Shown: positions 1 through 64,000 of the stretch, piece by piece | Position numbering within the stretch: position 1 is the stretch's first letter | Layout of the letters: the number at the start of each line of letters is the position of its first letter | Assembly (NCBI RefSeq): GCF_012163135.1 | Contig: NZ_JAAVUP010000001.1 | Coordinates: 124,001 to 188,000 of the forward strand | DNA from: Neoroseomonas oryzicola | GTDB lineage: Bacteria; Pseudomonadota; Alphaproteobacteria; Acetobacterales; Acetobacteraceae | Direction of reading: 5' to 3' | Length of the DNA stretch: 64,000 nt | Program-made: the position numbers and the translations under genes | The notes under the pieces: generated by a model | The model's database searches: none | Seen by the model: the letters and a program-made list of their open reading frames with translations, nothing else | Told to the model about the DNA's origin: nothing

Positions 1-876
1 CGTCAGCCAGTCGCGCACGAAGCCGTGGAACCGCTCTGCCGAGGGCGTCAGCCTGGCGTCGCGGACACGGAGCACCGAGACGACATTGCGGACATTCCAT
101 CCCGGCAGGTCGATCGCCACCATCGAACCGGCGCGCAGTTCGGCCGCGACGACGTAGCGGCTGATGGCGGCGATGCCGAAGCCTCGCCTGACCGCATGGA
201 CGATCGCCTCGTTGGACGAGAGTTCCAGGCGGCGCCTGGGCGCGATGCCGAGCCGGGCAAGCCCGGCGTCCGAGGAGATGCGCGTCGCCGAGCCTTCTTC
301 GCGGGAAATCCATGTCAGGCGCTCGAAGTCGTCACGCGACGAGCGAGGCCGGTATATGGCCGGATTCCCGACGATCACGACGTCATATGCGATCAGTGGC
401 TCGGTCTCGATCTCGGGGGCGACGGCCGGCCCCGCCACGAAGCCGAGCTCGGCGCGGTGCGATCGAAGCAGGTCGATCGCCTGAGCGGCCGTGCCGAGTT
501 GCAGGCCGACGCGCAGCCCGGGATGGGCGTGCTGGAACTCGGCGATGATCTCCGGCAGCAGATAGGTCCCGGTCAGCGACGACGCGACGACGGTCACCGA
601 GCCCGGGCCGCTTTCGCGGAACTGGGCGGCGCCGAGCGTGGCCTGGGCCAGCAGCGCCTCGGCGCGCAGGACGTGGTTCGCGACGAAATCGCCGGCGGGG
701 GTCAGCGTGCCGTCGCGCCGGGCGCGCTCCACCAACGCGATGCCCAGGGCGCGTTCGAGGTCCGCGATGTGCTTCGACACCGCGGGTTGGCTGATGCGCA
801 GTTCCGCCGCGGCGGCGGAGAAGGACCGCTGCCGGGCATAGGCCGCGAAGGCGCGCAGGCGAGCCTCGAGTTTCAT
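1..876 (-). CDS. LysR-family transcriptional regulator (C-terminal end cut by window)
   Basis: The minus-strand frame is open from an ATG at 876 down to base 1, giving 292 residues with no stop, so only the last few residues are missing (family length about 300). It begins MKLEARLRAFAAYARQRSF and continues with SQPAVSKHIADLE, the typical LysR winged helix-turn-helix in the first 60 residues. The rest fits the periplasmic-binding-like effector domain, for example LLPEIIAEFQHAHPGL near residues 105-120. It is divergent from the metallo-beta-lactamase-fold gene at 988, the classic arrangement of a LysR regulator and its target, so control of that gene is inferred. The effector is unknown. Confidence 0.9.
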   Translation of the reverse strand, partial: MKLEARLRAFAAYARQRSFSAAAAELRISQPAVSKHIADLERALGIALVERARRDGTLTPAGDFVANHVLRAEALLAQATLGAAQFRESGPGSVTVVASSLTGTYLLPEIIAEFQHAHPGLRVGLQLGTAAQAIDLLRSHRAELGFVAGPAVAPEIETEPLIAYDVVIVGNPAIYRPRSSRDDFERLTWISREEGSATRISSDAGLARLGIAPRRRLELSSNEAIVHAVRRGFGIAAISRYVVAAELRAGSMVAIDLPGWNVRNVVSVLRVRDARLTPSAERFHGFVRDWLT

Positions 877-890
877 AACTGTAGATTATA
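875..890. promoter_or_regulatory. Putative lysR -10 box and LysR-type dyad
   Basis: Within an unusually AT-rich stretch (about 871-918), the minus strand reads TATAAT at 890-885, a perfect -10 hexamer only 8 bases before the lysR ATG at 876. No convincing -35 is visible. The same bases contain ATAA-N7-TTAT (875-889), which has the T-N11-A dyad form bound by LysR proteins. This suggests autoregulation, and a transcript with almost no leader if this -10 is used. Confidence 0.4.
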
Positions 891-987
891 TGAGTGCGTG
901 CGTTATGTATTTTTTTCCGAAGGGAGGCCTCGGTATCGTCCTCCCGCGCGGCCGGTAGGGCGCGCCTCCAAGGCAAGGGATGTCACC

Positions 988-1800
988 ATGTCTGCCTTCC
1001 TGTGCTCGGCCTGTGGCGCCCAGTTCACGCCGTCGGACGCGCCCCCCGCATCCTGTCCGCTCTGCACCGACGAACGGCAGTTCGTCCCGGCCTCCGGCCA
1101 GGCCTGGACGACGCTGGAGCGGCTGCGGGCCGGGCACACCAACATGTTCCGCCGGCTCGCCCCTGGGATCATGACGATCGAGACCACCCCGCGCTTCGGC
1201 ATCGGGCAACGGGCCTTCCTGGCGCGCACGCCGGCAGGCAACGTGCTTTGGGAATGCATCGCCCTGGTCGACGATGCCACGGTCGAGGTGATCAAGGGCC
1301 TGGGTGGCGTGACCGCGATCGCGATCTCCCACCCGCACTACTACACGACCATGGTGGAATGGAGCCGCGCGCTCGGCGGCGTGCCGATCCATCTGCACGC
1401 CGCGGACCGCGAATGGGTGATGCGGCCCGACGCCGCCGTGCAGTTCTGGGATGGCGACGCGAAGTCGCTCGGGCCGGACCTGACGCTGATCCGGCTCGGC
1501 GGGCACTTCGCCGGCGGGACGGTCCTGCATTGGGCAGGCTGGGAAGGCGGGCGCGGCGTGCTGCTGTCTGGCGACATCCTTCAGGTGGTGCCGAGTGGCC
1601 ATGTCAGCTTCATGTGGTCCTACCCGAACCTGATCCCGCTGTCGGCCGCCAAGGTCCGCCACATGGCGGAGATCCTGGAGCCCTTCGCCTTCGACGCCGT
1701 CTACGGGTCCTTCTCGGGGCGGGGGCAGATCGATGCGAAGGGCAAGGAGGTCGTCGCCGCCTCCGTCGCGCGCTACATCGCGAGGATCACCGACATCTAG
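988..1800 (+). CDS. Metallo-beta-lactamase-fold protein with N-terminal zinc-ribbon-like motif
   Basis: 270 residues. The ATG at 988 is preceded by AAGGGA (975-980), and the frame open upstream belongs to a non-coding extension. The N-terminus has two CxxC pairs (Cys6, Cys9, Cys23, Cys26), like a small zinc ribbon. The body resembles the metallo-beta-lactamase fold: SHPHYY near residue 115 in place of HxHxDH, GGHFAGG with His173, and SGDI with Asp196. The Asp-His half of the first metal motif and the final His are not evident, so the usual two-metal centre looks incomplete. Substrate is unknown. It is divergent from lysR, which may control it. Confidence 0.75.
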   Translation: MSAFLCSACGAQFTPSDAPPASCPLCTDERQFVPASGQAWTTLERLRAGHTNMFRRLAPGIMTIETTPRFGIGQRAFLARTPAGNVLWECIALVDDATVEVIKGLGGVTAIAISHPHYYTTMVEWSRALGGVPIHLHAADREWVMRPDAAVQFWDGDAKSLGPDLTLIRLGGHFAGGTVLHWAGWEGGRGVLLSGDILQVVPSGHVSFMWSYPNLIPLSAAKVRHMAEILEPFAFDAVYGSFSGRGQIDAKGKEVVAASVARYIARITDI

Positions 1801-1810
1801 TCACCCTGGC

Positions 1811-1830
1811 GCGCCGGCGGGCGCCGGCGC
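1811..1830. terminator. GC-rich hairpin after the MBL-fold gene
   Basis: A perfect 9-base inverted repeat (GCGCCGGCG / CGCCGGCGC) sits 10 bases after the stop at 1800. The loop is only two bases unless the top pairs open, and no T-run follows, so termination is only possible, not shown. Confidence 0.3.
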
Positions 1831-1911
1831 CTAAGGCTTGTGCAGTCCCTGGTTCCCCGGCCGATTCGGCACGCGGCCGCAAGCGGCACGCCGGTTGCTT
1901 CACGACCGGGC

Positions 1912-2964
1912 ATGACCGCACTCACCCAGGCCCCCGACCGGGGGGGACCCGCCCAGCCGCTGCTCGAGGTGACCGGCCTCGTGAAGCATTTCCCCATCCA
2001 TGGCGGGCTGCTCGGCCGCCAGGTCGCGACGGTGCGCGCGGTGGACGGGGTGAGCCTGACGATCCGGAAGGGCGAGACGCTCGGCATCGTGGGCGAATCC
2101 GGATGCGGCAAATCCACCACCGCCCGGCTGCTGATGCGCCTGCTCGACCCCGATGCCGGGGAGATGGTCTTCGACGGGGAACAGGTCGGCGGGACGGACC
2201 AGACCGGCGGCGTGACGCTGCGTGACTATCGCCGCCAGGTGCAGATGGTCTTCCAGGATTCCTACGCCTCGCTGAACCCGCGCCTGACCATCGAGGAGAC
2301 GATCGCCTTCTCCCCCCAGGTCCACGGGGTGTCCGCGCGCGAGGCGCGGGAGCGGGCGCATGAGCTGCTCGCCGCCGTCGGCCTCGCCCCGGCGCAGTTT
2401 GCCCGGCGCTACCCGCACGAGGTCTCGGGCGGCCAGCGCCAGCGCATCAACATCGCCCGGGCGCTCGCGCTGCAGCCGCGCCTCGTCATCCTCGACGAGC
2501 CGGTCTCCGCGCTCGACAAGTCGGTCGAGGCGCAGGTGCTGAACCTCCTCGTCGACCTGAAGGAGAAGTTCGGCCTCACCTACGCCTTCATCAGCCACGA
2601 CCTGAACGTGGTCCAGTACATCTCCGACCGCGTGCTGGTGATGTATCTCGGACAGGTGGCCGAGCAGGGGCCGGTCGAGGAGATCTACGAGCGCCCCGCG
2701 CACCCCTATACCCGCGCGCTGCTCGCCTCCCGGCCCTCGATGGACCCGGTAAAGCGCCGCACCGCGCCGCCGCTGACGGGTGATCCGCCCAACCCGGTCA
2801 ACCCGCCTTCCGGCTGCCGCTTCCGCACCCGCTGCACCATGGCCGAGGATGTCTGTGCCCAGCGGGCGCCCGTGGCGGCGCCGCTTTCGGCCGGCCACGA
2901 GGCCGCCTGCCACGCCGTCCTGCCCGGCAGCGGCCATTCCGCCGCCCCGAGGATCGCGGCATGA
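1912..2964 (+). CDS. Oligopeptide/dipeptide ABC transporter ATP-binding protein (DppF/OppF type)
   Basis: 350 residues from the ATG at 1912; the frame is open further upstream but that part looks non-coding. It energises import of small peptides or related solutes. Visible are Walker A GESGCGKST, signature SGGQRQR, Walker B VILDEPVSALD, and the C-terminal oligopeptide-transporter extension with CRFRTRC, typical of the DppF/OppF group. The stop overlaps the start of the DppD-type partner by four bases, so the two ATPases are translationally coupled. No permease or binding protein is in the window, so they either serve a transporter encoded elsewhere or have lost it. Confidence 0.88.
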   Translation: MTALTQAPDRGGPAQPLLEVTGLVKHFPIHGGLLGRQVATVRAVDGVSLTIRKGETLGIVGESGCGKSTTARLLMRLLDPDAGEMVFDGEQVGGTDQTGGVTLRDYRRQVQMVFQDSYASLNPRLTIEETIAFSPQVHGVSAREARERAHELLAAVGLAPAQFARRYPHEVSGGQRQRINIARALALQPRLVILDEPVSALDKSVEAQVLNLLVDLKEKFGLTYAFISHDLNVVQYISDRVLVMYLGQVAEQGPVEEIYERPAHPYTRALLASRPSMDPVKRRTAPPLTGDPPNPVNPPSGCRFRTRCTMAEDVCAQRAPVAAPLSAGHEAACHAVLPGSGHSAAPRIAA

Positions 2965-3953
2965 GCGCCGCCCTGAAGCCCGAGGCCCCGGCGCCGCTCG
3001 TCCGCGCGCGGGACCTGACGGTCCGCTTCGTCAACCGCGACGCCACCGTCCATGCGGTGAACGGCGTCGACCTCGACCTCGCGCAGGGGGAGGTGTTGTG
3101 CCTGCTGGGGGAGTCCGGCTCGGGCAAGTCGGTGACGCTGCGGGCCCTGATGAAGCTGCTGCCGCGCCAGGCGAAGGTCGGCGGCAGCATCGAGGTCGCC
3201 GGCCGCGACGTGCAGGCGATGTCCGAGCGGCAACTGGCCGATTTCCGCGGCGGCGACGTCGCGATGATCTTCCAGGAACCGATGACCGCGCTCGACCCGG
3301 TCTTCACCATCGGCCGCCAGATCGCCGAGGCGGTGCAGCGGCATGAGGGCGTCTCGCGCTCCGCCGCCGATGCGCGGGCGCTGGAACTGCTGGAACTGGT
3401 GCAGATCCCCTCGGCCAAGCGGCGCCTCGCGGCCTATCCGCACGAATTGTCGGGCGGGCTGCGCCAGCGCGCGATGATCGCCGTGGCACTCGCCTGCAAG
3501 CCCAGGCTGCTGCTGGCGGACGAACCGACCACGGCGCTCGACGCCACGGTGCAGATCCAGGTCCTGCTGTTGTTGCGGGAACTTCAGGAAAAGCTCGGCA
3601 TGGGTGTCATCTTCGTCACCCATGACCTCGGCGTGGCGGGCGAGATCGCCGACCGCGTCGCCGTCATGTATGCCGGCCGGGTGGTGGAGGAAGCCGCGAT
3701 CGGGCCCTTCATGGGCGGCCCGATGCATCCCTACGCGCAGGGGCTGCTGGGCGCGACGGTGCACCCGAGCATGCGCGGCAAGCGGCTGACCACCATCCCC
3801 GGCGCGCCGCCGAGCCTCGAGAAGGAGCCGACCACCTGCGCCTTCGCGCCCCGGTGTTCGCTGGCCGAGCCCGCCTGCCTTGCCGGCGTGCCGCCTGCGC
3901 GCATGGTCGGCCCCGACCGCATGGCGCGCTGCATCCGCGTTCCGGCTGTCTGA
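2961..3953 (+). CDS. Oligopeptide/dipeptide ABC transporter ATP-binding protein (DppD/OppD type)
   Basis: 330 residues, starting inside the stop of the preceding ATPase (ATGA overlap). Walker A is GESGSGKSV, signature LSGGLRQR, Walker B LLLADEPTTALD, followed by the H-loop VTHDLGV. The C-terminal oligopeptide domain carries CAFAPRCSLAEPAC. In peptide importers DppD and DppF form a heterodimer under two permeases. Here the order is F then D with neither permease, unlike the usual A-B-C-D-F operon. Function as half of a heterodimeric motor is from the family; the substrate is unknown. Confidence 0.88.
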   Translation: MSAALKPEAPAPLVRARDLTVRFVNRDATVHAVNGVDLDLAQGEVLCLLGESGSGKSVTLRALMKLLPRQAKVGGSIEVAGRDVQAMSERQLADFRGGDVAMIFQEPMTALDPVFTIGRQIAEAVQRHEGVSRSAADARALELLELVQIPSAKRRLAAYPHELSGGLRQRAMIAVALACKPRLLLADEPTTALDATVQIQVLLLLRELQEKLGMGVIFVTHDLGVAGEIADRVAVMYAGRVVEEAAIGPFMGGPMHPYAQGLLGATVHPSMRGKRLTTIPGAPPSLEKEPTTCAFAPRCSLAEPACLAGVPPARMVGPDRMARCIRVPAV

Positions 3954-4029
3954 CGGGATCGTCGGGGCGGAATCTTGCGCAAATGCATGGCCGTGGTCAC
4001 ATTCAGGCGAGTTTCATGGCAGGGCGGCA

Positions 4030-5145
4030 ATGCGGACGGTAACGCAGCTGGCGGTTCTGGCCCTGGTCGCCGGGGCTGGAGCGGGCTGGCACTACTATGG
4101 TGATCGGGTCGGCCTGCCGCCGCCGCTGCAGTTGATCGGCCTGCAGCCGGCCCAGCAGGGCGGCGCCCGCGGTGGCGGCCCCGGCGGACCCGTGGGCGTG
4201 GTGGTGCAGCCGGTTCGCGTCGCCCCGGTCGTGGAACGGGTCGAGAGCGTCGGCACCGTCCGCGCCCGCGAGGCCGTCACCATCACCAGCAAGGTCGCCG
4301 GCATCGTGGAGCAGATCCGCTTCACCGAGGGCCAGCGCGTGAATGCGGGCGATACGCTGGTCCAGCTCGATGCGGCCGCGCTGCGGGCGGAACTGGATCA
4401 GGCGCGGGCGCTGCTCGACGATGCGCGCAACCAGCTCACCCGCGCCCGCCAGCTCCAGCCCGGCCAGACCATCGCGGCCCAGCGGCTCGAGACGCTGGAG
4501 GCCCTGTCGCGGCAGGCCGAAGGCCGGGTCCGCCAGGCCGAGGCGCGGCTCGAGGAACTGCGCGTCACCGCCCCCTTCGGCGGCCGCGTCGGCCTGCGCC
4601 AGGTGAGCCCCGGCGCGCTGATCCAGCCCGGCACGGCGATCACCACCCTCGATGACACCGCGCGGGTGCGCGTGGAGTTCTCGGTCCCCGAGGTGCACCT
4701 CGCCCGCGTGCGGGTCGGCAGCGCGGTCACGGCGCGGAGCAGCGCCTACGGCAACCGCCGCTTCCAGGGCACCGTCGCGGTCATCGACACGCGCCTGGAT
4801 CCGGCGACGCGCTCGGTCCGCGTCATCTCCGAATTCGACAATGCCGATGAGGCGCTGCGCCCCGGCCTGTTCCTGACGGTCGAGCTGGTGCTCGAGGAAC
4901 GCGAGCGGGCGCTGCTGGTCGCCGAGGAGGCGATCGACCCGGTCGGCGACCGCGCCTTCGTCTTCGTGGTGCGCGACGGCCGCGCCCGGCGCCAGGAGGT
5001 GAAGCTCGGCCTGCGCCTGCCCGGCGAGGTCGAGGTGCGCGACGGGCTGAACGCCGGCGAACCGGTGGTGGTCCGCGGCGTCCAGCGCCTGCGGAACGAC
5101 CTGCCCGTGCGCGTCGTCGAGACGCTGGCCCGACCGACGAGCTGA
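4030..5145 (+). CDS. RND efflux periplasmic adaptor (membrane fusion protein)
   Basis: 371 residues from the ATG at 4030. An N-terminal hydrophobic segment (residues 5-20) is followed by a glycine-rich linker, then the adaptor core: the lipoyl-type strand VTITSKVAGIVEQI near residue 85, a coiled-coil hairpin at about 120-185, the second lipoyl half APFGGRVGLRQVSPG, and beta-barrel and proximal domains. It bridges an inner-membrane RND pump to an outer-membrane channel. It sits 16 bases before the pump gene, so the pair forms one operon. A TolC-family channel is encoded at 26685 and could complete the complex (inference). Confidence 0.9.
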   Translation: MRTVTQLAVLALVAGAGAGWHYYGDRVGLPPPLQLIGLQPAQQGGARGGGPGGPVGVVVQPVRVAPVVERVESVGTVRAREAVTITSKVAGIVEQIRFTEGQRVNAGDTLVQLDAAALRAELDQARALLDDARNQLTRARQLQPGQTIAAQRLETLEALSRQAEGRVRQAEARLEELRVTAPFGGRVGLRQVSPGALIQPGTAITTLDDTARVRVEFSVPEVHLARVRVGSAVTARSSAYGNRRFQGTVAVIDTRLDPATRSVRVISEFDNADEALRPGLFLTVELVLEERERALLVAEEAIDPVGDRAFVFVVRDGRARRQEVKLGLRLPGEVEVRDGLNAGEPVVVRGVQRLRNDLPVRVVETLARPTS

Positions 5146-5161
5146 GGGGGAGGGCGCGCCG

Positions 5162-8100
5162 GTGGTCCTGTCCGACGTCTCGATCAAGCGACCCGTCTTC
5201 GCCACCGTCATCAGCCTGATGCTGACGGTGCTCGGCCTGTTCGCGCTGATGCGCATGCCGATCCGCGAATATCCGGCGATCGACCCGCCGATCATCCAGA
5301 TCACGACGACCTATACGGGCGCCTCCGCCCCAGTGGTCGACAGCCAGATCACCGAGCTGCTCGAGGCAGCCGTCGCGGGGATCGAGGGGATCAAGACGAT
5401 CTCCTCCCAGTCGCGGGACGAGCGCAGCCAGATCATCATGGAGTTCCGCCTGACGCGGAACGTGGATGCGGCGGCGAACGACGTGCGCGACCGCGTGGCC
5501 CGCGCGCTGGCCCGGCTGCCGGAACAGGCCGATACGCCCGTCGTCGCTAAGGTGGACGGCGACAGCCGCCCGATCCTGTGGATCGCGCTCGCCTCCGACC
5601 GGCTCTCGCCGCTCGACCTGACCGACATCGCGCGCCGGCGCATCGTCGACCGCCTCGCGATCGTCGAAGGCGTCGCCCAGGTGCTGATCCAGGGCGAACG
5701 GCGCTTCGCCATGCGCATCTGGCTCGACCGCCAGGCGCTCGCCGCGCGCAACCTCACGGTGCAGGACATCGAGGAGGCGATCCGGCGGGAGAACGTGGAG
5801 CTCCCCGGCGGGCGCATCGAGAGCCAGCAGCGCGAGTTGACCGTGCGCACCGACAGCCGCATGAGCCGGCCGGAGCAGTTCCGCGAGATCGTCGTCTCGC
5901 GCGGCGCCGGCGGCGCACAGGTGCTGCTCGGCGAGGTGGCGCGCATCGAGGTCGGCGCCGAGGACACGCGCGGGGCCTACCGCATCAACGGCCGACCTGC
6001 CATCGGGCTCGGCATCCTGCGCCAGTCCACCGCCAACACGCTCTCGGTCGCGAACGGCGTGAAGGCCGAGATGGAGCTCATCCGCCCCTCCCTTCCGGAG
6101 GGTGTGGACGTGATCGTCGGCTATGACGAAAGCCTGTTCATCAGCCAGTCGATCTACGAGGTCGAGCACGCGCTGATGATCGCCCTCGCGCTCGTCATCG
6201 GCGTCATCTTCCTGTTCCTGCGATCGGTGCGGGCGACGATCATCCCGACGGTGGCGATCCCGGTCTCGATCATCGCCTCCTTCATCGCCATGGCAGCGCT
6301 CGGCTTCTCGGTGAACGTGCTGACGCTGCTGGGCCTGGTGCTTGCCATCGGCCTCGTGGTCGACGACGCCATCGTGGTGCTCGAGAACATCCACCGCCGG
6401 ATCGAGGAAGGGGAGGAGCCGCTGCTCGCCTCCCTCTATGGTGCGCGGGAGATCGCCTTCGCGGTTATCGCGACGACCCTCGTGCTGGTCGCCGTCTTCG
6501 TGCCGCTGTCTTTCATGGGCGGCAACACGGGGCGGCTGTTCACCGAGTTCGGGCTGGCGCTGGCCGCTTCCGTGCTCTTCTCGGGCCTCATCGCGCTGAC
6601 GCTCACGCCGATGATGTGCTCGAAGCTGCTCAAGGCGCATGAGGGCGAGACATGGCTGGTGCGGGTCACCGAGCCGGTCTTCCTCGGCATGAACGGCGCG
6701 TTGCGCTGGACGCTCGACCGCGCGCTGCGGGCGCCGCTGCTGGTGCTCGGCGCCTCGGCCGCGCTCTGCGGCGTCGGCGTTCTGCTCTATACCGCGCTGC
6801 CAAAAGAATTCGCGCCGACCGAGGACCGTGGCGTCGTCATCATCCCGACCACGGGGCCCGAGGGCGCGTCCTTCGGCTACACGATGGAGCATGTGACGCA
6901 GATCGAGCGCCTGCTTCAGCGTTACGTCGACGATGGCGAGGCGGCGGCGGTCTTCGCCACCGTGGGTGGCTTCCAGCGGCCGGCCGTGGGCAACATTGCC
7001 AACATCTTCATCCGGCTTGCGCCCTGGGCCGACCGCAGCCGCAAGCAGCAGGAGATCGCCGCGGAGGTCTTCCCGCGCATCGCGCAGATCCCCGGCGTGC
7101 GCGGCTTCGCGCTGAACCCGCCATCGCTCGGCCAGCGCGGCTTCCAGCCGCCGGTGCAGTTCGTCATCGGCGGGCCGGACTACGACACGCTGATCCAGTG
7201 GCGCGACCGCTTCATGGAGCGCGCGCGCGAGAACCCGCGTCTGCTGAACCTCGACCACAATTTCAAGGAGACGAAGCCCGAGGTCCGCGTCGAGATCGAC
7301 CGGCGCAAGGCCGCCGACCTCGGCATTTCCATTGCCGCGGTGGGCCGCACGATCGAGACGATGATGGGCTCGCGCGAGGTCACGACCTACGTCGTCGGCG
7401 GGCAGGAGTACAAGGTCCTTCTGCAGGCGCCTGAGGAACTCCGCCTGTCGCCCTACGACCTGCAGAACGTCTTCGTCCGCACATCCTCCGGCGGGTTGGT
7501 GCCACTGGCGAACGTCGTTACCATGTCCGAGCGCGCCCGCGCCCAGACACTGGCGCGCGAGGACCGGGTGCGTGCCATCACCATCACGGCCTCCCTCGCG
7601 CCCGGCTACTCGCTCGGCGATGCGCTGGACTACCTCGATGGCGTGGCGCGGCAGGTGCTGCCGGGCGAGGCGCGCATCGCCTATCGTGGCCAGTCGCTCG
7701 AGTTCCGTGAATCCTCCGGCGCGCTCTACGTCACCTTCGCCATGGCGCTGCTGGTGGTATTCCTGGTGCTCGCCGCGCAGTTCGAGAGCTTCATCCACCC
7801 CTTCGTCATCCTGCTCTCGACGCCGCTCGCCGTGACGGGCGGGCTGCTGGCGCTGTGGTGGACGGGGCAGTCGCTCAACATCTTCAGCCAGATCGGGATG
7901 ATCCTGCTGATCGGGTTGATGGCGAAGAACGGCATCCTGGTGGTGGAGTTCGCGAACCAGCTGCGCGACCGCGGCCTGTCGATCCGCGAGGCGGTGCTTG
8001 AAGCGTCCGTCGTCCGGCTGCGGCCGATCCTGATGACCTCGATCGCGACGGTGCTCGGCGCCGTGCCGCTCGCCATGGCGACCGGGGCGGGCGCGGAGAG

Positions 8101-8293
8101 CCGCCAGGCGCTGGGCGTCGTCATCGTCGGCGGCATCACCCTGTCGACCTTCGTGACACTCTATGCCGTGCCGGCGCTCTATCTGCTGCTTGCCCCCTAC
8201 ACCAAGCCGATCGGGGCGATCGCGGCCCGACTGACCGAACTCGAGGCCAGCCACGGGAAAGGCCATGGCCACGGGCCCCAGCCGGCGGAGTGA
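5162..8293 (+). CDS. RND-family efflux transporter permease (AcrB/MexB-like)
   Basis: 1043 residues, the normal size for a hydrophobe/amphiphile RND pump, from a GTG at 5162. The sequence opens with LSDVSIKRPVFATVISLML, the usual first membrane helix, and has two repeats of a large periplasmic loop followed by a six-helix bundle. The paired aspartates of the proton relay are seen in GLVVDDAIVVLENIHRR near residue 400, and the second half has LLIGLMAKNGILVVEFAN. It uses the proton gradient to expel drugs, dyes or other amphiphiles. It is paired with the adaptor upstream and followed by a strong terminator. No local regulator is present. Confidence 0.93.
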   Translation: MVLSDVSIKRPVFATVISLMLTVLGLFALMRMPIREYPAIDPPIIQITTTYTGASAPVVDSQITELLEAAVAGIEGIKTISSQSRDERSQIIMEFRLTRNVDAAANDVRDRVARALARLPEQADTPVVAKVDGDSRPILWIALASDRLSPLDLTDIARRRIVDRLAIVEGVAQVLIQGERRFAMRIWLDRQALAARNLTVQDIEEAIRRENVELPGGRIESQQRELTVRTDSRMSRPEQFREIVVSRGAGGAQVLLGEVARIEVGAEDTRGAYRINGRPAIGLGILRQSTANTLSVANGVKAEMELIRPSLPEGVDVIVGYDESLFISQSIYEVEHALMIALALVIGVIFLFLRSVRATIIPTVAIPVSIIASFIAMAALGFSVNVLTLLGLVLAIGLVVDDAIVVLENIHRRIEEGEEPLLASLYGAREIAFAVIATTLVLVAVFVPLSFMGGNTGRLFTEFGLALAASVLFSGLIALTLTPMMCSKLLKAHEGETWLVRVTEPVFLGMNGALRWTLDRALRAPLLVLGASAALCGVGVLLYTALPKEFAPTEDRGVVIIPTTGPEGASFGYTMEHVTQIERLLQRYVDDGEAAAVFATVGGFQRPAVGNIANIFIRLAPWADRSRKQQEIAAEVFPRIAQIPGVRGFALNPPSLGQRGFQPPVQFVIGGPDYDTLIQWRDRFMERARENPRLLNLDHNFKETKPEVRVEIDRRKAADLGISIAAVGRTIETMMGSREVTTYVVGGQEYKVLLQAPEELRLSPYDLQNVFVRTSSGGLVPLANVVTMSERARAQTLAREDRVRAITITASLAPGYSLGDALDYLDGVARQVLPGEARIAYRGQSLEFRESSGALYVTFAMALLVVFLVLAAQFESFIHPFVILLSTPLAVTGGLLALWWTGQSLNIFSQIGMILLIGLMAKNGILVVEFANQLRDRGLSIREAVLEASVVRLRPILMTSIATVLGAVPLAMATGAGAESRQALGVVIVGGITLSTFVTLYAVPALYLLLAPYTKPIGAIAARLTELEASHGKGHGHGPQPAE

Positions 8294-8298
8294 CGGGC

Positions 8299-8332
8299 GC
8301 GGCCGGAACGGCTAGGTTCCGGCCGCTTTGTT
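8299..8332 (+). terminator. Rho-independent terminator of the RND operon
   Basis: A perfect 11-base stem (GCGGCCGGAAC / GTTCCGGCCGC) with a six-base loop begins five bases after the pump stop and is followed by TTTGTT. This is the clearest intrinsic terminator in the window. Confidence 0.8.
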
Positions 8333-8356
8333 CCGATTCACGGGAAGGATGTCCGG

Positions 8357-10120
8357 ATGACCGAGGCACGTCGCGCCGCTGCTGGGCGCACGGGGGGAAA
8401 GCTGCTGGCGGATGCGCTGGTCGCGCAGGGCGTGACCCATGCCTTCTGCGTTCCGGGTGAATCCTATCTCGACCTGCTGGACGGCCTGTATTCGGTGCGC
8501 AACCGCATCCAGCTCGTCACCTGCCGCTTCGAGGCCGGCGCCGTGCACATGGCCGAGGCCTACGGCAAGCTCACCGGCAAGCCGGGTGTCGCCATCGTCA
8601 CCCGCGGCCCCGGCGCCTGCCATGCGGCCATCGGCGTGCATGTCGCCTTCCAGGATTCGACGCCGCTGGTGCTGCTGGTCGGCCAGATCCCGGTCGACGA
8701 GACCGACCGCGAGACCTTCCAGGAAGTCGACTACCGCCAGATGTTCGGCCCGCTCGCCAAGTGGGTGACGCAGATCGACGACGAGAAGCGTATCCCCGAG
8801 CTGATGGCGCATGCCTTCGACGTCGCCACCTCGGGCCGCCCCGGCCCGGTGGTGGTCGCTATCAGCGAGGAGATGCAGAAGCGCCTCGCCAACGTGCCCG
8901 ACATCGGCCCGGCCGAGGTCCTGCCGCCGCACCCCGCACCCGACGCCATGGCGCGGGTGATGAAGATGCTCGGCGCGGCGAAGAAGCCGCTCGCCATCCT
9001 CGGCGGGTCGCGCTGGACGAACCGGGGCAAGGCCGACATCCGCGACTGGCTGGTCGCCAACGACCTGCCGGTTTCGGTCGCCTTCCGCCGCATGGGCCTG
9101 TTCGACGGCACCTCGGCCAACTACGTCGGCGACCTCGGCGTCGGTGCCGATGCCGGCCTCGTCGCCAAGGCGAAGGAGAGCGACCTCATCCTCGCCATCG
9201 GCACCCGCATCGGGGAGCCGGTGAGCCAGGGCTACACGCTGCTCGACATGGCCGGCGCGACGCCGATCGTCCATGTCTACCCGGACCAGGCCGAGATCGG
9301 CCGCGTCTATCGTCCGGCGCTCGGCATCGTCTCCGAGCTCAACGCCTTCGCCGCCGCCGCCAAGGCCGCGGGCGCGGTGAAGAAGCCGGCCTGGAGCGCC
9401 TGGACCAAGGAACTGCGGGACCTGCGCGTCGCCCAGGCCAAGCCGCAGGACTACGAAGGGCCGCTCAACCTCGCCACCGCGCTGCAGGCGCTGGAGAAGG
9501 AGCTACCCAAGGACACGATCTTCACCACCGACGCCGGCAACTTCGCCACCTGGCCGAACCGCTTCATGCATTTCAGCGAGAAGCAGGACTTCCTCGGCCC
9601 GACCAACGGCGCGATGGGCTACTCGGTCCCGGCGGCGATCGGCGCCAAGATCACGCATCCCGACCGCGCGGTCATCGCCTTCGTCGGCGACGGCGGATTC
9701 CTGATGACGGGGCAGGAGATCGCCACCGCCTTCCACCACTCCGTGAATCCCATCATCCTGGTCTTCAACAACCAGATGTACGGCACCATCCGGATGTACC
9801 AGGAACGCACCTACCCGCATCGCGTCTCCGGCACCGCGCTCACCAACCCCGACTTCGCTAAGTTCATTGACGCCTTCGGCGGCCATGGCGAGATCGTCGA
9901 GCGCACCGAGGAACTGGTCCCCGCGGTGAAGCGCGCGCTCGCCTCGGGCAAGCCCGCGATCGTCGAGGTGCGGACCAACCCCGAGCAGGTGACCAACCGC
10001 GCCACCATCGCCGACCTGCGGGCGCAGGCGGCGAAGGCCGCGGCAGGCGCGGCGCAGGCCGCCCCCGCCCAGGCCGTGCGCACGCCGGCGCCGCGGCGGA
10101 CCGGGCCGCGGACGCGCTGA
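8357..10120 (+). CDS. Thiamine-diphosphate enzyme of the acetolactate synthase large-subunit family
   Basis: 587 residues from the ATG at 8357. The N-terminal pyrimidine-binding domain contains the catalytic-type glutamate in RFEAGAVHMAEAYG (about residue 59). A central domain follows, and the C-terminal diphosphate-binding domain has GDGGFLMTGQEIATAF then VFNNQMYGT (about residues 445-480), the ThDP/Mg motif. The tail after residue 560 is alanine- and proline-rich. Such proteins decarboxylate pyruvate-like 2-keto acids, but many are not true acetolactate synthases. No regulatory small subunit (ilvH) lies beside it, so the substrate is uncertain. It is monocistronic and ends at a hairpin shared with the convergent gene. 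Confidence 0.85.
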   Translation: MTEARRAAAGRTGGKLLADALVAQGVTHAFCVPGESYLDLLDGLYSVRNRIQLVTCRFEAGAVHMAEAYGKLTGKPGVAIVTRGPGACHAAIGVHVAFQDSTPLVLLVGQIPVDETDRETFQEVDYRQMFGPLAKWVTQIDDEKRIPELMAHAFDVATSGRPGPVVVAISEEMQKRLANVPDIGPAEVLPPHPAPDAMARVMKMLGAAKKPLAILGGSRWTNRGKADIRDWLVANDLPVSVAFRRMGLFDGTSANYVGDLGVGADAGLVAKAKESDLILAIGTRIGEPVSQGYTLLDMAGATPIVHVYPDQAEIGRVYRPALGIVSELNAFAAAAKAAGAVKKPAWSAWTKELRDLRVAQAKPQDYEGPLNLATALQALEKELPKDTIFTTDAGNFATWPNRFMHFSEKQDFLGPTNGAMGYSVPAAIGAKITHPDRAVIAFVGDGGFLMTGQEIATAFHHSVNPIILVFNNQMYGTIRMYQERTYPHRVSGTALTNPDFAKFIDAFGGHGEIVERTEELVPAVKRALASGKPAIVEVRTNPEQVTNRATIADLRAQAAKAAAGAAQAAPAQAVRTPAPRRTGPRTR

Positions 10121-10126
10121 CCTATC

Positions 10127-10153
10127 CCGGAGAGGGGCGCCGCCCCTCTCCGG
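10127..10153. terminator. Hairpin between convergent genes
   Basis: A nearly perfect palindrome (CCGGAGAGGGGCG / CGCCCCTCTCCGG, 13 bases per arm around one base) lies between the stops at 10120 and 10193. It can fold in either transcript, but there is no clear T-run. Confidence 0.5.
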
Positions 10154-10192
10154 ACCTCACCCCGCCCAAGGGCGAAAGGCCTTGGGGAACCG

Positions 10193-10591
10193 TCACTTCG
10201 TGGCGGTGACGTCGCGCAGGACCTCTTCCGCCGTGCGCATCGCGGCGATGGCGGCGGGAAAGCCGGCATAGGCGCAGGAATGGGTGATCACTTCCGCGAT
10301 CTCTTCCGGCGTGCATCCGTTGTTCAGGGCCCCCACCAGGTGGCCGCGGAGCTCATGATGCTGGCTCATCGCCACCAGCATGCCGATCGTCACCATGCTG
10401 CGCTCCCGCCGCGTCAGCGTCCCGCGCGTCCACAGCGAGGCATAGGGGAACTCCTCCGACAGGTGCCGCAGCGCCTGGTTCAGCGGCGTCGTGCTGGCGT
10501 CGCGGCGCGCCATGTAGGCCTCGCCCAGCACCTCGCGCATCGCCTGCCGTCCCGTGGTCCTCAGCGCGTCGTGCGCGGTCTCGTCGCTCAT
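10193..10591 (-). CDS. Carboxymuconolactone decarboxylase family protein
   Basis: 132 residues. The sequence fits the all-helical CMD fold (AhpD-like superfamily), with TLTRRERSMVTIGMLVAM, then HHELRGHLVGALNNGCTPEEIAEVITH and the closing helix AYAGFPAAIAAMRTAEEVL. This matches the 4-carboxymuconolactone decarboxylase pattern, including the conserved ELRGH region. There is no CxxC redox motif, so peroxidase activity of the AhpD kind is unlikely. Family members act in the protocatechuate branch of the beta-ketoadipate pathway, but no other pca genes are nearby, so the substrate is open. It is divergent from the flavodoxin gene, 50 bases away. Confidence 0.85.
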   Translation of the reverse strand: MSDETAHDALRTTGRQAMREVLGEAYMARRDASTTPLNQALRHLSEEFPYASLWTRGTLTRRERSMVTIGMLVAMSQHHELRGHLVGALNNGCTPEEIAEVITHSCAYAGFPAAIAAMRTAEEVLRDVTATK

Positions 10592-10641
10592 GCCGGTTCC
10601 TCCTGCGTGGGATGGGGCGATCCTAGCGGGAGGCGGCCGCG

Positions 10642-11133
10642 ATGACGAAGACGCTGCTCCTCGTCTTCCACAGCATGACCGGCGGCACGCGCCAGATGGT
10701 CGAAGCCGCGGGCCGCGCGGCGGAAGGCGAGGGCGTGCGCGTGCGCGTGACCGAGGCCCGCGACGCGACGGCCGAGGATGTGCTGGCTGCCGACGGCTAC
10801 CTTTTCGCGACGCCCGAGAACCTCGCCGCCATCGCCGGGATGATGAAGGACTTCTTCGACCGGACCTACTATGCGGCGCTCGGGCGCATCGAGGGCCGGC
10901 CCTACGCGCTGATGGTCTGTGCCGGCAGCGATGGATCGAACGCCGCGCGCCAGGTCGCGCGCATCGCGACCGGCTGGCGGCTGCGCGCCGTCGCCGAACC
11001 GCTGATCGTCTGCACGCATGCCCAGACTTCGGAGGCGATCCTCGCGCCCAAGACCATCGGCGCCGAGGACCTCGCGCGGTGCGAAGACCTCGGCGCGACG
11101 TTGGCGGCCGGGATGGCGATCGGGATGTTCTAG
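10642..11133 (+). CDS. Flavodoxin-family protein (NAD(P)H-dependent reductase-like)
   Basis: 163 residues. The N-terminus LLLVFHSMTGGTRQM is the phosphate-binding loop of flavodoxins, which holds FMN. Next come YLFATPENLAAIAGMMKDFFDRTYY and a GRPYALMVCAGSDG strand, as in short flavodoxin-like reductases of the WrbA/NAD(P)H-dependent FMN reductase group. It probably carries or reduces FMN in the cytoplasm. Its stop codon overlaps the stop of the convergent amidohydrolase by a few bases, so transcripts of the two strands must be antisense at their ends. No partner oxidoreductase is visible. Confidence 0.8.
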   Translation: MTKTLLLVFHSMTGGTRQMVEAAGRAAEGEGVRVRVTEARDATAEDVLAADGYLFATPENLAAIAGMMKDFFDRTYYAALGRIEGRPYALMVCAGSDGSNAARQVARIATGWRLRAVAEPLIVCTHAQTSEAILAPKTIGAEDLARCEDLGATLAAGMAIGMF

Positions 11134-11948
11134 GCCCGGCTCCAGCCGATCCAGTCGCAGATCGCCCCGCCCATCACGCGTTCCATCTGCGGTCCTTGCA
11201 GCCAGGGGAGTTCCTCGGTGAAGAGCGTGATGCACTGCTTCCAGGAACACGGCATGCGCGTGATGTCGGTGCCCCAGAAGAAGCGGTCCGGCCCGAAGGC
11301 ATCGTAGAGCCGGTGCAGCCCGTCATGGATGTCGCGGAAGGGATAGGCCTCCGCCGAATAGCCCGGCGCGCCGGTGGCCTTCAGCGCGACATTGGGGAAG
11401 CGCGCCAGCGCGACGACGGCATCGAGGTTCTCGAAGGCGGCCGCGCCCTTGCCGTGCCGTATCAGGCCGCAATGGTCGATGATCAGCCGCAGCCGCGGAT
11501 GCCGTTCGGCGATGCGCGCGAATTCCGGCAGGAAGCGCCAGGCCATGGTGGCGACAGGCAGCCCGGCGTCCTCGGCGGCGGGCCAGAGCCAGTCGATCGT
11601 GCCGTCGAAGGGCCAGCTCTGCTGGTCCTCGCGGACGAAGGGGTAGCGCAGCCCGCACTGGCCGGGACGCTGCCGCCAGGTCGCGAGCAACGGCCGGCTC
11701 GCCTCCGGCGTATCCAGCGGCACCTGCCCCAGCACGCAGAAGCGGTCCGGATACCGCGCCGCCGCGGCCTCCGAGATGGCATTGGCGTCCGGGTCCCAGG
11801 AGACCGGCGGATGCAGCACGGCGGCGTCGACGCCGGCCTCTGCCATTTCCCGCAGCAATTCCTCGGCGGTGAAGACCGGGACCTGGCGGTGGTCGCCGCT
11901 CGGCGTGCCGCTGCCCCAGATATGCACCTGCGCGTCGATGATCTTCAT
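11130..11948 (-). CDS. Amidohydrolase family protein (TIM-barrel metal-dependent hydrolase)
   Basis: 272 residues from the ATG at 11948. The opening MKIIDAQVHIWGSG has the amidohydrolase-2 motif with His (here QVHIW) at the end of strand 1. Later HPRLRLIIDHCG and the FFWGTDITRMPCS segment supply the His and Asp expected near the metal site. Relatives include 2-pyrone-4,6-dicarboxylate lactonase-like and aminocarboxymuconate decarboxylase-like enzymes, so a lactone hydrolysis or decarboxylation is plausible. The start overlaps the stop of the gene upstream by four bases, placing it last in an operon behind the gamma-glutamyltransferase-like and glycosyltransferase-like genes. Confidence 0.8.
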   Translation of the reverse strand: MKIIDAQVHIWGSGTPSGDHRQVPVFTAEELLREMAEAGVDAAVLHPPVSWDPDANAISEAAAARYPDRFCVLGQVPLDTPEASRPLLATWRQRPGQCGLRYPFVREDQQSWPFDGTIDWLWPAAEDAGLPVATMAWRFLPEFARIAERHPRLRLIIDHCGLIRHGKGAAAFENLDAVVALARFPNVALKATGAPGYSAEAYPFRDIHDGLHRLYDAFGPDRFFWGTDITRMPCSWKQCITLFTEELPWLQGPQMERVMGGAICDWIGWSRA

Positions 11949-12799
11949 GCCCGTCCTCCCGGCGCCAATACTGGAAGGGAGGAGAAGCGGGTGTCGAGGT
12001 GCTCGATCTCGAGGAACCCGGCATCGGTGCCGAAGGCCTTGTAGATCGGGAAGGTCTTCAGCACCCCGAGCGTCGCCGCACTTTCGAGCGGCGAGATGAA
12101 GGCGCAGTCGTTGTCGCCGTAATGCGGCTGTCGCATCCAGTGCGCCAGCTGCGCCGCCGTCACCGCGAAGAAGCCGCTGTGCGGGTTGGTCGCGCGGCGG
12201 AAGGTGGTGGGGCCGAGGCGGAGGAATTCCTCGTCCGGCAGCGGGTCCTGCCAGGGCGCGAGCAGGCCCGGCCGCAGGTCGCCGTCGATCCAGGTCTTGA
12301 GGCTCGGCCCCGCCGGGTTCCATTCGAAGCGGTTCGGCATCAGCAGCCGCTTCGGCCCGAAGGCGTCCTGGAACGCCATGATCTTGGCGACGAAGCCGGG
12401 ATCGCCGACCCGCAGGTCGTCCTCGGAATAGCAGAACAGGTCGTAGGCGTTGCGGTTGTCCGCGAACAGCTGTCGCGCCGCGAAGCCGATCATGCGCGGA
12501 TTGTCGACCTGAACCGTCACCTGCCGCACGCCGCGCGCCTTGGCGTGGGCCGCGTCGACCAGGTGGTCGGCGCCGTTGGTCAGCACCACGATGTCGAGCG
12601 CATCGAGCACGCCGCGCATCCGCTCGTAGCGCTTCGCGGCGATGTTGATCGCCGTGGTCGGGCCGAAGGTGCCGCGCCAGGAATCGATCGTGCGCCTCAG
12701 CGCCTCCGCCCGCTGGTCGCGCCGGTGCGCATCGGTGGAGGAATGGCGCGAGCCCTCCTCCGCCCTGAAGTAGTGCGTCAGTGCGAGGAGGACGCGCAT
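11945..12799 (-). CDS. Probable glycosyltransferase-like protein of unknown specificity
   Basis: 284 residues. I do not recognise a named family. The N-terminus MRVLLALTHYF is a short beta strand without a signal peptide. A segment CYSEDDLRVGD (acidic residues 125-128) follows a strand, as the DxD-like nucleotide-sugar site does in GT-A glycosyltransferases, and FFAVTAAQLAHWM and HYGDNDCAFISPLESA resemble acceptor-side loops. Its acidic EDDL motif recalls the two larger glycosyltransferases at 23513 and 54801, though overall similarity is low. Its start shares one base with the stop of the gamma-glutamyltransferase-like gene and its stop overlaps the amidohydrolase start. The enzymatic call is an inference. 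Confidence 0.55.
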   Translation of the reverse strand: MRVLLALTHYFRAEEGSRHSSTDAHRRDQRAEALRRTIDSWRGTFGPTTAINIAAKRYERMRGVLDALDIVVLTNGADHLVDAAHAKARGVRQVTVQVDNPRMIGFAARQLFADNRNAYDLFCYSEDDLRVGDPGFVAKIMAFQDAFGPKRLLMPNRFEWNPAGPSLKTWIDGDLRPGLLAPWQDPLPDEEFLRLGPTTFRRATNPHSGFFAVTAAQLAHWMRQPHYGDNDCAFISPLESAATLGVLKTFPIYKAFGTDAGFLEIEHLDTRFSSLPVLAPGGRA

Positions 12800-14640
12800 C
12801 AGCGCCCGACCGCGTAGCCCTGCATGCCGCGCGGATTGGCGCCGGCGCGGATGGTGCCGTCCGCCTCCCGCCGCACGCCGGTCAGGCGGCCTTCCGACCA
12901 CTCGCCGCCCATCTCCGCGAGGTGCCCGCGCGCGTTCAGCTCCTGCAGCACCTCCGGCGCGTAGCGGCCTTCGATCACCACCTTTCCCGGCTTGGCGCCG
13001 CGCGGCCAGAAGGAACTGATCCAGTGCTCGGAATGGAAGGAGGGCAGGTCGATCGCCTGCTGGATGTTCATCCCGTGATGGATCATCCGCAGCAGCATGA
13101 TGGGCTGCCACTGGTCCTGCTGCTCGCCGCCCGGCGTGCCGAAGGACATCCAGGGCTTGCCGTCGCGCAGCACCATCGAGGGCGAGAGCGTCGTGCGCGG
13201 CCGCTTGCCGGGCTGCAGGCCATTCGGCAGCGTCTCGTCCAGCCAGAACATCTGGCAACGGCTGCCGAGGCAGAAGCCGAGCTCCGGGATGGCCGGGGAG
13301 GATTGCAGCCAGCCGGCGGAGGGCGTCGCGCTGACCATGTTCCCCGCGGCGTCGATCACGTCGACATGGCAGGTGTCGCCGCCCGCGGCGCCGAGGCGCG
13401 AGACGGTCGGCTCGCCGGACCCCGCCGCCGCCGCCAGCTCCTGCGCCCGGCGGATCGCCGCGGCATAGTCCGTGCGCGGCGCGCGGCCATCCGGGCTGCC
13501 GGGGCGGAAGTCCATCGACGCCTCGGGCCCGATCAGCGCGCGCCGTGCGTCATTGTAGGCCTTGGACAGCAGCGTCCGCATCGGCACGTCGACGAAGTCG
13601 GGGTCGCCGTAGAAGGCCTCGCGGTCGGCGAAGGCGAGCTTCTGCGCTTCCACGACGTGATGGATGAACTCCGCGCCGACCGGGTCCATGGCATCCACGT
13701 CGAAGCCGGCCATCAGCGCCAGCGTCTGCAGCATCGCGGGACCCTGGCTCCAGGGGCCGCACTTCAGGACGGTGTGGCCGCGGTAGTCGAGGGTCAGTGG
13801 CGCCTCGACGGTCGCCGACCAGCGGGCCAGGTCGCCGCCGTTCAGCACGCCGCGATGGCGACGGCCGGAGGTGTCCATCGCCTCCGTCGTCGCGGCGAAG
13901 CGGGCGATCGCCTCGGCGACGAAGCCGCGATACCAGGCCGTGCGGGCGGCCTCGATCTGGCGCACGCGGTCACCGCCGGCGGCCTCGGCCTCGCGCACCA
14001 CGCGCTCATAGGTGTCGGCGAGCGTCGGATTGGCGTAGACGCCGTTCGGCTCCGGCCCGCCATCGCGCAGCCACAGCGCGGCGGAGGTCTTCCATTCGGC
14101 CTCGAACAGCGGGCGCACGCTTTCGATCGTCGCGCGGATGCGCGGGACCATCGGCGCGCCATGCCGCGCATAGCCGATGGCGTAGGCGAGCACGTCGCGC
14201 ACCGTCCAGCTGCCGTGGTCGCGCAGCATGACCATCCAGGCATCGAAGGCGCCCGGCACCGGCGTCGCGAGCAGACCCGTGCCCGGCACGAGGTCGAGGC
14301 CGAGGTGGTCGCGCAGATAGCCCACCGTCAGCCCGGAAGGGGCGGGGCCCTGGCCGCAGATCACCTCCTGCCGGCCGGTGCGCGCGCTGTGCAGGATGAT
14401 GGGGCAGTCGCCGCCCGGCCCGTTCAGGTGGGGTTCCACGATCTGCAGCGTGAAGCCGGCCGCGACGGCGGCGTCGAAGGCGTTGCCCCCGCGTTCCAGC
14501 ACCGCCATCCCGACCTGGCTCGCGAGCCAGTGGGTGGAGGCGACGGCGCCGAAGGTGCCGATGATTTCGGGACGAGTGGTGAACATCCGGGGCGGTTCCT
14601 TCGCGGGGAAGCCGATCATCTCCGGCGTGGCGACGGACAT
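12799..14640 (-). CDS. Gamma-glutamyltransferase family protein (Ntn hydrolase)
   Basis: 613 residues, close to bacterial gamma-glutamyltransferases. The large-subunit part has GVASTHWLAS-type sequence (here GAVASTHWLASQVG), GGNAFDAAVAAGFTLQIVEPHLNGPGG and LTLDYRGHTVLKCGP. The expected autoprocessing threonine is about residue 423 in GGDTCHVDVID, where the small subunit would begin. SFGTPGGEQQDQW near the C-terminus matches the conserved GGxGG-type loop imperfectly. No signal peptide is visible, so it may be cytoplasmic, unlike classical periplasmic enzymes. Family members hydrolyse or transfer gamma-glutamyl groups or act as acylases. It is the first gene of a three-gene overlapping operon. 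Confidence 0.85.
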   Translation of the reverse strand: MSVATPEMIGFPAKEPPRMFTTRPEIIGTFGAVASTHWLASQVGMAVLERGGNAFDAAVAAGFTLQIVEPHLNGPGGDCPIILHSARTGRQEVICGQGPAPSGLTVGYLRDHLGLDLVPGTGLLATPVPGAFDAWMVMLRDHGSWTVRDVLAYAIGYARHGAPMVPRIRATIESVRPLFEAEWKTSAALWLRDGGPEPNGVYANPTLADTYERVVREAEAAGGDRVRQIEAARTAWYRGFVAEAIARFAATTEAMDTSGRRHRGVLNGGDLARWSATVEAPLTLDYRGHTVLKCGPWSQGPAMLQTLALMAGFDVDAMDPVGAEFIHHVVEAQKLAFADREAFYGDPDFVDVPMRTLLSKAYNDARRALIGPEASMDFRPGSPDGRAPRTDYAAAIRRAQELAAAAGSGEPTVSRLGAAGGDTCHVDVIDAAGNMVSATPSAGWLQSSPAIPELGFCLGSRCQMFWLDETLPNGLQPGKRPRTTLSPSMVLRDGKPWMSFGTPGGEQQDQWQPIMLLRMIHHGMNIQQAIDLPSFHSEHWISSFWPRGAKPGKVVIEGRYAPEVLQELNARGHLAEMGGEWSEGRLTGVRREADGTIRAGANPRGMQGYAVGR

Positions 14641-14720
14641 CGGCCGTGGTCCTCGGTCTTGCGCCGAACGTCGTCGCGCAGCAGAGGGAGCGCGTCAATC
14701 CTCGCGAGGGCCTTGGACGG

Positions 14721-15272
14721 ATGCTGGTGGCGGTGGTCGGGCCCTCGGGGGCGGGCAAGGACACGCTGATGGGCCTCGCCCGCGCGCGGCTGGAGGGCGA
14801 CGCCCGTTTCCGCTTCGTGCAGCGCAGCATCACGCGCCCGGCCGAGGCGGGCGGGGAGGCGCACCGCGCCCTGTCCGTCGCCGCCTTCGAGGCCGAGCGC
14901 ACCGCCGGCGCCTTCGCCCTGTGGTGGGGCGCGCATGGCCTGTTCTACGGCATCCCGCGGGACATCGAGGCCGACCTCGCCGCGCGCCGGGTGGTGGTCG
15001 CGAACCTGTCGCGCGGCGCGCTGGCCGAGGCGGCGGGCCGCTACCCGCTGCGCGTGCTGAACATCACCGCGACCTTTGCCGTGCTGGCCGCGCGCCTCGC
15101 GGCGCGGGGGCGCGAGAGCGCAGACGATATCGCCGCGCGCTTGGCGCGGGAGGCTGCGCTGCCCGCGGGTCTCGACGTCGCGACGGTATCGAACGACGCG
15201 ACGCCGGAGGACGGCGCCGCGCGGGTCGTCGCCGAACTCAGGCGCGCAGCGGCAGACGCTCGGCGATCGTGA
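14721..15272 (+). CDS. phnN: Ribose 1,5-bisphosphate phosphokinase PhnN
   Basis: 183 residues from the ATG at 14721. It phosphorylates ribose 1,5-bisphosphate to PRPP, the last step of the C-P lyase pathway. The Walker A loop GPSGAGKDT (residues 7-15) has the KDT ending typical of PhnN rather than guanylate kinase, followed by FVQRSITRPAEAGGEAH and the FALWWGAHGLFYGIP acceptor region. Its last 35 bases overlap the end of the DUF1045 gene on the other strand. It is divergent from the gamma-glutamyltransferase-like gene, so it has its own promoter within 14641-14720 and is not co-transcribed with phnG-M. Confidence 0.9.
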   Translation: MLVAVVGPSGAGKDTLMGLARARLEGDARFRFVQRSITRPAEAGGEAHRALSVAAFEAERTAGAFALWWGAHGLFYGIPRDIEADLAARRVVVANLSRGALAEAAGRYPLRVLNITATFAVLAARLAARGRESADDIAARLAREAALPAGLDVATVSNDATPEDGAARVVAELRRAAADARRS

Positions 15273-15918
15273 AGGGCGCGCCCGGTTCCGGCTGCACGAA
15301 GAGCGAGAGCGAGGTGACCCGCCGCGGCCGGCCGGCGGCCTCGCCGAGGAAGGCCGTCACCGCCGGCATGACCACCGCCTTCTCCTCGGGGGCAAGGCGC
15401 CGCGTCAGCGTGACGTGGAAGCGCCATTCCTCGAAGACATAGGGATAGCCCCAGCGGTCGAGGTAGTCGCGCTGCCGGCCAGAGAGCCGTTCCGGGCGGC
15501 GGCGCGCGATCTCGGCCTCGCTTGGCGGCACGCGATGGTCGTCGAGCGCTTCGACGCAGGCATTCGCGAAGGCGGTCAGCGCAGGGCAGGGGACGGATTC
15601 CCGCAGCGCCAGGAAGCCGTCGAGGTCATGCACCGCGAGCGGCGGCAGGTCGAAGGGCGCCGTCCGGCCCGCCAGCGCCGCCGCGGCGTCGCGCGCCGCG
15701 GCGTATCCCCGCGCCAGCCGGAAGGGCGGTTTCAGCGTCGCATGCAGACCATAGCCGCGCGGATCGGCCGTGAGTTCGGCCAGGTCCATGCCGTCCACCG
15801 CCGGCTGTGCCTGCGCCTGCCCCGACGCGGCGTCGCGCCCGAGCCAGGTGCTGCCCAGCGTATGCAGCGCGTCGTCGTCTTCCGGCGCCCAGTAGAGCGC
15901 GAGCCGCCACGGCGTCAT
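15238..15918 (-). CDS. DUF1045 phosphonate-operon protein, 2H phosphoesterase superfamily
   Basis: 226 residues from the ATG at 15918, which overlaps the phnM stop by four bases. Two HxT motifs, HATLKPPF (His59, Thr61) and HVTLTRR (His168, Thr170), define the 2H phosphoesterase fold, whose members open cyclic phosphates or ligate RNA ends. This family is a known companion of alphaproteobacterial phn operons, with no settled role known to me. It is the last gene of phnGHIJKLM, and phnN, the next enzyme in the pathway, converges on it. Because no phnP is in the window, hydrolysis of phosphoribosyl cyclic phosphate is an attractive inference. Confidence 0.88.
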   Translation of the reverse strand: MTPWRLALYWAPEDDDALHTLGSTWLGRDAASGQAQAQPAVDGMDLAELTADPRGYGLHATLKPPFRLARGYAAARDAAAALAGRTAPFDLPPLAVHDLDGFLALRESVPCPALTAFANACVEALDDHRVPPSEAEIARRRPERLSGRQRDYLDRWGYPYVFEEWRFHVTLTRRLAPEEKAVVMPAVTAFLGEAAGRPRRVTSLSLFVQPEPGAPFTIAERLPLRA

Positions 15919-17057
15919 GCGACGCGGCTGCCCTCGCGCCACACCCGGCGCACCACCGGGATGCCATGGACCGCCCGCACCTGGGCGAGGTCGGCCCGCA
16001 GCCCCGGCGCGAGACGCCCGCGATCGGCGAGCCGCGCCATCCGCGCTGGCCGGTCGGTGATCATGGCGACGGCTTCGGGGAGGGAGATGCCGGTCTCCTC
16101 CGCCGTCCGCCAGGCAGCCTCGACCATCGAGGCCGGCACGTAGTCGGAGGCGAAGGCATCCGCCGCGCGCGCGCGCACCAGATCTGCCGCGGCAACGTTG
16201 CCCGAATGGCTGCCGCCGCGGACGATGTTCGGCGCCCCGGCTATGACGCCGACACCCGCGTCGCGCGCCGCCTCGGCGGCTTCCATCGTCACCGGGAACT
16301 CGCTGATGGCGATGCCGTCGGCGAGGTTACGGCGAACTTCCTCGGCACTCTGGTCGTCATGCGAGGCGATGGCGAGGTCGCGGTGCCGGATCCGGTCGAG
16401 CAGCCAGCGCCGCTGCGGTTCGCGCAGGCGCTCCCGCTGGTCGAGCAGGAAGGCGATGCGATCCTGCACCTGCTCGACCGTCATCTGGGTCTGCTTGCGG
16501 CGCATCGTCACGTAGCGCGGGATGTCGCGGTACTGGCCAACGCCCGGGGAGTGATCCATCAGGCTGACCATCAGCACGCGCGGATGATCGGCGACCGGGT
16601 CCATCGCCGGCACCATGTCGGCCGCCGGCAATTCGCAGCGGAGATGCAGGAAGTGCTCGGAGCGCAGCACGCCGGTCTCGGCCAGCGCGTCGAGGTCGGC
16701 GACGCCGTCGAGGAAGGTCTGCCCGCGACCCTGGTCGAAGCCGAGATCGCCAAGGCAGAGCGCGTCGAACACCGTCGTCACGCCCGCCGCCGCGCATTGC
16801 GCGTCATGCGCGATCATCGCGGACCGCGACGGCCAGCGCGCGTTCTGCCGCGGCTGCACCTGGCGTTCGAGGTTGTCGGTATGCACGTCGACCACGCCGG
16901 GGATGAGGTGATCACCCTCAAGGTCGCGCGCGGCGGCCGAATGGCTGCGGCCCGGCTGGATCTCGGCGATGCGGCCGCCGCGGATCACCAGCGTGCCCGG
17001 CAGGGTTTCTTCCGGCAGGACGAGGATGGCGTTGGTGAGGATGGTCTCGGCGGTCAT
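15915..17057 (-). CDS. phnM: PhnM, ribose 1-methylphosphonate 5-triphosphate diphosphatase (copy 1)
   Basis: 380 residues from the ATG at 17057. PhnM removes pyrophosphate from alkylphosphonate ribose 5-triphosphate, giving the substrate of the C-P lyase PhnJ. It has the amidohydrolase-superfamily TIM barrel: GVVDVHTDNLERQ (metal-binding region, about residue 60), LMDHSPGVGQY, IASHDDQ and GAPNIVRGGSHSGN, and the late Asp in FASDYVP. These are hallmark PhnM motifs. It overlaps phnL upstream and the DUF1045 gene downstream, four bases each. A second, clearly diverged phnM lies at 22353. Confidence 0.93.
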   Translation of the reverse strand: MTAETILTNAILVLPEETLPGTLVIRGGRIAEIQPGRSHSAAARDLEGDHLIPGVVDVHTDNLERQVQPRQNARWPSRSAMIAHDAQCAAAGVTTVFDALCLGDLGFDQGRGQTFLDGVADLDALAETGVLRSEHFLHLRCELPAADMVPAMDPVADHPRVLMVSLMDHSPGVGQYRDIPRYVTMRRKQTQMTVEQVQDRIAFLLDQRERLREPQRRWLLDRIRHRDLAIASHDDQSAEEVRRNLADGIAISEFPVTMEAAEAARDAGVGVIAGAPNIVRGGSHSGNVAAADLVRARAADAFASDYVPASMVEAAWRTAEETGISLPEAVAMITDRPARMARLADRGRLAPGLRADLAQVRAVHGIPVVRRVWREGSRVA

Positions 17058-17752
17058 GCGGCGTCCTGGTGGGGGATCACGTCGAAGAGGCGGTCGGCGA
17101 CGGCCTCGCGCACCTCGGCATCGTGGAAGATGCCGACGACGGCGGTGCCGGCGGCTTTGGCCTCCCGGATCATCTCGACGACCACGGCGCGGTTCCCAGC
17201 ATCGAGGCTGGCGGTCGGCTCGTCGAGCAGGAGGACGGGATAGCCCGGCGCGAAGCCGCGCGCCAGATTGACCCGCTGCTGCTCGCCGCCCGAGAAGGTC
17301 GCGGGCGGCAGGCCGTGCAGGCGATCGGGCAGGTTCAGCCGCGAGAGCAGCGCGGTCGCGCGGGCCAGCGCCTCCGCCTTCACCATGCCGCGAGCGATCA
17401 TCGGCTCGGCCACGATGTCGCGCGTCGCGACGCGCGGGATAACACGGAGGAACTGGGAGACGTAGCCGATCGTCTCGCGCCGCGCCTCGATCACCGTGCG
17501 CGGATCGGCGGTGACGAGGTCGATCTCCTCGCCGCGATGGCGCAGCAGGATGCGCCCCGCGCCGGCGCCGTAATTGCCATAGAGGCAACGCATCAGCGTC
17601 GACTTGCCGGCCCCGGAGGGGCCCCAGAGCGCCACGCATTCGCCTGGGCTCACGACCAGGTCGACGCCGCCCAGCACCGGGATGCGCGTGCCGCCCTGCA
17701 GGTGCAGCGTGAAGGCCTTGGCGACGCCTTCGGTCCGCAGCAGCGCGCTCAT
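17054..17752 (-). CDS. phnL: PhnL, ABC-type ATP-binding protein of the C-P lyase system
   Basis: 232 residues. Walker A GPSGAGKST, signature FSGGEQQRVNLARG, Walker B VLLLDEPTASLD and the PhnL-typical opening TEGVAKAFTLHLQGG are all visible. In Escherichia coli PhnL is an ABC ATPase associated with the C-P lyase core (PhnGHIJ) and is required for methylphosphonate transfer, not an importer subunit. Start and stop both overlap neighbours (phnK and phnM) by four bases, so translation is coupled throughout. Confidence 0.93.
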   Translation of the reverse strand: MSALLRTEGVAKAFTLHLQGGTRIPVLGGVDLVVSPGECVALWGPSGAGKSTLMRCLYGNYGAGAGRILLRHRGEEIDLVTADPRTVIEARRETIGYVSQFLRVIPRVATRDIVAEPMIARGMVKAEALARATALLSRLNLPDRLHGLPPATFSGGEQQRVNLARGFAPGYPVLLLDEPTASLDAGNRAVVVEMIREAKAAGTAVVGIFHDAEVREAVADRLFDVIPHQDAA

Positions 17753-18507
17753 GCCGCGAGCACCGAGGAAACGAGAAGCTGCGTGTAGGGATGCTGAGGG
17801 TCGTCCAGCACCCGGTCGGTCAGCCCCTGTTCCACCACGCGGCCGCGCCGCATGACCAGGATGCGGTCGGCGAGCAGCCGCGCCGCCGCGATGTCGTGCG
17901 TCACGATCAGCACGGAAAGCCCCAATTCGCGCGAGAGGGATCGGATCAGGTCCAGCAGCCGCGCCTGCACGGACACGTCCAGCCCGCCGGTCGGCTCATC
18001 CATGAACACCAGCTTCGGATGCGTCACCAGCGTGCGCGCGATCTGCAACCGCTGCTGCATCCCGCCCGAGAAGGTGCGCGGCAGGTCGTCGATGCGTGTC
18101 GCGTCGATCTCGACCTTGGCGAGCCAGGACAGCGCCTCGCCGCGGATGTTGCCGTAATGGCGCGCGCCAATGGCCATCAGCCGTTCGCCGACATTGCCGC
18201 CGGCCGAGACGTTCAGCCGCAGCCCGTCGCGCGGGTTCTGGTGCACGAAGCCCCAATCGGTGCGCAGCAGGCGCCGCCGGGCGGCCTCGCCCATGGCGTG
18301 GACGTCCTCGCCCAGCCATCGCACCGTGCCGGCATCGGGCGGCATCAGGCCGGACAGGACGCGCAGCAGCGTCGTCTTGCCGGAGCCGGATTCGCCCACG
18401 ATGGCGACGACCTCGCCCTCGGCGACGTCGATCGTGACGTCGACCAGGGCGGGGATGGCGCCGAAATGCAGGGTGAGGCCCCGGGCCTCGAGCATCGGCC
18501 TGGTCAT
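17749..18507 (-). CDS. phnK: PhnK, ABC-type ATP-binding protein of the C-P lyase system
   Basis: 252 residues from the ATG at 18507. Walker A is GESGSGKTT, the signature FSGGMQQRLQIART, Walker B LVFMDEPTGGLDVSVQ, and the H-loop VTHDIAAAR. PhnK binds the PhnGHIJ core directly and is required for C-P bond cleavage. The sequence resembles nickel/peptide ATPases, but position between phnJ and phnL and the WGFVHQNPRDGLR segment identify it. Four-base overlaps join it to phnJ and phnL. Confidence 0.93.
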   Translation of the reverse strand: MTRPMLEARGLTLHFGAIPALVDVTIDVAEGEVVAIVGESGSGKTTLLRVLSGLMPPDAGTVRWLGEDVHAMGEAARRRLLRTDWGFVHQNPRDGLRLNVSAGGNVGERLMAIGARHYGNIRGEALSWLAKVEIDATRIDDLPRTFSGGMQQRLQIARTLVTHPKLVFMDEPTGGLDVSVQARLLDLIRSLSRELGLSVLIVTHDIAAARLLADRILVMRRGRVVEQGLTDRVLDDPQHPYTQLLVSSVLAA

Positions 18508-19421
18508 TCCGCGGCCTCCCGCAGGGCGACGCGGCCGCTGCAATAATCGGTGTCGGAGCAGACGAAGAGCCGACCGCCGCGATCGTCGGTGATCACCTCG
18601 TCGAGGTAGCTCTCGCGCGACCCGCACAGCGCGCAGGCATGCGGTGCGCGGATCGGGCGGAAGGGATGGTCCTCGAAGTCGAGGCTCCGCACCTCGGTAT
18701 AGGGCGGCACGGCGTAGATGCGCTTTTCGCGCCCGGCGCCGAACAGCTGCAGCGCCGGCATGCGGTCCATCTTCGGATTGTCGAAGGCCGGGATGGGGGA
18801 GGGCGCCATCAGGTAGCGCCCGTTCACCATCACCGGATAGTCGTAGGCCTTCGCGATGTGGCCGTAGCGCGCGATGTCCTCGTACAGCCGCACGTGCATC
18901 AGCCCGTAATCGGCCAACGAGTGCAGGCGCTTCGTCTCCGCGCGGCGCGGTTCGAGGCGCGACAGCGGCTCGGGCTGCGGCACCTGGTAGACGATGACCT
19001 GGTCCTCCCGCAGCGCTTGTTCGGGGATGCGGTGGCGGGTCTGGATGATCGTCGCCTCGGCGGTGCGCTCGGTCGTCGCGACGCCGGCGACGCGGGTGAA
19101 GAAGCGACGGATCGACACGGCGTTGGTTGTGTCGTCCGCACCCTGGTCGATGACTTTCAGCGTGTCGCTGGGGCCGAGGATCGCCGCCGTCACCTGGATG
19201 CCGCCGGTGCCCCAGCCATAGGGCAGCGGCATCTCGCGCGCACCGAAGGGGATCTGGTGCCCGGGGATCGCGACGGCCTTGAGGATGGTGCGGCGGAGCA
19301 TCCGCTTCGTCGCCTCATCGAGGTAGGCGAAGTTGTAGCCTTCCATCACGGGACCCTTCGTCTGGCCCGGCCGATTCAGATCTCCGCCGCCTTCGGCGCT
19401 CCGATCATCGGGCGGGCTCAT
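18504..19421 (-). CDS. phnJ: PhnJ, C-P lyase (radical SAM enzyme)
   Basis: 305 residues from the ATG at 19421, which overlaps the phnI stop; the conserved region begins at GYNFAYLDEATKRM about residue 28, so an internal start is also possible. PhnJ is the radical SAM enzyme that cleaves the carbon-phosphorus bond, releasing an alkane and phosphoribosyl 1,2-cyclic phosphate. Four cysteines, 263, 266, 288 and 294 (CALCG and CSDTDYC), have exactly the spacing of the four cysteines of the Escherichia coli enzyme (three cluster ligands plus the catalytic one). DQGADDTTNAVSIR and ALQLFGAGREKRIYAVPP are near-invariant family segments. Confidence 0.95.
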   Translation of the reverse strand: MSPPDDRSAEGGGDLNRPGQTKGPVMEGYNFAYLDEATKRMLRRTILKAVAIPGHQIPFGAREMPLPYGWGTGGIQVTAAILGPSDTLKVIDQGADDTTNAVSIRRFFTRVAGVATTERTAEATIIQTRHRIPEQALREDQVIVYQVPQPEPLSRLEPRRAETKRLHSLADYGLMHVRLYEDIARYGHIAKAYDYPVMVNGRYLMAPSPIPAFDNPKMDRMPALQLFGAGREKRIYAVPPYTEVRSLDFEDHPFRPIRAPHACALCGSRESYLDEVITDDRGGRLFVCSDTDYCSGRVALREAAE

Positions 19422-20506
19422 TCCGCGGCCTCCTGCATCGCTTCGCGCGCCAGAGCGGCGCGGATGGTCCGCAGGTTCTCCAACTCCGACTGGAAGTCGA
19501 CGTAGTGCGGCAGCTTCAGGTGTTCGACGAAGCCCGTCGCCTCGATGTTGTCCGAGTGATACAGCACGAATTCATGATCCTGCGCCGGGGCGGTGACGTC
19601 CTCCCCGAGTTCCGTCGCGCGCAGCGCACGATCGACCAGCGCCATGGACATCGCGCGCCGTTCGCCATGGCCGAAGGTCAGCCCGTAGCCTCGCGTGAAC
19701 TGCGGCGGCTCGGTGCGGCTGCCCTTGAACTGGTTCACCATCTGGCATTCGGTGATGCCGATCTCGCCGAGCTCGATCGGGAAGCCCAGTTCCGGCGGCG
19801 TGAATTCGACGGTGACGTGACCGACGCGGATCTCGCCGACGAAGGGGTGGTTGCCGCCATAGCCGCGCTGCGTCGAATAGCCGAGGGCGAGCAGGAAGCC
19901 CTCGTCGCCGCGCGCCAGGTTCTGCAGGCGAACGGGCCGCGCGGCGGGGAAGGCCAGCGGTTCGCGCGTCAGGTCGCCGGGTTCGGCGTCGGTCGCTTCC
20001 TCCCGCTGCATCAACCCCTCGCGCGCCAGCAACTCGGTCACGCGCGGCACGGCGCCAGCCGGCACCTCTGCCTGCGGCGCCTCGGCCCGATCGGAACCCT
20101 CGGCCGCCAGCGCGAAGTCGAGCAGCCGGTGCGTGTAGTCGTAGGTCGGCCCGAGCACCTGGCCGCCCGGCAGGTCCTTGTAGGTCGCGCTGATGCGGCG
20201 GCGGATCCGCATCGCGTTGGTCTCGAGCGGCTCGCTGACGCCGAAGCGGGGCAGGGTGGTGCGGTAGGCGCGCAGCAGGAAGGCGGCCTCGATCAGGTCG
20301 CCCTTGGCCTGCTTGATCGCGAGCGCGGCAAGGAAGCGGTCATGGCAGGACCCTTCCGCCATCACCCGGTCCACCGCGAGCGGCATCTGCTGCTCGATCT
20401 GCGCGACGGTCAGTTCCGGCAGCGCGGGATCGCCGCGCCGCGTCTCGTCGAGCCAGGCATGGGCGGCGGAGATCGCCCGCTCGCCGCCCTTCACGGCCAC
20501 ATACAT
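19418..20506 (-). CDS. phnI: PhnI, C-P lyase core subunit
   Basis: 362 residues from the ATG at 20506. PhnI, with PhnG, H and L, attaches the phosphonate to the ribose of ATP in place of adenine; alone it has purine nucleosidase activity. Conserved segments include MYVAVKGGERAI at the start, HDRFLAALAIKQAKGDLIEAAFLLRAYR near residue 60, GYSTQRGYGGNHPF and the C-terminal SDNIEATGFVEHLKLPHYVDFQ. It is four bases from phnH and overlaps phnJ by four bases. Confidence 0.95.
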   Translation of the reverse strand: MYVAVKGGERAISAAHAWLDETRRGDPALPELTVAQIEQQMPLAVDRVMAEGSCHDRFLAALAIKQAKGDLIEAAFLLRAYRTTLPRFGVSEPLETNAMRIRRRISATYKDLPGGQVLGPTYDYTHRLLDFALAAEGSDRAEAPQAEVPAGAVPRVTELLAREGLMQREEATDAEPGDLTREPLAFPAARPVRLQNLARGDEGFLLALGYSTQRGYGGNHPFVGEIRVGHVTVEFTPPELGFPIELGEIGITECQMVNQFKGSRTEPPQFTRGYGLTFGHGERRAMSMALVDRALRATELGEDVTAPAQDHEFVLYHSDNIEATGFVEHLKLPHYVDFQSELENLRTIRAALAREAMQEAAE

Positions 20507-20510
20507 CGGC

Positions 20511-21086
20511 TCAGCCCTCCGCGATCGCGACGGTGCGCGGCAGGGCGGCTATGCGCTCTCCCGCGCAGAGGATGACATCGACCCCCCGCGGGAAGCGCCC
20601 ACGGTTGCGCGCCCAGGCCGCGACGAAATCCGACGGCAGCCCGGTGACCGCGAGGCGGTGCTCGCGCTCGATGCCCGGGCCGCTCAGACGCCAGCCGGCG
20701 CCTTCCTCGAGGGCGGCGACCTGGACGATCAGCGTCGCGCCGCGTTCCGGCTCTTCTTCGCTGCCCGCGTTCAGGTCGGCAATTACGGGCGGCGCGCCGG
20801 TCGCGAGAACGAAGGCCGCCTCGGCGGGCATTGCGGCGAAGGGCGCACCGCAATGGAAGCGCAGCCAGGCCTCCGCATCCGTGCCGGCATCCTGCCAGAG
20901 CGTGGTGCCGGAATCGGCAAGGGCGAGCAGCACCGCCGCCGCGGCCGGCATCATCGGCGCGGGCGGGCGCAGTCCCGTGCCGGCGCGCTGGATGCGGCCC
21001 GGGCGGCTCATCGCCTCGAGCACCGCGCGGAAGGTCGCCTGGGCGTCGAGAACGGGATCGGCGAAGCCGGGGGTGAGCGTGCTCAT
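20511..21086 (-). CDS. phnH: PhnH, C-P lyase core subunit
   Basis: 191 residues from the ATG at 21086. It is a structural subunit of the PhnGHIJ core, related to vitamin B6-enzyme folds but without cofactor. The opening GFADPVLDAQATFRAVLEAMSRPGRI and the closing FPRGVDVILCAGERIAALPRTVAI match PhnH proteins of the usual length (about 190-200). The start overlaps the phnG stop, and phnI begins four bases after its own stop. Confidence 0.93.
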   Translation of the reverse strand: MSTLTPGFADPVLDAQATFRAVLEAMSRPGRIQRAGTGLRPPAPMMPAAAAVLLALADSGTTLWQDAGTDAEAWLRFHCGAPFAAMPAEAAFVLATGAPPVIADLNAGSEEEPERGATLIVQVAALEEGAGWRLSGPGIEREHRLAVTGLPSDFVAAWARNRGRFPRGVDVILCAGERIAALPRTVAIAEG

Positions 21087-21538
21087 CGCGTCGTCTGCAT
21101 GGCGAGGAATTCCACCTTGGTCGCCGCGGCGCGCCGGGCGTCCGCGTCACGCGACGCCGTCTGGCGCGTGGCGAGCGGTGCGATCACCGCGGCCATCAGC
21201 GCATCGCGCCGCGCCGGATCCTGCAGCGCCGCGTCGAGCACGGCCGCGAGTTCCGCCTGGCGCTTGTCGCGTCCGGCCACATAGGCGTGGCCCACCGTCT
21301 CGCCGAGCCGCACCGCGCAGCGCGTCACCGTCATCTCGCCGAGGTTGAAGGCATTGCCGTCCCCACCGGCCCGGCCACGCACCATGACGAGGCCGGTCTC
21401 GGGCGCGCGCAGGCGCTCATGGGCCGGAAGTTCGGGCATCAGGGCGGCGATCTCCTCGCCGCTCGCGCGGGCCAGCACGGCCATCCAGTGGCGGCGCTCG
21501 GCGTTCGGATCGGGTGGTGCACTTGTCATGGAATTCAT
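21083..21538 (-). CDS. phnG: PhnG, C-P lyase core subunit
   Basis: 151 residues from the ATG at 21538, or 148 from an in-frame ATG at 21529; neither has an obvious Shine-Dalgarno sequence. It is the small core subunit and first gene of the operon. Conserved parts are RRHWMAVLARASGEEI, RAPETGLVMVRGRAGGDGNAFNLGEMTVTRCAVRL and VAGRDKRQAEL, which align with PhnG of Escherichia coli. One inverted repeat spans its start codon, and phnF is divergent, implying that PhnF represses here. Confidence 0.92.
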   Translation of the reverse strand: MNSMTSAPPDPNAERRHWMAVLARASGEEIAALMPELPAHERLRAPETGLVMVRGRAGGDGNAFNLGEMTVTRCAVRLGETVGHAYVAGRDKRQAELAAVLDAALQDPARRDALMAAVIAPLATRQTASRDADARRAAATKVEFLAMQTTR

Positions 21539-21548
21539 CTGGACAAGT
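21521..21548. promoter_or_regulatory. Inverted repeat over the phnG start, candidate PhnF operator 1
   Basis: ACTTGTC (21521-21527) and GACAAGT (21542-21548) form a perfect 7-base inverted repeat with a 14-base spacer that covers both candidate phnG start codons. GntR/HutC regulators often bind repeats with a TTGTC/GACAA character. Whether PhnF binds here is an inference. Confidence 0.4.
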
Positions 21549-21566
21549 AGACATCCGCCCGCCACA

Positions 21567-21593
21567 AAGTCCACACGGATATCCCATGGACTT
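21567..21593. promoter_or_regulatory. Inverted repeat before phnF, candidate PhnF operator 2
   Basis: AAGTCCA (21567-21573) and TGGACTT (21587-21593) form a second perfect 7-base inverted repeat with a 13-base spacer, 8 bases before the phnF ATG. Together with the first repeat it fills most of the 63-base gap between the two divergent genes. Confidence 0.4.
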
Positions 21594-21601
21594 GGGCGGC
21601 G

Positions 21602-22348
21602 ATGGTTGAAGTTTCGATGACAGGGGCGCCTCTGGCGCGGGGCCAGGGCGTGGCGTTGTGGCGCCAGATCGCGGCCTCGCTGGAAGGCGAGATCGCCCAT
21701 GGCGGCCGTGCCGCCGGCGAACGCCTGCCGACCGAGGCGGTGCTGACGGAGCGCTTCGGCGTGAACCGCCACACGGTGCGCCGCGCGCTCGAGGATCTCG
21801 AGGCCCGCGGCCTCATCCGCGTCGAGCAGGGCCGCGGCGCCTTCGTCGCGGAGGACGTGGTCGACTACCGCCTCGGCCCGCGCACGCGGTTCTCGGAACT
21901 GATCCGCCGGCAGAACCGCGAGCCGGCTGGACGCATCCTGCGCATCTCCGAGGTCCCGGCCGAAACGCAACTCGCCGAGGCCCTCGGCATCCGGCGCGGG
22001 CGGATGGTGCTGAAGATCGACCGGCTTGGCCTCTCGAACGGGCGTCCGGTGGTGATCGGCGTGCACCACCTGCCGCTGCCGCGCTTCGCCGTGGCCGCCG
22101 ACGTGCTAGGCGCGGAAACCTCCATCACCGCGGCACTCGCCGCCTGCGGCCTGACCGACTACCGGCGGAAATCGTCCCGCATCACCGCGCGCCTGCCGAC
22201 GCCGGAGGAAGCCGACCTGCTGCAGCAGTCACGCTCGCGGCCCGTGCTGGTTTCCGAATCCCTCAACGTCGATCCCGACGGACAACCCGTGGACTGGACC
22301 CAGGCGATCTACGCCGCCGGCCGCGTGCAATTGGTGGTGGAACCCTGA
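21602..22348 (+). CDS. phnF: PhnF, GntR/HutC-family transcriptional regulator
   Basis: 248 residues from the ATG at 21602 (another in-frame ATG at 21617). The N-terminal winged helix LWRQIAASLEGEIAHG ... RLPTEAVLTERFGVNRHTVRRALEDLEARGLIRVEQGRGAFV is typical of the GntR family, and the C-terminal part (from about residue 85) fits the UTRA ligand-binding domain of the HutC group. It is probably the repressor of the phn genes. It is divergent from phnG and leads an operon with the second phnM. Confidence 0.92.
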   Translation: MVEVSMTGAPLARGQGVALWRQIAASLEGEIAHGGRAAGERLPTEAVLTERFGVNRHTVRRALEDLEARGLIRVEQGRGAFVAEDVVDYRLGPRTRFSELIRRQNREPAGRILRISEVPAETQLAEALGIRRGRMVLKIDRLGLSNGRPVVIGVHHLPLPRFAVAADVLGAETSITAALAACGLTDYRRKSSRITARLPTPEEADLLQQSRSRPVLVSESLNVDPDGQPVDWTQAIYAAGRVQLVVEP

Positions 22349-22352
22349 TCCG

Positions 22353-23495
22353 ATGGCCTGGACGATCACTGGCGGCAGCGTGCTGCGCGACGGCGCGATG
22401 CGCGCGGAGGATCTCGCCCTTGCCGATGGAGCTGTCGCCGCGGCGCCTGCGCCGGAGGCGAAGCGCTTCGACGCGGAGGGCCTTTGCGTCCTGCCGGGGA
22501 TCGTGGACATCCATGGCGACGCGCATGAACGCCAGTTGCAGCCGCGGCCGGGCGTCGACCTGCCGGTGCCGCTCGCGCTGCGCGACAGCGCGGCGCAGCT
22601 GATCGCGAGCGGCATCACCACCGCCTATCTCGGCGTGACCCTGTCCTGGGAACCGGGGCTGCGCTCGCTGGCCGCCTGGCGCGCGCTCAAGGCCGCGCTG
22701 CCGGCGGCCCGCGCCGCCGCGGCGACCGACCTGCGCGTGCATCTGCGCTTCGAGGCCGACAACCTCGACGCGCTGGACGACGCAGTGGCGGGCATCGCGG
22801 ATGGCTCGGTGCACCTGCTCGGCTTCAACGACCACACGCCAGGCATCATGAAGAAGATCGACAAGCCCGAGCAGGTGGCGAAGTTCGCCGGCCGTGCGGG
22901 GATGAAGGCGGACGCCTTCCGCAGCCTGGCCGAATCCGTCGCCGCCCGGCGCGACGAGATCCCCGCCGCCCGCGCCCGCCTTGCGGAGGCCGCCCGCACC
23001 GCCGGCATACCGATGCTCAGCCACGACGACGCGACGATCGAGGATCGCGTCCATTACCGCACCCATGGCGCGACCATCTGCGAATTCCCGATGGCCGAGG
23101 CCGTGGCGGCGGATGCGCGCGCCGCCGGCGAGCATGTCGTGATGGGCGCGCCCAACGTGGTGCGCGGCGGCAGCCATATCGGCTGGGCCTCCGCCGCACC
23201 GCTCGCCGAGCGGGGCCTCGTCACCGTCCTCGCCTCGGACTACGTCTGGCCGGCGATGCTCGAGGCCGCCTTCGCCATGGTCCGTCGCGGCGCGATGGAC
23301 CTGCCACGGGCCTGGGCGCTGGTCTCCGCCAATCCGGCCGAGGCCTGCGGCCTGACGGATCGCGGCCGGATCGCGCCGGGCCTGCGTGGCGACGTGGTGC
23401 TGGTCGATCCGGCGACACCGTCGCCCGTCGCCGTCTTCGCGGCCGGCCGTCTGGGCTGGCTCGCGCCGGGCGCCGAGACGCGCATCGCGCGCTGA
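22353..23495 (+). CDS. phnM: PhnM paralog (copy 2), phosphonate-pathway amidohydrolase
   Basis: 380 residues, four bases after phnF. It keeps the PhnM framework: GIVDIHGDAHERQLQPRPG near residue 50, LLGFNDHTPGIMKK, MLSHDDAT, GAPNVVRGGSHIGW and LASDYVWPAML. It differs from the operon copy in many places, for example HGDAHERQ against HTDNLERQ, so it is a paralog rather than a recent duplicate. It probably performs the same diphosphatase step or one on a different phosphonate-ribose triphosphate. Location directly behind phnF implies phosphate or phosphonate control. Confidence 0.88.
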   Translation: MAWTITGGSVLRDGAMRAEDLALADGAVAAAPAPEAKRFDAEGLCVLPGIVDIHGDAHERQLQPRPGVDLPVPLALRDSAAQLIASGITTAYLGVTLSWEPGLRSLAAWRALKAALPAARAAAATDLRVHLRFEADNLDALDDAVAGIADGSVHLLGFNDHTPGIMKKIDKPEQVAKFAGRAGMKADAFRSLAESVAARRDEIPAARARLAEAARTAGIPMLSHDDATIEDRVHYRTHGATICEFPMAEAVAADARAAGEHVVMGAPNVVRGGSHIGWASAAPLAERGLVTVLASDYVWPAMLEAAFAMVRRGAMDLPRAWALVSANPAEACGLTDRGRIAPGLRGDVVLVDPATPSPVAVFAAGRLGWLAPGAETRIAR

Positions 23496-23512
23496 GGGCG
23501 GGGCAGGGCGGC

Positions 23513-24640
23513 ATGACCTCCTCCGCCGCCCCGGCGCCGCGCGAGATCACGGCGCCGATCATCCTCTTCGGCTTCCGCCAGCCGGATCGCCTGGCGCGCG
23601 TCTGCCGGGCGTTGCGGTCGCAGCGCGGCGTGGTGCTCGACGAACGGCGCATCCACCTGATGATGGATGGCGCGGTGTCCCCGCGCACCGGTCGCCGCTA
23701 TGCGAGCGGGGCCGAGATCGCCGCCGGCATCGCCGCGGTGCGCAAAATCTTCCCGCGGGCCGAGATCCTCCCGGCGCCGGACAACCTCGGCATCGCGCGC
23801 AACATCGCGCGTGGCGAGGACCACGCCTTCATCACCCTCGGCGCCGAATGCGCCTATTTCTTCGAGGACGACCTCGAGCCCGGCCCCTGGTACCTGCACA
23901 TGCTCGACCTGGCGCGGGAGGCGACGGCGAAGGCGGACGGGGTCGCGCATTTCGCCGTCTATGGCGATCACCGCGCGCCCGCAGTGCACGGCCCCGCCGG
24001 CTGGACGCAACTGGAACACCACTGGGCCTTCGGCCTGCACCGCGAGGCCTGGCGGCAAATTCGGGCGGAACTTGCCCCCTATGACGCCATCCTGGCGCCC
24101 GACGACTACCAGGAGCGCAACGAGGGGCGGATCCTCGCCCTCTGGCTCGCAGGCGAGTTCGGCCATGTCGCGAGTTCGCAGGATGCGGCGAAGGCGCTGG
24201 CCGCGGCGCGGCTCGGGCTCGCGCGGGTGAACACGCGGGCCTGCTTCGGCCTCTATTTCGGCGAGACGGGGGAGCATTTCACGCCCGAGATCTACCGCCG
24301 CCACGGCTTTGCGGAGGCCCAGGTCCACCGCGACGGGCCGCTGCCGCTCTCGCCGCTCGATCCGGCGGGCTTCGCGGCGGCCGAGGGCGAACGCTACCGC
24401 CATCTTCGCCGCGCCGACCTGCCGGGGCGCGTCGCCGCCTGGCAGGCGCGCCATGCGGACCCCGACCGGCCGGCGACGGAGGCCGACCTCGCCGCGCTGT
24501 ACCTGCTGCTGGCCGACCGGAAGGAGGTGCCGCCCGAGGGCCGCGCCCAGGTCGGGCGCAGCCTGCGCGAGGTCCGCGCCTGGCTGCTGCGATCCGCCGA
24601 GCCGGCCATCCTGCGCGCCCTGCGCCCGCCGCGCGGCTAG
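23513..24640 (+). CDS. Glycosyltransferase-like protein (paralog of the one at 54801)
   Basis: 375 residues, 17 bases after phnM copy 2. The fold looks like a GT-A glycosyltransferase: PIILFGFRQPDRLARVCRAL at the start, DGAVSPRTG (residues 52-60), a PAPDNLGIARNIARGED stretch, and the acidic site CAYFFEDDLEPGP (EDD at 118-120) that probably binds the metal-nucleotide sugar. GEHFTPEIYRRHGF lies toward the end of the domain, and about 90 charged residues follow. There is no signal peptide or membrane helix. The same motif set occurs in the protein at 54801. Acceptor and sugar are unknown. The stop codon lies in a repeat element. Confidence 0.7.
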   Translation: MTSSAAPAPREITAPIILFGFRQPDRLARVCRALRSQRGVVLDERRIHLMMDGAVSPRTGRRYASGAEIAAGIAAVRKIFPRAEILPAPDNLGIARNIARGEDHAFITLGAECAYFFEDDLEPGPWYLHMLDLAREATAKADGVAHFAVYGDHRAPAVHGPAGWTQLEHHWAFGLHREAWRQIRAELAPYDAILAPDDYQERNEGRILALWLAGEFGHVASSQDAAKALAAARLGLARVNTRACFGLYFGETGEHFTPEIYRRHGFAEAQVHRDGPLPLSPLDPAGFAAAEGERYRHLRRADLPGRVAAWQARHADPDRPATEADLAALYLLLADRKEVPPEGRAQVGRSLREVRAWLLRSAEPAILRALRPPRG

Positions 24641-24701
24641 AGCCGATCCCGATCAGGCGGAACCACCTGATCGGGTGAAGATGCTCACGAAAGCGGCTCT
24701 A
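24638..24701. repeat. Palindromic REP-like element, copy 1
   Basis: A 64-base element between convergent genes. Outer inverted repeats TAGAGCCG (24638-24645) and CGGCTCTA (24694-24701) flank a strong hairpin CCCGATCAGG (24648-24657) / CCTGATCGGG (24666-24675). A 49-base core (24642-24690) matches 55979-56027 in reverse orientation with four differences. The outer TAG of each end is the stop codon of the adjacent gene, the glycosyltransferase on the plus strand and the methyltransferase on the minus strand. Confidence 0.8.
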
Positions 24702-25460
24702 CGGCGTGGCGTCGGGCCGCCGCGCCCGGTAGGCGCGGAAGATGCCGAGCTGCACCTCGCAGCCGATGTCGGTGAAGCCCGCTTCGGCGAGCGCGCCCTG
24801 GATCGCCTCGGGCGGCACGCAGGCGTCGATGGTGTCCCAGAAATACTCCATCATCTGCTGGGACCTGCCGCGCCCGGCGATCCAGCGCGACAGGACCGGC
24901 ACCACGCGGCCGAGGTAGAATCGCAGCGCCGCAAGCGCGACCGGGCTCGAGGGCTGGTCGATCTCGAGCAGCAGGACGCGCCCGCCTGGGCGCAGCACGC
25001 GGCGGTATTCCGCGAAGGTCCGCACCAGGTCGGCCACGTGGCGCAGCGCGTAGCCCATGCTCACCAGGTCGACGCTCTCGGAGGCCAGCGGCAGCGCCTC
25101 GGCGCGCGCCTGCACCAGCGGAATCGGCAAGGCGGCGCGGGCCTCGCGCAGCATGCCGCCGCTGAGGTCGAGGCCGATCACGTCCTGCGGGCGGCCGAGC
25201 ACCGCCAGCGCCTCCCGCGCCACCAGCCCGGTGCCGGTCGCGACGTCGAGCAGCCTCTGGCCGGGCGCGAGCCCGCTGCGCAGCAGGGCCTCACGCCGGT
25301 AGCGGGCGCCGGAGCCGAAGGAGAAGACGGCGTTGATGCGGTCGTAGGAGGCGGCGCCGCCGTCGAACAGGCCACGGACGAAGCGGTCGCGCTGCGCCGG
25401 GTCGGCGTAGTGGCGCGGCAATGTCGCGTGCGGCGCGAGTCCGGCGGGCGGCGTATCCAT
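24699..25460 (-). CDS. UbiE/COQ5-like class I SAM methyltransferase
   Basis: 253 residues from the ATG at 25460. A GTG at 25544 would add 28 residues, but the conserved region begins after residue 5. Methyltransferase motif I is LLDVATGTGLVAREAL, then VIGLDLSGGMLREARAAL, AEALPLASESVDLVSMGYALRHVADL and LRPGGRVLLLEIDQP, as in ubiquinone/menaquinone C-methyltransferases, but the CPGG-like tail ends differ. It probably methylates a small molecule, possibly a quinone precursor. The final TAG lies in the repeat element. Confidence 0.82.
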   Translation of the reverse strand: MDTPPAGLAPHATLPRHYADPAQRDRFVRGLFDGGAASYDRINAVFSFGSGARYRREALLRSGLAPGQRLLDVATGTGLVAREALAVLGRPQDVIGLDLSGGMLREARAALPIPLVQARAEALPLASESVDLVSMGYALRHVADLVRTFAEYRRVLRPGGRVLLLEIDQPSSPVALAALRFYLGRVVPVLSRWIAGRGRSQQMMEYFWDTIDACVPPEAIQGALAEAGFTDIGCEVQLGIFRAYRARRPDATP

Positions 25461-25561
25461 CTGGTCGTCCGGCAAGAAGCGGGACGCATGGGGGCCGAGC
25501 ACCCCCGCCCGCGTCAAGACCGACGCGGCGGCGGCAGGGTTCACATTCCTGGAGGAAAGGA

Positions 25562-25637
25562 TGGCTCCCCGAGTAGGACTCGAACCTACGACCTAGGGAT
25601 TAACAGTCCCGCGCTCTACCAACTGAGCTATCGGGGA
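25562..25637 (-). tRNA. tRNA-Asn (GTT)
   Basis: 76 bases including an encoded CCA. The cloverleaf is clear: acceptor TCCCCGA / TCGGGGA, D arm GCTC-AGTTGGTA-GAGC, anticodon loop CTGTTAA with anticodon GTT, T loop GTTCGAG-type sequence, discriminator G. Its own promoter is described separately. Confidence 0.95.
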
Positions 25638-25653
25638 ACGGAGCCGGGCGCCG

Positions 25654-25682
25654 CATATAGTCGGGGGCGACACCCATGTAAA
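25654..25682 (-). promoter_or_regulatory. Putative tRNA-Asn promoter
   Basis: On the minus strand TTTACA (25682-25677), a 17-base spacer and TATATG (25659-25654) precede the tRNA by 16 bases. The hexamers and spacing fit a sigma-70-type promoter. Confidence 0.55.
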
Positions 25683-25697
25683 CCCACCCGCGCGATC

Positions 25698-25768
25698 AGG
25701 TCCGGAGCGGAATCGAACCGCTGTAGAGGGTTTTGCAGACCCTTGCCTGACCACTCGGCCACCGGACC
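25698..25768 (-). tRNA. tRNA-Cys (GCA)
   Basis: 71 bases without the CCA tail, which is not encoded. Acceptor GGTCCGG / CCGGACC, anticodon loop CTGCAAA with anticodon GCA, T arm GCGG-TTCGATT-CCGC, discriminator T. It lies 60 bases upstream of tRNA-Asn on the same strand. Confidence 0.95.
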
Positions 25769-25780
25769 GCGCGGGCGCCC

Positions 25781-25809
25781 CATATCGACTGCGCGACCGT
25801 CGCGGTCAA
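25781..25809 (-). promoter_or_regulatory. Putative tRNA-Cys promoter
   Basis: On the minus strand TTGACC (25809-25804), a 17-base spacer and GATATG (25786-25781) place the start of transcription about 6 bases before the tRNA. So the two tRNAs seem to have separate promoters. Confidence 0.5.
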
Positions 25810-25878
25810 GCGCCCGCTTGGCGCCCCGGCGCCGGGCGACCTATAACCCGCCCCGACCCTGTCACGAGGCCGATCACG

Positions 25879-26535
25879 ATGGATTTCGCCGAGGCGCGCC
25901 GCTTCATGGTGGATGGGCAGCTCCGCCCCAACCGCGTGGAGGATCCGCGCATCGTCGCGGCGCTGCGCGACCTGCCGCGCGAGCGCTTCGTGCCGCCGGC
26001 GCTCGCCGCGCGTGCCTACGCCGATGCGGACGTGCCGCTGCCGGGCGGGCGCGCGATGCTGAAGCCGCTGGTGCTTGCGCGCCTCGTGCAGCTCGCCGCG
26101 CTGAAGCGCGGGGAACGCGCGCTGGTGCTCGCCGCCGGCACGGGCTTCGGCGCCGCGCTGATGGCCGCGATCGGCGGGACGGTCACCGCGGTCGAATCCG
26201 ACCCGGCGCTGCTGGCCATCGCGCGCGCCGCGCTGCCGGCGGCCACGCCGGCGGGCAGCGTCACGATCGTGCAGGCCGATCCCGCGCAGGGCCACGCGGC
26301 CGGCGCGCCCTGGGACGTCATCCTCATCGAGGGCGGCGTCGGCGAGGTGCCCGCGGCGATCGAGGAGCAGCTCGCCGAGGGCGGGCGCCTGGTTGCTGTC
26401 GGGCTGGCCGGTGGCCCGCCGGGCCGTGCGCTGCTGGCGCGCCGCGCGGGCGGCACCACGACGACGACGGCCGCCTTCGACGCCCATGCCCCGGCGCTGC
26501 CGGGCTTCGCCGCGGCGCCGGCCTTCGCCTTCTGA
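25879..26535 (+). CDS. pcm: Protein-L-isoaspartate O-methyltransferase-like protein
   Basis: 218 residues. The start MDFAEARRFMVDGQLRPNRVEDPRIVAALRDLPRE and RFVPP are typical of the alphaproteobacterial Pcm-like family found before tolC. The SAM-binding motif is RALVLAAGTGFGAAL (about residue 82) and the second LIEGGVGEVPAAIEEQLAEGGRLV. It would repair isoaspartyl residues, but the loop VGxGSGY of classical Pcm is changed to AAGTGFG, so substrate use is less certain. It is 149 bases before tolC. Confidence 0.8.
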   Translation: MDFAEARRFMVDGQLRPNRVEDPRIVAALRDLPRERFVPPALAARAYADADVPLPGGRAMLKPLVLARLVQLAALKRGERALVLAAGTGFGAALMAAIGGTVTAVESDPALLAIARAALPAATPAGSVTIVQADPAQGHAAGAPWDVILIEGGVGEVPAAIEEQLAEGGRLVAVGLAGGPPGRALLARRAGGTTTTTAAFDAHAPALPGFAAAPAFAF

Positions 26536-26542
26536 ACCCGGT

Positions 26543-26577
26543 CCCGCACATCGACACACTTCGTTGTCGGGTGCGGG
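26543..26577. terminator. Hairpin after pcm
   Basis: Outer arms CCCGCAC (26543-26549) and GTGCGGG (26571-26577), and inner arms CGACA and TGTCG, make an interrupted stem just after the pcm stop. No T-run follows. It may attenuate transcription toward tolC. Confidence 0.4.
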
Positions 26578-26684
26578 CTGGCGCCAACGTGTTGCGCTGC
26601 GTTAAGGTTTTCCCCTGACACTGGGGCAGTCCGTGCCTGTTTCGGCGGACGGCCGGCCGGAAGATCTGGGGATCGGCGACTGAC

Positions 26685-28199
26685 ATGATGAGTCTGCGCG
26701 GGACGATGCTGCTTTCTGTTGCCCTGGCGGCGCTTGCGCCCGCCAGCGGCAGGACGCAGTCGTTGCAGGAGGCGCTGGCCGCCGCCTATGCGAACAACCC
26801 GACGCTGCTCGCTGCGCGCGCGCAGCAGCGGGCGGTGGACGAGAACGTGCCGCAGGCGCTGTCCGGCTGGCGGCCGACGGTCGTGCTCTCGGGCGCGGGC
26901 GGCTACACCAACTCGACCAACCGGCTGCAGACCACCGTGCCGGCGGCGCGGGATTCCGCGGGCAACCTGCTGAACCCGACGACGGTCGGCGAACCCTTCT
27001 CGCTCTACACCGACATCCCGCGCAACACCGCGACGATGCAGGCGACGGTCACGCAGCCGATCTATCGCGGCGGACGCACGACCTCCTCGACCCGCCGGGC
27101 GGAGAACCAGGTCTACGCCCAGCGCGCGCGCCTGCTCGCGACCGAGCAGGGCGTGCTGCTCGATTCCGTCGCCGCCTATGTCGCGGTGATCCGTGACGGG
27201 GAGGTGGTGCGCCTCAACGCCAACAACGTCGAAGTGCTGATGCGACAGTTGCAGGCGACGAATGAGCGCTTCCGCGTCGGCGAGATCACCCGCACCGACG
27301 TCGCCCAGGCGGAATCCCGCCTCGCCGGCGCGCGCGCCAACCTCCAGCAGTCCGAGGGCAACCTGCAGTCCTCCCGCGCGGTGTTCCAGCGCCTGATCGG
27401 CGTCGAGCCCACGCGCGTGCAGGCGCCCCCGCCCGTCATCCCGCCGGTCCGCTCGGTCGAGGAAGCGGTGCGGCTCGCCACCGACAACAACCCGACCGTC
27501 GTCGCCGCCACCTTTGACGAGGCCGCGGCGCGCGACTTCATCGACGTGCAGTTCTCCGCCCTGATGCCGCAGGTCAGCGTCAACGCCTCGGCCTTCCGCA
27601 TCGACAACACCAACACGCGCGGGTCGCGCCAGACCGGCACGCAGGTAACGGCGAACCTCTCGGTGCCGCTCTACCAGGGCGGCGCCGAGCATTCCGCGGT
27701 CCGCCAGGCGCGCCAGACGGCGCAGCAGGCCCGGCAGGCGGTGGCGGATGCCAAGCGCCTCGCGGCGCAGCAGGCGACGCAGGCCTGGGAATCGCTCCGC
27801 ACGGCGCGCGCCCAGGTCGAAAGCGTGCGCGCCCAGATCCGCGCCCAGGAAATCGCCCTCGACGGCGTGCAGCGCGAGGCGATCGTCGGCAGCCGCACCA
27901 CCCTCGACGTGCTGAACGCCGAGCAGGAGCTGCTCAACGCCCGCGTCAGCCTGGTGCAGGCGCTCGCGACGCTGATCAACGCCTCCTACGCGCTGACCGC
28001 GACGGTGGGTCGGCTCACCGCGCGCGACCTCAGCCTGCCGGTCGATGTCTATGACCCGCGCACCTACTACAATGCCGTGCGCGACCGCTGGTTCGGCACC
28101 GGGGATTTCTCGGACGTCCCGAACCAGCCGCAGGGGGCGGTGCAGGTGCAGTCCCTCACGCCGGTCGTCCAGCCCGCCGCCGGACCTCGCAGCCCATGA
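26685..28199 (+). CDS. tolC: TolC-family outer-membrane efflux channel
   Basis: 504 residues with a signal peptide (first ~25 residues, hydrophobic LLSVALAALAPASG). It has two homologous halves of helical hairpins with coiled coils; SLQEALAAAYANNPTLLAARAQQRAVDE is the first repeat, and EEAVRLATDNNPTVVAATFDEAAARDFI the second. QREAIVGSRTTLDVLNAEQELLNARVSLVQA is the typical closing helix. TolC forms a trimeric outer-membrane channel used by RND, ABC and MFS pumps and type I secretion, so it may serve the RND pair at 4030-8293. It overlaps popZ by four bases. Confidence 0.93.
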   Translation: MMSLRGTMLLSVALAALAPASGRTQSLQEALAAAYANNPTLLAARAQQRAVDENVPQALSGWRPTVVLSGAGGYTNSTNRLQTTVPAARDSAGNLLNPTTVGEPFSLYTDIPRNTATMQATVTQPIYRGGRTTSSTRRAENQVYAQRARLLATEQGVLLDSVAAYVAVIRDGEVVRLNANNVEVLMRQLQATNERFRVGEITRTDVAQAESRLAGARANLQQSEGNLQSSRAVFQRLIGVEPTRVQAPPPVIPPVRSVEEAVRLATDNNPTVVAATFDEAAARDFIDVQFSALMPQVSVNASAFRIDNTNTRGSRQTGTQVTANLSVPLYQGGAEHSAVRQARQTAQQARQAVADAKRLAAQQATQAWESLRTARAQVESVRAQIRAQEIALDGVQREAIVGSRTTLDVLNAEQELLNARVSLVQALATLINASYALTATVGRLTARDLSLPVDVYDPRTYYNAVRDRWFGTGDFSDVPNQPQGAVQVQSLTPVVQPAAGPRSP

Positions 28200-28732
28200 G
28201 CCAGCCGCCGACCACCCCGCCCCCCGGGGGCGTGACCGCCGACCAGTCGATGGAGGACATCCTCGCCTCCATCCGGCGCATCCTGAACGAGGACGAGGCC
28301 GCCCCTGGCGCCGCGGCCGCCCAGCCCGCGGCGCCATCGGCCCCTGCCGCGCCGGCCCCGCAGGCCGAGGCCGCCCCCCTCATCCTCACGGAGGAGATGA
28401 TGGTCTCCCCGCCTGTCCCGGCGCCCGAGGCGCTGACCCCAGTGCCCCCGTCGCCGGAACCCATGCCCGTCCCGGCCCCCGTGCCGTCGGCGGACGCGCT
28501 GCTGGCGCCGGCGGTGGCCGCCGCCGCGGCAGCCTCGGTGGGGCGGCTGCTTCAGGCGGTCTCGGCCGACCGCACCGCCACGGTGACCCGCGGCGGACCG
28601 TCCATCGAGGATGTGGTGCGGGAGGAACTCCGCCCGCTGCTGAAGGACTGGCTGGACCAGCACCTGCCCGGGATGGTCGAGCGGCTGGTCCGCGCCGAGA
28701 TCGAACGCGTGGTCGGGCGCGCCCTGAGCTGA
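28196..28732 (+). CDS. popZ: PopZ-like polar organising protein (DUF2497)
   Basis: 178 residues. It shows the three-part PopZ plan: a short N-terminal motif SMEDILASIRRILNEDE (residues 18-34) that contacts partner proteins, a long acidic proline/alanine-rich linker (35-110), and a C-terminal oligomerisation helix set SIEDVVREELRPLLKDWLDQHLPGMVERLVRAEIERVVG. In Caulobacter PopZ assembles at the cell pole, anchors the chromosome origin through ParB and recruits cell-cycle factors. Start overlaps tolC. Placement between tolC and valS is common in related alphaproteobacteria. Confidence 0.88.
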   Translation: MSQPPTTPPPGGVTADQSMEDILASIRRILNEDEAAPGAAAAQPAAPSAPAAPAPQAEAAPLILTEEMMVSPPVPAPEALTPVPPSPEPMPVPAPVPSADALLAPAVAAAAAASVGRLLQAVSADRTATVTRGGPSIEDVVREELRPLLKDWLDQHLPGMVERLVRAEIERVVGRALS

Positions 28733-28739
28733 CGCGCCC

Positions 28740-28760
28740 CGCCCGGGCTCAGTCCGGGCG
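28740..28760. terminator. Hairpin between popZ and the convergent receptor gene
   Basis: CGCCCGG (28740-28746) and CCGGGCG (28754-28760) with a 7-base loop lie between the stops of the convergent genes, overlapping the stop of the receptor gene. Confidence 0.4.
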
Positions 28761-29717
28761 GATGTTGTTGTCGCGCACCACCCGGCCCCAGACCGTCATC
28801 TGCGTATCGAGGAAGGTGGCGAAGGCCTCCGGGCTCGATCCGACGACGTCCACGCCGAGCGGGCCGTTGAGCCGGGCGCTGACCTCCGGCACCGCCAGCG
28901 CCTTGGCGAGCGCGGCATGGACGCGGCGGACGATCGGCTCGGGCACGCCGGCGCGGCCGATGAAACCCCACCAGGCCAGCGCATCGATCCCCGGCACCCC
29001 GGATTCCGAGACCGTCGGCAGGTCGGGGAAGTGCGGGGAACGCTGCCCGCCGGTCTGGGCGAGCGGCCGCAGGGTCGCACCCACCTGGCCGCCAAGCCCG
29101 GCATTGGTCGCCATCGGCATGTCGAGCTCGCCGGCGGCAGCGGCCGCGCTCATCGGCCCGCCGCCGCGATAGGGCACGTGCACGACCTTGAAGCCGCCCG
29201 CCGCCTGCATCAGCGACATGGTCAGGTGCGCCAGCGACCCGTTGCCGATCGACCCGTAGGTCAGGGTGTCCGGCCGCGCCTTGGCGGCCGCGATCACCTC
29301 CGGCAGCGACCGCCAGGGGCGCGAATTGTGGGTGGTGATGAGCATGGGCGAGGTGCCGAGCAGCATCACCGTCGAGAGGTCCCGCTTCGTGTCGAAGCCG
29401 AGATTCGGGATCAGCGCCGGGTTCACCGCATGGGTGTCGAAGACCATCGCCCAGGTCTGGCCGTCGGCCGGGGAGCGCGCCAGTGCCGCCGTACCGATGG
29501 CGCCCGACGCACCCGGCCGGTTCTCGATCACCACCGGGACGCCCAGCTCGGCCGAGAGCGTCGGCTGGAGCAGGCGGGAAATCGTGTCCACCGACCCGCC
29601 GGGCGGGAAGGGGGCGATCAGCTTGATCGGCCCGTTCGGCCAGGGGGCCTGGGCCAGGGCCGGGCGGGCGAGGGTGGCGGCGGCGAGGCCGAACAGGCAG
29701 CGTCGGCTGGCGATCAT
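28749..29717 (-). CDS. Tripartite tricarboxylate transporter substrate-binding protein (Bug/TctC family)
   Basis: 322 residues from the ATG at 29717, with a signal peptide (MIASRRCLFGLAAATLARPALAQ, cleaved near residue 23). It then has the Bug signature WPNGPIKLIAPFPPGGSVDTISRLL, RPGASGAIGTAALARSPADG and VPYRGGGPMSAAAAAGELD. Bug receptors bind carboxylated small molecules in the periplasm and are massively expanded in some Burkholderiales and in Acetobacteraceae. No tctA/tctB permease is nearby, so it is one of the orphan type. A divergent valS start is 108 bases away. Confidence 0.93.
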   Translation of the reverse strand: MIASRRCLFGLAAATLARPALAQAPWPNGPIKLIAPFPPGGSVDTISRLLQPTLSAELGVPVVIENRPGASGAIGTAALARSPADGQTWAMVFDTHAVNPALIPNLGFDTKRDLSTVMLLGTSPMLITTHNSRPWRSLPEVIAAAKARPDTLTYGSIGNGSLAHLTMSLMQAAGGFKVVHVPYRGGGPMSAAAAAGELDMPMATNAGLGGQVGATLRPLAQTGGQRSPHFPDLPTVSESGVPGIDALAWWGFIGRAGVPEPIVRRVHAALAKALAVPEVSARLNGPLGVDVVGSSPEAFATFLDTQMTVWGRVVRDNNIRPD

Positions 29718-29825
29718 GGTCGTTCCCCGGGATGGACGAGCCCGCTTAGCCCAGGCGCGCGCGGCCCGTCCAATCCCTGCGCGTCGCCCTTGACGCGGGG
29801 GCGGCGGCGGGGAAGGGATGCGCCC

Positions 29826-32525
29826 ATGCTCGACAAGTCCTTCGACCCCGCCGCGATCGAACAGCGCCTCTATGAGGGCTGGGAGAGCGCGGGCGCCTTC
29901 TCGGCCAACCCGGCCTCTCCGGCGAAGCCCTTCACCATCATGATCCCGCCGCCGAACGTGACGGGGTCGCTGCATATCGGGCACGCGCTCGACAACACAC
30001 TGCAGGACGTCCTGATCCGCTGGCGGCGCATGCAGGGGCGCGATGCGCTGTGGCAGCCGGGCACGGACCATGCCGGCATCGCGACGCAGATGGTGGTCGA
30101 GCGGCTGCTGGCCCAGCAGGGCAATGCCGACCGGCGCTCGATGGGCCGCGAGGCCTTCGTGAAGCGCGTCTGGGAATGGAAGGCCGAAAGCGGCGGGACG
30201 ATCACCCGGCAGCTGCGGCGCCTCGGCGCGTCGCTCGACTGGCCGCGCGAACGCTTCACCATGGACGAAGGCCTGTCCGAGGCGGTGCGCGAGGTCTTCG
30301 TGCGCCTTTACCGCGAAGGCCTGCTCTACCGCGACAAGCGCCTGGTGAACTGGGACCCGAAGTTCCTCACGGCGATCTCGGACCTCGAGGTCGAGAGCAA
30401 GGAGGTGAAGGGGCATCTGTGGCACCTCCGCTACCCGGTGGAGGGCGAACCGGGCCGCTTCCTCGTGGTCGCGACGACGCGACCCGAGACGATGCTGGGC
30501 GATACGGCGGTGGCCGTGCACCCCGAGGATGACCGCTTCCGCGACCTGGTCGGCAAGCGCGTGATCCTGCCGCTGACCGGCCGCGCCATCCCGGTGGTGG
30601 CGGACGAGTATTCCGACCCGGAGAAGGGCTCGGGCGCGGTGAAGATCACCCCGGCGCACGACTTCAATGACTTCGAAGTCGGCAAGCGCCATGCGCTCGC
30701 CTCGCCCTCCGTGCTCGATGCGGAAGGCAAGGTGATGCTGGACGAGATCGCGGCCTCGCTCGCCGCGGTCGATGGCGTGTCGGACCTCGACTTCGTCCGC
30801 GGCCTCGGCGGCCAGGACCGCTTCGCGGCGCGCAAGGCGATCGTCGCGCGGCTCGAGGAGATGGAGCTCGTCGAGAAGATCGAGCCGCACACCCATGCCG
30901 TGCCGCATGGCGACCGGTCGGGCGTGCCGATCGAACCGCGCCTGACCATGCAGTGGTACGTCGACGCCAAGACGCTGGCCCAGCCCGCGATCAAGGCGGT
31001 CGAGACCGGCCAGACCGTGTTCACGCCCAAGCAGTGGGAGAACACCTTCTTCGCCTGGATGCGCGACATCCAGCCCTGGTGCGTGTCCCGCCAGCTCTGG
31101 TGGGGCCACCAGATCCCGGCCTGGTATGCGCCGGACGGCGAGGTCTTCGTCGCCCATACCGAGGACGAGGCCCGCGGCCTGGCGCGGGCGAAGTTCGGCC
31201 GCGACGTCGAGCTGACGCGCGACGAGGACGTGCTCGACACCTGGTTCAGCTCCGCGCTGTGGCCGTTCAGTACCATCGGCTGGCCGCAGAAGACGCCGGA
31301 ACTGGCGAAGTACTACCCCGGCGACGTGCTGGTGACGGGCTTCGACATCATCTTCTTCTGGGTCGCCCGGATGATGATGATGGGCATCCACTTCATGGGC
31401 GAGACGCCCTTCAAGACGGTCTGCATCCACGGCCTGGTGCGCGACGAGAAGGGGCAGAAGATGTCCAAGTCGCGCGGCAACGTCATGGACCCGCTGGAAC
31501 TGATCGACGCCTATGGCGCCGATCCGGTGCGCTTCACGCTCTGCGCACTGGCCGGGCCGGGGCGCGACATCAAGCTCGCGAAGCAGCGCATCGAGGGCTA
31601 CCGTGCCTTCGCCACGAAGATCTGGAACGCGTCGCGCTTCTGCGAGATGAACGGCATCGCGCCGCGCACGGACTTCGATCCGGCGTCGGCGAAGCTGCCC
31701 CTGTCGCGCTGGATCCTGGACGCGGCGAACAACGCCGTGGCCGAGGCGAACGCCGCGCTCGAGGCCTTCCGCTTCGACGACTATGCCGGCGCCTGCTACC
31801 GCTTCACCTGGAACACCTTCTGCGACTGGTTCCTGGAATTCGCCAAGCCCGTGCTGAATGGCCCGGATGGGGCGGACAAGGACGAGGTGAAGGGTGCGGC
31901 CCAGCACGTGCTCGGCACCATCCTTCGGATGCTGCATCCGGTGATGCCGTTCCTGACCGAGGAGCTGTGGCACCGCATGGGCTATGGCGCGGAAGGAAGC
32001 CTGATCCGCGCGGCCTGGCCGGAAGCCGTGTCCGTCGACGGTGCGGCCGATGCGCGCGCCGAGCTCGACTGGGTGGTGCGCGTGGTCTCCGAGGTCCGCA
32101 CGGTGCGCTCGGAGATGAACGTCGCGCCGTCCATCACCGTGCCGCTGCTGCTCGCCGGTGCCTCGGGTGAATCGCTGGCCCGCGCCAAGCGGTGGGAGGA
32201 CGCGATCCGCCGCCTTGGCCGCGCGACCGAGATCCGCGCGCTCGAAGGCGAGGCCCCCAAGGGTGCCGTGCAGGCCGTCGTCGGCGAAGCCACCATCATG
32301 CTGCCGCTGGCCGACGTCATCGACCTTGGCGCCGAGCGTGCGCGCCTCGCCAAGGAACGCGCCCGCATCGAGGGCGAGGCGCAGAAGATCGAAGCGAAGC
32401 TCGGCAACGAGACCTTCGTCTCCCGCGCGCCCGAGGAAGTGGTTGAGGAGAACCGCGAGCGCCTCGCCGCCGCGAAGGTCGAGATGGCGCGCCTCGATGC
32501 CGCCATGGCGCGGATCGCCGGCTGA
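29826..32525 (+). CDS. valS: Valyl-tRNA synthetase
   Basis: 899 residues from the ATG at 29826. It has the class I signatures [15 protein letters not shown] (HIGH at residues 50-53) and KMSKSRGN (545-549), an editing domain between, and a C-terminal coiled coil (about residues 825-895, rich in Ala, Glu, Arg and Lys). It charges tRNA-Val and edits threonine. The stop shares one base with the start of a tiny membrane ORF. This valS is a single essential copy candidate. Confidence 0.97.
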
Positions 32526-32698
32526 TGTTCGACAGCGCCACGATCAACCTTTTCATCGCCATCACGATCTTCGTCGTGGTGACGGTGGCGGGGCGGGACC
32601 TGCTGGCTCGGTTCGGCATGTCCAAGGCGGTGGCGCAGGGCATCTCGGGGATGGTCGCGATCGGCGTGGCGGTGGGGTTCCTGCTCGCCATCGGGTAG
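32525..32698 (+). CDS. Small two-helix membrane protein, unknown
   Basis: 57 residues. It begins on the last base of the valS stop (TGATG), so it is translationally coupled. The sequence [30 protein letters not shown] and a second half [19 protein letters not shown] give two predicted transmembrane helices (about residues 7-24 and 38-56) joined by a short positively charged turn. I recognise no family. The tight coupling and even hydrophobic pattern argue for a real gene, but it is short. Confidence 0.55.
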
Positions 32699-32721
32699 CG
32701 GGCGGCCCTCGCGCCGCCCAT

Positions 32722-33732
32722 ATGCCGACCATGATCCCGCTCTCGGTCCTCGACCTTTCGCCGATCCCGGACGGCAGCGACGCCGGCCATGCGCTGCGCA
32801 ATTCCCGCGACCTCGCCCGCCATGCGGATGCGCTCGGCTACCGGCGCTTCTGGATGGCGGAACACCACAACATGCCCGGCATCGCCAGCGCCGCGACGGC
32901 CGTCGCGCTGGCCCATGTCGCGGAAGGCACGCGGCGGATCCGCATCGGCGCCGGGGGCATCATGCTGCCCAACCACGCGCCGCTGATCATCGCCGAGCAG
33001 TTCGGCACGCTCGCCGCGCTGTATCCGGGGCGGATCGACCTCGGCCTCGGCCGGGCGCCGGGCACCGACCAGGTCGCGGCCCGCGCCCTGCGGCGGAACC
33101 TGGCGGGGGATGCCGATTCCTTCCCGCAGGACGTGCTGGAGCTGATGGAATACTTCCGCCCCGCCCATCCGGACCAGGCGCTGCGCGCCGTGCCGGGGGA
33201 GGGGCAGGCGGTCGAGGTCTGGATCCTCGGGTCCAGCACTTTCGGGGCGCAACTCGCCGCCTATCTCGGCCTGCCCTACGCCTTCGCCTCGCATTTCGCG
33301 CCGCAGATGATGATGGAGGCGATCCGGGTCTATCGCGAGACCTTCCGCCCGTCCGAGCGCCTGGCGAAGCCGCATGTCATGATCGGCGTGAACGTCTTCG
33401 CGGCACCGACCAAGGCGGAGGCGCGTTTCCTCTTCACCTCGCTCCAGCAGGCCTTCGTCAATCTCCGCACCGGACGCCCCGGCAAGCTGCCCGCACCCAT
33501 GGAAGGCTACGAGGCGCGGCTCGATCCCCGCGCGCGGATGATCCTGGACAATGCGCTGTCCTGCTCGGTGGTGGGCGCGCCCGAGACGGTCCGGCGCGGC
33601 ATCGCGGACCTCGTCGCCCGCACCGGCGCGGACGAACTGATGGTCACGGCGCAGATCCACGATCCGGCGGCGCGGCTGCGGTCCTTCGCGCTGCTCGCCG
33701 AAGCCCATGCGGCGCTGCCCGTGGAGGCTTGA
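32722..33732 (+). CDS. LLM-class flavin-dependent oxidoreductase (luciferase-like)
   Basis: 336 residues from the ATG at 32722 (in-frame ATG at 32731). It has the luciferase-like monooxygenase barrel: [84 protein letters not shown], and [24 protein letters not shown]. This is the YhbW-like subgroup, which uses reduced FMN and oxygen or F420-free hydride transfer. Substrate is unknown. Confidence 0.9.
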
Positions 33733-33788
33733 CGGAGGACGGGCATCCGCGCCCGGATAGGCTCCAGACACGCCTGAGGAACCCGTCC

Positions 33789-35513
33789 ATGGCCACCACC
33801 CGTTGGGACAAGTCCCGCCTGCCCAGCCGCCACACCACCCAGGGGCCGGAGCGCGCGCCGCACCGCTCCTACCTCTATGCGATGGGCCTGACGCGGGAGG
33901 AGATCGACCAGCCGCTGGTCGGCGTCGCCTCCTGCTGGAACGAGGCCGCGCCCTGCAACATCGCGCTGTCCCGCCAGGCGCAGGCGGCCAAGAAGGGCGT
34001 GAAGGAAGGCGGCGCGACGCCGCGCGAATTCACCACCATCACGGTGACCGACGGCATCGCCATGGGCCACCAGTCGATGAAGTCCTCGCTGGCCTCCCGC
34101 GAGGCCATCGCCGATTCGATCGAACTGACCATGCGCGGGCATTGCTACGATGCACTGGTCGGCATCGCGGGCTGCGACAAATCGCTGCCGGGCGTCATGA
34201 TGGCCATGCTGCGGCTGAACGTGCCGTCGGTCTTCATGTATGGCGGCTCGATCATGCCCGGGAAGCACCACGGGCGGGACGTGACCGTGCTCGACATCTT
34301 CGAGGCGGTCGGCCAGCACGCCGCGGGCAACATGTCCAACGAGGAACTGGACGAGCTCGAGCGCCATGCCTGCCCCGGCGCCGGCGCCTGCGGCGGCCAG
34401 TTCACCGCCAATACCATGGCCTGCGTGTCCGAGATGATCGGCCTCGCGCTGCCGTTTTCCGCCGGCGCGCCGGCGCCTTTCGAGGAGCGCGACGCCTATG
34501 CCGTGGCCTCCGGCAAGGCGGTGGTGGAACTGATCCGCCGCAACCTCCGCCCGCGCGACATCGTCACCCTCGACGCCCTGCACAACGCGGCGGCGATCGT
34601 CGGCGCGACGGGCGGGTCGACCAACGCCGCGCTGCACCTCCCGGCCATGGCGCACGAGGCCGGCATCCGCTTCACCCTGCAGGACGTCGCGGAGATCATG
34701 CGCAAGACGCCGCACATCGCGGACCTCAAGCCCGGCGGGAAATACGTCGCCGCCGACGTGCACCGCATCGGCGGCGTGCCCGTGATCATCAAGGCGCTGC
34801 TCGACGGCGGCTATGTGAAGGGCGACTGCATGACGGTCACCGGGAAGACGCTCGCCGAGAACCATCGCGAGGTGATCATCCCGAAGGACCAGGACGTCGT
34901 TCACCCGACCACTAACCCGATCTCCCCGATCGGCGGGGTGGTCGCGCTGCACGGCAACCTCGCCCCGGACGGCGCGATCGTGAAGATCGCGGGGATGCAC
35001 AACCTGCGCTTCGAGGGCACCGCGCTGTGCTTCGACTGCGAGGAGGACGCGTTCGCCGCCGTCGAGGCGCGCGCCTACAAGCCCGGCGATGTCATCATCG
35101 TGCGCTACGAGGGTCCCAAGGGCGGCCCCGGCATGCGGGAGATGCTGTCCACCACCTCCGCCATCTACGGGCAGGGGATGGGCGACAAGGTCGCGCTCAT
35201 CACCGATGGCCGTTTCTCCGGCGCGACGCGCGGCTTCTGCATCGGCCATGTCGGGCCGGAGGCCGCGGTGGGCGGCCCCATCGCGCTGCTGCAGAACGGC
35301 GACAAGATCGTCATCGACGCCGAGCGCGGCACCATCGACATGATCGTGCCGGAGGAGGAGATCGCGCGACGCCATGCCGCCTGGAAGCCGCGCGGCCACG
35401 ACTACAACGCCGGCGCGCTGTGGAAGTATGCGCAGCTTGTCGGCCCGGCCTATCTCGGCGCCGTCACGAACCCCGGCGGCGCAGCCGAGACGCACTGCTA
35501 CGCCGACCAGTAG
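33789..35513 (+). CDS. ilvD: Dihydroxy-acid dehydratase
   Basis: 574 residues from the ATG at 33789. It dehydrates 2,3-dihydroxyisovalerate and 2,3-dihydroxy-3-methylvalerate in branched-chain amino acid synthesis. Signature cysteine motifs are [20 protein letters not shown] and [21 protein letters not shown], supplying the Fe-S ligands, and the C-terminal half has SDGRFSG-type sequence ([23 protein letters not shown]). It is monocistronic here. The acetolactate-synthase-like enzyme at 8357 would be upstream in the same pathway if it is a true acetolactate synthase. Confidence 0.96.
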
Positions 35514-35605
35514 CGTTACCCTTCGTATGCCATCGCCCTGCCATCGGCGGGGCGCAGAAACCTCCGATGCGGCGGTGCGTTGAACCGGCGCATTGGAGGA
35601 TGCGT

Positions 35606-35848
35606 ATGATGCTCCGCCGCCTTTCGCTGCCGTTGCTCGCCGGTGCCGGCCTCGCGGGATGCGTCGCCTATCCGCAGCCGGTGGCCTATGCGCCGGCCGC
35701 ACCCCCGCCACCCGCGCCCGTCTATGTTGCGCCGCCCCCGCCGCCGCCCGCGGCGGTCTATGTTGCGCCGCGGCCGCGGCGCGTCTGGGTGCCGCGGCGC
35801 TGCGACGCCTGGGGCCGGTGCTGGGGCGGCTACTGGCGCGTCCAATGA
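35606..35848 (+). CDS. Small proline-rich lipoprotein
   Basis: 80 residues from the ATG at 35606, five bases after GGAGGA; an ATG at 35600 would overlap that Shine-Dalgarno sequence. Signal peptide with lipobox LAGC near residue 18, then repeated Tyr-Val-Ala-Pro with runs of proline (APPPPAP, APPPPPP), and a tail of Arg/Trp and two Cys (RRCDAWGRCWGGYW). It is probably anchored in the outer membrane. It overlaps the next lipoprotein by four bases. Function unknown. Confidence 0.65.
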   Translation: MMLRRLSLPLLAGAGLAGCVAYPQPVAYAPAAPPPPAPVYVAPPPPPPAAVYVAPRPRRVWVPRRCDAWGRCWGGYWRVQ

Positions 35849-36192
35849 CGATGAGGCCCGCCATGTCCCGCTTCCTGCCCTGCCTTGGCCTGGCCGCGCT
35901 GCTCGGCGGCTGCGCCGTCTATCCGGACGGCTCGCTCGGCCCGCTGCCGCCGGCCGCCCCGGCGGGCGTCTATATCCCGCCGCCCGCGCCGGCCGTGCCC
36001 TATGCGCCGCCCGCCTATGGCTATCCGGGTGGCGAGGGCGCATCGGTCTACTACGTCCCGCCAGCGGCGCCGCCGGTGGTCGTCTCGCCCTCGATCGGGC
36101 TTGGCTTCTACTGGGGGCCGCGCGGCTATTGGGGGCCTGGCTATTACGGCCGGCCCTATTACGGGCGGCCCTACTACGGGCGCCGCTGGTAG
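35845..36192 (+). CDS. Small Tyr/Gly/Pro-rich lipoprotein
   Basis: 115 residues from the ATG at 35845 inside the stop of the preceding lipoprotein; ATG at 35863 also possible. Lipobox LLGGC follows a hydrophobic stretch. The body is Pro- and Tyr-rich with PPAPAVPYAPP, and the C-terminus is a repeat YGRPYYGRPYYGRRW preceded by GPRGYWGPGYYG. Similar Tyr/Trp-rich tails are seen in small outer-membrane lipoproteins of Acetobacteraceae, of unknown function. It is likely part of a duplicated lipoprotein pair. Confidence 0.6.
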   Translation: MTMRPAMSRFLPCLGLAALLGGCAVYPDGSLGPLPPAAPAGVYIPPPAPAVPYAPPAYGYPGGEGASVYYVPPAAPPVVVSPSIGLGFYWGPRGYWGPGYYGRPYYGRPYYGRRW

Positions 36193-36196
36193 CGGG

Positions 36197-36964
36197 TCAG
36201 CGCAGCGTCGCGATCACCGGCGTGTGGTCCGACGGCTGCGCCTCGCTGCGCGGCATGGTGTCGACCTCGCAGGCTTCGAGCCGTTCGGCGAGGTCGGCGC
36301 TCAGCAGTACATGGTCGATGCGCAGGCCGCGGTTGATCTCGAAGGCCGCGCCGTAGTCCCAGTAGGTGAACAGCGTCTCGTCGGGATGCAGCGCGCGCAG
36401 CGCGTCCGTCAGGCCGAGATGAAGCAGCGCGCGGAAGCGCGCGCGGCTTTCGGAGCGGACCAGCGCATCGGTGTCGGGCAGGGCGCCCGGCGCGAGATCC
36501 GCCGGCGTCGGGCAGACGTTGAAGTCGCCCAGGATCGCGAAGGGCGTGAAGGAATCGAGCCGGTCCGCCGCCACCGTCCGCAGCCGGTCCATCCAGCGCA
36601 GCTTGAAGGCGAAACCCGCATCGCCGCCCGAATTGCCGTTGGGCAGGTAGATGCCGGCGGCATTCAGGCCTTCGGCGCGCACCTCGATGTAGCGGGCCTG
36701 GGTGTCCTCCTCGTCGCCTGGCAGGTGCTCAGCAACGACCTCGTAGGGAATGCGCCCGATCACCGCGACGCCGTTGCGTCCGCCGGCCTGGCCGACCGCG
36801 TGCGTTCGGTAGCCCAACGCCTCGAACTCCATTGCCGGCACCTGTTCGGCCGTGCAGCGCGTCTCCTGCAGGAAGAGCAGGTCGGGCTGGGCCCGCTGCA
36901 GGAACCGCGCGACATGGCCTGCACGCTGGCGGATCGAATTGACGTTGAAGGTCGCGAGCTTCAT
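36197..36964 (-). CDS. xthA: Exodeoxyribonuclease III (AP endonuclease, Xth)
   Basis: 255 residues. It removes nucleotides 3'-to-5' from duplex DNA and cuts at abasic sites. Motifs of the exonuclease-endonuclease-phosphatase fold are present: TFNVNSIRQR, LLFLQETRC (catalytic Glu), IYLPNGN, AILGDFNVCP (metal Asp/Asn) and QPSDHTPVIATL (catalytic Asp-His near the end). A small ORF and an ErpA-like gene are upstream on the same strand. Confidence 0.95.
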   Translation of the reverse strand: MKLATFNVNSIRQRAGHVARFLQRAQPDLLFLQETRCTAEQVPAMEFEALGYRTHAVGQAGGRNGVAVIGRIPYEVVAEHLPGDEEDTQARYIEVRAEGLNAAGIYLPNGNSGGDAGFAFKLRWMDRLRTVAADRLDSFTPFAILGDFNVCPTPADLAPGALPDTDALVRSESRARFRALLHLGLTDALRALHPDETLFTYWDYGAAFEINRGLRIDHVLLSADLAERLEACEVDTMPRSEAQPSDHTPVIATLR

Positions 36965-37029
36965 GCCGGCTTCGTTCGGAAGGGAAGGGTGTTCCTATAC
37001 CCTTCCGGCGACAGCCGCGCGACCGGCCT

Positions 37030-37125
37030 TCAGGCGGCCAGAGCTGCCGCCATGCAGGCGAGGAAGAGGCCGATCCGCAGGATGATCGCGGGCGCAACGG
37101 CATAGTCGAGCTTCGGTTCGGCCAT
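37030..37125 (-). CDS. Tiny single-helix membrane protein, putative
   Basis: 31 residues from the ATG at 37125. A good Shine-Dalgarno sequence GGAGGG lies six bases before the start. The sequence has one hydrophobic segment APAIILRIGLFLACMAAALAA (about residues 11-31) after a polar N-terminus. It lies 65 bases upstream of xthA. I recognise no family. The ribosome binding site is the main support. Confidence 0.4.
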   Translation of the reverse strand: MAEPKLDYAVAPAIILRIGLFLACMAAALAA

Positions 37126-37208
37126 GAGGAACCCTCCGGTTCGGCTGGCCGCGCGCTGGGTCCCTGTTACGGCAACGTTATGTGTCAGGATTGCTGACCT
37201 GCAAGCTA

Positions 37209-37227
37209 ATTGCTGCGCCGCAGCAAT
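37209..37227. promoter_or_regulatory. Palindrome between the erpA stop and the small ORF
   Basis: ATTGCTGCG-C-CGCAGCAAT is a perfect 19-base palindrome. A third copy of ATTGCTG occurs at 37190-37196. It could be a terminator for the ErpA-like gene (which ends at 37236) or an operator for the small ORF. No evidence distinguishes these. Confidence 0.35.
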
Positions 37228-37235
37228 CCGACGCG

Positions 37236-37589
37236 TCAGCCCACCGAGAAGGAAGTCCCGCAGCCGCAGGCCGACACCGCCTGCGGGTTGCGGATCGCGA
37301 AATGCGCCCCGATCAGTTCCTCGGCCCAGTCGAGTTCCGCCCCGGCCAGCAGGTCGAGCGAGACAGGATCGACGAAGACCCGCCCCGCGCCGTCGCCCAC
37401 CACCAGGTCCTCCTCGGCCGGCGCGTCCTCGAGCCCGAATTTGTACTGGAAGCCGGAACATCCCCCCGCTTCGACCGCCAGGCGCAGGCCGGCGGCGGGC
37501 CGGCCCTCGCGCGCCGCGATCTCGCTGATCTGGGCGCGGGCACGGTCGGTGACGCGGAAGGCGGGGGCGGTGCTGCTGCCGTCGGGCAT
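37236..37589 (-). CDS. erpA: ErpA/IscA-type iron-sulfur cluster carrier
   Basis: 117 residues from the ATG at 37589. It has the three conserved cysteines of A-type carriers: GGCSGFQY (Cys44) and ACGCGTSF (Cys108, Cys110), with FVDPVSLDLLAGAELDWAEEL between. It accepts iron-sulfur clusters and passes them to apoproteins. IscA and ErpA are not separable by eye; ErpA is the usual label in alphaproteobacteria. It is divergent from dgt, which matches the arrangement in related genomes. Confidence 0.9.
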   Translation of the reverse strand: MPDGSSTAPAFRVTDRARAQISEIAAREGRPAAGLRLAVEAGGCSGFQYKFGLEDAPAEEDLVVGDGAGRVFVDPVSLDLLAGAELDWAEELIGAHFAIRNPQAVSACGCGTSFSVG

Positions 37590-37613
37590 GGCGTTCGGAC
37601 TCCTGGCACCCCC

Positions 37614-37641
37614 AACATAGGACGCCGGCCGCGACGATCAA
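37614..37641 (-). promoter_or_regulatory. Putative erpA promoter
   Basis: On the minus strand TTGATC (37641-37636), 16 bases, then TATGTT (37619-37614), 24 bases before the start codon. Both hexamers have four matches to consensus. Confidence 0.4.
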
Positions 37642-37691
37642 ACGGGCGGCCGGTTGCCGGGGGGCGCGCCCGGGTGCTACGGCCCCCGGCC

Positions 37692-38840
37692 ATGAGTCTC
37701 GCGCCCTATGCCGTCCGGCCGGAGACCTCGCGCGGCCGGTTGCATCCGGAAGCGGGGGGCGATGCGCGCTCGCCCTTCCAGCGGGACCGGGACCGCATCA
37801 TCCACGCCACCGCCTTCCGCCGGCTGCAGTACAAGACCCAGGTCTTCGTCTACCACGAAGGCGACCATTTCCGGACGCGCCTGACCCATTCGATCGAGGT
37901 CGCGCAGATCGCGCGCTCCATCGCGCGTCAGTTGTCGCTCGACGAGGACCTCTCGGAAGCCCTCGCCCTCGCCCACGATCTCGGCCACCCGCCCTTCGGC
38001 CATGCGGGGGAGGACGCGCTGAACAGCGCGATGAAGCCCTATGGCGGCTTCGACCACAACGCGCAGTCGCTCAAGGCGGTGACGCTGCTCGAGACGCGCT
38101 ACGCCGGCTTCGACGGGCTGAACCTGACCTGGGAGACGCTGGAGGGCCTTGCCAAGCACAACGGCCCGCTGCGCCGCCCCGCGCCCTACATCGCCGAATA
38201 CGACGCGCAGCATCCGCTCGACCTCGGCACCCATGCGAGTGCCGAGGCGCAGATCGCCGCCCTGGCGGACGACATCGCCTACAACAACCACGACCTCGAC
38301 GACGGGCTGCGCGCGCGGCTCTTCACCCTCGAGGAAGTGGGCGCGCTGCCGCTGATCGGCGATGCGCTGGCCGAGGCGCGCCGCGCCGCGCCCGCGGGCG
38401 CCGAGGACCGCGTGCCGTCGGAGATGATCCGCCGCGTCATCAACATGATGGTGGGCGACGTCGTTGCCGAATCCCGCCGGCGCATCGCAGCGATGGCGCC
38501 GGCGAGCGTTGACGACATCCGCCGCGCGCCACGCCCGGTCGTTGCCTTCTCCGACGGCATGATCGAGGCGAACAACGTCCTGCGCGACTTCCTGTTCACC
38601 CGCATGTACCGCCACTGGCGGGTGAACCGCACCATGGCGAAGTCGAAGCGCGTGGTACAGATGCTGTTCAGCCTGCTGCATGGCGGGCCGCAGATGCTGC
38701 CGCCGATGTGGCGCGCCCGTGCGGGCGATGCCGGGTCGCCGCACTGCGCCCGCGTCGTGTGCGACTACATCGCCGGCATGACTGACCGCTACGCGCTGGA
38801 GGAACACCGGCGCATGACCGACCCCGACATTCCTGGCTGA
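37692..38840 (+). CDS. dgt: Deoxyguanosinetriphosphate triphosphohydrolase-like protein (dGTPase)
   Basis: 382 residues from the ATG at 37692. The HD-domain metal motif is RTRLTHSIEVAQIARSIARQL, and ALALAHDLGHPPFGHAGEDAL has the HD pair; GGFDHNAQSLKAV and ALADDIAYNNHDLDDGL give the rest of the catalytic set. It hydrolyses dNTPs to nucleoside and triphosphate. It is followed closely by argS (6 bases), as in many alphaproteobacteria. Confidence 0.93.
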   Translation: MSLAPYAVRPETSRGRLHPEAGGDARSPFQRDRDRIIHATAFRRLQYKTQVFVYHEGDHFRTRLTHSIEVAQIARSIARQLSLDEDLSEALALAHDLGHPPFGHAGEDALNSAMKPYGGFDHNAQSLKAVTLLETRYAGFDGLNLTWETLEGLAKHNGPLRRPAPYIAEYDAQHPLDLGTHASAEAQIAALADDIAYNNHDLDDGLRARLFTLEEVGALPLIGDALAEARRAAPAGAEDRVPSEMIRRVINMMVGDVVAESRRRIAAMAPASVDDIRRAPRPVVAFSDGMIEANNVLRDFLFTRMYRHWRVNRTMAKSKRVVQMLFSLLHGGPQMLPPMWRARAGDAGSPHCARVVCDYIAGMTDRYALEEHRRMTDPDIPG

Positions 38841-38846
38841 GAGCCC

Positions 38847-40685
38847 ATGACCGACAACATCTTCACCCTCCTGACGCAGGAGGTGCGCGGCGCGCTCGCC
38901 GCCCTGGTGCCCGACCTGCCGGCCGAGGCCCTCTCGCGCGTCCAGGTCGAGCCCCCGCGCGAGGCGGCGCATGGCGACATGGCGACCAATGCCGCGCTGG
39001 TGGCCGCCAAGCCCGCGCGCATGCCGCCGCCCAAGCTCGCCGCCGCGCTGGCCGAACGCCTGGTCGCTTTGCCGATGGTGTCCGAGGCGACCCCCGCCGG
39101 CCCCGGCTTCGTGAACCTCCGGCTGAAGGAGGATTTCCTCCGCGCCCAGGTCGGTGCCGTGTTGCTGGCCGGGGAGGCCTACGGCGAATCCCGCCTCGGC
39201 GCCGGCGTGCGCGCGAATGTCGAATACGTCTCCGCCAACCCGACCGGGCCGATGCATGTCGGGCATTGCCGCGGCGCGGTGGTGGGCGATGCGCTCGCCA
39301 ACCTGATGGCCAAGGCCGGCTGGGCGGTGACGAAGGAGTATTACGTCAACGACGCCGGCAACCAGGTCGCAGCCCTCGGCTGGGCGGCCTATTGGCGCTA
39401 CCTGCGCGCGGTCACCCTCGACGCCGAGGAATGGAACGCGGAACAGACGGAGCGCCGCTTCGGCGTCACGCTGCAGTATCGCGGCGACTACCTGGTCGCG
39501 GTGGGCGAGGCGCTCGCCGAACGCTACGGCGACAGCCTGGTCGCCCGCCGCATCGAGGCCGACACCCTGCCGGAGGAGGAGACGCTGTCCGCCTTCGGCC
39601 CGGCCCTGGAACGCGGCTGGCTGGTGAAGTCCGCTTGGCTCGATACCTGCCGCGAAACCGCGGTCGCGATGATGATGGCCGAGATCCGCGAGGACCTCGC
39701 GCTGCTCGGCGTGACGCAGGATGTCTTCCTCTCCGAGCGCGCGCTAGTCGAGGCCGGCGCCGTCGAAGGCGCGGTGAAGCTGCTCGAGGACAAGGGCCTC
39801 ATCTACGAGGGCGTGCTCGAGCCCCCCAAGGGCAAGACGCCCGAGGATTGGGAGCCGCGCCCGCAGACGCTGTTCCGCGCGACCGATTTCGGCGACGACG
39901 TGGACCGCCCGCTGCGCAAGTCGGACGGGTCGAACACCTACTTCGCCAACGACATCGCCTGCCACGCCGACAAGATCGGCCGCGGCCACGAACTGCTGAT
40001 CGACGTCTGGGGCGCGGACCATGGCGGCTACGTCAACCGCATGCAGGCGGCGGTGCGCGCGGTCTCCGGCGGGAAGGTGCCGCTCGAGATCGTGCTGTGC
40101 CAGATCGTGCACGTCATGAAGGCCGGCGAGCCCGTGCGCATGTCGAAGCGCGCCGGCACCTACGTCACGCTGCGCGACCTGATCGAGGAAGTCGGCCGCG
40201 ACGCGGTGCGCTTCACCATGCTGACGCGCAAGTCGGACGCGCAGATGGAATTCGACCTCGACAAGGTGGTCGAGCAGACGCGGGACAACCCGGTGTTCTA
40301 CGTGCAGTACGCCCATGCGCGCTGCCGGTCGGTTCTGCGCCAGGCGGGGGATCCCAAGGTGGGCGAACTCGCGACGGCGCCGCTCGCGGCCCTGACCGAC
40401 CCCGCCGAGATGGCCCTGATCCGGCGCATCGCGGCCTGGCCGCGCACCGTGGAAGCAGCCGCAACAGCGCGTGAGCCGCACCGAATCGCGTTCTATCTGC
40501 AGGACTTGGCCGGGGATTTTCATGTACTGTGGAATCGGGGTCGCGACGATTCGACGCTCCGGTTCATCCGGGCGGAGGAGCCGGAGGCGACCCGGGCCCG
40601 GCTGGCCCTCGTCGCGGCGACTGCGACGGTGATCCGATCGGGCCTCGGCGTCATGGGGGTGACGCCGGTGGAGGAGATGCGCTGA
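38847..40685 (+). CDS. argS: Arginyl-tRNA synthetase
   Basis: 612 residues. Class I enzyme: [29 protein letters not shown] (HVGH at residues 137-140) and [21 protein letters not shown] in place of KMSKS. The N-terminal Add1 domain (1-110) and the C-terminal anticodon-binding domain (about 480-612) ending in VTPVEEM are present. It charges tRNA-Arg. Confidence 0.97.
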
Positions 40686-40716
40686 CGGGCTTGCCCACGG
40701 CCCAGGGGGGTTGGGC

Positions 40717-41526
40717 ATGACAGACGTTCAGATGCCGTCCTATCGGGTGCGGCCCGCCGATGGCGGGCCTCCCTGGCGGATGCTGGCGATCGGCGGGGGG
40801 CTTGCCGCCGTGCTCGCGGTCGGCGCTGCGATCGCCTGGGGCATCAGCCGCAGCGGAGGGTCGCGCAGCGTGCCGCTGATCGAGGCCGATCCGCGTCCCT
40901 TCAAGGTCCGCCCGGACGATCCCGGCGGGCTGCGCGTGCCCAACCAGGATGAACTGATCTTCGAGCGGAACCGCGGTGGCGCCCCGTCCGCCGGCGCGCG
41001 GCTTGCGCCGGAGCCGGAAGGGCCGCGGCTCGATGCCCTCCGCGCGCAGGTCGCGCAGCCGACTCAGCAGGCGGCGGCCCCTTCGGCGCCCGCGGCACCC
41101 GCGGCGGCGCCGGCGACCCCGGCAGCACCGCGCCAGGCGGCGAACGGCGCACCGGCGGCCCCGGCCGGGCAGAGGCAGGCCCCGGCAACTACGGCTGCCC
41201 CGCCCGCGTCGGCGCCGGCGGCCCAGGCCCCGGCGGCGACCCCGGCCGCCGCGCCCGCGCGCCCGGCCCCGGCACCCAACGGGACGATCCGCGTGCAACT
41301 CGGCGCCCTGACCTCGGAGGAAGCGGCGCGCGCGGAATGGGATCGCCTCGCGCGCCGCCACGCCGACCTGCTCGGCGCCTTCCGCCCGCAGGTCGTCCGC
41401 TTCGAGCGGGAAGGGCAGCCCACGCTGTACCGGCTCCGCACCGGCGGCTTCGCCGATGTCGCGGCCGCCCAGTCCTTCTGCGAGCAGGCGCGCGCCAAGC
41501 AGATGCCCTGCACCATCATCCGCTGA
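40717..41526 (+). CDS. SPOR-domain membrane protein
   Basis: 269 residues from the ATG at 40717, after a GGGGGG run. One transmembrane helix (MLAIGGGLAAVLAVGAAIAWGI, about residues 22-43) is followed by a long Ala/Pro-rich linker (about 115-190) and a C-terminal SPOR domain (GTIRVQLGALTSEEAARAEWDRLARRHADLL ... LYRLRTGGFADVAAAQSFCEQA). SPOR domains bind denuded septal peptidoglycan, so a role in cell division or wall remodelling is likely. It stands between argS and nagZ, the usual place. Confidence 0.9.
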   Translation: MTDVQMPSYRVRPADGGPPWRMLAIGGGLAAVLAVGAAIAWGISRSGGSRSVPLIEADPRPFKVRPDDPGGLRVPNQDELIFERNRGGAPSAGARLAPEPEGPRLDALRAQVAQPTQQAAAPSAPAAPAAAPATPAAPRQAANGAPAAPAGQRQAPATTAAPPASAPAAQAPAATPAAAPARPAPAPNGTIRVQLGALTSEEAARAEWDRLARRHADLLGAFRPQVVRFEREGQPTLYRLRTGGFADVAAAQSFCEQARAKQMPCTIIR

Positions 41527-41542
41527 CCCGGCCGCCATTCCC

Positions 41543-42577
41543 GTGACTCCCCGCGCGGCGATCGTCGGCCTGTCCGGCCCCGTCCTGACCCCCGAGGAAG
41601 CGGCGCTGCTGCGCGCCGAACGCCCGCTCGGCGTCATCCTGTTCGCCCGGAACGTCGCGGCCCCGACGCAATTGCGGGCGCTGACGGCCGCGATCCGCGA
41701 GATCCTTGGCGCCGAGGCGCCGATCCTGGTCGACCAGGAAGGGGGGCGCGTCGCGCGGCTCAAGCCGCCGCACTGGGAACGCTTCCCGGCTGCCGCAGCG
41801 TTCGAAGGCATGCCGGAACCGGCCATCCGGGCCAATGCGCTGCTGCTGGGCGCGACGTGCGTGGCCGAGGGCCTCGACGTCGTCTGCGCCCCGGTGCTGG
41901 ACCTGCGGATCCCCGGCGCCCATGGCGTGATCGGCGACCGCGCCTATGCCGCGGACCCGGCCGAGATCGCCCGTTGCGGCGCAGCCGTGATCGCCGGCCT
42001 CCAGGCGGCCGGCGCGATCCCCGTCATCAAGCACATCCCCGGCCATGGCCGGTCGATGGCCGACAGCCATCACGAACTGCCACGCGTCGGCGCAGGCCTG
42101 GCCGAACTGGCGCAGGACATCGCGCCCTTCCGGGCGCTGGCCGCCTCGGGCGCCTGGGCGATGACCGCCCATGTGCTCTACGAGGCCTGGGATGCCAGCC
42201 GCCCTGCCACCATCTCTGCCCGCGTGATCAACGACATCATCCGCGGCGAGATCGGCTTCGACGGCGTGATCGTGACCGACGACCTTGCCATGGGGGCCTT
42301 GCAGGGCACCTCGAACGACCTCGCCGGCGCGGCGCTCGAGGCGGGCTGCGACGTCGTCCTGCATTGCACCGGGCGATTGGCCGAGACGGCCGCGCTGCTC
42401 TCCGCCTGCCCGCGGCTGAGCGTGCGCGCGGAGGAGCGTCTCGCCGCCGCCCGCGCCGCCCGGGACGCCTTCCGCGACCGCGAACCAGCGGCGCTGCGAA
42501 GCCTGCGCGACGCGACCCTCGGCGCCGCGTCCGGCGCCGCGGCCGGCGACGACCCGACAGCACGCCCCGCCGCCTGA
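41543..42577 (+). CDS. nagZ: Beta-N-acetylhexosaminidase, NagZ
   Basis: 344 residues from the GTG at 41543; no ATG gives a complete N-terminus. Glycoside hydrolase family 3: LFARNV, LVDQEGGRVARLKPPHW, KHIPGHGRSMADSHHELP (catalytic loop) and VIVTDDLAMGAL with the Asp nucleophile. It removes N-acetylglucosamine from peptidoglycan fragments during recycling. The C-terminus is Ala-rich. It overlaps the M50 gene by one base. Confidence 0.93.
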   Translation: MTPRAAIVGLSGPVLTPEEAALLRAERPLGVILFARNVAAPTQLRALTAAIREILGAEAPILVDQEGGRVARLKPPHWERFPAAAAFEGMPEPAIRANALLLGATCVAEGLDVVCAPVLDLRIPGAHGVIGDRAYAADPAEIARCGAAVIAGLQAAGAIPVIKHIPGHGRSMADSHHELPRVGAGLAELAQDIAPFRALAASGAWAMTAHVLYEAWDASRPATISARVINDIIRGEIGFDGVIVTDDLAMGALQGTSNDLAGAALEAGCDVVLHCTGRLAETAALLSACPRLSVRAEERLAAARAARDAFRDREPAALRSLRDATLGAASGAAAGDDPTARPAA

Positions 42578-43284
42578 TGCTCGACTGGCTTCCGGAAGCC
42601 GCCGCGGCGGTGCTCGCCGCGGTGCTCGCCATCACGATGCATGAGGCGGCGCATGGCTACGCCGCGCTGGCCCTCGGCGACGACACCGCGAAGAAGGCGG
42701 GGCGGATCAGCCTGAATCCGCTGCGCCATGTCGACACCTTCGGCACCCTCATCCTGCCGGGGCTGATGATCGCCGGGCAGCTGCTGACCATCGGCCAGGT
42801 CCAGGCGGTGTTCGGCTGGGCCAAGCCGGTGCCGGTGGACATCTGGCGCCTGCGCAACCCGCGCTGGGGCATGGTGCTGGTCGCCGCCGCCGGGCCGGCT
42901 GTGAACGCCTTCCAGGCCATTGTCGCGGCACTCCTGGTCCATGCCGTGGTGGCTGGGGAGGGGATGCTCGGCCCCGATCTGGCGCGCTACCTGGTGCGCT
43001 TCCTCGCCCTGGTGATGGTGGCGAACCTGGTGCTCGGGCTGTTCAACCTGCTGCCGCTGCCCCCGCTCGACGGCGGGCGGATCATGGTCGGCATCCTGCC
43101 CCGCGGGCCGGCCATCGCGCTGGCGCGGGTCGAACCCTATGGACTCCTGATCGTCATCCTGGGCTTGTTCATCCTGCCCATGGTCGTTCCGGCCTGGGAC
43201 CCGATGAACTGGTTCGTGCGGAACCTCGTCGGGCCGGCCTTCGACCTCGTGCTCGTGCTCACGGGCCACGGAGCGGGCGGATGA
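42577..43284 (+). CDS. Site-2 protease family (M50) membrane metalloprotease
   Basis: 235 residues with about six hydrophobic segments. Zinc site HEAAH (residues 22-26) in the first helix and the second motif LPLPPLDGGRI (about residue 160) in a later helix define an M50 intramembrane protease, in the short group without a PDZ domain. It cleaves membrane-anchored substrates, which are unknown. It lies between nagZ and scpA, overlapping both. Confidence 0.92.
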   Translation: MLDWLPEAAAAVLAAVLAITMHEAAHGYAALALGDDTAKKAGRISLNPLRHVDTFGTLILPGLMIAGQLLTIGQVQAVFGWAKPVPVDIWRLRNPRWGMVLVAAAGPAVNAFQAIVAALLVHAVVAGEGMLGPDLARYLVRFLALVMVANLVLGLFNLLPLPPLDGGRIMVGILPRGPAIALARVEPYGLLIVILGLFILPMVVPAWDPMNWFVRNLVGPAFDLVLVLTGHGAGG

Positions 43285-44039
43285 GCGAGACGCTGCAACT
43301 GCACCTGGACGGCTTCGAAGGGCCGCTCGACCTGCTGCTGGAACTGGCGCGGGCGCAGAAGGTCGACATCGCGAAGATCTCGATCGTCGCGCTGGTGGAC
43401 CAGTATCTCGCGGTGATCGAGGGCGCGCGTCGGGTCCGGCTGGAACTGGCCGCCGACTGGCTGGTGATGGCCGCCTGGCTCGCCTGGCTGAAGTCCCGAC
43501 TGCTGATCCCGCCCGAGGAGGCCGAGGGCGAGGACGCCGAGGCGCTGGCCGAGACGCTGACGGAACGTCTCGCGGAACTGGAACGCATGCGCGCGGCCGC
43601 GCTGTGGCTGAACCGCCGGCCCTGGCTGGGCCATGACGTCTTCGCCCGCGGCCTGCCGGAAAGCCTGCGCGTCGAGGACCGTTCGGGCCTGCATGCCGAC
43701 CTGCCGTCTCTGCTGCAGGCCTATGTCGCCGCGCGGCGGCGGGCGCTGGCGAAACGTCCCTACCGGCCCAAGCCGCGGAAACTGTTCACCGTGCAGGAGG
43801 CGCTGGAGCGCCTGACCCGCCTGGTCGGCGCCCTGCCGTCCTGGTCGGTGCTGCAGGGTTTCCTGCCCGATACGATCGTCGACCCGGTGGAACGGCGCGC
43901 GGCCCTTGCCAGCACGCTCGTGGCAGGCTTGGAGATGGCCCGCGGCGGCGGCATCGAGATCCGCCAGGAAGAGGCCTTCGGCCCCATCATGGTCCGCCGC
44001 CGGACGGAAGAAGGTACGACGGATGAACGGAACGCCTGA
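43281..44039 (+). CDS. scpA: Segregation and condensation protein A
   Basis: 252 residues. Kleisin of the bacterial SMC complex: LQLHLDGFEGPLDLLLELARAQKVDIAKISIVALVDQYLAVIE at the N-terminus (SMC neck binding) and a C-terminal winged helix ending EIRQEEAFGPIMVRRR. It closes the SMC ring together with ScpB. Overlaps the M50 gene by four bases and scpB by 17. Confidence 0.94.
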   Translation: MSETLQLHLDGFEGPLDLLLELARAQKVDIAKISIVALVDQYLAVIEGARRVRLELAADWLVMAAWLAWLKSRLLIPPEEAEGEDAEALAETLTERLAELERMRAAALWLNRRPWLGHDVFARGLPESLRVEDRSGLHADLPSLLQAYVAARRRALAKRPYRPKPRKLFTVQEALERLTRLVGALPSWSVLQGFLPDTIVDPVERRAALASTLVAGLEMARGGGIEIRQEEAFGPIMVRRRTEEGTTDERNA

Positions 44040-44772
44040 GACGCCGGAGGAGGCGCCCGAGGCGCCGCCCGCGGCGGCGGGCGAAGCCGTGCCCGTGCCG
44101 CCCGCGCCGGAACCGGAGCCCGCACCGCCGGAGGCCGACCCGGCGCTGCTCGCCGAGGGCGTGCGCGTCGCCGAGGCGCTGATCTATGCCTCGGACCGGC
44201 CGGTGACGCCGGCCATGCTCGCCGCCGTGCTGCCGGAGGGGCTGACCGCCACCGCCGCCGCCGCCGCCCTGGCCGAGGCCTGCGAGGGCAGGGGCGTGGT
44301 GCTGACCGAGGTCGCCGGTGGCTGGGCCTTCCGCACCGCGCCGGACCTCGCGCAACGGCTGACCAAGGTGGTCCAGGCCCCGCGCCGCCTGCCGCGTGCG
44401 GCGATGGAAGCGCTGTCCGTCATCGCCTACCACCAGCCCTGCACCCGCGGCGAGATCGAGGAGATCCGCGGTGCGACGCTGTCCCAGACGACGCTGGAAG
44501 CGCTGCTGGAACTCGGCCTGATCGCTCCGCGCGGGCGGCGCGAGGTGCCCGGCCGCCCGACGCTGTGGGGGACCACCCCGAAATTCCTCGAGCAGTTCGG
44601 GCTGAAGGCGCTGTCGGACCTGCCCCGCAAGGAGGAACTGGTCACTGCCGAGACCGCGCCGGCCCTGCCGCTCGGCCCCGCGCCAGCGGAATCGCCGGCT
44701 GAAGCGGCACCCGAACCGGAAGAACCGCCCGCTTCCTCGGAAGACGAGCCCCCCGCGCCGCCGACGCCATGA
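44023..44772 (+). CDS. scpB: Segregation and condensation protein B
   Basis: 249 residues from the ATG at 44023, 17 bases inside scpA. N-terminal (residues 1-40) and C-terminal (about 205-249) parts are Pro/Glu/Ala-rich. The core has VRVAEALIYASDRPVTPAMLAAVL, then AMEALSVIAYHQPCTRGEIEEIRG and GRREVPGRPTLWGTTPKFLEQFGLKALSDLP, the characteristic winged helices. It is the dimeric KITE subunit of SMC-ScpAB. Confidence 0.95.
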   Translation: MNGTPETPEEAPEAPPAAAGEAVPVPPAPEPEPAPPEADPALLAEGVRVAEALIYASDRPVTPAMLAAVLPEGLTATAAAAALAEACEGRGVVLTEVAGGWAFRTAPDLAQRLTKVVQAPRRLPRAAMEALSVIAYHQPCTRGEIEEIRGATLSQTTLEALLELGLIAPRGRREVPGRPTLWGTTPKFLEQFGLKALSDLPRKEELVTAETAPALPLGPAPAESPAEAAPEPEEPPASSEDEPPAPPTP

Positions 44773-44892
44773 CCCAGTCTTGCCAAGACCAGCGCACCCC
44801 GCGGCCTGCCGCTATCGGCCGGCCGGGAGCGCAAGGCGCGACCGCGCCCGACCGCGAGCCGCGCCGGGCGCAGCATTCCCGCGCGAAGCCAA

Positions 44893-44910
44893 GCCGGCCG
44901 GACGGCCGGC
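44893..44910. repeat. Short GC hairpin in the scpB-ABC gap
   Basis: GCCGGCCG and CGGCCGGC separated by GA. It lies 25 bases before the GTG of the ABC ATPase, in the 163-base gap where related genomes carry tatA. It may be incidental. Confidence 0.25.
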
Positions 44911-44935
44911 GCCCGGCGTCTGAGGGCCAACAACC

Positions 44936-45979
44936 GTGACCCTCGTGTTCCGGGACATCCGCCACGCCTATGGGTCGCTCGCCGTGCTCCGCGGCGTCGA
45001 CCTCACCGTGGCGCCGGGGGAGATCGTCTGCCTGCTCGGCGCCTCGGGCTGCGGCAAGACGACGCTGCTGCGCCTCGCCGCGGGGCTCGAGCCGCTGCAG
45101 GCCGGGCAGATCGAGCTCGGCGGCCAGGTCATCGCCGAGCCGGGCAGGGACGTGCCCCCGGAACGGCGCGGCGTCGGCTTCGTCTTCCAGGACTACGCGC
45201 TGTTCCCCCACCTGACGGTCGCGGAGAACGTCGCCTTCGGCCTGCGCTTCGCCCCCCGCGGGGAACGCGGCTGGCGGGTGATGGATGCCCTCGCGCGGGT
45301 GGGGCTCGAGGCCTATCACGGCGCCTATCCGCACATGCTCTCGGGCGGGCAGCAGCAGCGCGTGGCACTGGCCCGCGCGCTGGCGCCGCGCCCGGCGGTG
45401 CTGCTGCTGGACGAGGCCTTCGCCAGCCTCGACGCCCGGCTGCGCGAACAGGTCCGCGACGACACGCTGCACGTCCTGCAGACCTCCGGCATCGCCACCC
45501 TGCTGGTGACCCACGATTCGGAGGAGGCGATGTTCATGGGCGACCGCATCGCCCTGATGCGGGAAGGCCGGATCCTTCAGATCGGCCCGCCCGAGGCGCT
45601 CTATTTCGGCCCGGTCGACCGCTATGTCGCGACCTTCCTCGGCGAGGTGAACCGGCTTCCCGGACGGGTGCGGGAGGGCAGGGCGGAAACCGCGATCGGC
45701 AGCCTGCCGGCGCAGATGGCCGACGGCATGCCGGCCGAGGTGCTGGTGCGCCCCGAGGGCCTGCGGCTCGGCGCCGAGGGCGGGCACCCGGCGGAAGTCG
45801 AGGCCTGCCGCCTGCTGGGTGCGACGACGCTGGTGCACCTCGCCATCCCGGACGGGACGGGCGGGCTGCTGCACCTGCATGCGCGCCTGCCCCCCGGGCG
45901 GCGCCTCGCGCGCGGGGAGCACGTGAACGTCGCGCTGGATCCGGAACGGGCCTTCGTCTTTCCGCCCGAGGCTTCCTAG
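44936..45979 (+). CDS. Iron(III)-type ABC transporter ATP-binding protein (FbpC-like), orphan
   Basis: 347 residues from the GTG at 44936. Walker A GASGCGKTT, signature LSGGQQQR, Walker B VLLLDEAFASLD and the D-loop typical of the carbohydrate/iron/polyamine group, with a C-terminal TOBE-like domain (about 265-345). FbpC-like ATPases energise ferric iron import. No fbpA or fbpB is near. In related genomes tatA stands here, so this gene breaks the normal scpB-tatA-tatB order. Confidence 0.85.
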   Translation: MTLVFRDIRHAYGSLAVLRGVDLTVAPGEIVCLLGASGCGKTTLLRLAAGLEPLQAGQIELGGQVIAEPGRDVPPERRGVGFVFQDYALFPHLTVAENVAFGLRFAPRGERGWRVMDALARVGLEAYHGAYPHMLSGGQQQRVALARALAPRPAVLLLDEAFASLDARLREQVRDDTLHVLQTSGIATLLVTHDSEEAMFMGDRIALMREGRILQIGPPEALYFGPVDRYVATFLGEVNRLPGRVREGRAETAIGSLPAQMADGMPAEVLVRPEGLRLGAEGGHPAEVEACRLLGATTLVHLAIPDGTGGLLHLHARLPPGRRLARGEHVNVALDPERAFVFPPEAS

Positions 45980-46066
45980 ATAGGCGGTAGCCGCATTGGC
46001 GGCGTGGCGGCTTCCTGCTAACGGGGCGTCCCCCGTGCGGGAGTGCGCCGGGGACGAAGGGAACAC

Positions 46067-46591
46067 ATGTTCGACCTGGCCTGGTCCGAGATCGCGCTGA
46101 TTGCCGTGGTGGCGCTCGTCGTCATCGGGCCCAAGGACCTGCCCGATGCGATCAAGGGCGTGGCCAAGGGCATCCAGTCCCTGCGCCGCAAGGTCGCCGA
46201 GTTCCAGCAGCAGGCGGACGAGCTGGTCCGCGAGGCGAAGCTCGATGACGTGCGCAACCAGATCGCCGAGGTGCGCAACACCATCAGCGACATCCGCAAG
46301 TTCGACATCAAGGGCGAGATCGAGAAGGCGGTCGATTCCGACGGCACCGTCCGCAAGGCCTTCGAGGACCCGATGACCGGCGGGACGACCGCGCCGGCCT
46401 GGGAACCCCCCCCGGTGCCGGAGAACGCGCCTGCCTTCGTGCCGCCCGACGTCGCCCGCTGGCACGCCCCACCCCCGCCGCCGCCCCCGGTCGTCGAGGC
46501 GCCGCCGGCGCCCGCCTTCGTGCCGCCGTCCGAGGGCGGGACCGCCCCCGCCCCGGCCGCGACGCCGGCGACCACCACCCCGAGCGTCTGA
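46067..46591 (+). CDS. tatB: Sec-independent translocase TatB
   Basis: 174 residues from the ATG at 46067, after GAAGGG. The start MFDLAWSEIALIAVVALVVIGPKDLP is the classic TatB helix and hinge, followed by an amphipathic helix (AIKGVAKGIQSLRRKVAEFQQQAD) and a long Pro-rich tail (120-174). TatB works with TatC in binding twin-arginine signal peptides. No tatA is beside it. Confidence 0.93.
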   Translation: MFDLAWSEIALIAVVALVVIGPKDLPDAIKGVAKGIQSLRRKVAEFQQQADELVREAKLDDVRNQIAEVRNTISDIRKFDIKGEIEKAVDSDGTVRKAFEDPMTGGTTAPAWEPPPVPENAPAFVPPDVARWHAPPPPPPPVVEAPPAPAFVPPSEGGTAPAPAATPATTTPSV

Positions 46592-46603
46592 AGGGACGGC
46601 TCC

Positions 46604-47395
46604 GTGGCCTCCAACACCGACGAAGACGTCATCGACGACAAGCCGATGCCGTTGATGGATCACCTGAAGGAGCTGCGTCAGCGGCTGCTGTGGTCCGTCG
46701 CCGCCTTCTTCATCGCCTTCGCCGGCTGCTACTACTTCGCCGAGCCGATCTACTTCTTCCTGGCCGAACCGCTGATCAAGGTGATGCGGGAGCTTGGGCA
46801 TTCGAACCCGCGGCTGATCTTCACCCATCTGCTCGAGGCCTTCGTCACCTACCTGAAGGTGGCGTTCTTCGGCGCGATCTTCCTGTCCTTCCCGATGTGG
46901 GCGACGCAGCTGTGGCTGTTCGTCGCGCCGGGGCTCTACCGGTCCGAGAAGCGGGCGATCCTGCCCTTCCTCGTCGCCTCGCCCTTCCTGTTCCTGCTGG
47001 GCGCGGCGCTCGCCTACTACTTCATCTTCCCGCTGGCCTGGCGCTTCCTCGCTGGTTTCGCGACGCCGCCGGGCGGCTGGGACGGCGCCTCGGTCGACCT
47101 GCTGCCGAAGGTGAGCGAGTACCTCTCGCTCGTCATGCACATGATCCTGGCCTTCGGCCTGGCCTTCCAGCTGCCGGTGCTGCTGACCCTGCTGTGCAAG
47201 GTCGGCATCCTGAACGTGGATTCGCTGCGCAAGGGCCGCCGCTATGCGGTGGTGATCATGTTCGTGGTCGCCGCCGTGCTGACGCCGCCCGACATCATCA
47301 GCCAGATCGGCCTCGCCGTGCCGCTGATCGCGCTCTACGAGGTCTCGATCCTCGCGGCGCGATGGATGGCGCCGAAGCCGACGGACGAAAGTTGA
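46604..47395 (+). CDS. tatC: Sec-independent translocase TatC
   Basis: 263 residues from the GTG at 46604. The N-terminus has PLMDHLKELRQRLL, the conserved cytoplasmic segment, and six transmembrane helices follow. FVAPGLYRSEKRAILPF and VVAAVLTPPDIISQIGLAVPLIALYEVSI are TatC hallmarks. It is the receptor for folded proteins with twin-arginine signals. It lies 12 bases after tatB. Confidence 0.96.
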   Translation: MASNTDEDVIDDKPMPLMDHLKELRQRLLWSVAAFFIAFAGCYYFAEPIYFFLAEPLIKVMRELGHSNPRLIFTHLLEAFVTYLKVAFFGAIFLSFPMWATQLWLFVAPGLYRSEKRAILPFLVASPFLFLLGAALAYYFIFPLAWRFLAGFATPPGGWDGASVDLLPKVSEYLSLVMHMILAFGLAFQLPVLLTLLCKVGILNVDSLRKGRRYAVVIMFVVAAVLTPPDIISQIGLAVPLIALYEVSILAARWMAPKPTDES

Positions 47396-47472
47396 CCCTG
47401 TGACGACGGCGCCCCGCCTGCGCGGGGCAGGTTCCGGCTTCCAGGGTTCAGGACTTCGAGAGGCAGATCGCC

Positions 47473-48744
47473 ATGCATGATATCCGGGCGGTGCGGGCGG
47501 ACCCCGCGGCATTCGACGCGGCGCTGGCGCGGCGTGGGCTCGCGCCCTCCTCGGCGGCGATCCTCGCCCGCGACGAGGCGCGCCGCGCCGCGCAATCCGC
47601 GCTGCAGGACAAGCAGGCCCGCCGCAACGCCATCGCCAAGGAGATCGGCATGGCGAAGCGGCAGGGCGGCGACACCAGCGCCCTGGAAGCCGAGGCGGTG
47701 GCGCTGCGCGACGAGATGGCCGCGCTCGACGCCGCCGCGACCGAGGCGGAGCGCGAGCAGACCGTGCTGCTCGAAGCCCTGCCCAACCTGCTGGACGCCG
47801 AAGTGCCGGACGGCGCCGACGAAACCTCCAACGTCGTCCTGCACCAGCATGGCGATGTCCCGAACCTCGCCTTCGCGCCGAAACAGCATTTCGAGCTCGG
47901 CGAGGCGCTGGGGCTGATGGATTTCGGCACCGCGACGAAGCTCGCCGGCGCGCGCTTCACCGTGCTGAGGGGGGCGCTGGCGCGGCTCGAGCGCGCGCTC
48001 GGCCAATGGATGATCACGCTGCACACCGAGCAGCACGCCTATTCCGAGACCTCGGTCCCGCTGCTGGTCAACGACGCCACGATGTACGGCACCGGCCAGT
48101 TGCCGAAGTTCGGCGAGGACCTGTTCCGCACCACCGACGATCGCTGGCTGATCCCGACCGCCGAGGTCCCGCTGACCAACTTCGCGCGGGAGGAGATCCT
48201 GGCCGAGGCGGACCTCCCGATCCGGCTGACCGCGCTGACGCCCTGCTTCCGCTCCGAGGCCGGCAGCGCCGGGCGCGACACCCGCGGCATGCTGCGGCAG
48301 CACCAGTTCTGGAAGGTGGAGATGGTCTCCATCACCACCCAGGAGCAGTCCGCCGAGGAGCATGAGCGCATGACGCGCTGCGCCGAGCGGGTGCTGACCG
48401 AGCTCGGCCTGACCTGGCGGCGCGTCTTCCTCTGCGCCGGGGATACCGGCTTCGGCGCGGCGCGGACCTATGACCTGGAGGTCTGGCTACCGGGCCAGCA
48501 GGCCTGGCGCGAGATCTCCTCCTGCTCCAACTGCCGCGACTTCCAGGCGCGGCGGATGAACGGGCGCTACAAGCCGAAGGAGGGGAAGGGGAACCTCTTC
48601 CTCCATACGCTGAACGGCTCGGGCGTCGCGGTGGGCCGTGCGCTGATCGCGGTGATGGAGACCTACCAGCAGGAGGATGGCAGCATCCTGGTGCCGGAGG
48701 TGCTGCGCCCCTGGATGGGCGGGATCGAGAAGATCGCGCGCTGA
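47473..48744 (+). CDS. serS: Seryl-tRNA synthetase
   Basis: 423 residues from the ATG at 47473. A long coiled-coil arm (about residues 30-105) precedes the class II core with [32 protein letters not shown] (motif 2) and [20 protein letters not shown] (motif 3). It charges tRNA-Ser. The end is convergent with the FkbM-like gene, one base apart. Confidence 0.97.
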
Positions 48745-48745
48745 C

Positions 48746-49561
48746 CTACAGCGCGCGGCCGAAGACCCGGATCGCCGCGGCCGTGGCGATCCGCTCGGTC
48801 CAGAAGGCGATGTCGCGCACGTAGAGCGTGTTCGGCCGCGCGGGTGCGTCGCGCGGCGCCAGCGCACGCCGGAACGGATCATAGGCGAAGGGCGCGAAGC
48901 CGGCGGCGCGCATCGCGGCCTCGATGGCGGCGTCGGTCGGCCCGGCGGTCTCGAGGATCGCGGCCTTCAGCGCATCGCCGGCCAGCAGGCCCGCCGCGCC
49001 GGCGAGGACCTCGGGCTCGCCGCCCTCGACATCGACCTTGAGCAGCAGGGGCGGCGCACCGGCGGTGAGCGCGTCGAGCGTCTCGACCGGCACCTCCGTC
49101 CCGCCATCGGCCGCGGCCCGGTTGGTGGTGCCGCGACCGGTCGTGAAGCGCAGGGTGCCCGGCGCGGCGCCGGCGGCGACGGCGCGGACCTCGACACGAT
49201 CCTCGATGCCGTTCAGCGCCAGCATGGCGCGCAGGTCGGGCAGCGTCTCGGCGGCCGGTTCCAGGGCGAGCACCCGCGCCCCGGCCGCCCCCGCGGCCAA
49301 CGCGGCATAGACGCCGACATTCGCCCCCGCATCCGCCATTCGGTCGCCCGGCCGCAGCGCCTGGAGCACGAAGCCCATCTCGGCCGGGTCGGTCAGGCCC
49401 GCATACCAGCAGGCGGTGGCGGAGGAGAGGCCGCGCCGCAGCCGCAGGCGCACCGCGCCCGCGGGGCCTTCCACCCAGGCCGGTTCCAGCGTGCCGCCGC
49501 GCCGCGCGACGGCCTGCCAGCGCAGCAGCCGCGCCGCGGCGCCGATCGGGTCGCGCCGCAC
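48746..49561 (-). CDS. FkbM-family methyltransferase
   Basis: 271 residues from a GTG at 49561. The frame is open further upstream but runs inside the DUF815 gene, and no good start codon lies between. SAM site DAGANVGVYAALAA (about residue 70), then LEPAAETLPDLRAMLALNG, VEVRAVAAG and LLLKVDVEGGEPEVLAGA, the typical FkbM layout. It probably O-methylates a sugar or small molecule. The N-terminus is uncertain. Confidence 0.8.
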   Translation of the reverse strand: MRRDPIGAAARLLRWQAVARRGGTLEPAWVEGPAGAVRLRLRRGLSSATACWYAGLTDPAEMGFVLQALRPGDRMADAGANVGVYAALAAGAAGARVLALEPAAETLPDLRAMLALNGIEDRVEVRAVAAGAAPGTLRFTTGRGTTNRAAADGGTEVPVETLDALTAGAPPLLLKVDVEGGEPEVLAGAAGLLAGDALKAAILETAGPTDAAIEAAMRAAGFAPFAYDPFRRALAPRDAPARPNTLYVRDIAFWTERIATAAAIRVFGRAL

Positions 49562-49614
49562 CAGCGGATGCCGCGCGAGGAAGCCCGCCAGGCGCGGTAG
49601 CGCGGAAAGGCGGC

Positions 49615-50478
49615 TCAGGCCGGGATCCTCACCCCGAGGCGACCGGCGAGGTCCAGGATGAACTGCCAGGCGACGCGGCCCGACCGCCCGCCGCGGGTGA
49701 CGGACCATTCGACCGCCTCGGCGCGCAGGTGCTCCGGCGTCACGGGCAGGCCGAAATAGGCGGCATAGCCCTCGATCATGGCGAAGAAGGTGTCCTGGTC
49801 GGCATTGTGGAAACCGATCCAGAGGCCGAAGCGATCGGAGAGCGAGACCTTCTCCTCGATCGCCTCCGAGCCGTGGATCGCCGTCGAGCGCTCGTTCTCG
49901 ATCATGTCGCGCGACATCAGGTGGCGGCGGTTCGAGGTGGCGTAGAACAGCACGTTCTCCGGCCGGCCCTCGATGCCGCCGTCGAGCACCGACTTCAGCG
50001 CCTTGTAGTCCGCATCCTCCTTCTCGAAGGAGAGGTCGTCGCAGAACACCAGGCAGCGGCGCGGCTGGGCGCGGAGGAAGTTGAGAAGATCCGGCAGGGT
50101 GCGGATGTCCTCGCGGTGGATCTCGATCAGCGCGAGGCTGCCGGGGATCTCGGCATTCGCGGCGGCATGGGCGGCCTTCACCAGGGACGACTTGCCGGTG
50201 CCCCGTGCCCCCCACAGCATCGCGTTATTGGCGGTGAAGCCGCGCGCGAAGCGCATCGTGTTCTCGAGCAGGATGTCCTTCTGGCGCTCGACGCCGCGCA
50301 GCAGGCCGATGGGCACCGCCGAGACCTTGGGCACGGGCGAGAGCCGCGCCTCGGGGCCGGGATGCCAGACGAAGGCATCGGCACCGGCAAGCGCCGGGGC
50401 GGCCACGGGCGGCGGGGCGAGGCGCTCGAGCGCCTCGGCGATGCGGGTCAGGGTGGGCAGAAGGGCGTGGTCGGTCAT
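49615..50478 (-). CDS. DUF815 AAA-type ATPase
   Basis: 287 residues. Family of stand-alone AAA ATPases with Walker A WGARGTGKSS (about residues 90-98), Walker B CLVFCDDLSFE, sensor FYATSNRRHLMSRDMIENE and an arginine-rich end. It is frequently found next to yajC-secDF in alphaproteobacteria, consistent with its place here opposite yajC. The substrate is unknown. Confidence 0.9.
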   Translation of the reverse strand: MTDHALLPTLTRIAEALERLAPPPVAAPALAGADAFVWHPGPEARLSPVPKVSAVPIGLLRGVERQKDILLENTMRFARGFTANNAMLWGARGTGKSSLVKAAHAAANAEIPGSLALIEIHREDIRTLPDLLNFLRAQPRRCLVFCDDLSFEKEDADYKALKSVLDGGIEGRPENVLFYATSNRRHLMSRDMIENERSTAIHGSEAIEEKVSLSDRFGLWIGFHNADQDTFFAMIEGYAAYFGLPVTPEHLRAEAVEWSVTRGGRSGRVAWQFILDLAGRLGVRIPA

Positions 50479-50535
50479 GGCCCGCGCGGAATAGGGCCTG
50501 CGCGGGCCGCCGGGAAGGGGGCCGCCCTCCGCCGC

Positions 50536-50563
50536 TTGACGCGCGGGGGCTTGCGGCTAGGTT
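50536..50563 (+). promoter_or_regulatory. Putative yajC promoter
   Basis: TTGACG (50536-50541), 16-base spacer, TAGGTT (50558-50563). It is 42 bases before the yajC ATG. Confidence 0.4.
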
Positions 50564-50605
50564 GCCGCGCTCTTCTTCACGTGCCGGGAAACGGAAACAA
50601 AGCCC

Positions 50606-50956
50606 ATGTGGACCCCCTTCGGGATCTCGACCGCCCATGCCCAGGATGCCGCCGCCGGCGGCATGGGCGTCGTCATGCAGCTGATGCCGCTGGTCCTGAT
50701 CTTCGTCGTCTTCTACTTCCTGCTGATCCGCCCGCAGCAGAAGAAGATGAAGGAGCATCGCGAGATGCTCACCCAGCTGAAGCGCAACGACCGCGTCGTG
50801 ACCGCGGGGGGCATCATCGCCACCGTCACCAAGGTCAAGGAAGGCTCCGACGAGATCGAGGCCGAGATCGCCCCGAACGTGCGGGTGATGCTGGTGCGTG
50901 GCACGATCAGCTCCGTCATCCGCCCCGAAGCGGCGAACGACGCCAAGCCGGCCTGA
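50606..50956 (+). CDS. yajC: Preprotein translocase accessory subunit YajC
   Basis: 116 residues. A short polar N-terminus (HAQDAAAGGMG) leads to one transmembrane helix (LMPLVLIFVVFYFLLIRPQQKK, about residues 28-49), followed by the YajC cytoplasmic domain with VVTAGGIIATVTKVKEG and VRVMLVRGTISSVI. It joins SecDF-YajC, which assists Sec export. secD and secF do not follow; the next gene is an isochorismatase-like hydrolase. Confidence 0.93.
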   Translation: MWTPFGISTAHAQDAAAGGMGVVMQLMPLVLIFVVFYFLLIRPQQKKMKEHREMLTQLKRNDRVVTAGGIIATVTKVKEGSDEIEAEIAPNVRVMLVRGTISSVIRPEAANDAKPA

Positions 50957-50963
50957 TCGCGCC

Positions 50964-51563
50964 ATGGCCCGGCCCCGCACGCTGCTCGACCTGGCGGGTG
51001 CGCTGCGCGATCCGCCGCGCCTCGCCGATGCTGCGCTCGTCGTGATCGACGCGCAGGGGGAATACGGTCCCGAGGGCCGGCTGCCGCTCGAAGGCATGGC
51101 GGAGGCGCGCGCGGCCCTCGCGGGGCTGCTGGCCCGTGCGCGTGCGGCCGGGGCGGTGGTGATCCACATCGCCCATCGCGGCAAGGCGGGCGGGCTGTTC
51201 GACCGTGATGCCGCCGGCGGTGCCTTCCTGCCGGATGCCGCGCCGCTGGCGAATGAAGCGGTGGTGGAGAAGGGACTGCCCAACGCCTTCGCCGGGACCG
51301 ACCTGCAGGCGTTGCTGACGCAGGCGGGCAAGCCGGACCTCGTGCTGGCCGGCTTCATGACGCATATGTGCGTGAGTGCCACGGCGCGCGCGGCGCTCGA
51401 CCTCGGGCATCGCGTGACGGTCGCGGGCGATGCGGTGGCGAGCCGTGCCCTGCCGGATCCCATGGGCGGCGCCGACATTCCGGGTGCTGAGATCAGCCGC
51501 ATCGCTCTGGCCGAACTCGCGGACCGCTTCGCGATGGTGGTGCGGGCCGAGACCCTGCGCTGA
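50964..51563 (+). CDS. Isochorismatase-family cysteine hydrolase
   Basis: 199 residues from the ATG at 50964. Catalytic triad of the family is visible: Asp in VVIDAQGEYG (about residue 32), Lys in VVEKGLPNAF (about 98) and Cys in FMTHMCVSATARAAL (about 133). Members hydrolyse isochorismate, nicotinamide or other amides; the specific substrate cannot be told. It starts 7 bases after yajC. It ends at a bidirectional terminator. Confidence 0.88.
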   Translation: MARPRTLLDLAGALRDPPRLADAALVVIDAQGEYGPEGRLPLEGMAEARAALAGLLARARAAGAVVIHIAHRGKAGGLFDRDAAGGAFLPDAAPLANEAVVEKGLPNAFAGTDLQALLTQAGKPDLVLAGFMTHMCVSATARAALDLGHRVTVAGDAVASRALPDPMGGADIPGAEISRIALAELADRFAMVVRAETLR

Positions 51564-51587
51564 CCGGCCGGCACGGCCGCAAATGAA

Positions 51588-51618
51588 AAGGGCGCCGGGG
51601 ATTTCCCCCGGCGCCCTT
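51588..51618. terminator. Bidirectional terminator between convergent genes
   Basis: A perfect 13-base stem (AAGGGCGCCGGGG / CCCCGGCGCCCTT, loop ATTTC) lies between the isochorismatase-like and sodB stops. An A-rich flank precedes it, and CTTCGCGTTT follows, so it can work for both strands. Confidence 0.7.
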
Positions 51619-51641
51619 CGCGTTTGCGCGGTGGCGTCCGC

Positions 51642-52283
51642 TCAGGCCGCCTGGCCCGAGGTGAAGCCGCCCTTGGCGAGCAGGTCGGCCACGACTTCCC
51701 AGTTCACGAGCTTCTCGAGGAAGTTCGCGAGGTAGTTCGGGCGGACGTTGCGGAAGTCGAGGTAGTAGGCGTGCTCCCACACGTCGACGCCGAGGATCGG
51801 CTTGCCCTCGCCGGTCGAGACCGGGTTGGCGCCGTTCGGGGTCTTGGTGACCTTCAGCTTGCCGTCGGCGCCGATGATCAGCCAGGCCCAGCCCGAGCCG
51901 AACTGCGTCGCGCCGGCGGTCTTGAAGGCCTCCTTGAAGGCCGCGAGGCCGCCGAGGTCGCTATCGATCTTCGCGGCGAGCGCGGCCGGCAGGCTTTCGC
52001 CATGCGCGCCGCCCGGCGCCATCACGTTCCAGAACAGGCAGTGGTTGTAGTGCTGGCCGGCCTGGTTCAGCACGGGCACGCCGTCGGCGCCGGCCTTGCC
52101 GGCCTCGACGCAGATCGCCTCGAGCGTCTTGCCGGCGAGGCCCTTGCTCTCGATCAGGCCGTTCAGCGCGGTGACGTAGGCGTTGTGGTGCTTGCCGTGA
52201 TGGAGCTCGAGCGTCTCCTGGCACATGCCGTTGGCGGCGAGGGCGCCGGTGGCGTAGGGCAGCGGGGGCAGGCTGAAGGCCAT
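51642..52283 (-). CDS. sodB: Iron superoxide dismutase
   Basis: 213 residues. Converts superoxide to oxygen and peroxide. Metal ligands: His in LELHHGKHHNAYV, His in AGQHYNHCLFW, Asp in LGVDVWEHAYYLDF and His in the same segment. The YATGALAANGMCQETLELHHGKHH order fits the Fe/Mn group, and AGATQFGSGWAWL with Gln is typical of Fe enzymes. No signal peptide, so it is cytoplasmic. Confidence 0.93.
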   Translation of the reverse strand: MAFSLPPLPYATGALAANGMCQETLELHHGKHHNAYVTALNGLIESKGLAGKTLEAICVEAGKAGADGVPVLNQAGQHYNHCLFWNVMAPGGAHGESLPAALAAKIDSDLGGLAAFKEAFKTAGATQFGSGWAWLIIGADGKLKVTKTPNGANPVSTGEGKPILGVDVWEHAYYLDFRNVRPNYLANFLEKLVNWEVVADLLAKGGFTSGQAA

Positions 52284-52331
52284 GGGGTCTCTCCCGATCG
52301 TCGGACGAAGCGCGGGCCGCGCCTCCCGGTC

Positions 52332-52360
52332 GAGGTAGGCGGGGCCTTATCGCGCGTCAA
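52332..52360 (-). promoter_or_regulatory. Putative sodB promoter
   Basis: On the minus strand TTGACG (52360-52355), 17 bases, then TACCTC (52337-52332), about 49 bases before the ATG. The -10 is weak. Confidence 0.3.
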
Positions 52361-52406
52361 CCGCAGCGGGCTTCCGTCCGGACGCGCGGGCCCGCATAGA
52401 GGCGAC

Positions 52407-53219
52407 GTGAGCCTTTCCCCGATCGGCGCCTTCGCGCGCGCACACGACCCCGACCGCTTCCTCTGCGCGCTTTTCGCGCCGGCGGAAGCGCGCGAGGCGA
52501 TCTTCGCCCTGATCGCGCTGAATCACGAACTTGCCCGCGCGCGGGAGGCGGCGACGAATCCGCTCGCCGCGATGATCCGCCTGCAATGGTGGCGCGACGC
52601 GGTGGAGGAGGTGCGCGCGGGGCGCCCGGCCCGGCGGCACGAGGTCGCGGGGCCGCTCGCGGCGGTGATCGCGCAGGGGGGCCTCGAACCTGACGACCTG
52701 ATCGCGCTCGCCGATGCGCGCGAGGCCGAGGCGGAGGAGGAGGGGCTCGCCACCGAGGAGGCCTTCGTCGCCTGGCTGCGCGGCACTGCCGGCGGCTGGT
52801 CCGCGGTCGCCGGCCGCGCGCTGGGGGCGAGCGCGGAGGAGGCCGAGGTCCTGCGTGGCCTCGGCGCCGCCTATGGCCTGGCAGGCGTGCTGCGGAGCAT
52901 CGCGGCCCATGCTGGGCAGGGACGTTGCCTGCTGCCGGCGGACCGGCTCGCGCGCGCCGGCCTGAACGCCGAGGCGGTGATCGGGGCCCCCGACGCCCCC
53001 GCGGTGCTGGACCTGCGGCGTGAGATGGCGGCCGAGGGCCTGACGGCGCTTGCCAGGGCGCGGCGCGACGTGCCGCGGGGGCTCGTCGCCGCGGCGCTGC
53101 CAGCGGTGCTGGCGCGGCGTGACCTCGCCCGCCTCGCGCGCGGCGGCGCGCTGCCGCAGGGGCGCGGAGTCGGGGACCGCCTCGTCGTCATGCTCGCGGG
53201 GCTGCGCGGGCGGGTCTGA
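52407..53219 (+). CDS. Squalene/phytoene synthase-like protein (NDUFAF6-like)
   Basis: 270 residues from the GTG at 52407. The fold resembles trans-isoprenyl diphosphate synthases: FCALFAPAEAREAIFALIALNHELARARE, MIRLQWWRDAVEEV and YGLAGVLRSIAAHAGQGRCLLPADRL. But the two Asp-rich catalytic motifs are gone; the first reads NHELARARE (about residues 39-47) and the second lacks its Asp pair. This matches the NDUFAF6 group, assembly factors of respiratory complex I, more than a synthase. Role is inferred. Confidence 0.72.
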   Translation: MSLSPIGAFARAHDPDRFLCALFAPAEAREAIFALIALNHELARAREAATNPLAAMIRLQWWRDAVEEVRAGRPARRHEVAGPLAAVIAQGGLEPDDLIALADAREAEAEEEGLATEEAFVAWLRGTAGGWSAVAGRALGASAEEAEVLRGLGAAYGLAGVLRSIAAHAGQGRCLLPADRLARAGLNAEAVIGAPDAPAVLDLRREMAAEGLTALARARRDVPRGLVAAALPAVLARRDLARLARGGALPQGRGVGDRLVVMLAGLRGRV

Positions 53220-53284
53220 AGCAGCGCATTGCTGCCGCGCCGCATCGTCCCGAGGCTGCCGCCCGAGTGGGATGAGGTGCGGTG

Positions 53285-53872
53285 ATGGCGCGTGGCGAGG
53301 ATGCCGCGATGCTCGATATGGCGGCGCGGCTGGCTGGGTTGTCGACGGCGGAGCGCGAGGTGCTCGGCGCGCGGCTGGGGGCGCTGCGCGCGGCCTTCCC
53401 GCGCCGACCGCTGCGGGTCCGTCCGCCGGGCCGGCGGCAGGGGCGACGGCTGGCGGGCGTGGCGCTGCTGGCCTTGGCGCTTGGCGGCGGACTGGGGGTC
53501 GGCGGCATGGCGCTGGCGGGCCCGCGGATCGGGTTGCTCATGGGGCTCGGCGGGCTGGGGCTGGCCGCGATCGGCTGGCTGCGCCCGGGCGGCGAGGCGC
53601 GCTGGCTGCGCCAGGAGCTGGACGGCCGCCTGCTGGTGCCGGTGCTGCTGTGGCGGGCGGATGGACCGCGCCTCGTCGCGGTGCCGGAGGGCCGGCGGGT
53701 GGTCGGGGCGCTGCCGGGCCTGTCGCTCGATCCCGGCCGGGATCCGCCGCGCCTTCTCCTCGGCGTCGCGGCCGAGGGCGGTGACGTCGTCCTGGCGGTC
53801 GACCCGGGGCTGCGGGGCATCGGCCTGACGGCGGAGGAGCAGGCGGGCATCCGTGCGGCCCTGGCGCTGTGA
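53285..53872 (+). CDS. Two-helix membrane protein, unknown
   Basis: 195 residues from the ATG at 53285 (a GTG is just before, 53282), with GAGG seven bases upstream. A polar Arg-rich N-terminus (1-55) is followed by two hydrophobic helices (LAGVALLALALGGGLGVGGMALA and IGLLMGLGGLGLAAIGWL, about residues 56-97), then a soluble domain with RLVAVPEGRRVVGALPGLSLDPG. I recognise no family. Short spacing to the next membrane gene suggests they work together. Confidence 0.65.
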   Translation: MARGEDAAMLDMAARLAGLSTAEREVLGARLGALRAAFPRRPLRVRPPGRRQGRRLAGVALLALALGGGLGVGGMALAGPRIGLLMGLGGLGLAAIGWLRPGGEARWLRQELDGRLLVPVLLWRADGPRLVAVPEGRRVVGALPGLSLDPGRDPPRLLLGVAAEGGDVVLAVDPGLRGIGLTAEEQAGIRAALAL

Positions 53873-53938
53873 TCTGCTTCTCTGGCCTGCGGGCGCATCG
53901 CGGCGCAGTCTTCCCGTGACCCGCCCGGAGACATCGTC

Positions 53939-54733
53939 GTGAATGCCGTGCTCGCCGCCTTCCCGCGCCGTTCCCTCGTGCTGAAGCCGGGCCGCGGGGC
54001 CCTGGGCGGGTGGCTGCTGGGCCTGGGAGCCTTGGTGCTGTTCGGCGGTTTCCTGGCCCTGCTGGCCGTCGAGGTGGTGCCCGAGATCCGCGACGATTTC
54101 GCCGTGCGGGAGACGGCGCGGCCCGCCCCCGGCGCACGCATCGTCGAAGGCCGCTGCCGGTCCCGCCTGTTCCTGATGCAGTCCTGCGACGTCACCATCG
54201 CCTGGCGCGGCAAGGATGGCGGCGGCACGCGCAAGCTCAGCTACCTGTTCGTCGAGCCGCATATGGGGTCGTGGAACGCGCAGCCCATGGCGGACCCGCA
54301 GCGGCCGGAACTGGTGACGACGGATCTCGGTCTCGACCGGCTGTGGAACCGCGTCGGCACGGCGATCGGCGGCGCTGTCTTCGCGGTCGCGCTGATCGTC
54401 GGGGTGATGATCGGCGCACGGCGAACGCAATCCGCGCGCGGGCAACTGAAGGCGCTGTCCGGGCGGGTGCTGGAACCGGTGCCCGTGCGCTTCCGGGGCT
54501 GGGGGGAAGGCCCGAGCTGGATCGTGCAGGACGATCGCGGCGCGACCGCCGAATGGCCGGTCCGCAAGTCCGACAAGCCCTTCGTGCTGGACGAGGCGCG
54601 CGGGCTGGTCCTCGCGCTGCGCGACCCGGCCGGCGGCCCGGCCTTCCCGCTCGACGAAAAGCTGCGCTTGGTCACCCTCTCGCCCGAGGAGCGCGCGCGC
54701 ATCCTGGCCGCGCGCGGCGCCGCCGCGGGATGA
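53939..54733 (+). CDS. Membrane protein with two helices, DUF3592-like
   Basis: 264 residues from the GTG at 53939. One hydrophobic helix near residues 25-45 (WLLGLGALVLFGGFLALLAVEVV), a periplasmic domain with two cysteines (GRCRSRLFLMQSCDVTIAWRG), and a second helix near residues 142-160 (AIGGAVFAVALIVGVMIG), then a cytoplasmic tail. The layout helix-loop-helix recalls DUF3592-type proteins, but that is a tentative comparison. It lies 66 bases after the preceding gene. Confidence 0.6.
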   Translation: MNAVLAAFPRRSLVLKPGRGALGGWLLGLGALVLFGGFLALLAVEVVPEIRDDFAVRETARPAPGARIVEGRCRSRLFLMQSCDVTIAWRGKDGGGTRKLSYLFVEPHMGSWNAQPMADPQRPELVTTDLGLDRLWNRVGTAIGGAVFAVALIVGVMIGARRTQSARGQLKALSGRVLEPVPVRFRGWGEGPSWIVQDDRGATAEWPVRKSDKPFVLDEARGLVLALRDPAGGPAFPLDEKLRLVTLSPEERARILAARGAAAG

Positions 54734-54800
54734 GGCCGCGCCTTGACGCGAGGGGTGCAAGGCCGGAAGGCTCGCGACCCGTGCCAGGAAAGCCGCGCAG

Positions 54801-55928
54801 ATGATGTTCGAGGGGGTCGCGCCCGGGACGTGCCGGGTGCCGATCGTCATCTTCTCCTTCGACCGGCCGGAGTATCTCGAACGGCTGTGCCGCGGGCTGC
54901 TGGCGCAGGCGCAGCTCCGCCCCGATCCGTCGCGCGTCTTCCTGCTGCAGGATGGCGCGGTGTCGCCGCGAACCGGCCATCGCTACGGCCGCCCGCTGCG
55001 GATGCAGCGCTGCATCGAGGTCTTCCGGGCGTTGTTCCCCGAAGGCCAGGTGCTGGCGGCGGAGCACAACCTCGGCATCGCCGACAACATCCTGCGCGGG
55101 CAGCGGCATGTCTTCGAGACCCTGGACGAGGAGGCGGGCTACTTCTTCGAGGACGACCTCGAGCCAGGCCCGCTCTACCTCGCCGCGCTCGAGGCGATGC
55201 GCGCCGCGACCGAGCCCTTCGCCGACCGCGTCGCCTATTTTGCCGCCTATGGCGACCACAAGTCACCGAAGCCGGGGCCGGAGGTGCGCGCGGTGCAGCT
55301 CGGCCACCATTGGGGCTTCGGGCTGCGGCGCGCGGCTTGGCGACGCATCCAGGCCTTCCTGCCGGCCTGGTGGGAGGAGGCGCGGCGCGTCGATTTCCAG
55401 GGCCGCAACCGGCTGCGCCTGTTGAGGATCCAGCGCGACTGGGACGTGGCGGTCGACGGCATCGCCGAGGATGCGGCGACCGAACTCGCCTGCGCCTCGC
55501 TGGGCCTCGCGCGGCTGAACACCGATGTCTCCTTCGCGCGCTACATCGGCGAGCATGGCGAGCACTTCAATCCGGGCGTCTTCCGCGCGCTCGGCTTCGA
55601 GGGGATGCAGTGGGCGGAGGGCGATCGCTTCGCGCTGCAGGCGCCTACCGCCGATGAGGTGGTGCGCATTGCCGCGACAGCGCGGGAGGGCCGCGTCGCC
55701 TACCGGCGCGACCACCTCGAGAACCTGATCGCGCGGGCCGAGGCCGAGCTGGTCGATCCCGACCGCATCGCGACGGCGGAGGATGTCGCCGCGATGTGGC
55801 TGATGCTGCTCGACCGGCGCGTGGTGCCGCAGGAGGTGCTGGAACGCCATGCGGGCCGCACGACGATCCGCGACCTGCGCCGCGTCATCGTGCGGATGCC
55901 GTTGTTCCGGCGGATGACCGCGCCTTAG
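54801..55928 (+). CDS. Glycosyltransferase-like protein (paralog of the one at 23513)
   Basis: 375 residues, ATG at 54801 (next ATG at 54804). It shares with 23513-24640 the order PIVIFSFDRPEYLERLCRGL, DGAVSPRTG (51-59), AEHNLGIADNILRG, GYFFEDDLEPGPLYL (EDD 117-119), AYGDHKSP, HHWGFGLRRAAWRRIQ and GEHFNPGVFRALGF. The acidic EDD suggests a GT-A metal site. No membrane helix or signal. Its stop codon comes from the repeat element at 55926. Acceptor unknown. Confidence 0.7.
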   Translation: MMFEGVAPGTCRVPIVIFSFDRPEYLERLCRGLLAQAQLRPDPSRVFLLQDGAVSPRTGHRYGRPLRMQRCIEVFRALFPEGQVLAAEHNLGIADNILRGQRHVFETLDEEAGYFFEDDLEPGPLYLAALEAMRAATEPFADRVAYFAAYGDHKSPKPGPEVRAVQLGHHWGFGLRRAAWRRIQAFLPAWWEEARRVDFQGRNRLRLLRIQRDWDVAVDGIAEDAATELACASLGLARLNTDVSFARYIGEHGEHFNPGVFRALGFEGMQWAEGDRFALQAPTADEVVRIAATAREGRVAYRRDHLENLIARAEAELVDPDRIATAEDVAAMWLMLLDRRVVPQEVLERHAGRTTIRDLRRVIVRMPLFRRMTAP

Positions 55929-56028
55929 AGCCGTTGCCGTTCGCCGTGGCTAACGGCAACGCCTCCAGACTTTTGTTTTCGCGAGCATCTTCACCCGATC
56001 AGGTGATTCCACCTGATCGGGATCTGCC

Positions 56029-56031
<3 letters not shown>
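55926..56031. repeat. Palindromic REP-like element, copy 2 (composite)
   Basis: Begins TAGAGCCG at the stop of the glycosyltransferase gene, then hairpin A CGTTGCCGTT (55932-55941) / AACGGCAACG (55952-55961), a T-rich spacer, and hairpin B CCCGATCAGG (55994-56003) / CCTGATCGGG (56012-56021). The core 55979-56027 matches copy 1 (reverse) in 45 of 49 bases. It ends CCCTA, which gives the uvrA stop on the minus strand. A 44-base insert separates the element's left end from its core. Confidence 0.8.
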
Positions 56032-58890
<2,859 letters not shown>

Positions 58891-58921
58891 TCAGGGGCTC
58901 CGCGCGGCGCGGCGGGGCCGG

Positions 58922-58944
58922 CCGGTGATGTTCCGGTGATGTTC
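58922..58944. promoter_or_regulatory. SOS (LexA) box of uvrA
   Basis: GTTC-N7-GTTC at 58930-58944, the LexA box of alphaproteobacteria, lies within a perfect tandem 11-base repeat CCGGTGATGTT (58922-58932 and 58933-58943). CATATATG at 58949-58956 next to it could serve as a -10 in either direction. The box is 40 bases before the uvrA start and 129 before ssb. Confidence 0.75.
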
Positions 58945-59072
58945 TCTTCATATATGACCCCTGTCGCGCCGCCTGGAAAGGGTTTGCTGCGCGGCGGGGC
59001 CGATGCCCGGGGGATGGCTTCCGGGCGCCGGAAAGGGTAGTAAGTCCGGCTCAAATCCTGGGAAACAGCGGC

Positions 59073-59609
59073 ATGGCTGGCATCAACAAGGTCATCATCC
59101 TCGGGCGGTTAGGCCGCGATCCGGAAGTGCGCAACTTCCAGAACGGCGGCAAGGTCGTGAACCTGCGCATCGCAACCAGCGAGCGATACAAGGATCGCGA
59201 AGGAAACCAGCAGGAGAGGACGGAGTGGCACTCCGTCGCCATCTTCAACGATCGCCTGGGCGAGGTGGCCGAGAAGTACCTGCGCAAGGGCAGCGAGGTC
59301 TACATCGAGGGCCAGCTCGAGACCCGCAAGTGGCAGGACAAGGACGGCCAGGACCGGTACACGACCGAGATCGTGCTGCGCCAGTACCGCGGCGAGCTGC
59401 AGCTCGTCGGCGGCCGCGGTGGCGGATCCGGCGCGGATGAGGGCGGGTATTCCGAGCGCTCCTCCTCCGGCGGCGGCTATTCGGACCGGCCCGCGGGCGG
59501 CGGACGCGGCGGCAGCGAAGGGGGCGGCGGCGGCCGTTCCGGCGGCGGCGGCCGCAGCGGCGGGTGGGACTCGAAGAAGACCGACCTCGACGACGAGATC
59601 CCCTTCTGA
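59073..59609 (+). CDS. ssb: Single-stranded DNA-binding protein
   Basis: 178 residues. OB-fold N-terminus [39 protein letters not shown], then [32 protein letters not shown], a glycine/serine-rich linker (about 115-168) and the acidic tip DLDDEIPF that binds partners. Divergent from uvrA across the SOS box, as commonly found in bacteria; LexA may also control ssb. Confidence 0.97.
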
Positions 59610-59617
59610 CCCCGATG

Positions 59618-59657
59618 CCGCGCGGCGGTTGACGCAGGCCGCCGCGCGGTGCCTATG
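59618..59657 (+). promoter_or_regulatory. Hairpin and possible gyrA promoter
   Basis: A perfect 11-base inverted repeat (CCGCGCGGCGG 59618-59628, CCGCCGCGCGG 59639-59649) follows the ssb stop by nine bases. Its loop holds TTGACG (59629-59634), which with 17 bases to CCTATG (59652-59657) forms a possible promoter for gyrA. It may be an ssb terminator, a gyrA control element or both. Confidence 0.35.
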
Positions 59658-59719
59658 GCGCCCGAACCCCGCGCGCGACCGCGCCGCGCCGCCACTCTGA
59701 CCGGACCGAGCCTGACCGC

Positions 59720-62456
<2,737 letters not shown>

Positions 62457-62464
<8 letters not shown>

Positions 62465-62966
62465 GCGCATCGCCCTGTATCCGGGCACCTTCGACCCGGT
62501 GACGAACGGGCATCTCGACATCATCGGCCGCGCCGCGCGGCTGGTGGACCGCCTCGTCGTCGGCGTGGCGATCAACATCGGCAAGGGGCCGCTCTTCGAG
62601 CTCGAGGAGCGGGTCCGGCTGGTGCAGGCCGAGGTCGCCCCGATCGCCGCGCGCAACGGCACCGCGATCGAGGTGCGGCCCTTCCAGGGGCTGCTCGTGC
62701 AGTATGCGCGCGAGATCGGCGCGCGGATGATCATCCGCGGCCTGCGCGCGGTTGCGGACTTCGACTACGAGTTCCAGATGGTGGGCATGAACCGCCGCCT
62801 GGACCAGGAGATCGAGACCGTCTTCCTGATGGCCTCGGAAACCAACCAGTTCATCGCCTCCCGCCTCGTGAAGGAAATCGCGCGGCTGGGCGGGGACATC
62901 TCGGGCTTCGTGCCGAAGGCGACGCTCGATGCGACGCTCGCCAAGATCCGCGCGACCCAAGGCTGA
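62457..62966 (+). CDS. coaD: Phosphopantetheine adenylyltransferase
   Basis: 169 residues. TGHIGH-like nucleotidyltransferase site [24 protein letters not shown], and [22 protein letters not shown], then [25 protein letters not shown]. It adenylates phosphopantetheine, the fourth step in coenzyme A synthesis. Start overlaps the end of gyrA. Confidence 0.97.
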
Positions 62967-62976
62967 AGGAGCCAAG

Positions 62977-63537
62977 ATGATGCTTCGCAGGACCCTCCTC
63001 GGTGCCGCCGCGGCGGCCGCGGCCACGCCGGCCATCGCCCAGCAGCCGGCGCTCGACCCCGAGAACACGCTGATCCTGGAACTGCCCGGCGGACGGGTGA
63101 CGATCCAGCTGCTGCCGGACCTCGCGCCGCGGCATGTCGAGCGGATCAAGACCCTGGTCCGCCAGGGCTTCTACGACGGCACGCCCTTCCACCGCGTGAT
63201 CGAGGGCTTCATGGCCCAGGGCGGCGATCCGACCGGCACCGGCACGGGCGGGTCGCGCCTGCCGGACCTGCAGGCCGAGTTCAGCCCACCGTCCCGCGCG
63301 CGCTTCATCCGCGGCACGGTCGGCGCCGCGCGCACGCAGAATCCGAACAGCGCGAACAGCCAGTTCTTCATCATGTTCGCCCCGGCGCCGAGCCTCGATG
63401 GCCAATACACCATCTGGGGCCGCGTCGTGTCCGGCATGGATGCCGTGGACAAGATCAAGCGCGGCGCGCCCGGCAGCGGCACCGTGACCAACCCTGACCG
63501 CATCCGCACCGCGCGCATCGCCGCCGACGTGCGCTGA
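62977..63537 (+). CDS. Exported cyclophilin-type peptidyl-prolyl isomerase
   Basis: 186 residues from the ATG at 62977. An N-terminal signal (MMLRRTLLGAAAAAAATPAIAQQ) with a twin-arginine-like pair directs it to the periplasm. The cyclophilin core has FHRVIEGFMAQGGDPTGTGTGG, NSANSQFFIMFAPAPSLDGQYTIWGRVVSGMD, with active-site Arg and Phe in the usual places. It helps periplasmic proteins fold. It is 10 bases after coaD, and a cytoplasmic paralog follows at once. Confidence 0.93.
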   Translation: MMLRRTLLGAAAAAAATPAIAQQPALDPENTLILELPGGRVTIQLLPDLAPRHVERIKTLVRQGFYDGTPFHRVIEGFMAQGGDPTGTGTGGSRLPDLQAEFSPPSRARFIRGTVGAARTQNPNSANSQFFIMFAPAPSLDGQYTIWGRVVSGMDAVDKIKRGAPGSGTVTNPDRIRTARIAADVR

Positions 63538-63559
63538 CCCCTTCGCGAAAGCCAGACCA

Positions 63560-64000
63560 ATGACCGAGACCCCGGCCGCCGACCCCGAGAACACGCTGAT
63601 CCTCGAGCTCGAGCACGGCACCGTCACCATCGCGCTGCGCCCCGACCTGGCGCCGAAGCATGTCGAGCAGATCAAGACGCTCGCCCGGCGCGGCTTCTAC
63701 AACGACGTGCCCTTCCACCGCGTGATCGAGGGCTTCATGGCCCAGGGCGGCGACCCGACCGGCACCGGCCGTGGCGGGTCCGACCTGCCGGACATCGAGG
63801 CCGAGTTCTCGAACCCCGGCACGGCGCGTTTCGTCCGCGGCACCTGCGGCATGGCCCGCACCCAGGACCCGAACAGCGCGAACAGCCAGTTCTTCATCAT
63901 GTTCGGCCCGGCGCCGAGCCTCGATGGCCAGTACACCATCTGGGGCGAGGTCACCTCGGGCATGGATGCCGTGGACAAGATCAAGCGCGGCGCCGGCATG
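63560..64000 (+). CDS. Cytoplasmic cyclophilin-type peptidyl-prolyl isomerase (cut by window end)
   Basis: 147 residues of a cyclophilin are visible from the ATG at 63560 and the gene runs past the window. No signal peptide. The segments FHRVIEGFMAQGGDPTGTGRGG, NSANSQFFIMFGPAPSLDGQYTIWGEVTSGMD are almost the same as those of the exported neighbour, so the two arose by tandem duplication. The second copy is probably cytoplasmic. Confidence 0.92.
   Translation, partial: MTETPAADPENTLILELEHGTVTIALRPDLAPKHVEQIKTLARRGFYNDVPFHRVIEGFMAQGGDPTGTGRGGSDLPDIEAEFSNPGTARFVRGTCGMARTQDPNSANSQFFIMFGPAPSLDGQYTIWGEVTSGMDAVDKIKRGAGM

Follow-up and report, generated by a model that had tools for sequence, protein, structure and literature searches.

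A long-retained second PhnM encoded behind phnF in the C-P lyase region of Neoroseomonas oryzicola

In the breakdown of phosphonates by C-P lyase, PhnM converts alpha-D-ribose 1-alkylphosphonate 5-triphosphate (RPnTP) to the 5-phosphate and pyrophosphate; cleavage of the C-P bond by PhnJ follows. C-P lyase sets which phosphonates are usable (methylphosphonate, 2-aminoethylphosphonate, glyphosate products) and how much methane is released. A second phnM-like gene was reported by Martinez et al. (2013) in a C-P lyase cluster from marine Rhodobacterales and, in the passage that deals with it, guessed to serve particular phosphonates (PMC3840354). As far as the corresponding passage of another paper goes, Roseovarius sp. 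HI0049 carries a homologue, the gene adjoins transporter genes, and five Sulfitobacter isolates are without it (PMC5649143); organisms with two phnM copies, one of them outside the operon, are mentioned in a passage of PMC9381506. Within the coverage of our literature search, outside which many journals fall, we found no functional test of a second PhnM and no member of the clade described below with known activity. The gene studied here, phnM2 of Neoroseomonas oryzicola, is likened to the Rhodobacterales gene by description, not by sequence: both are extra PhnM-like genes accompanying a C-P lyase cluster, the one adjoining transporter genes, the other sitting behind phnF. Judged from sequence, its product (M2) appears to be a second PhnM that has been well preserved and falls into a catalogued subfamily; second copies of this sort are widespread among related bacteria. 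What the preliminary description of this DNA observed is thereby confirmed, and its interpretation is supported in part. New here are the division into clades, the residue differences fixed between them, the counts of M2 together with PhnJ and with the operon-encoded PhnM (M1), a lineage with M2 as its only PhnM and a branch without C-P lyase.

The window, i.e., the whole stretch of 64,000 nucleotides analysed, holds a phn region with two arms (Table 1): phnG, H, I, J, K, L, phnM1 and duf1045 lie on the minus strand, and phnF and phnM2 on the plus strand. Both PhnM reading frames were confirmed as proteins of 380 residues on opposite arms, as had been noted before. The equal length is incidental, relatives of both kinds differing by several residues. 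The phnM2 frame is intact from ATG to TGA, its start codon lying 4 bp after the stop of phnF. At the other end of the region, a gamma-glutamyltransferase gene (12799-14640) adjoins phnN; many Acetobacteraceae loci retain it next to their phn genes. Matches to PhnD-type binding proteins were found elsewhere in the genome, two of them in tandem at C8:29581-31328, far from the phn region, so that the importer appears unlinked to it. An open reading frame of 375 aa (23513-24640) begins 17 bp after phnM2 and looks glycosyltransferase-like by eye, with no Pfam match. A unit of phnM2 with this gene was considered and set aside, because among the loci searched the two adjoin only in the window, in N. 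marina and in a twin record of N. marina.

Table 1. Positions in the window of the genes and the putative control element of the phn region
Feature	Position	Strand	Basis or remark
phnN ORF (ribose 1,5-bisphosphokinase), convergent	14646..15272	+	TIGR02322; real start probably closer to 14718
DUF1045 / 2H phosphoesterase-like gene (duf1045)	15238..15942	-	overlaps the end of phnM1
phnM1, canonical operon PhnM	15915..17057	-	NF011984, TIGR02318; 380 aa
phnL	17054..17752	-	operon position and matches in relatives
phnK	17749..18507	-	operon position and matches in relatives
phnJ, C-P lyase catalytic subunit	18504..19346	-	PF06007; ORF extends to 19421
phnI	19418..20506	-	PF05861
phnH	20511..21086	-	profile matches
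phnG, divergent from phnF	21083..21538	-	start codon at 21538 or 21529
degenerate copy of the palindrome TNGTMTAKACNA found between phnG and phnF in relatives	21535..21546	.	two mismatches by eye; candidate PhnF operator
phnF, GntR/UTRA regulator	21602..22348	+	TIGR02325 232.4 bits, cut-off 156.8; alternative in-frame ATG at 21617
phnM2 (M2 clade, NF011987), metal-dependent hydrolase of the PhnM family	22353..23495	+	380 aa

M1 and M2 share 34% identity over 333 aligned residues (E 7e-42), so their relationship is not due to chance, and a whole-genome search with the M2 protein returned M1 and M2 as the only relatives. M1 reaches 492 bits against NF011984 (cut-off 260), 416.1 bits against the PhnM equivalog TIGR02318 and 263.4 bits against NF011987. 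M2 scores 412.6 bits against NF011987, 31.3 bits against PF01979 (cut-off 25) and 327 bits against TIGR02318, below the curated cut-off of 390.55. NF011987 (PRK15446.2-3) bears the name 'alpha-D-ribose 1-methylphosphonate 5-triphosphate diphosphatase'; M2 lies far above its cut-off of 253, which also lets in many M1 proteins as well as a Rhodobacteraceae-like branch without C-P lyase.

The AlphaFold model of M2 (pLDDT 91.1, pTM 0.91) has amidohydrolase-superfamily enzymes as its closest solved structures (Z up to 30.9 over 313 residues, rmsd 3.0), and M2 is on this predicted model a TIM-barrel protein of that superfamily. Searching the solved structures by sequence with both copies returned no PhnM, only distant amidohydrolases. 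NagA, dihydroorotase and D-aminoacylase are like M2 in predicted fold (Z about 28-31 over 305-327 residues) and unlike it in sequence (about 10-23% identity) and chemistry, hydrolysing C-N bonds rather than cleaving phosphoanhydrides. In the amidohydrolase superfamily the metal ligands sit at strand ends; H54, D56, E134, H161, H224 and D296 (M2 numbering), the putative ligands, are placed by the model at or just after strand ends. The last four are invariant in 160/160 M2 and 92/92 M1 proteins, and H54 and D56 are present in 159 of the 160 M2 and in all 92 M1. Hence, of the claim that the metal-site segments of the two copies differ, the quoted segments themselves were correct (HTDNLERQ in M1, HGDAHERQ in M2), whereas H54 and D56 do not differ between M1 and M2. 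What differs are letters flanking the ligands, HGD in M2 versus HTD in M1 and NDH versus MDH: G55 stands in 160/160 M2 where T (T60) stands in 92/92 M1, and N159 in 160/160 M2 where M (M167) stands in 91/92 M1. E100, G102 and W321 are kept throughout M2 and found only there. With the E. coli PhnM (b4095; TIGR02318), M2 has in common its length, predicted fold, predicted metal ligands and the company of C-P lyase genes, and both show the DH-SHDD-GAPN.VRGGS-SDY motifs. M2 departs from PhnM of the TIGR02318 kind by HGD for HTD, NDH for MDH, Y/W-P for P at 299, an SWEPG motif, W321, a score under the TIGR02318 cut-off and a place outside the phnGHIJKL operon.

For the phylogeny of PhnM proposed earlier, we gathered 303 PhnM-family reading frames (at least 300 residues matched, score of at least 80), 255 of them distinct, and built a careful tree of 54 rows, a quick one of 99 rows and another of these 99 with 5 new rows. 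By score, the frames divide clearly into M2-like ones, M1-like ones (with the E. coli PhnM among them) and a small third group. The 54-row tree separates M1, with E. coli PhnM on its side and not with M2, from M2 at 100/100, a split also present in the 200/200 bootstrap trees examined and recovered in the 99-row tree (SH-aLRT 99). The two copies thus belong to separate clades and are not sisters specific to this strain. On each side, the window gene falls into a supported clade with other Acetobacteraceae/Roseomonadaceae and Elioraea, which indicates that M1 and M2 were already paired in the ancestor of these groups. Among 35 genomes of the genus (Neoroseomonas-like), a full-length M2 was found in 32, and an M1 match in all 35, two of them partial. 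In the three exceptions, M2 runs into the end of a contig (G033), is divided between two contigs (G006) or carries a frameshift (G028). The last (L042 6486-7618) is either a mutation or an assembly error, between which the data do not distinguish.

A strain-specific duplication is ruled out by the trees and the genus-wide retention of both genes. Of the two origins suggested before, old or acquired, the first stands on the 100/100 split, the Acetobacteraceae clade on both sides and the genus-wide presence. Recent acquisition by the genus is not favoured, since the Neoroseomonas M2, like M1, clades with other Acetobacteraceae/Roseomonadaceae and Elioraea; an older transfer of M2 is possible. 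The same protein occurs in N. marina at 96% identity, and M2 diverges faster than M1 in near relatives (96.3% versus 99.7% identity to N. marina). Compared with six relatives, M2 has a dN/dS of 0.12-0.37, which in every pair exceeds or roughly matches the value for M1. The window copy is not a pseudogene, and the inactive copy that had been named as a refuting case appears excluded, as far as sequence can tell, by the conserved ligands and purifying selection.

In 39 of the 80 loci fetched, phnF immediately precedes M2 in the same orientation, with phnG divergent in 38 of these 39. Other M2 loci adjoin phnCDE-type importers (e.g., in Bradyrhizobium and Rhodopseudomonas); outside the lineage of the window, linkage of M2 with a PhnD-type transporter is frequent. 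No phn gene stands beside M2 in 12/80 loci, and these 12 orphan genes have no common neighbour that is found nearby in the majority of cases. A palindrome like TTGTCTAGACAA, with at most one mismatch, occurs in 53 of 88 distinct phnG-phnF gaps compared with about 1% of shuffles, which do not correct for the fact that the pattern was picked after reading nine of those gaps. This palindrome could be the PhnF operator. In the window it is degenerate: the region scanned gave 3 mismatches, and a copy just beyond that region has 2 by eye. Where M2 does not follow phnF, the palindrome (at most one mismatch) was found upstream of 0/12 orphan, 2/34 transporter-linked and 0/8 Rhodobacteraceae-like genes, against 0.4-0.7% of shuffles. 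A sigma-70 scan found nothing. The suggestion that phnM2 is induced together with phnF gains support from the 4-bp spacing, the recurrent upstream phnF and the operator-like palindrome in relatives, which make such joint control likely.

The co-occurrence of M2 with C-P lyase was assessed in an even draw of 289 Alphaproteobacteria, calling M2 at 340 bits or more against NF011987 and above the TIGR02318 score; at the M2 places of this sample the NF011987 score exceeds that of TIGR02318. PhnJ is present in 48/289 genomes. Of these 48, 26 carry M2, as does one (G188) of the 241 genomes that have no PhnJ; M1 accompanies M2 in 25 of the 26, and the remaining 22 PhnJ genomes have M1 and no M2. PhnM1-type matches were also seen in seven genomes without PhnJ (G049, whose neighbourhood is L039, G074, G159, G198, G296, G281 and G151), two of them in pieces. 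A draw of 398 genomes of the phylum gave M2 in 31, of which 26 were new; PhnJ was found in 24 of the new ones, all 24 having a second, non-M2 match as judged from NF011987 bits alone, which in G614 is of the third kind. Taking both draws together, PhnJ is present in 50/53 M2 genomes and another, non-M2 PhnM match in 49 of the 50. Moreover, in 45/45 named genomes M2 and M1 are accompanied by a single PhnJ, also in those with an unlinked M2, although these genomes were reached via M2 loci and some are of the same species as in the draws. M2 thus co-occurs with PhnJ, as an accessory gene of C-P lyase would, with exceptions in one family only, f23, to which all three PhnJ-less genomes belong.

In this family, a Rhodobacteraceae-like one by our assignment, one branch of M2 has conserved neighbours that are not phn genes, namely groEL, an EamA transporter, NUDIX, an alpha/beta hydrolase and purK/purE (eight loci: L215 8511-12063, L257, L258, L259, L261, L263, L264 and L033; not each gene in each). 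The three genomes (G188, G544 and G569) have neither PhnJ nor another PhnM match, and in the 54-row tree the f23 branch is separated at 100/100 from that of the window. From this setting it follows that not every M2 serves C-P lyase and that the NCBIfam name, RPnTP diphosphatase, may be wrong for the f23 branch.

A second family, f37, provides the strongest argument for M2 function. Among its 17 genomes, the eight with PhnJ all have PhnM and the nine others have neither; two of the eight carry M1 only, three carry both, and three carry M2 only (G199, G369 and G372). In these three, duf1045 directly follows phnL, where relatives carry phnM1, and the other phn genes remain. The gene order was read by tblastn in L252 and L253 and by gene calling in L214, with duf1045 read from the antisense frame, in comparison with L255 and L256. 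If C-P lyase works in these genomes, M2 must perform the PhnM step there, and their keeping M2 alone suggests that it probably can. All three are of the same genus, in which M1 was probably lost just once. The loci L252 (3056-14344), L253, L254 and L214 hold C-P lyase operons without phnM1 that keep phnM2 and a PhnD-type importer. A first phnCDE importer, beside phnN in L255 and L256, was not seen in the M2-only loci, where phnD2-phnC-phnE2 and M2 remain.

Altogether, we consider it fairly probable that M2 is a functional second RPnTP diphosphatase of the C-P lyase pathway, co-transcribed with phnF and with a pocket changed relative to M1. We propose a model in which M2 is an ancient paralogue of the amidohydrolase-fold PhnM, most likely with the same chemistry as M1, whose altered pocket would handle those RPnTP species or conditions with which M1 copes poorly. 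A phnF promoter would give a phnF-phnM2 unit, divergent from phnGHIJKL-phnM1-duf1045; PhnF would hence probably control both arms. The step catalysed by M2, the shared promoter and the difference in substrate are what we infer here. Against this reading weigh the TIGR02318 score below the cut-off, the 12 loci with M2 apart from phn genes and lacking the palindrome, the f23 branch, the restriction of the M2-only genomes to one genus, the degenerate palindrome of the window and the faster change of M2. A substrate preference unlike that of M1 is plausible, as it would fit the retention of both copies, the differences flanking the ligands and the linkage to PhnD-type transporters. The nearest competitor, possible although we doubt it, is that M2 acts on the very substrates of M1 and is kept for dosage or for separate regulation via phnF or the transporter genes: every predicted ligand is common to the two proteins, M2 apparently replaces M1 in the M2-only genomes, and the two genes sit on different arms. 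Against such redundancy stand the clade-fixed residues next to the ligands (G55 versus T60, N159 versus M167), the M2-only E100, G102 and W321, and a co-retention dating from before the Acetobacteraceae radiation, as a copy kept for dosage alone would often be lost.

It is unlikely, in our view, that M2 instead does housecleaning, stripping pyrophosphate from ribosyl 5-triphosphates that the PhnGHIL nucleosidase forms off the pathway (e.g., ribose 5-triphosphate, or adducts with phosphate or phosphite) rather than feeding PhnJ. The NUDIX family is rich in sanitising pyrophosphohydrolases, and the Rhodobacteraceae-like branch adjoins a NUDIX gene; that M2 is a near-strict companion of C-P lyase and M1, and that its differences from M1 are fixed beside the ligands, would also suit a cleaning role. 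Yet the three genomes with M2 as sole PhnM need an RPnTP diphosphatase if their pathway works, and 22 of the 48 PhnJ genomes of the class sample manage without M2. We give still less weight to a substrate outside phosphonate breakdown, for which the spot behind phnF would be incidental: the PhnJ-less f23 genomes with their non-phn neighbourhood and the 12/80 loci with an unlinked M2 and no palindrome would agree with it, whereas PhnJ is present in 50/53 M2 genomes against 48/289 of the class sample, the three exceptions all lie on the f23 branch, far from that of the window, and the 45 named genomes have all three genes even with M2 unlinked. A decaying or inactive copy is highly improbable, because the frameshift in one genome of the genus and the faster change relative to M1 are set against a full-length copy in 32/35 genomes, a dN/dS well below 1, conserved ligands and a confidently predicted fold.

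Returning to the functional second diphosphatase, we tentatively extend it to a broader scheme, itself rather doubtful as yet, in which alphaproteobacterial C-P lyase would commonly use two anciently separate PhnM, with M1 encoded in the core operon and M2 linked with either the regulator or a PhnD-type importer. M2 would act on an RPnTP class of its own or remove dead-end ribosyl triphosphates; the phosphonate range would then depend on PhnM as well as on the importer, and the Rhodobacteraceae-like M2 would have moved out of phosphonate breakdown into a constitutive pyrophosphohydrolase role beside NUDIX. If PhnM comes in two non-interchangeable kinds, the substrate range may be partly set at the PhnM step, and surveys that use phnM as a single marker lump together two or three families, including one that is also found without C-P lyase.

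The third kind, M3, contributed 3 rows to the main trees, where it groups with M1, and 5 more were added later, leaving the M2 clade unbroken (99). By tblastn, no phn core gene was found beside the M3-like stand-alone PhnM in L269-L272. Elsewhere, M3, which bears an HGDM signature, accompanies a divergent second C-P lyase set (L273 3683-10800 and L034 14231-19354), with phn genes at about 29-48% identity.
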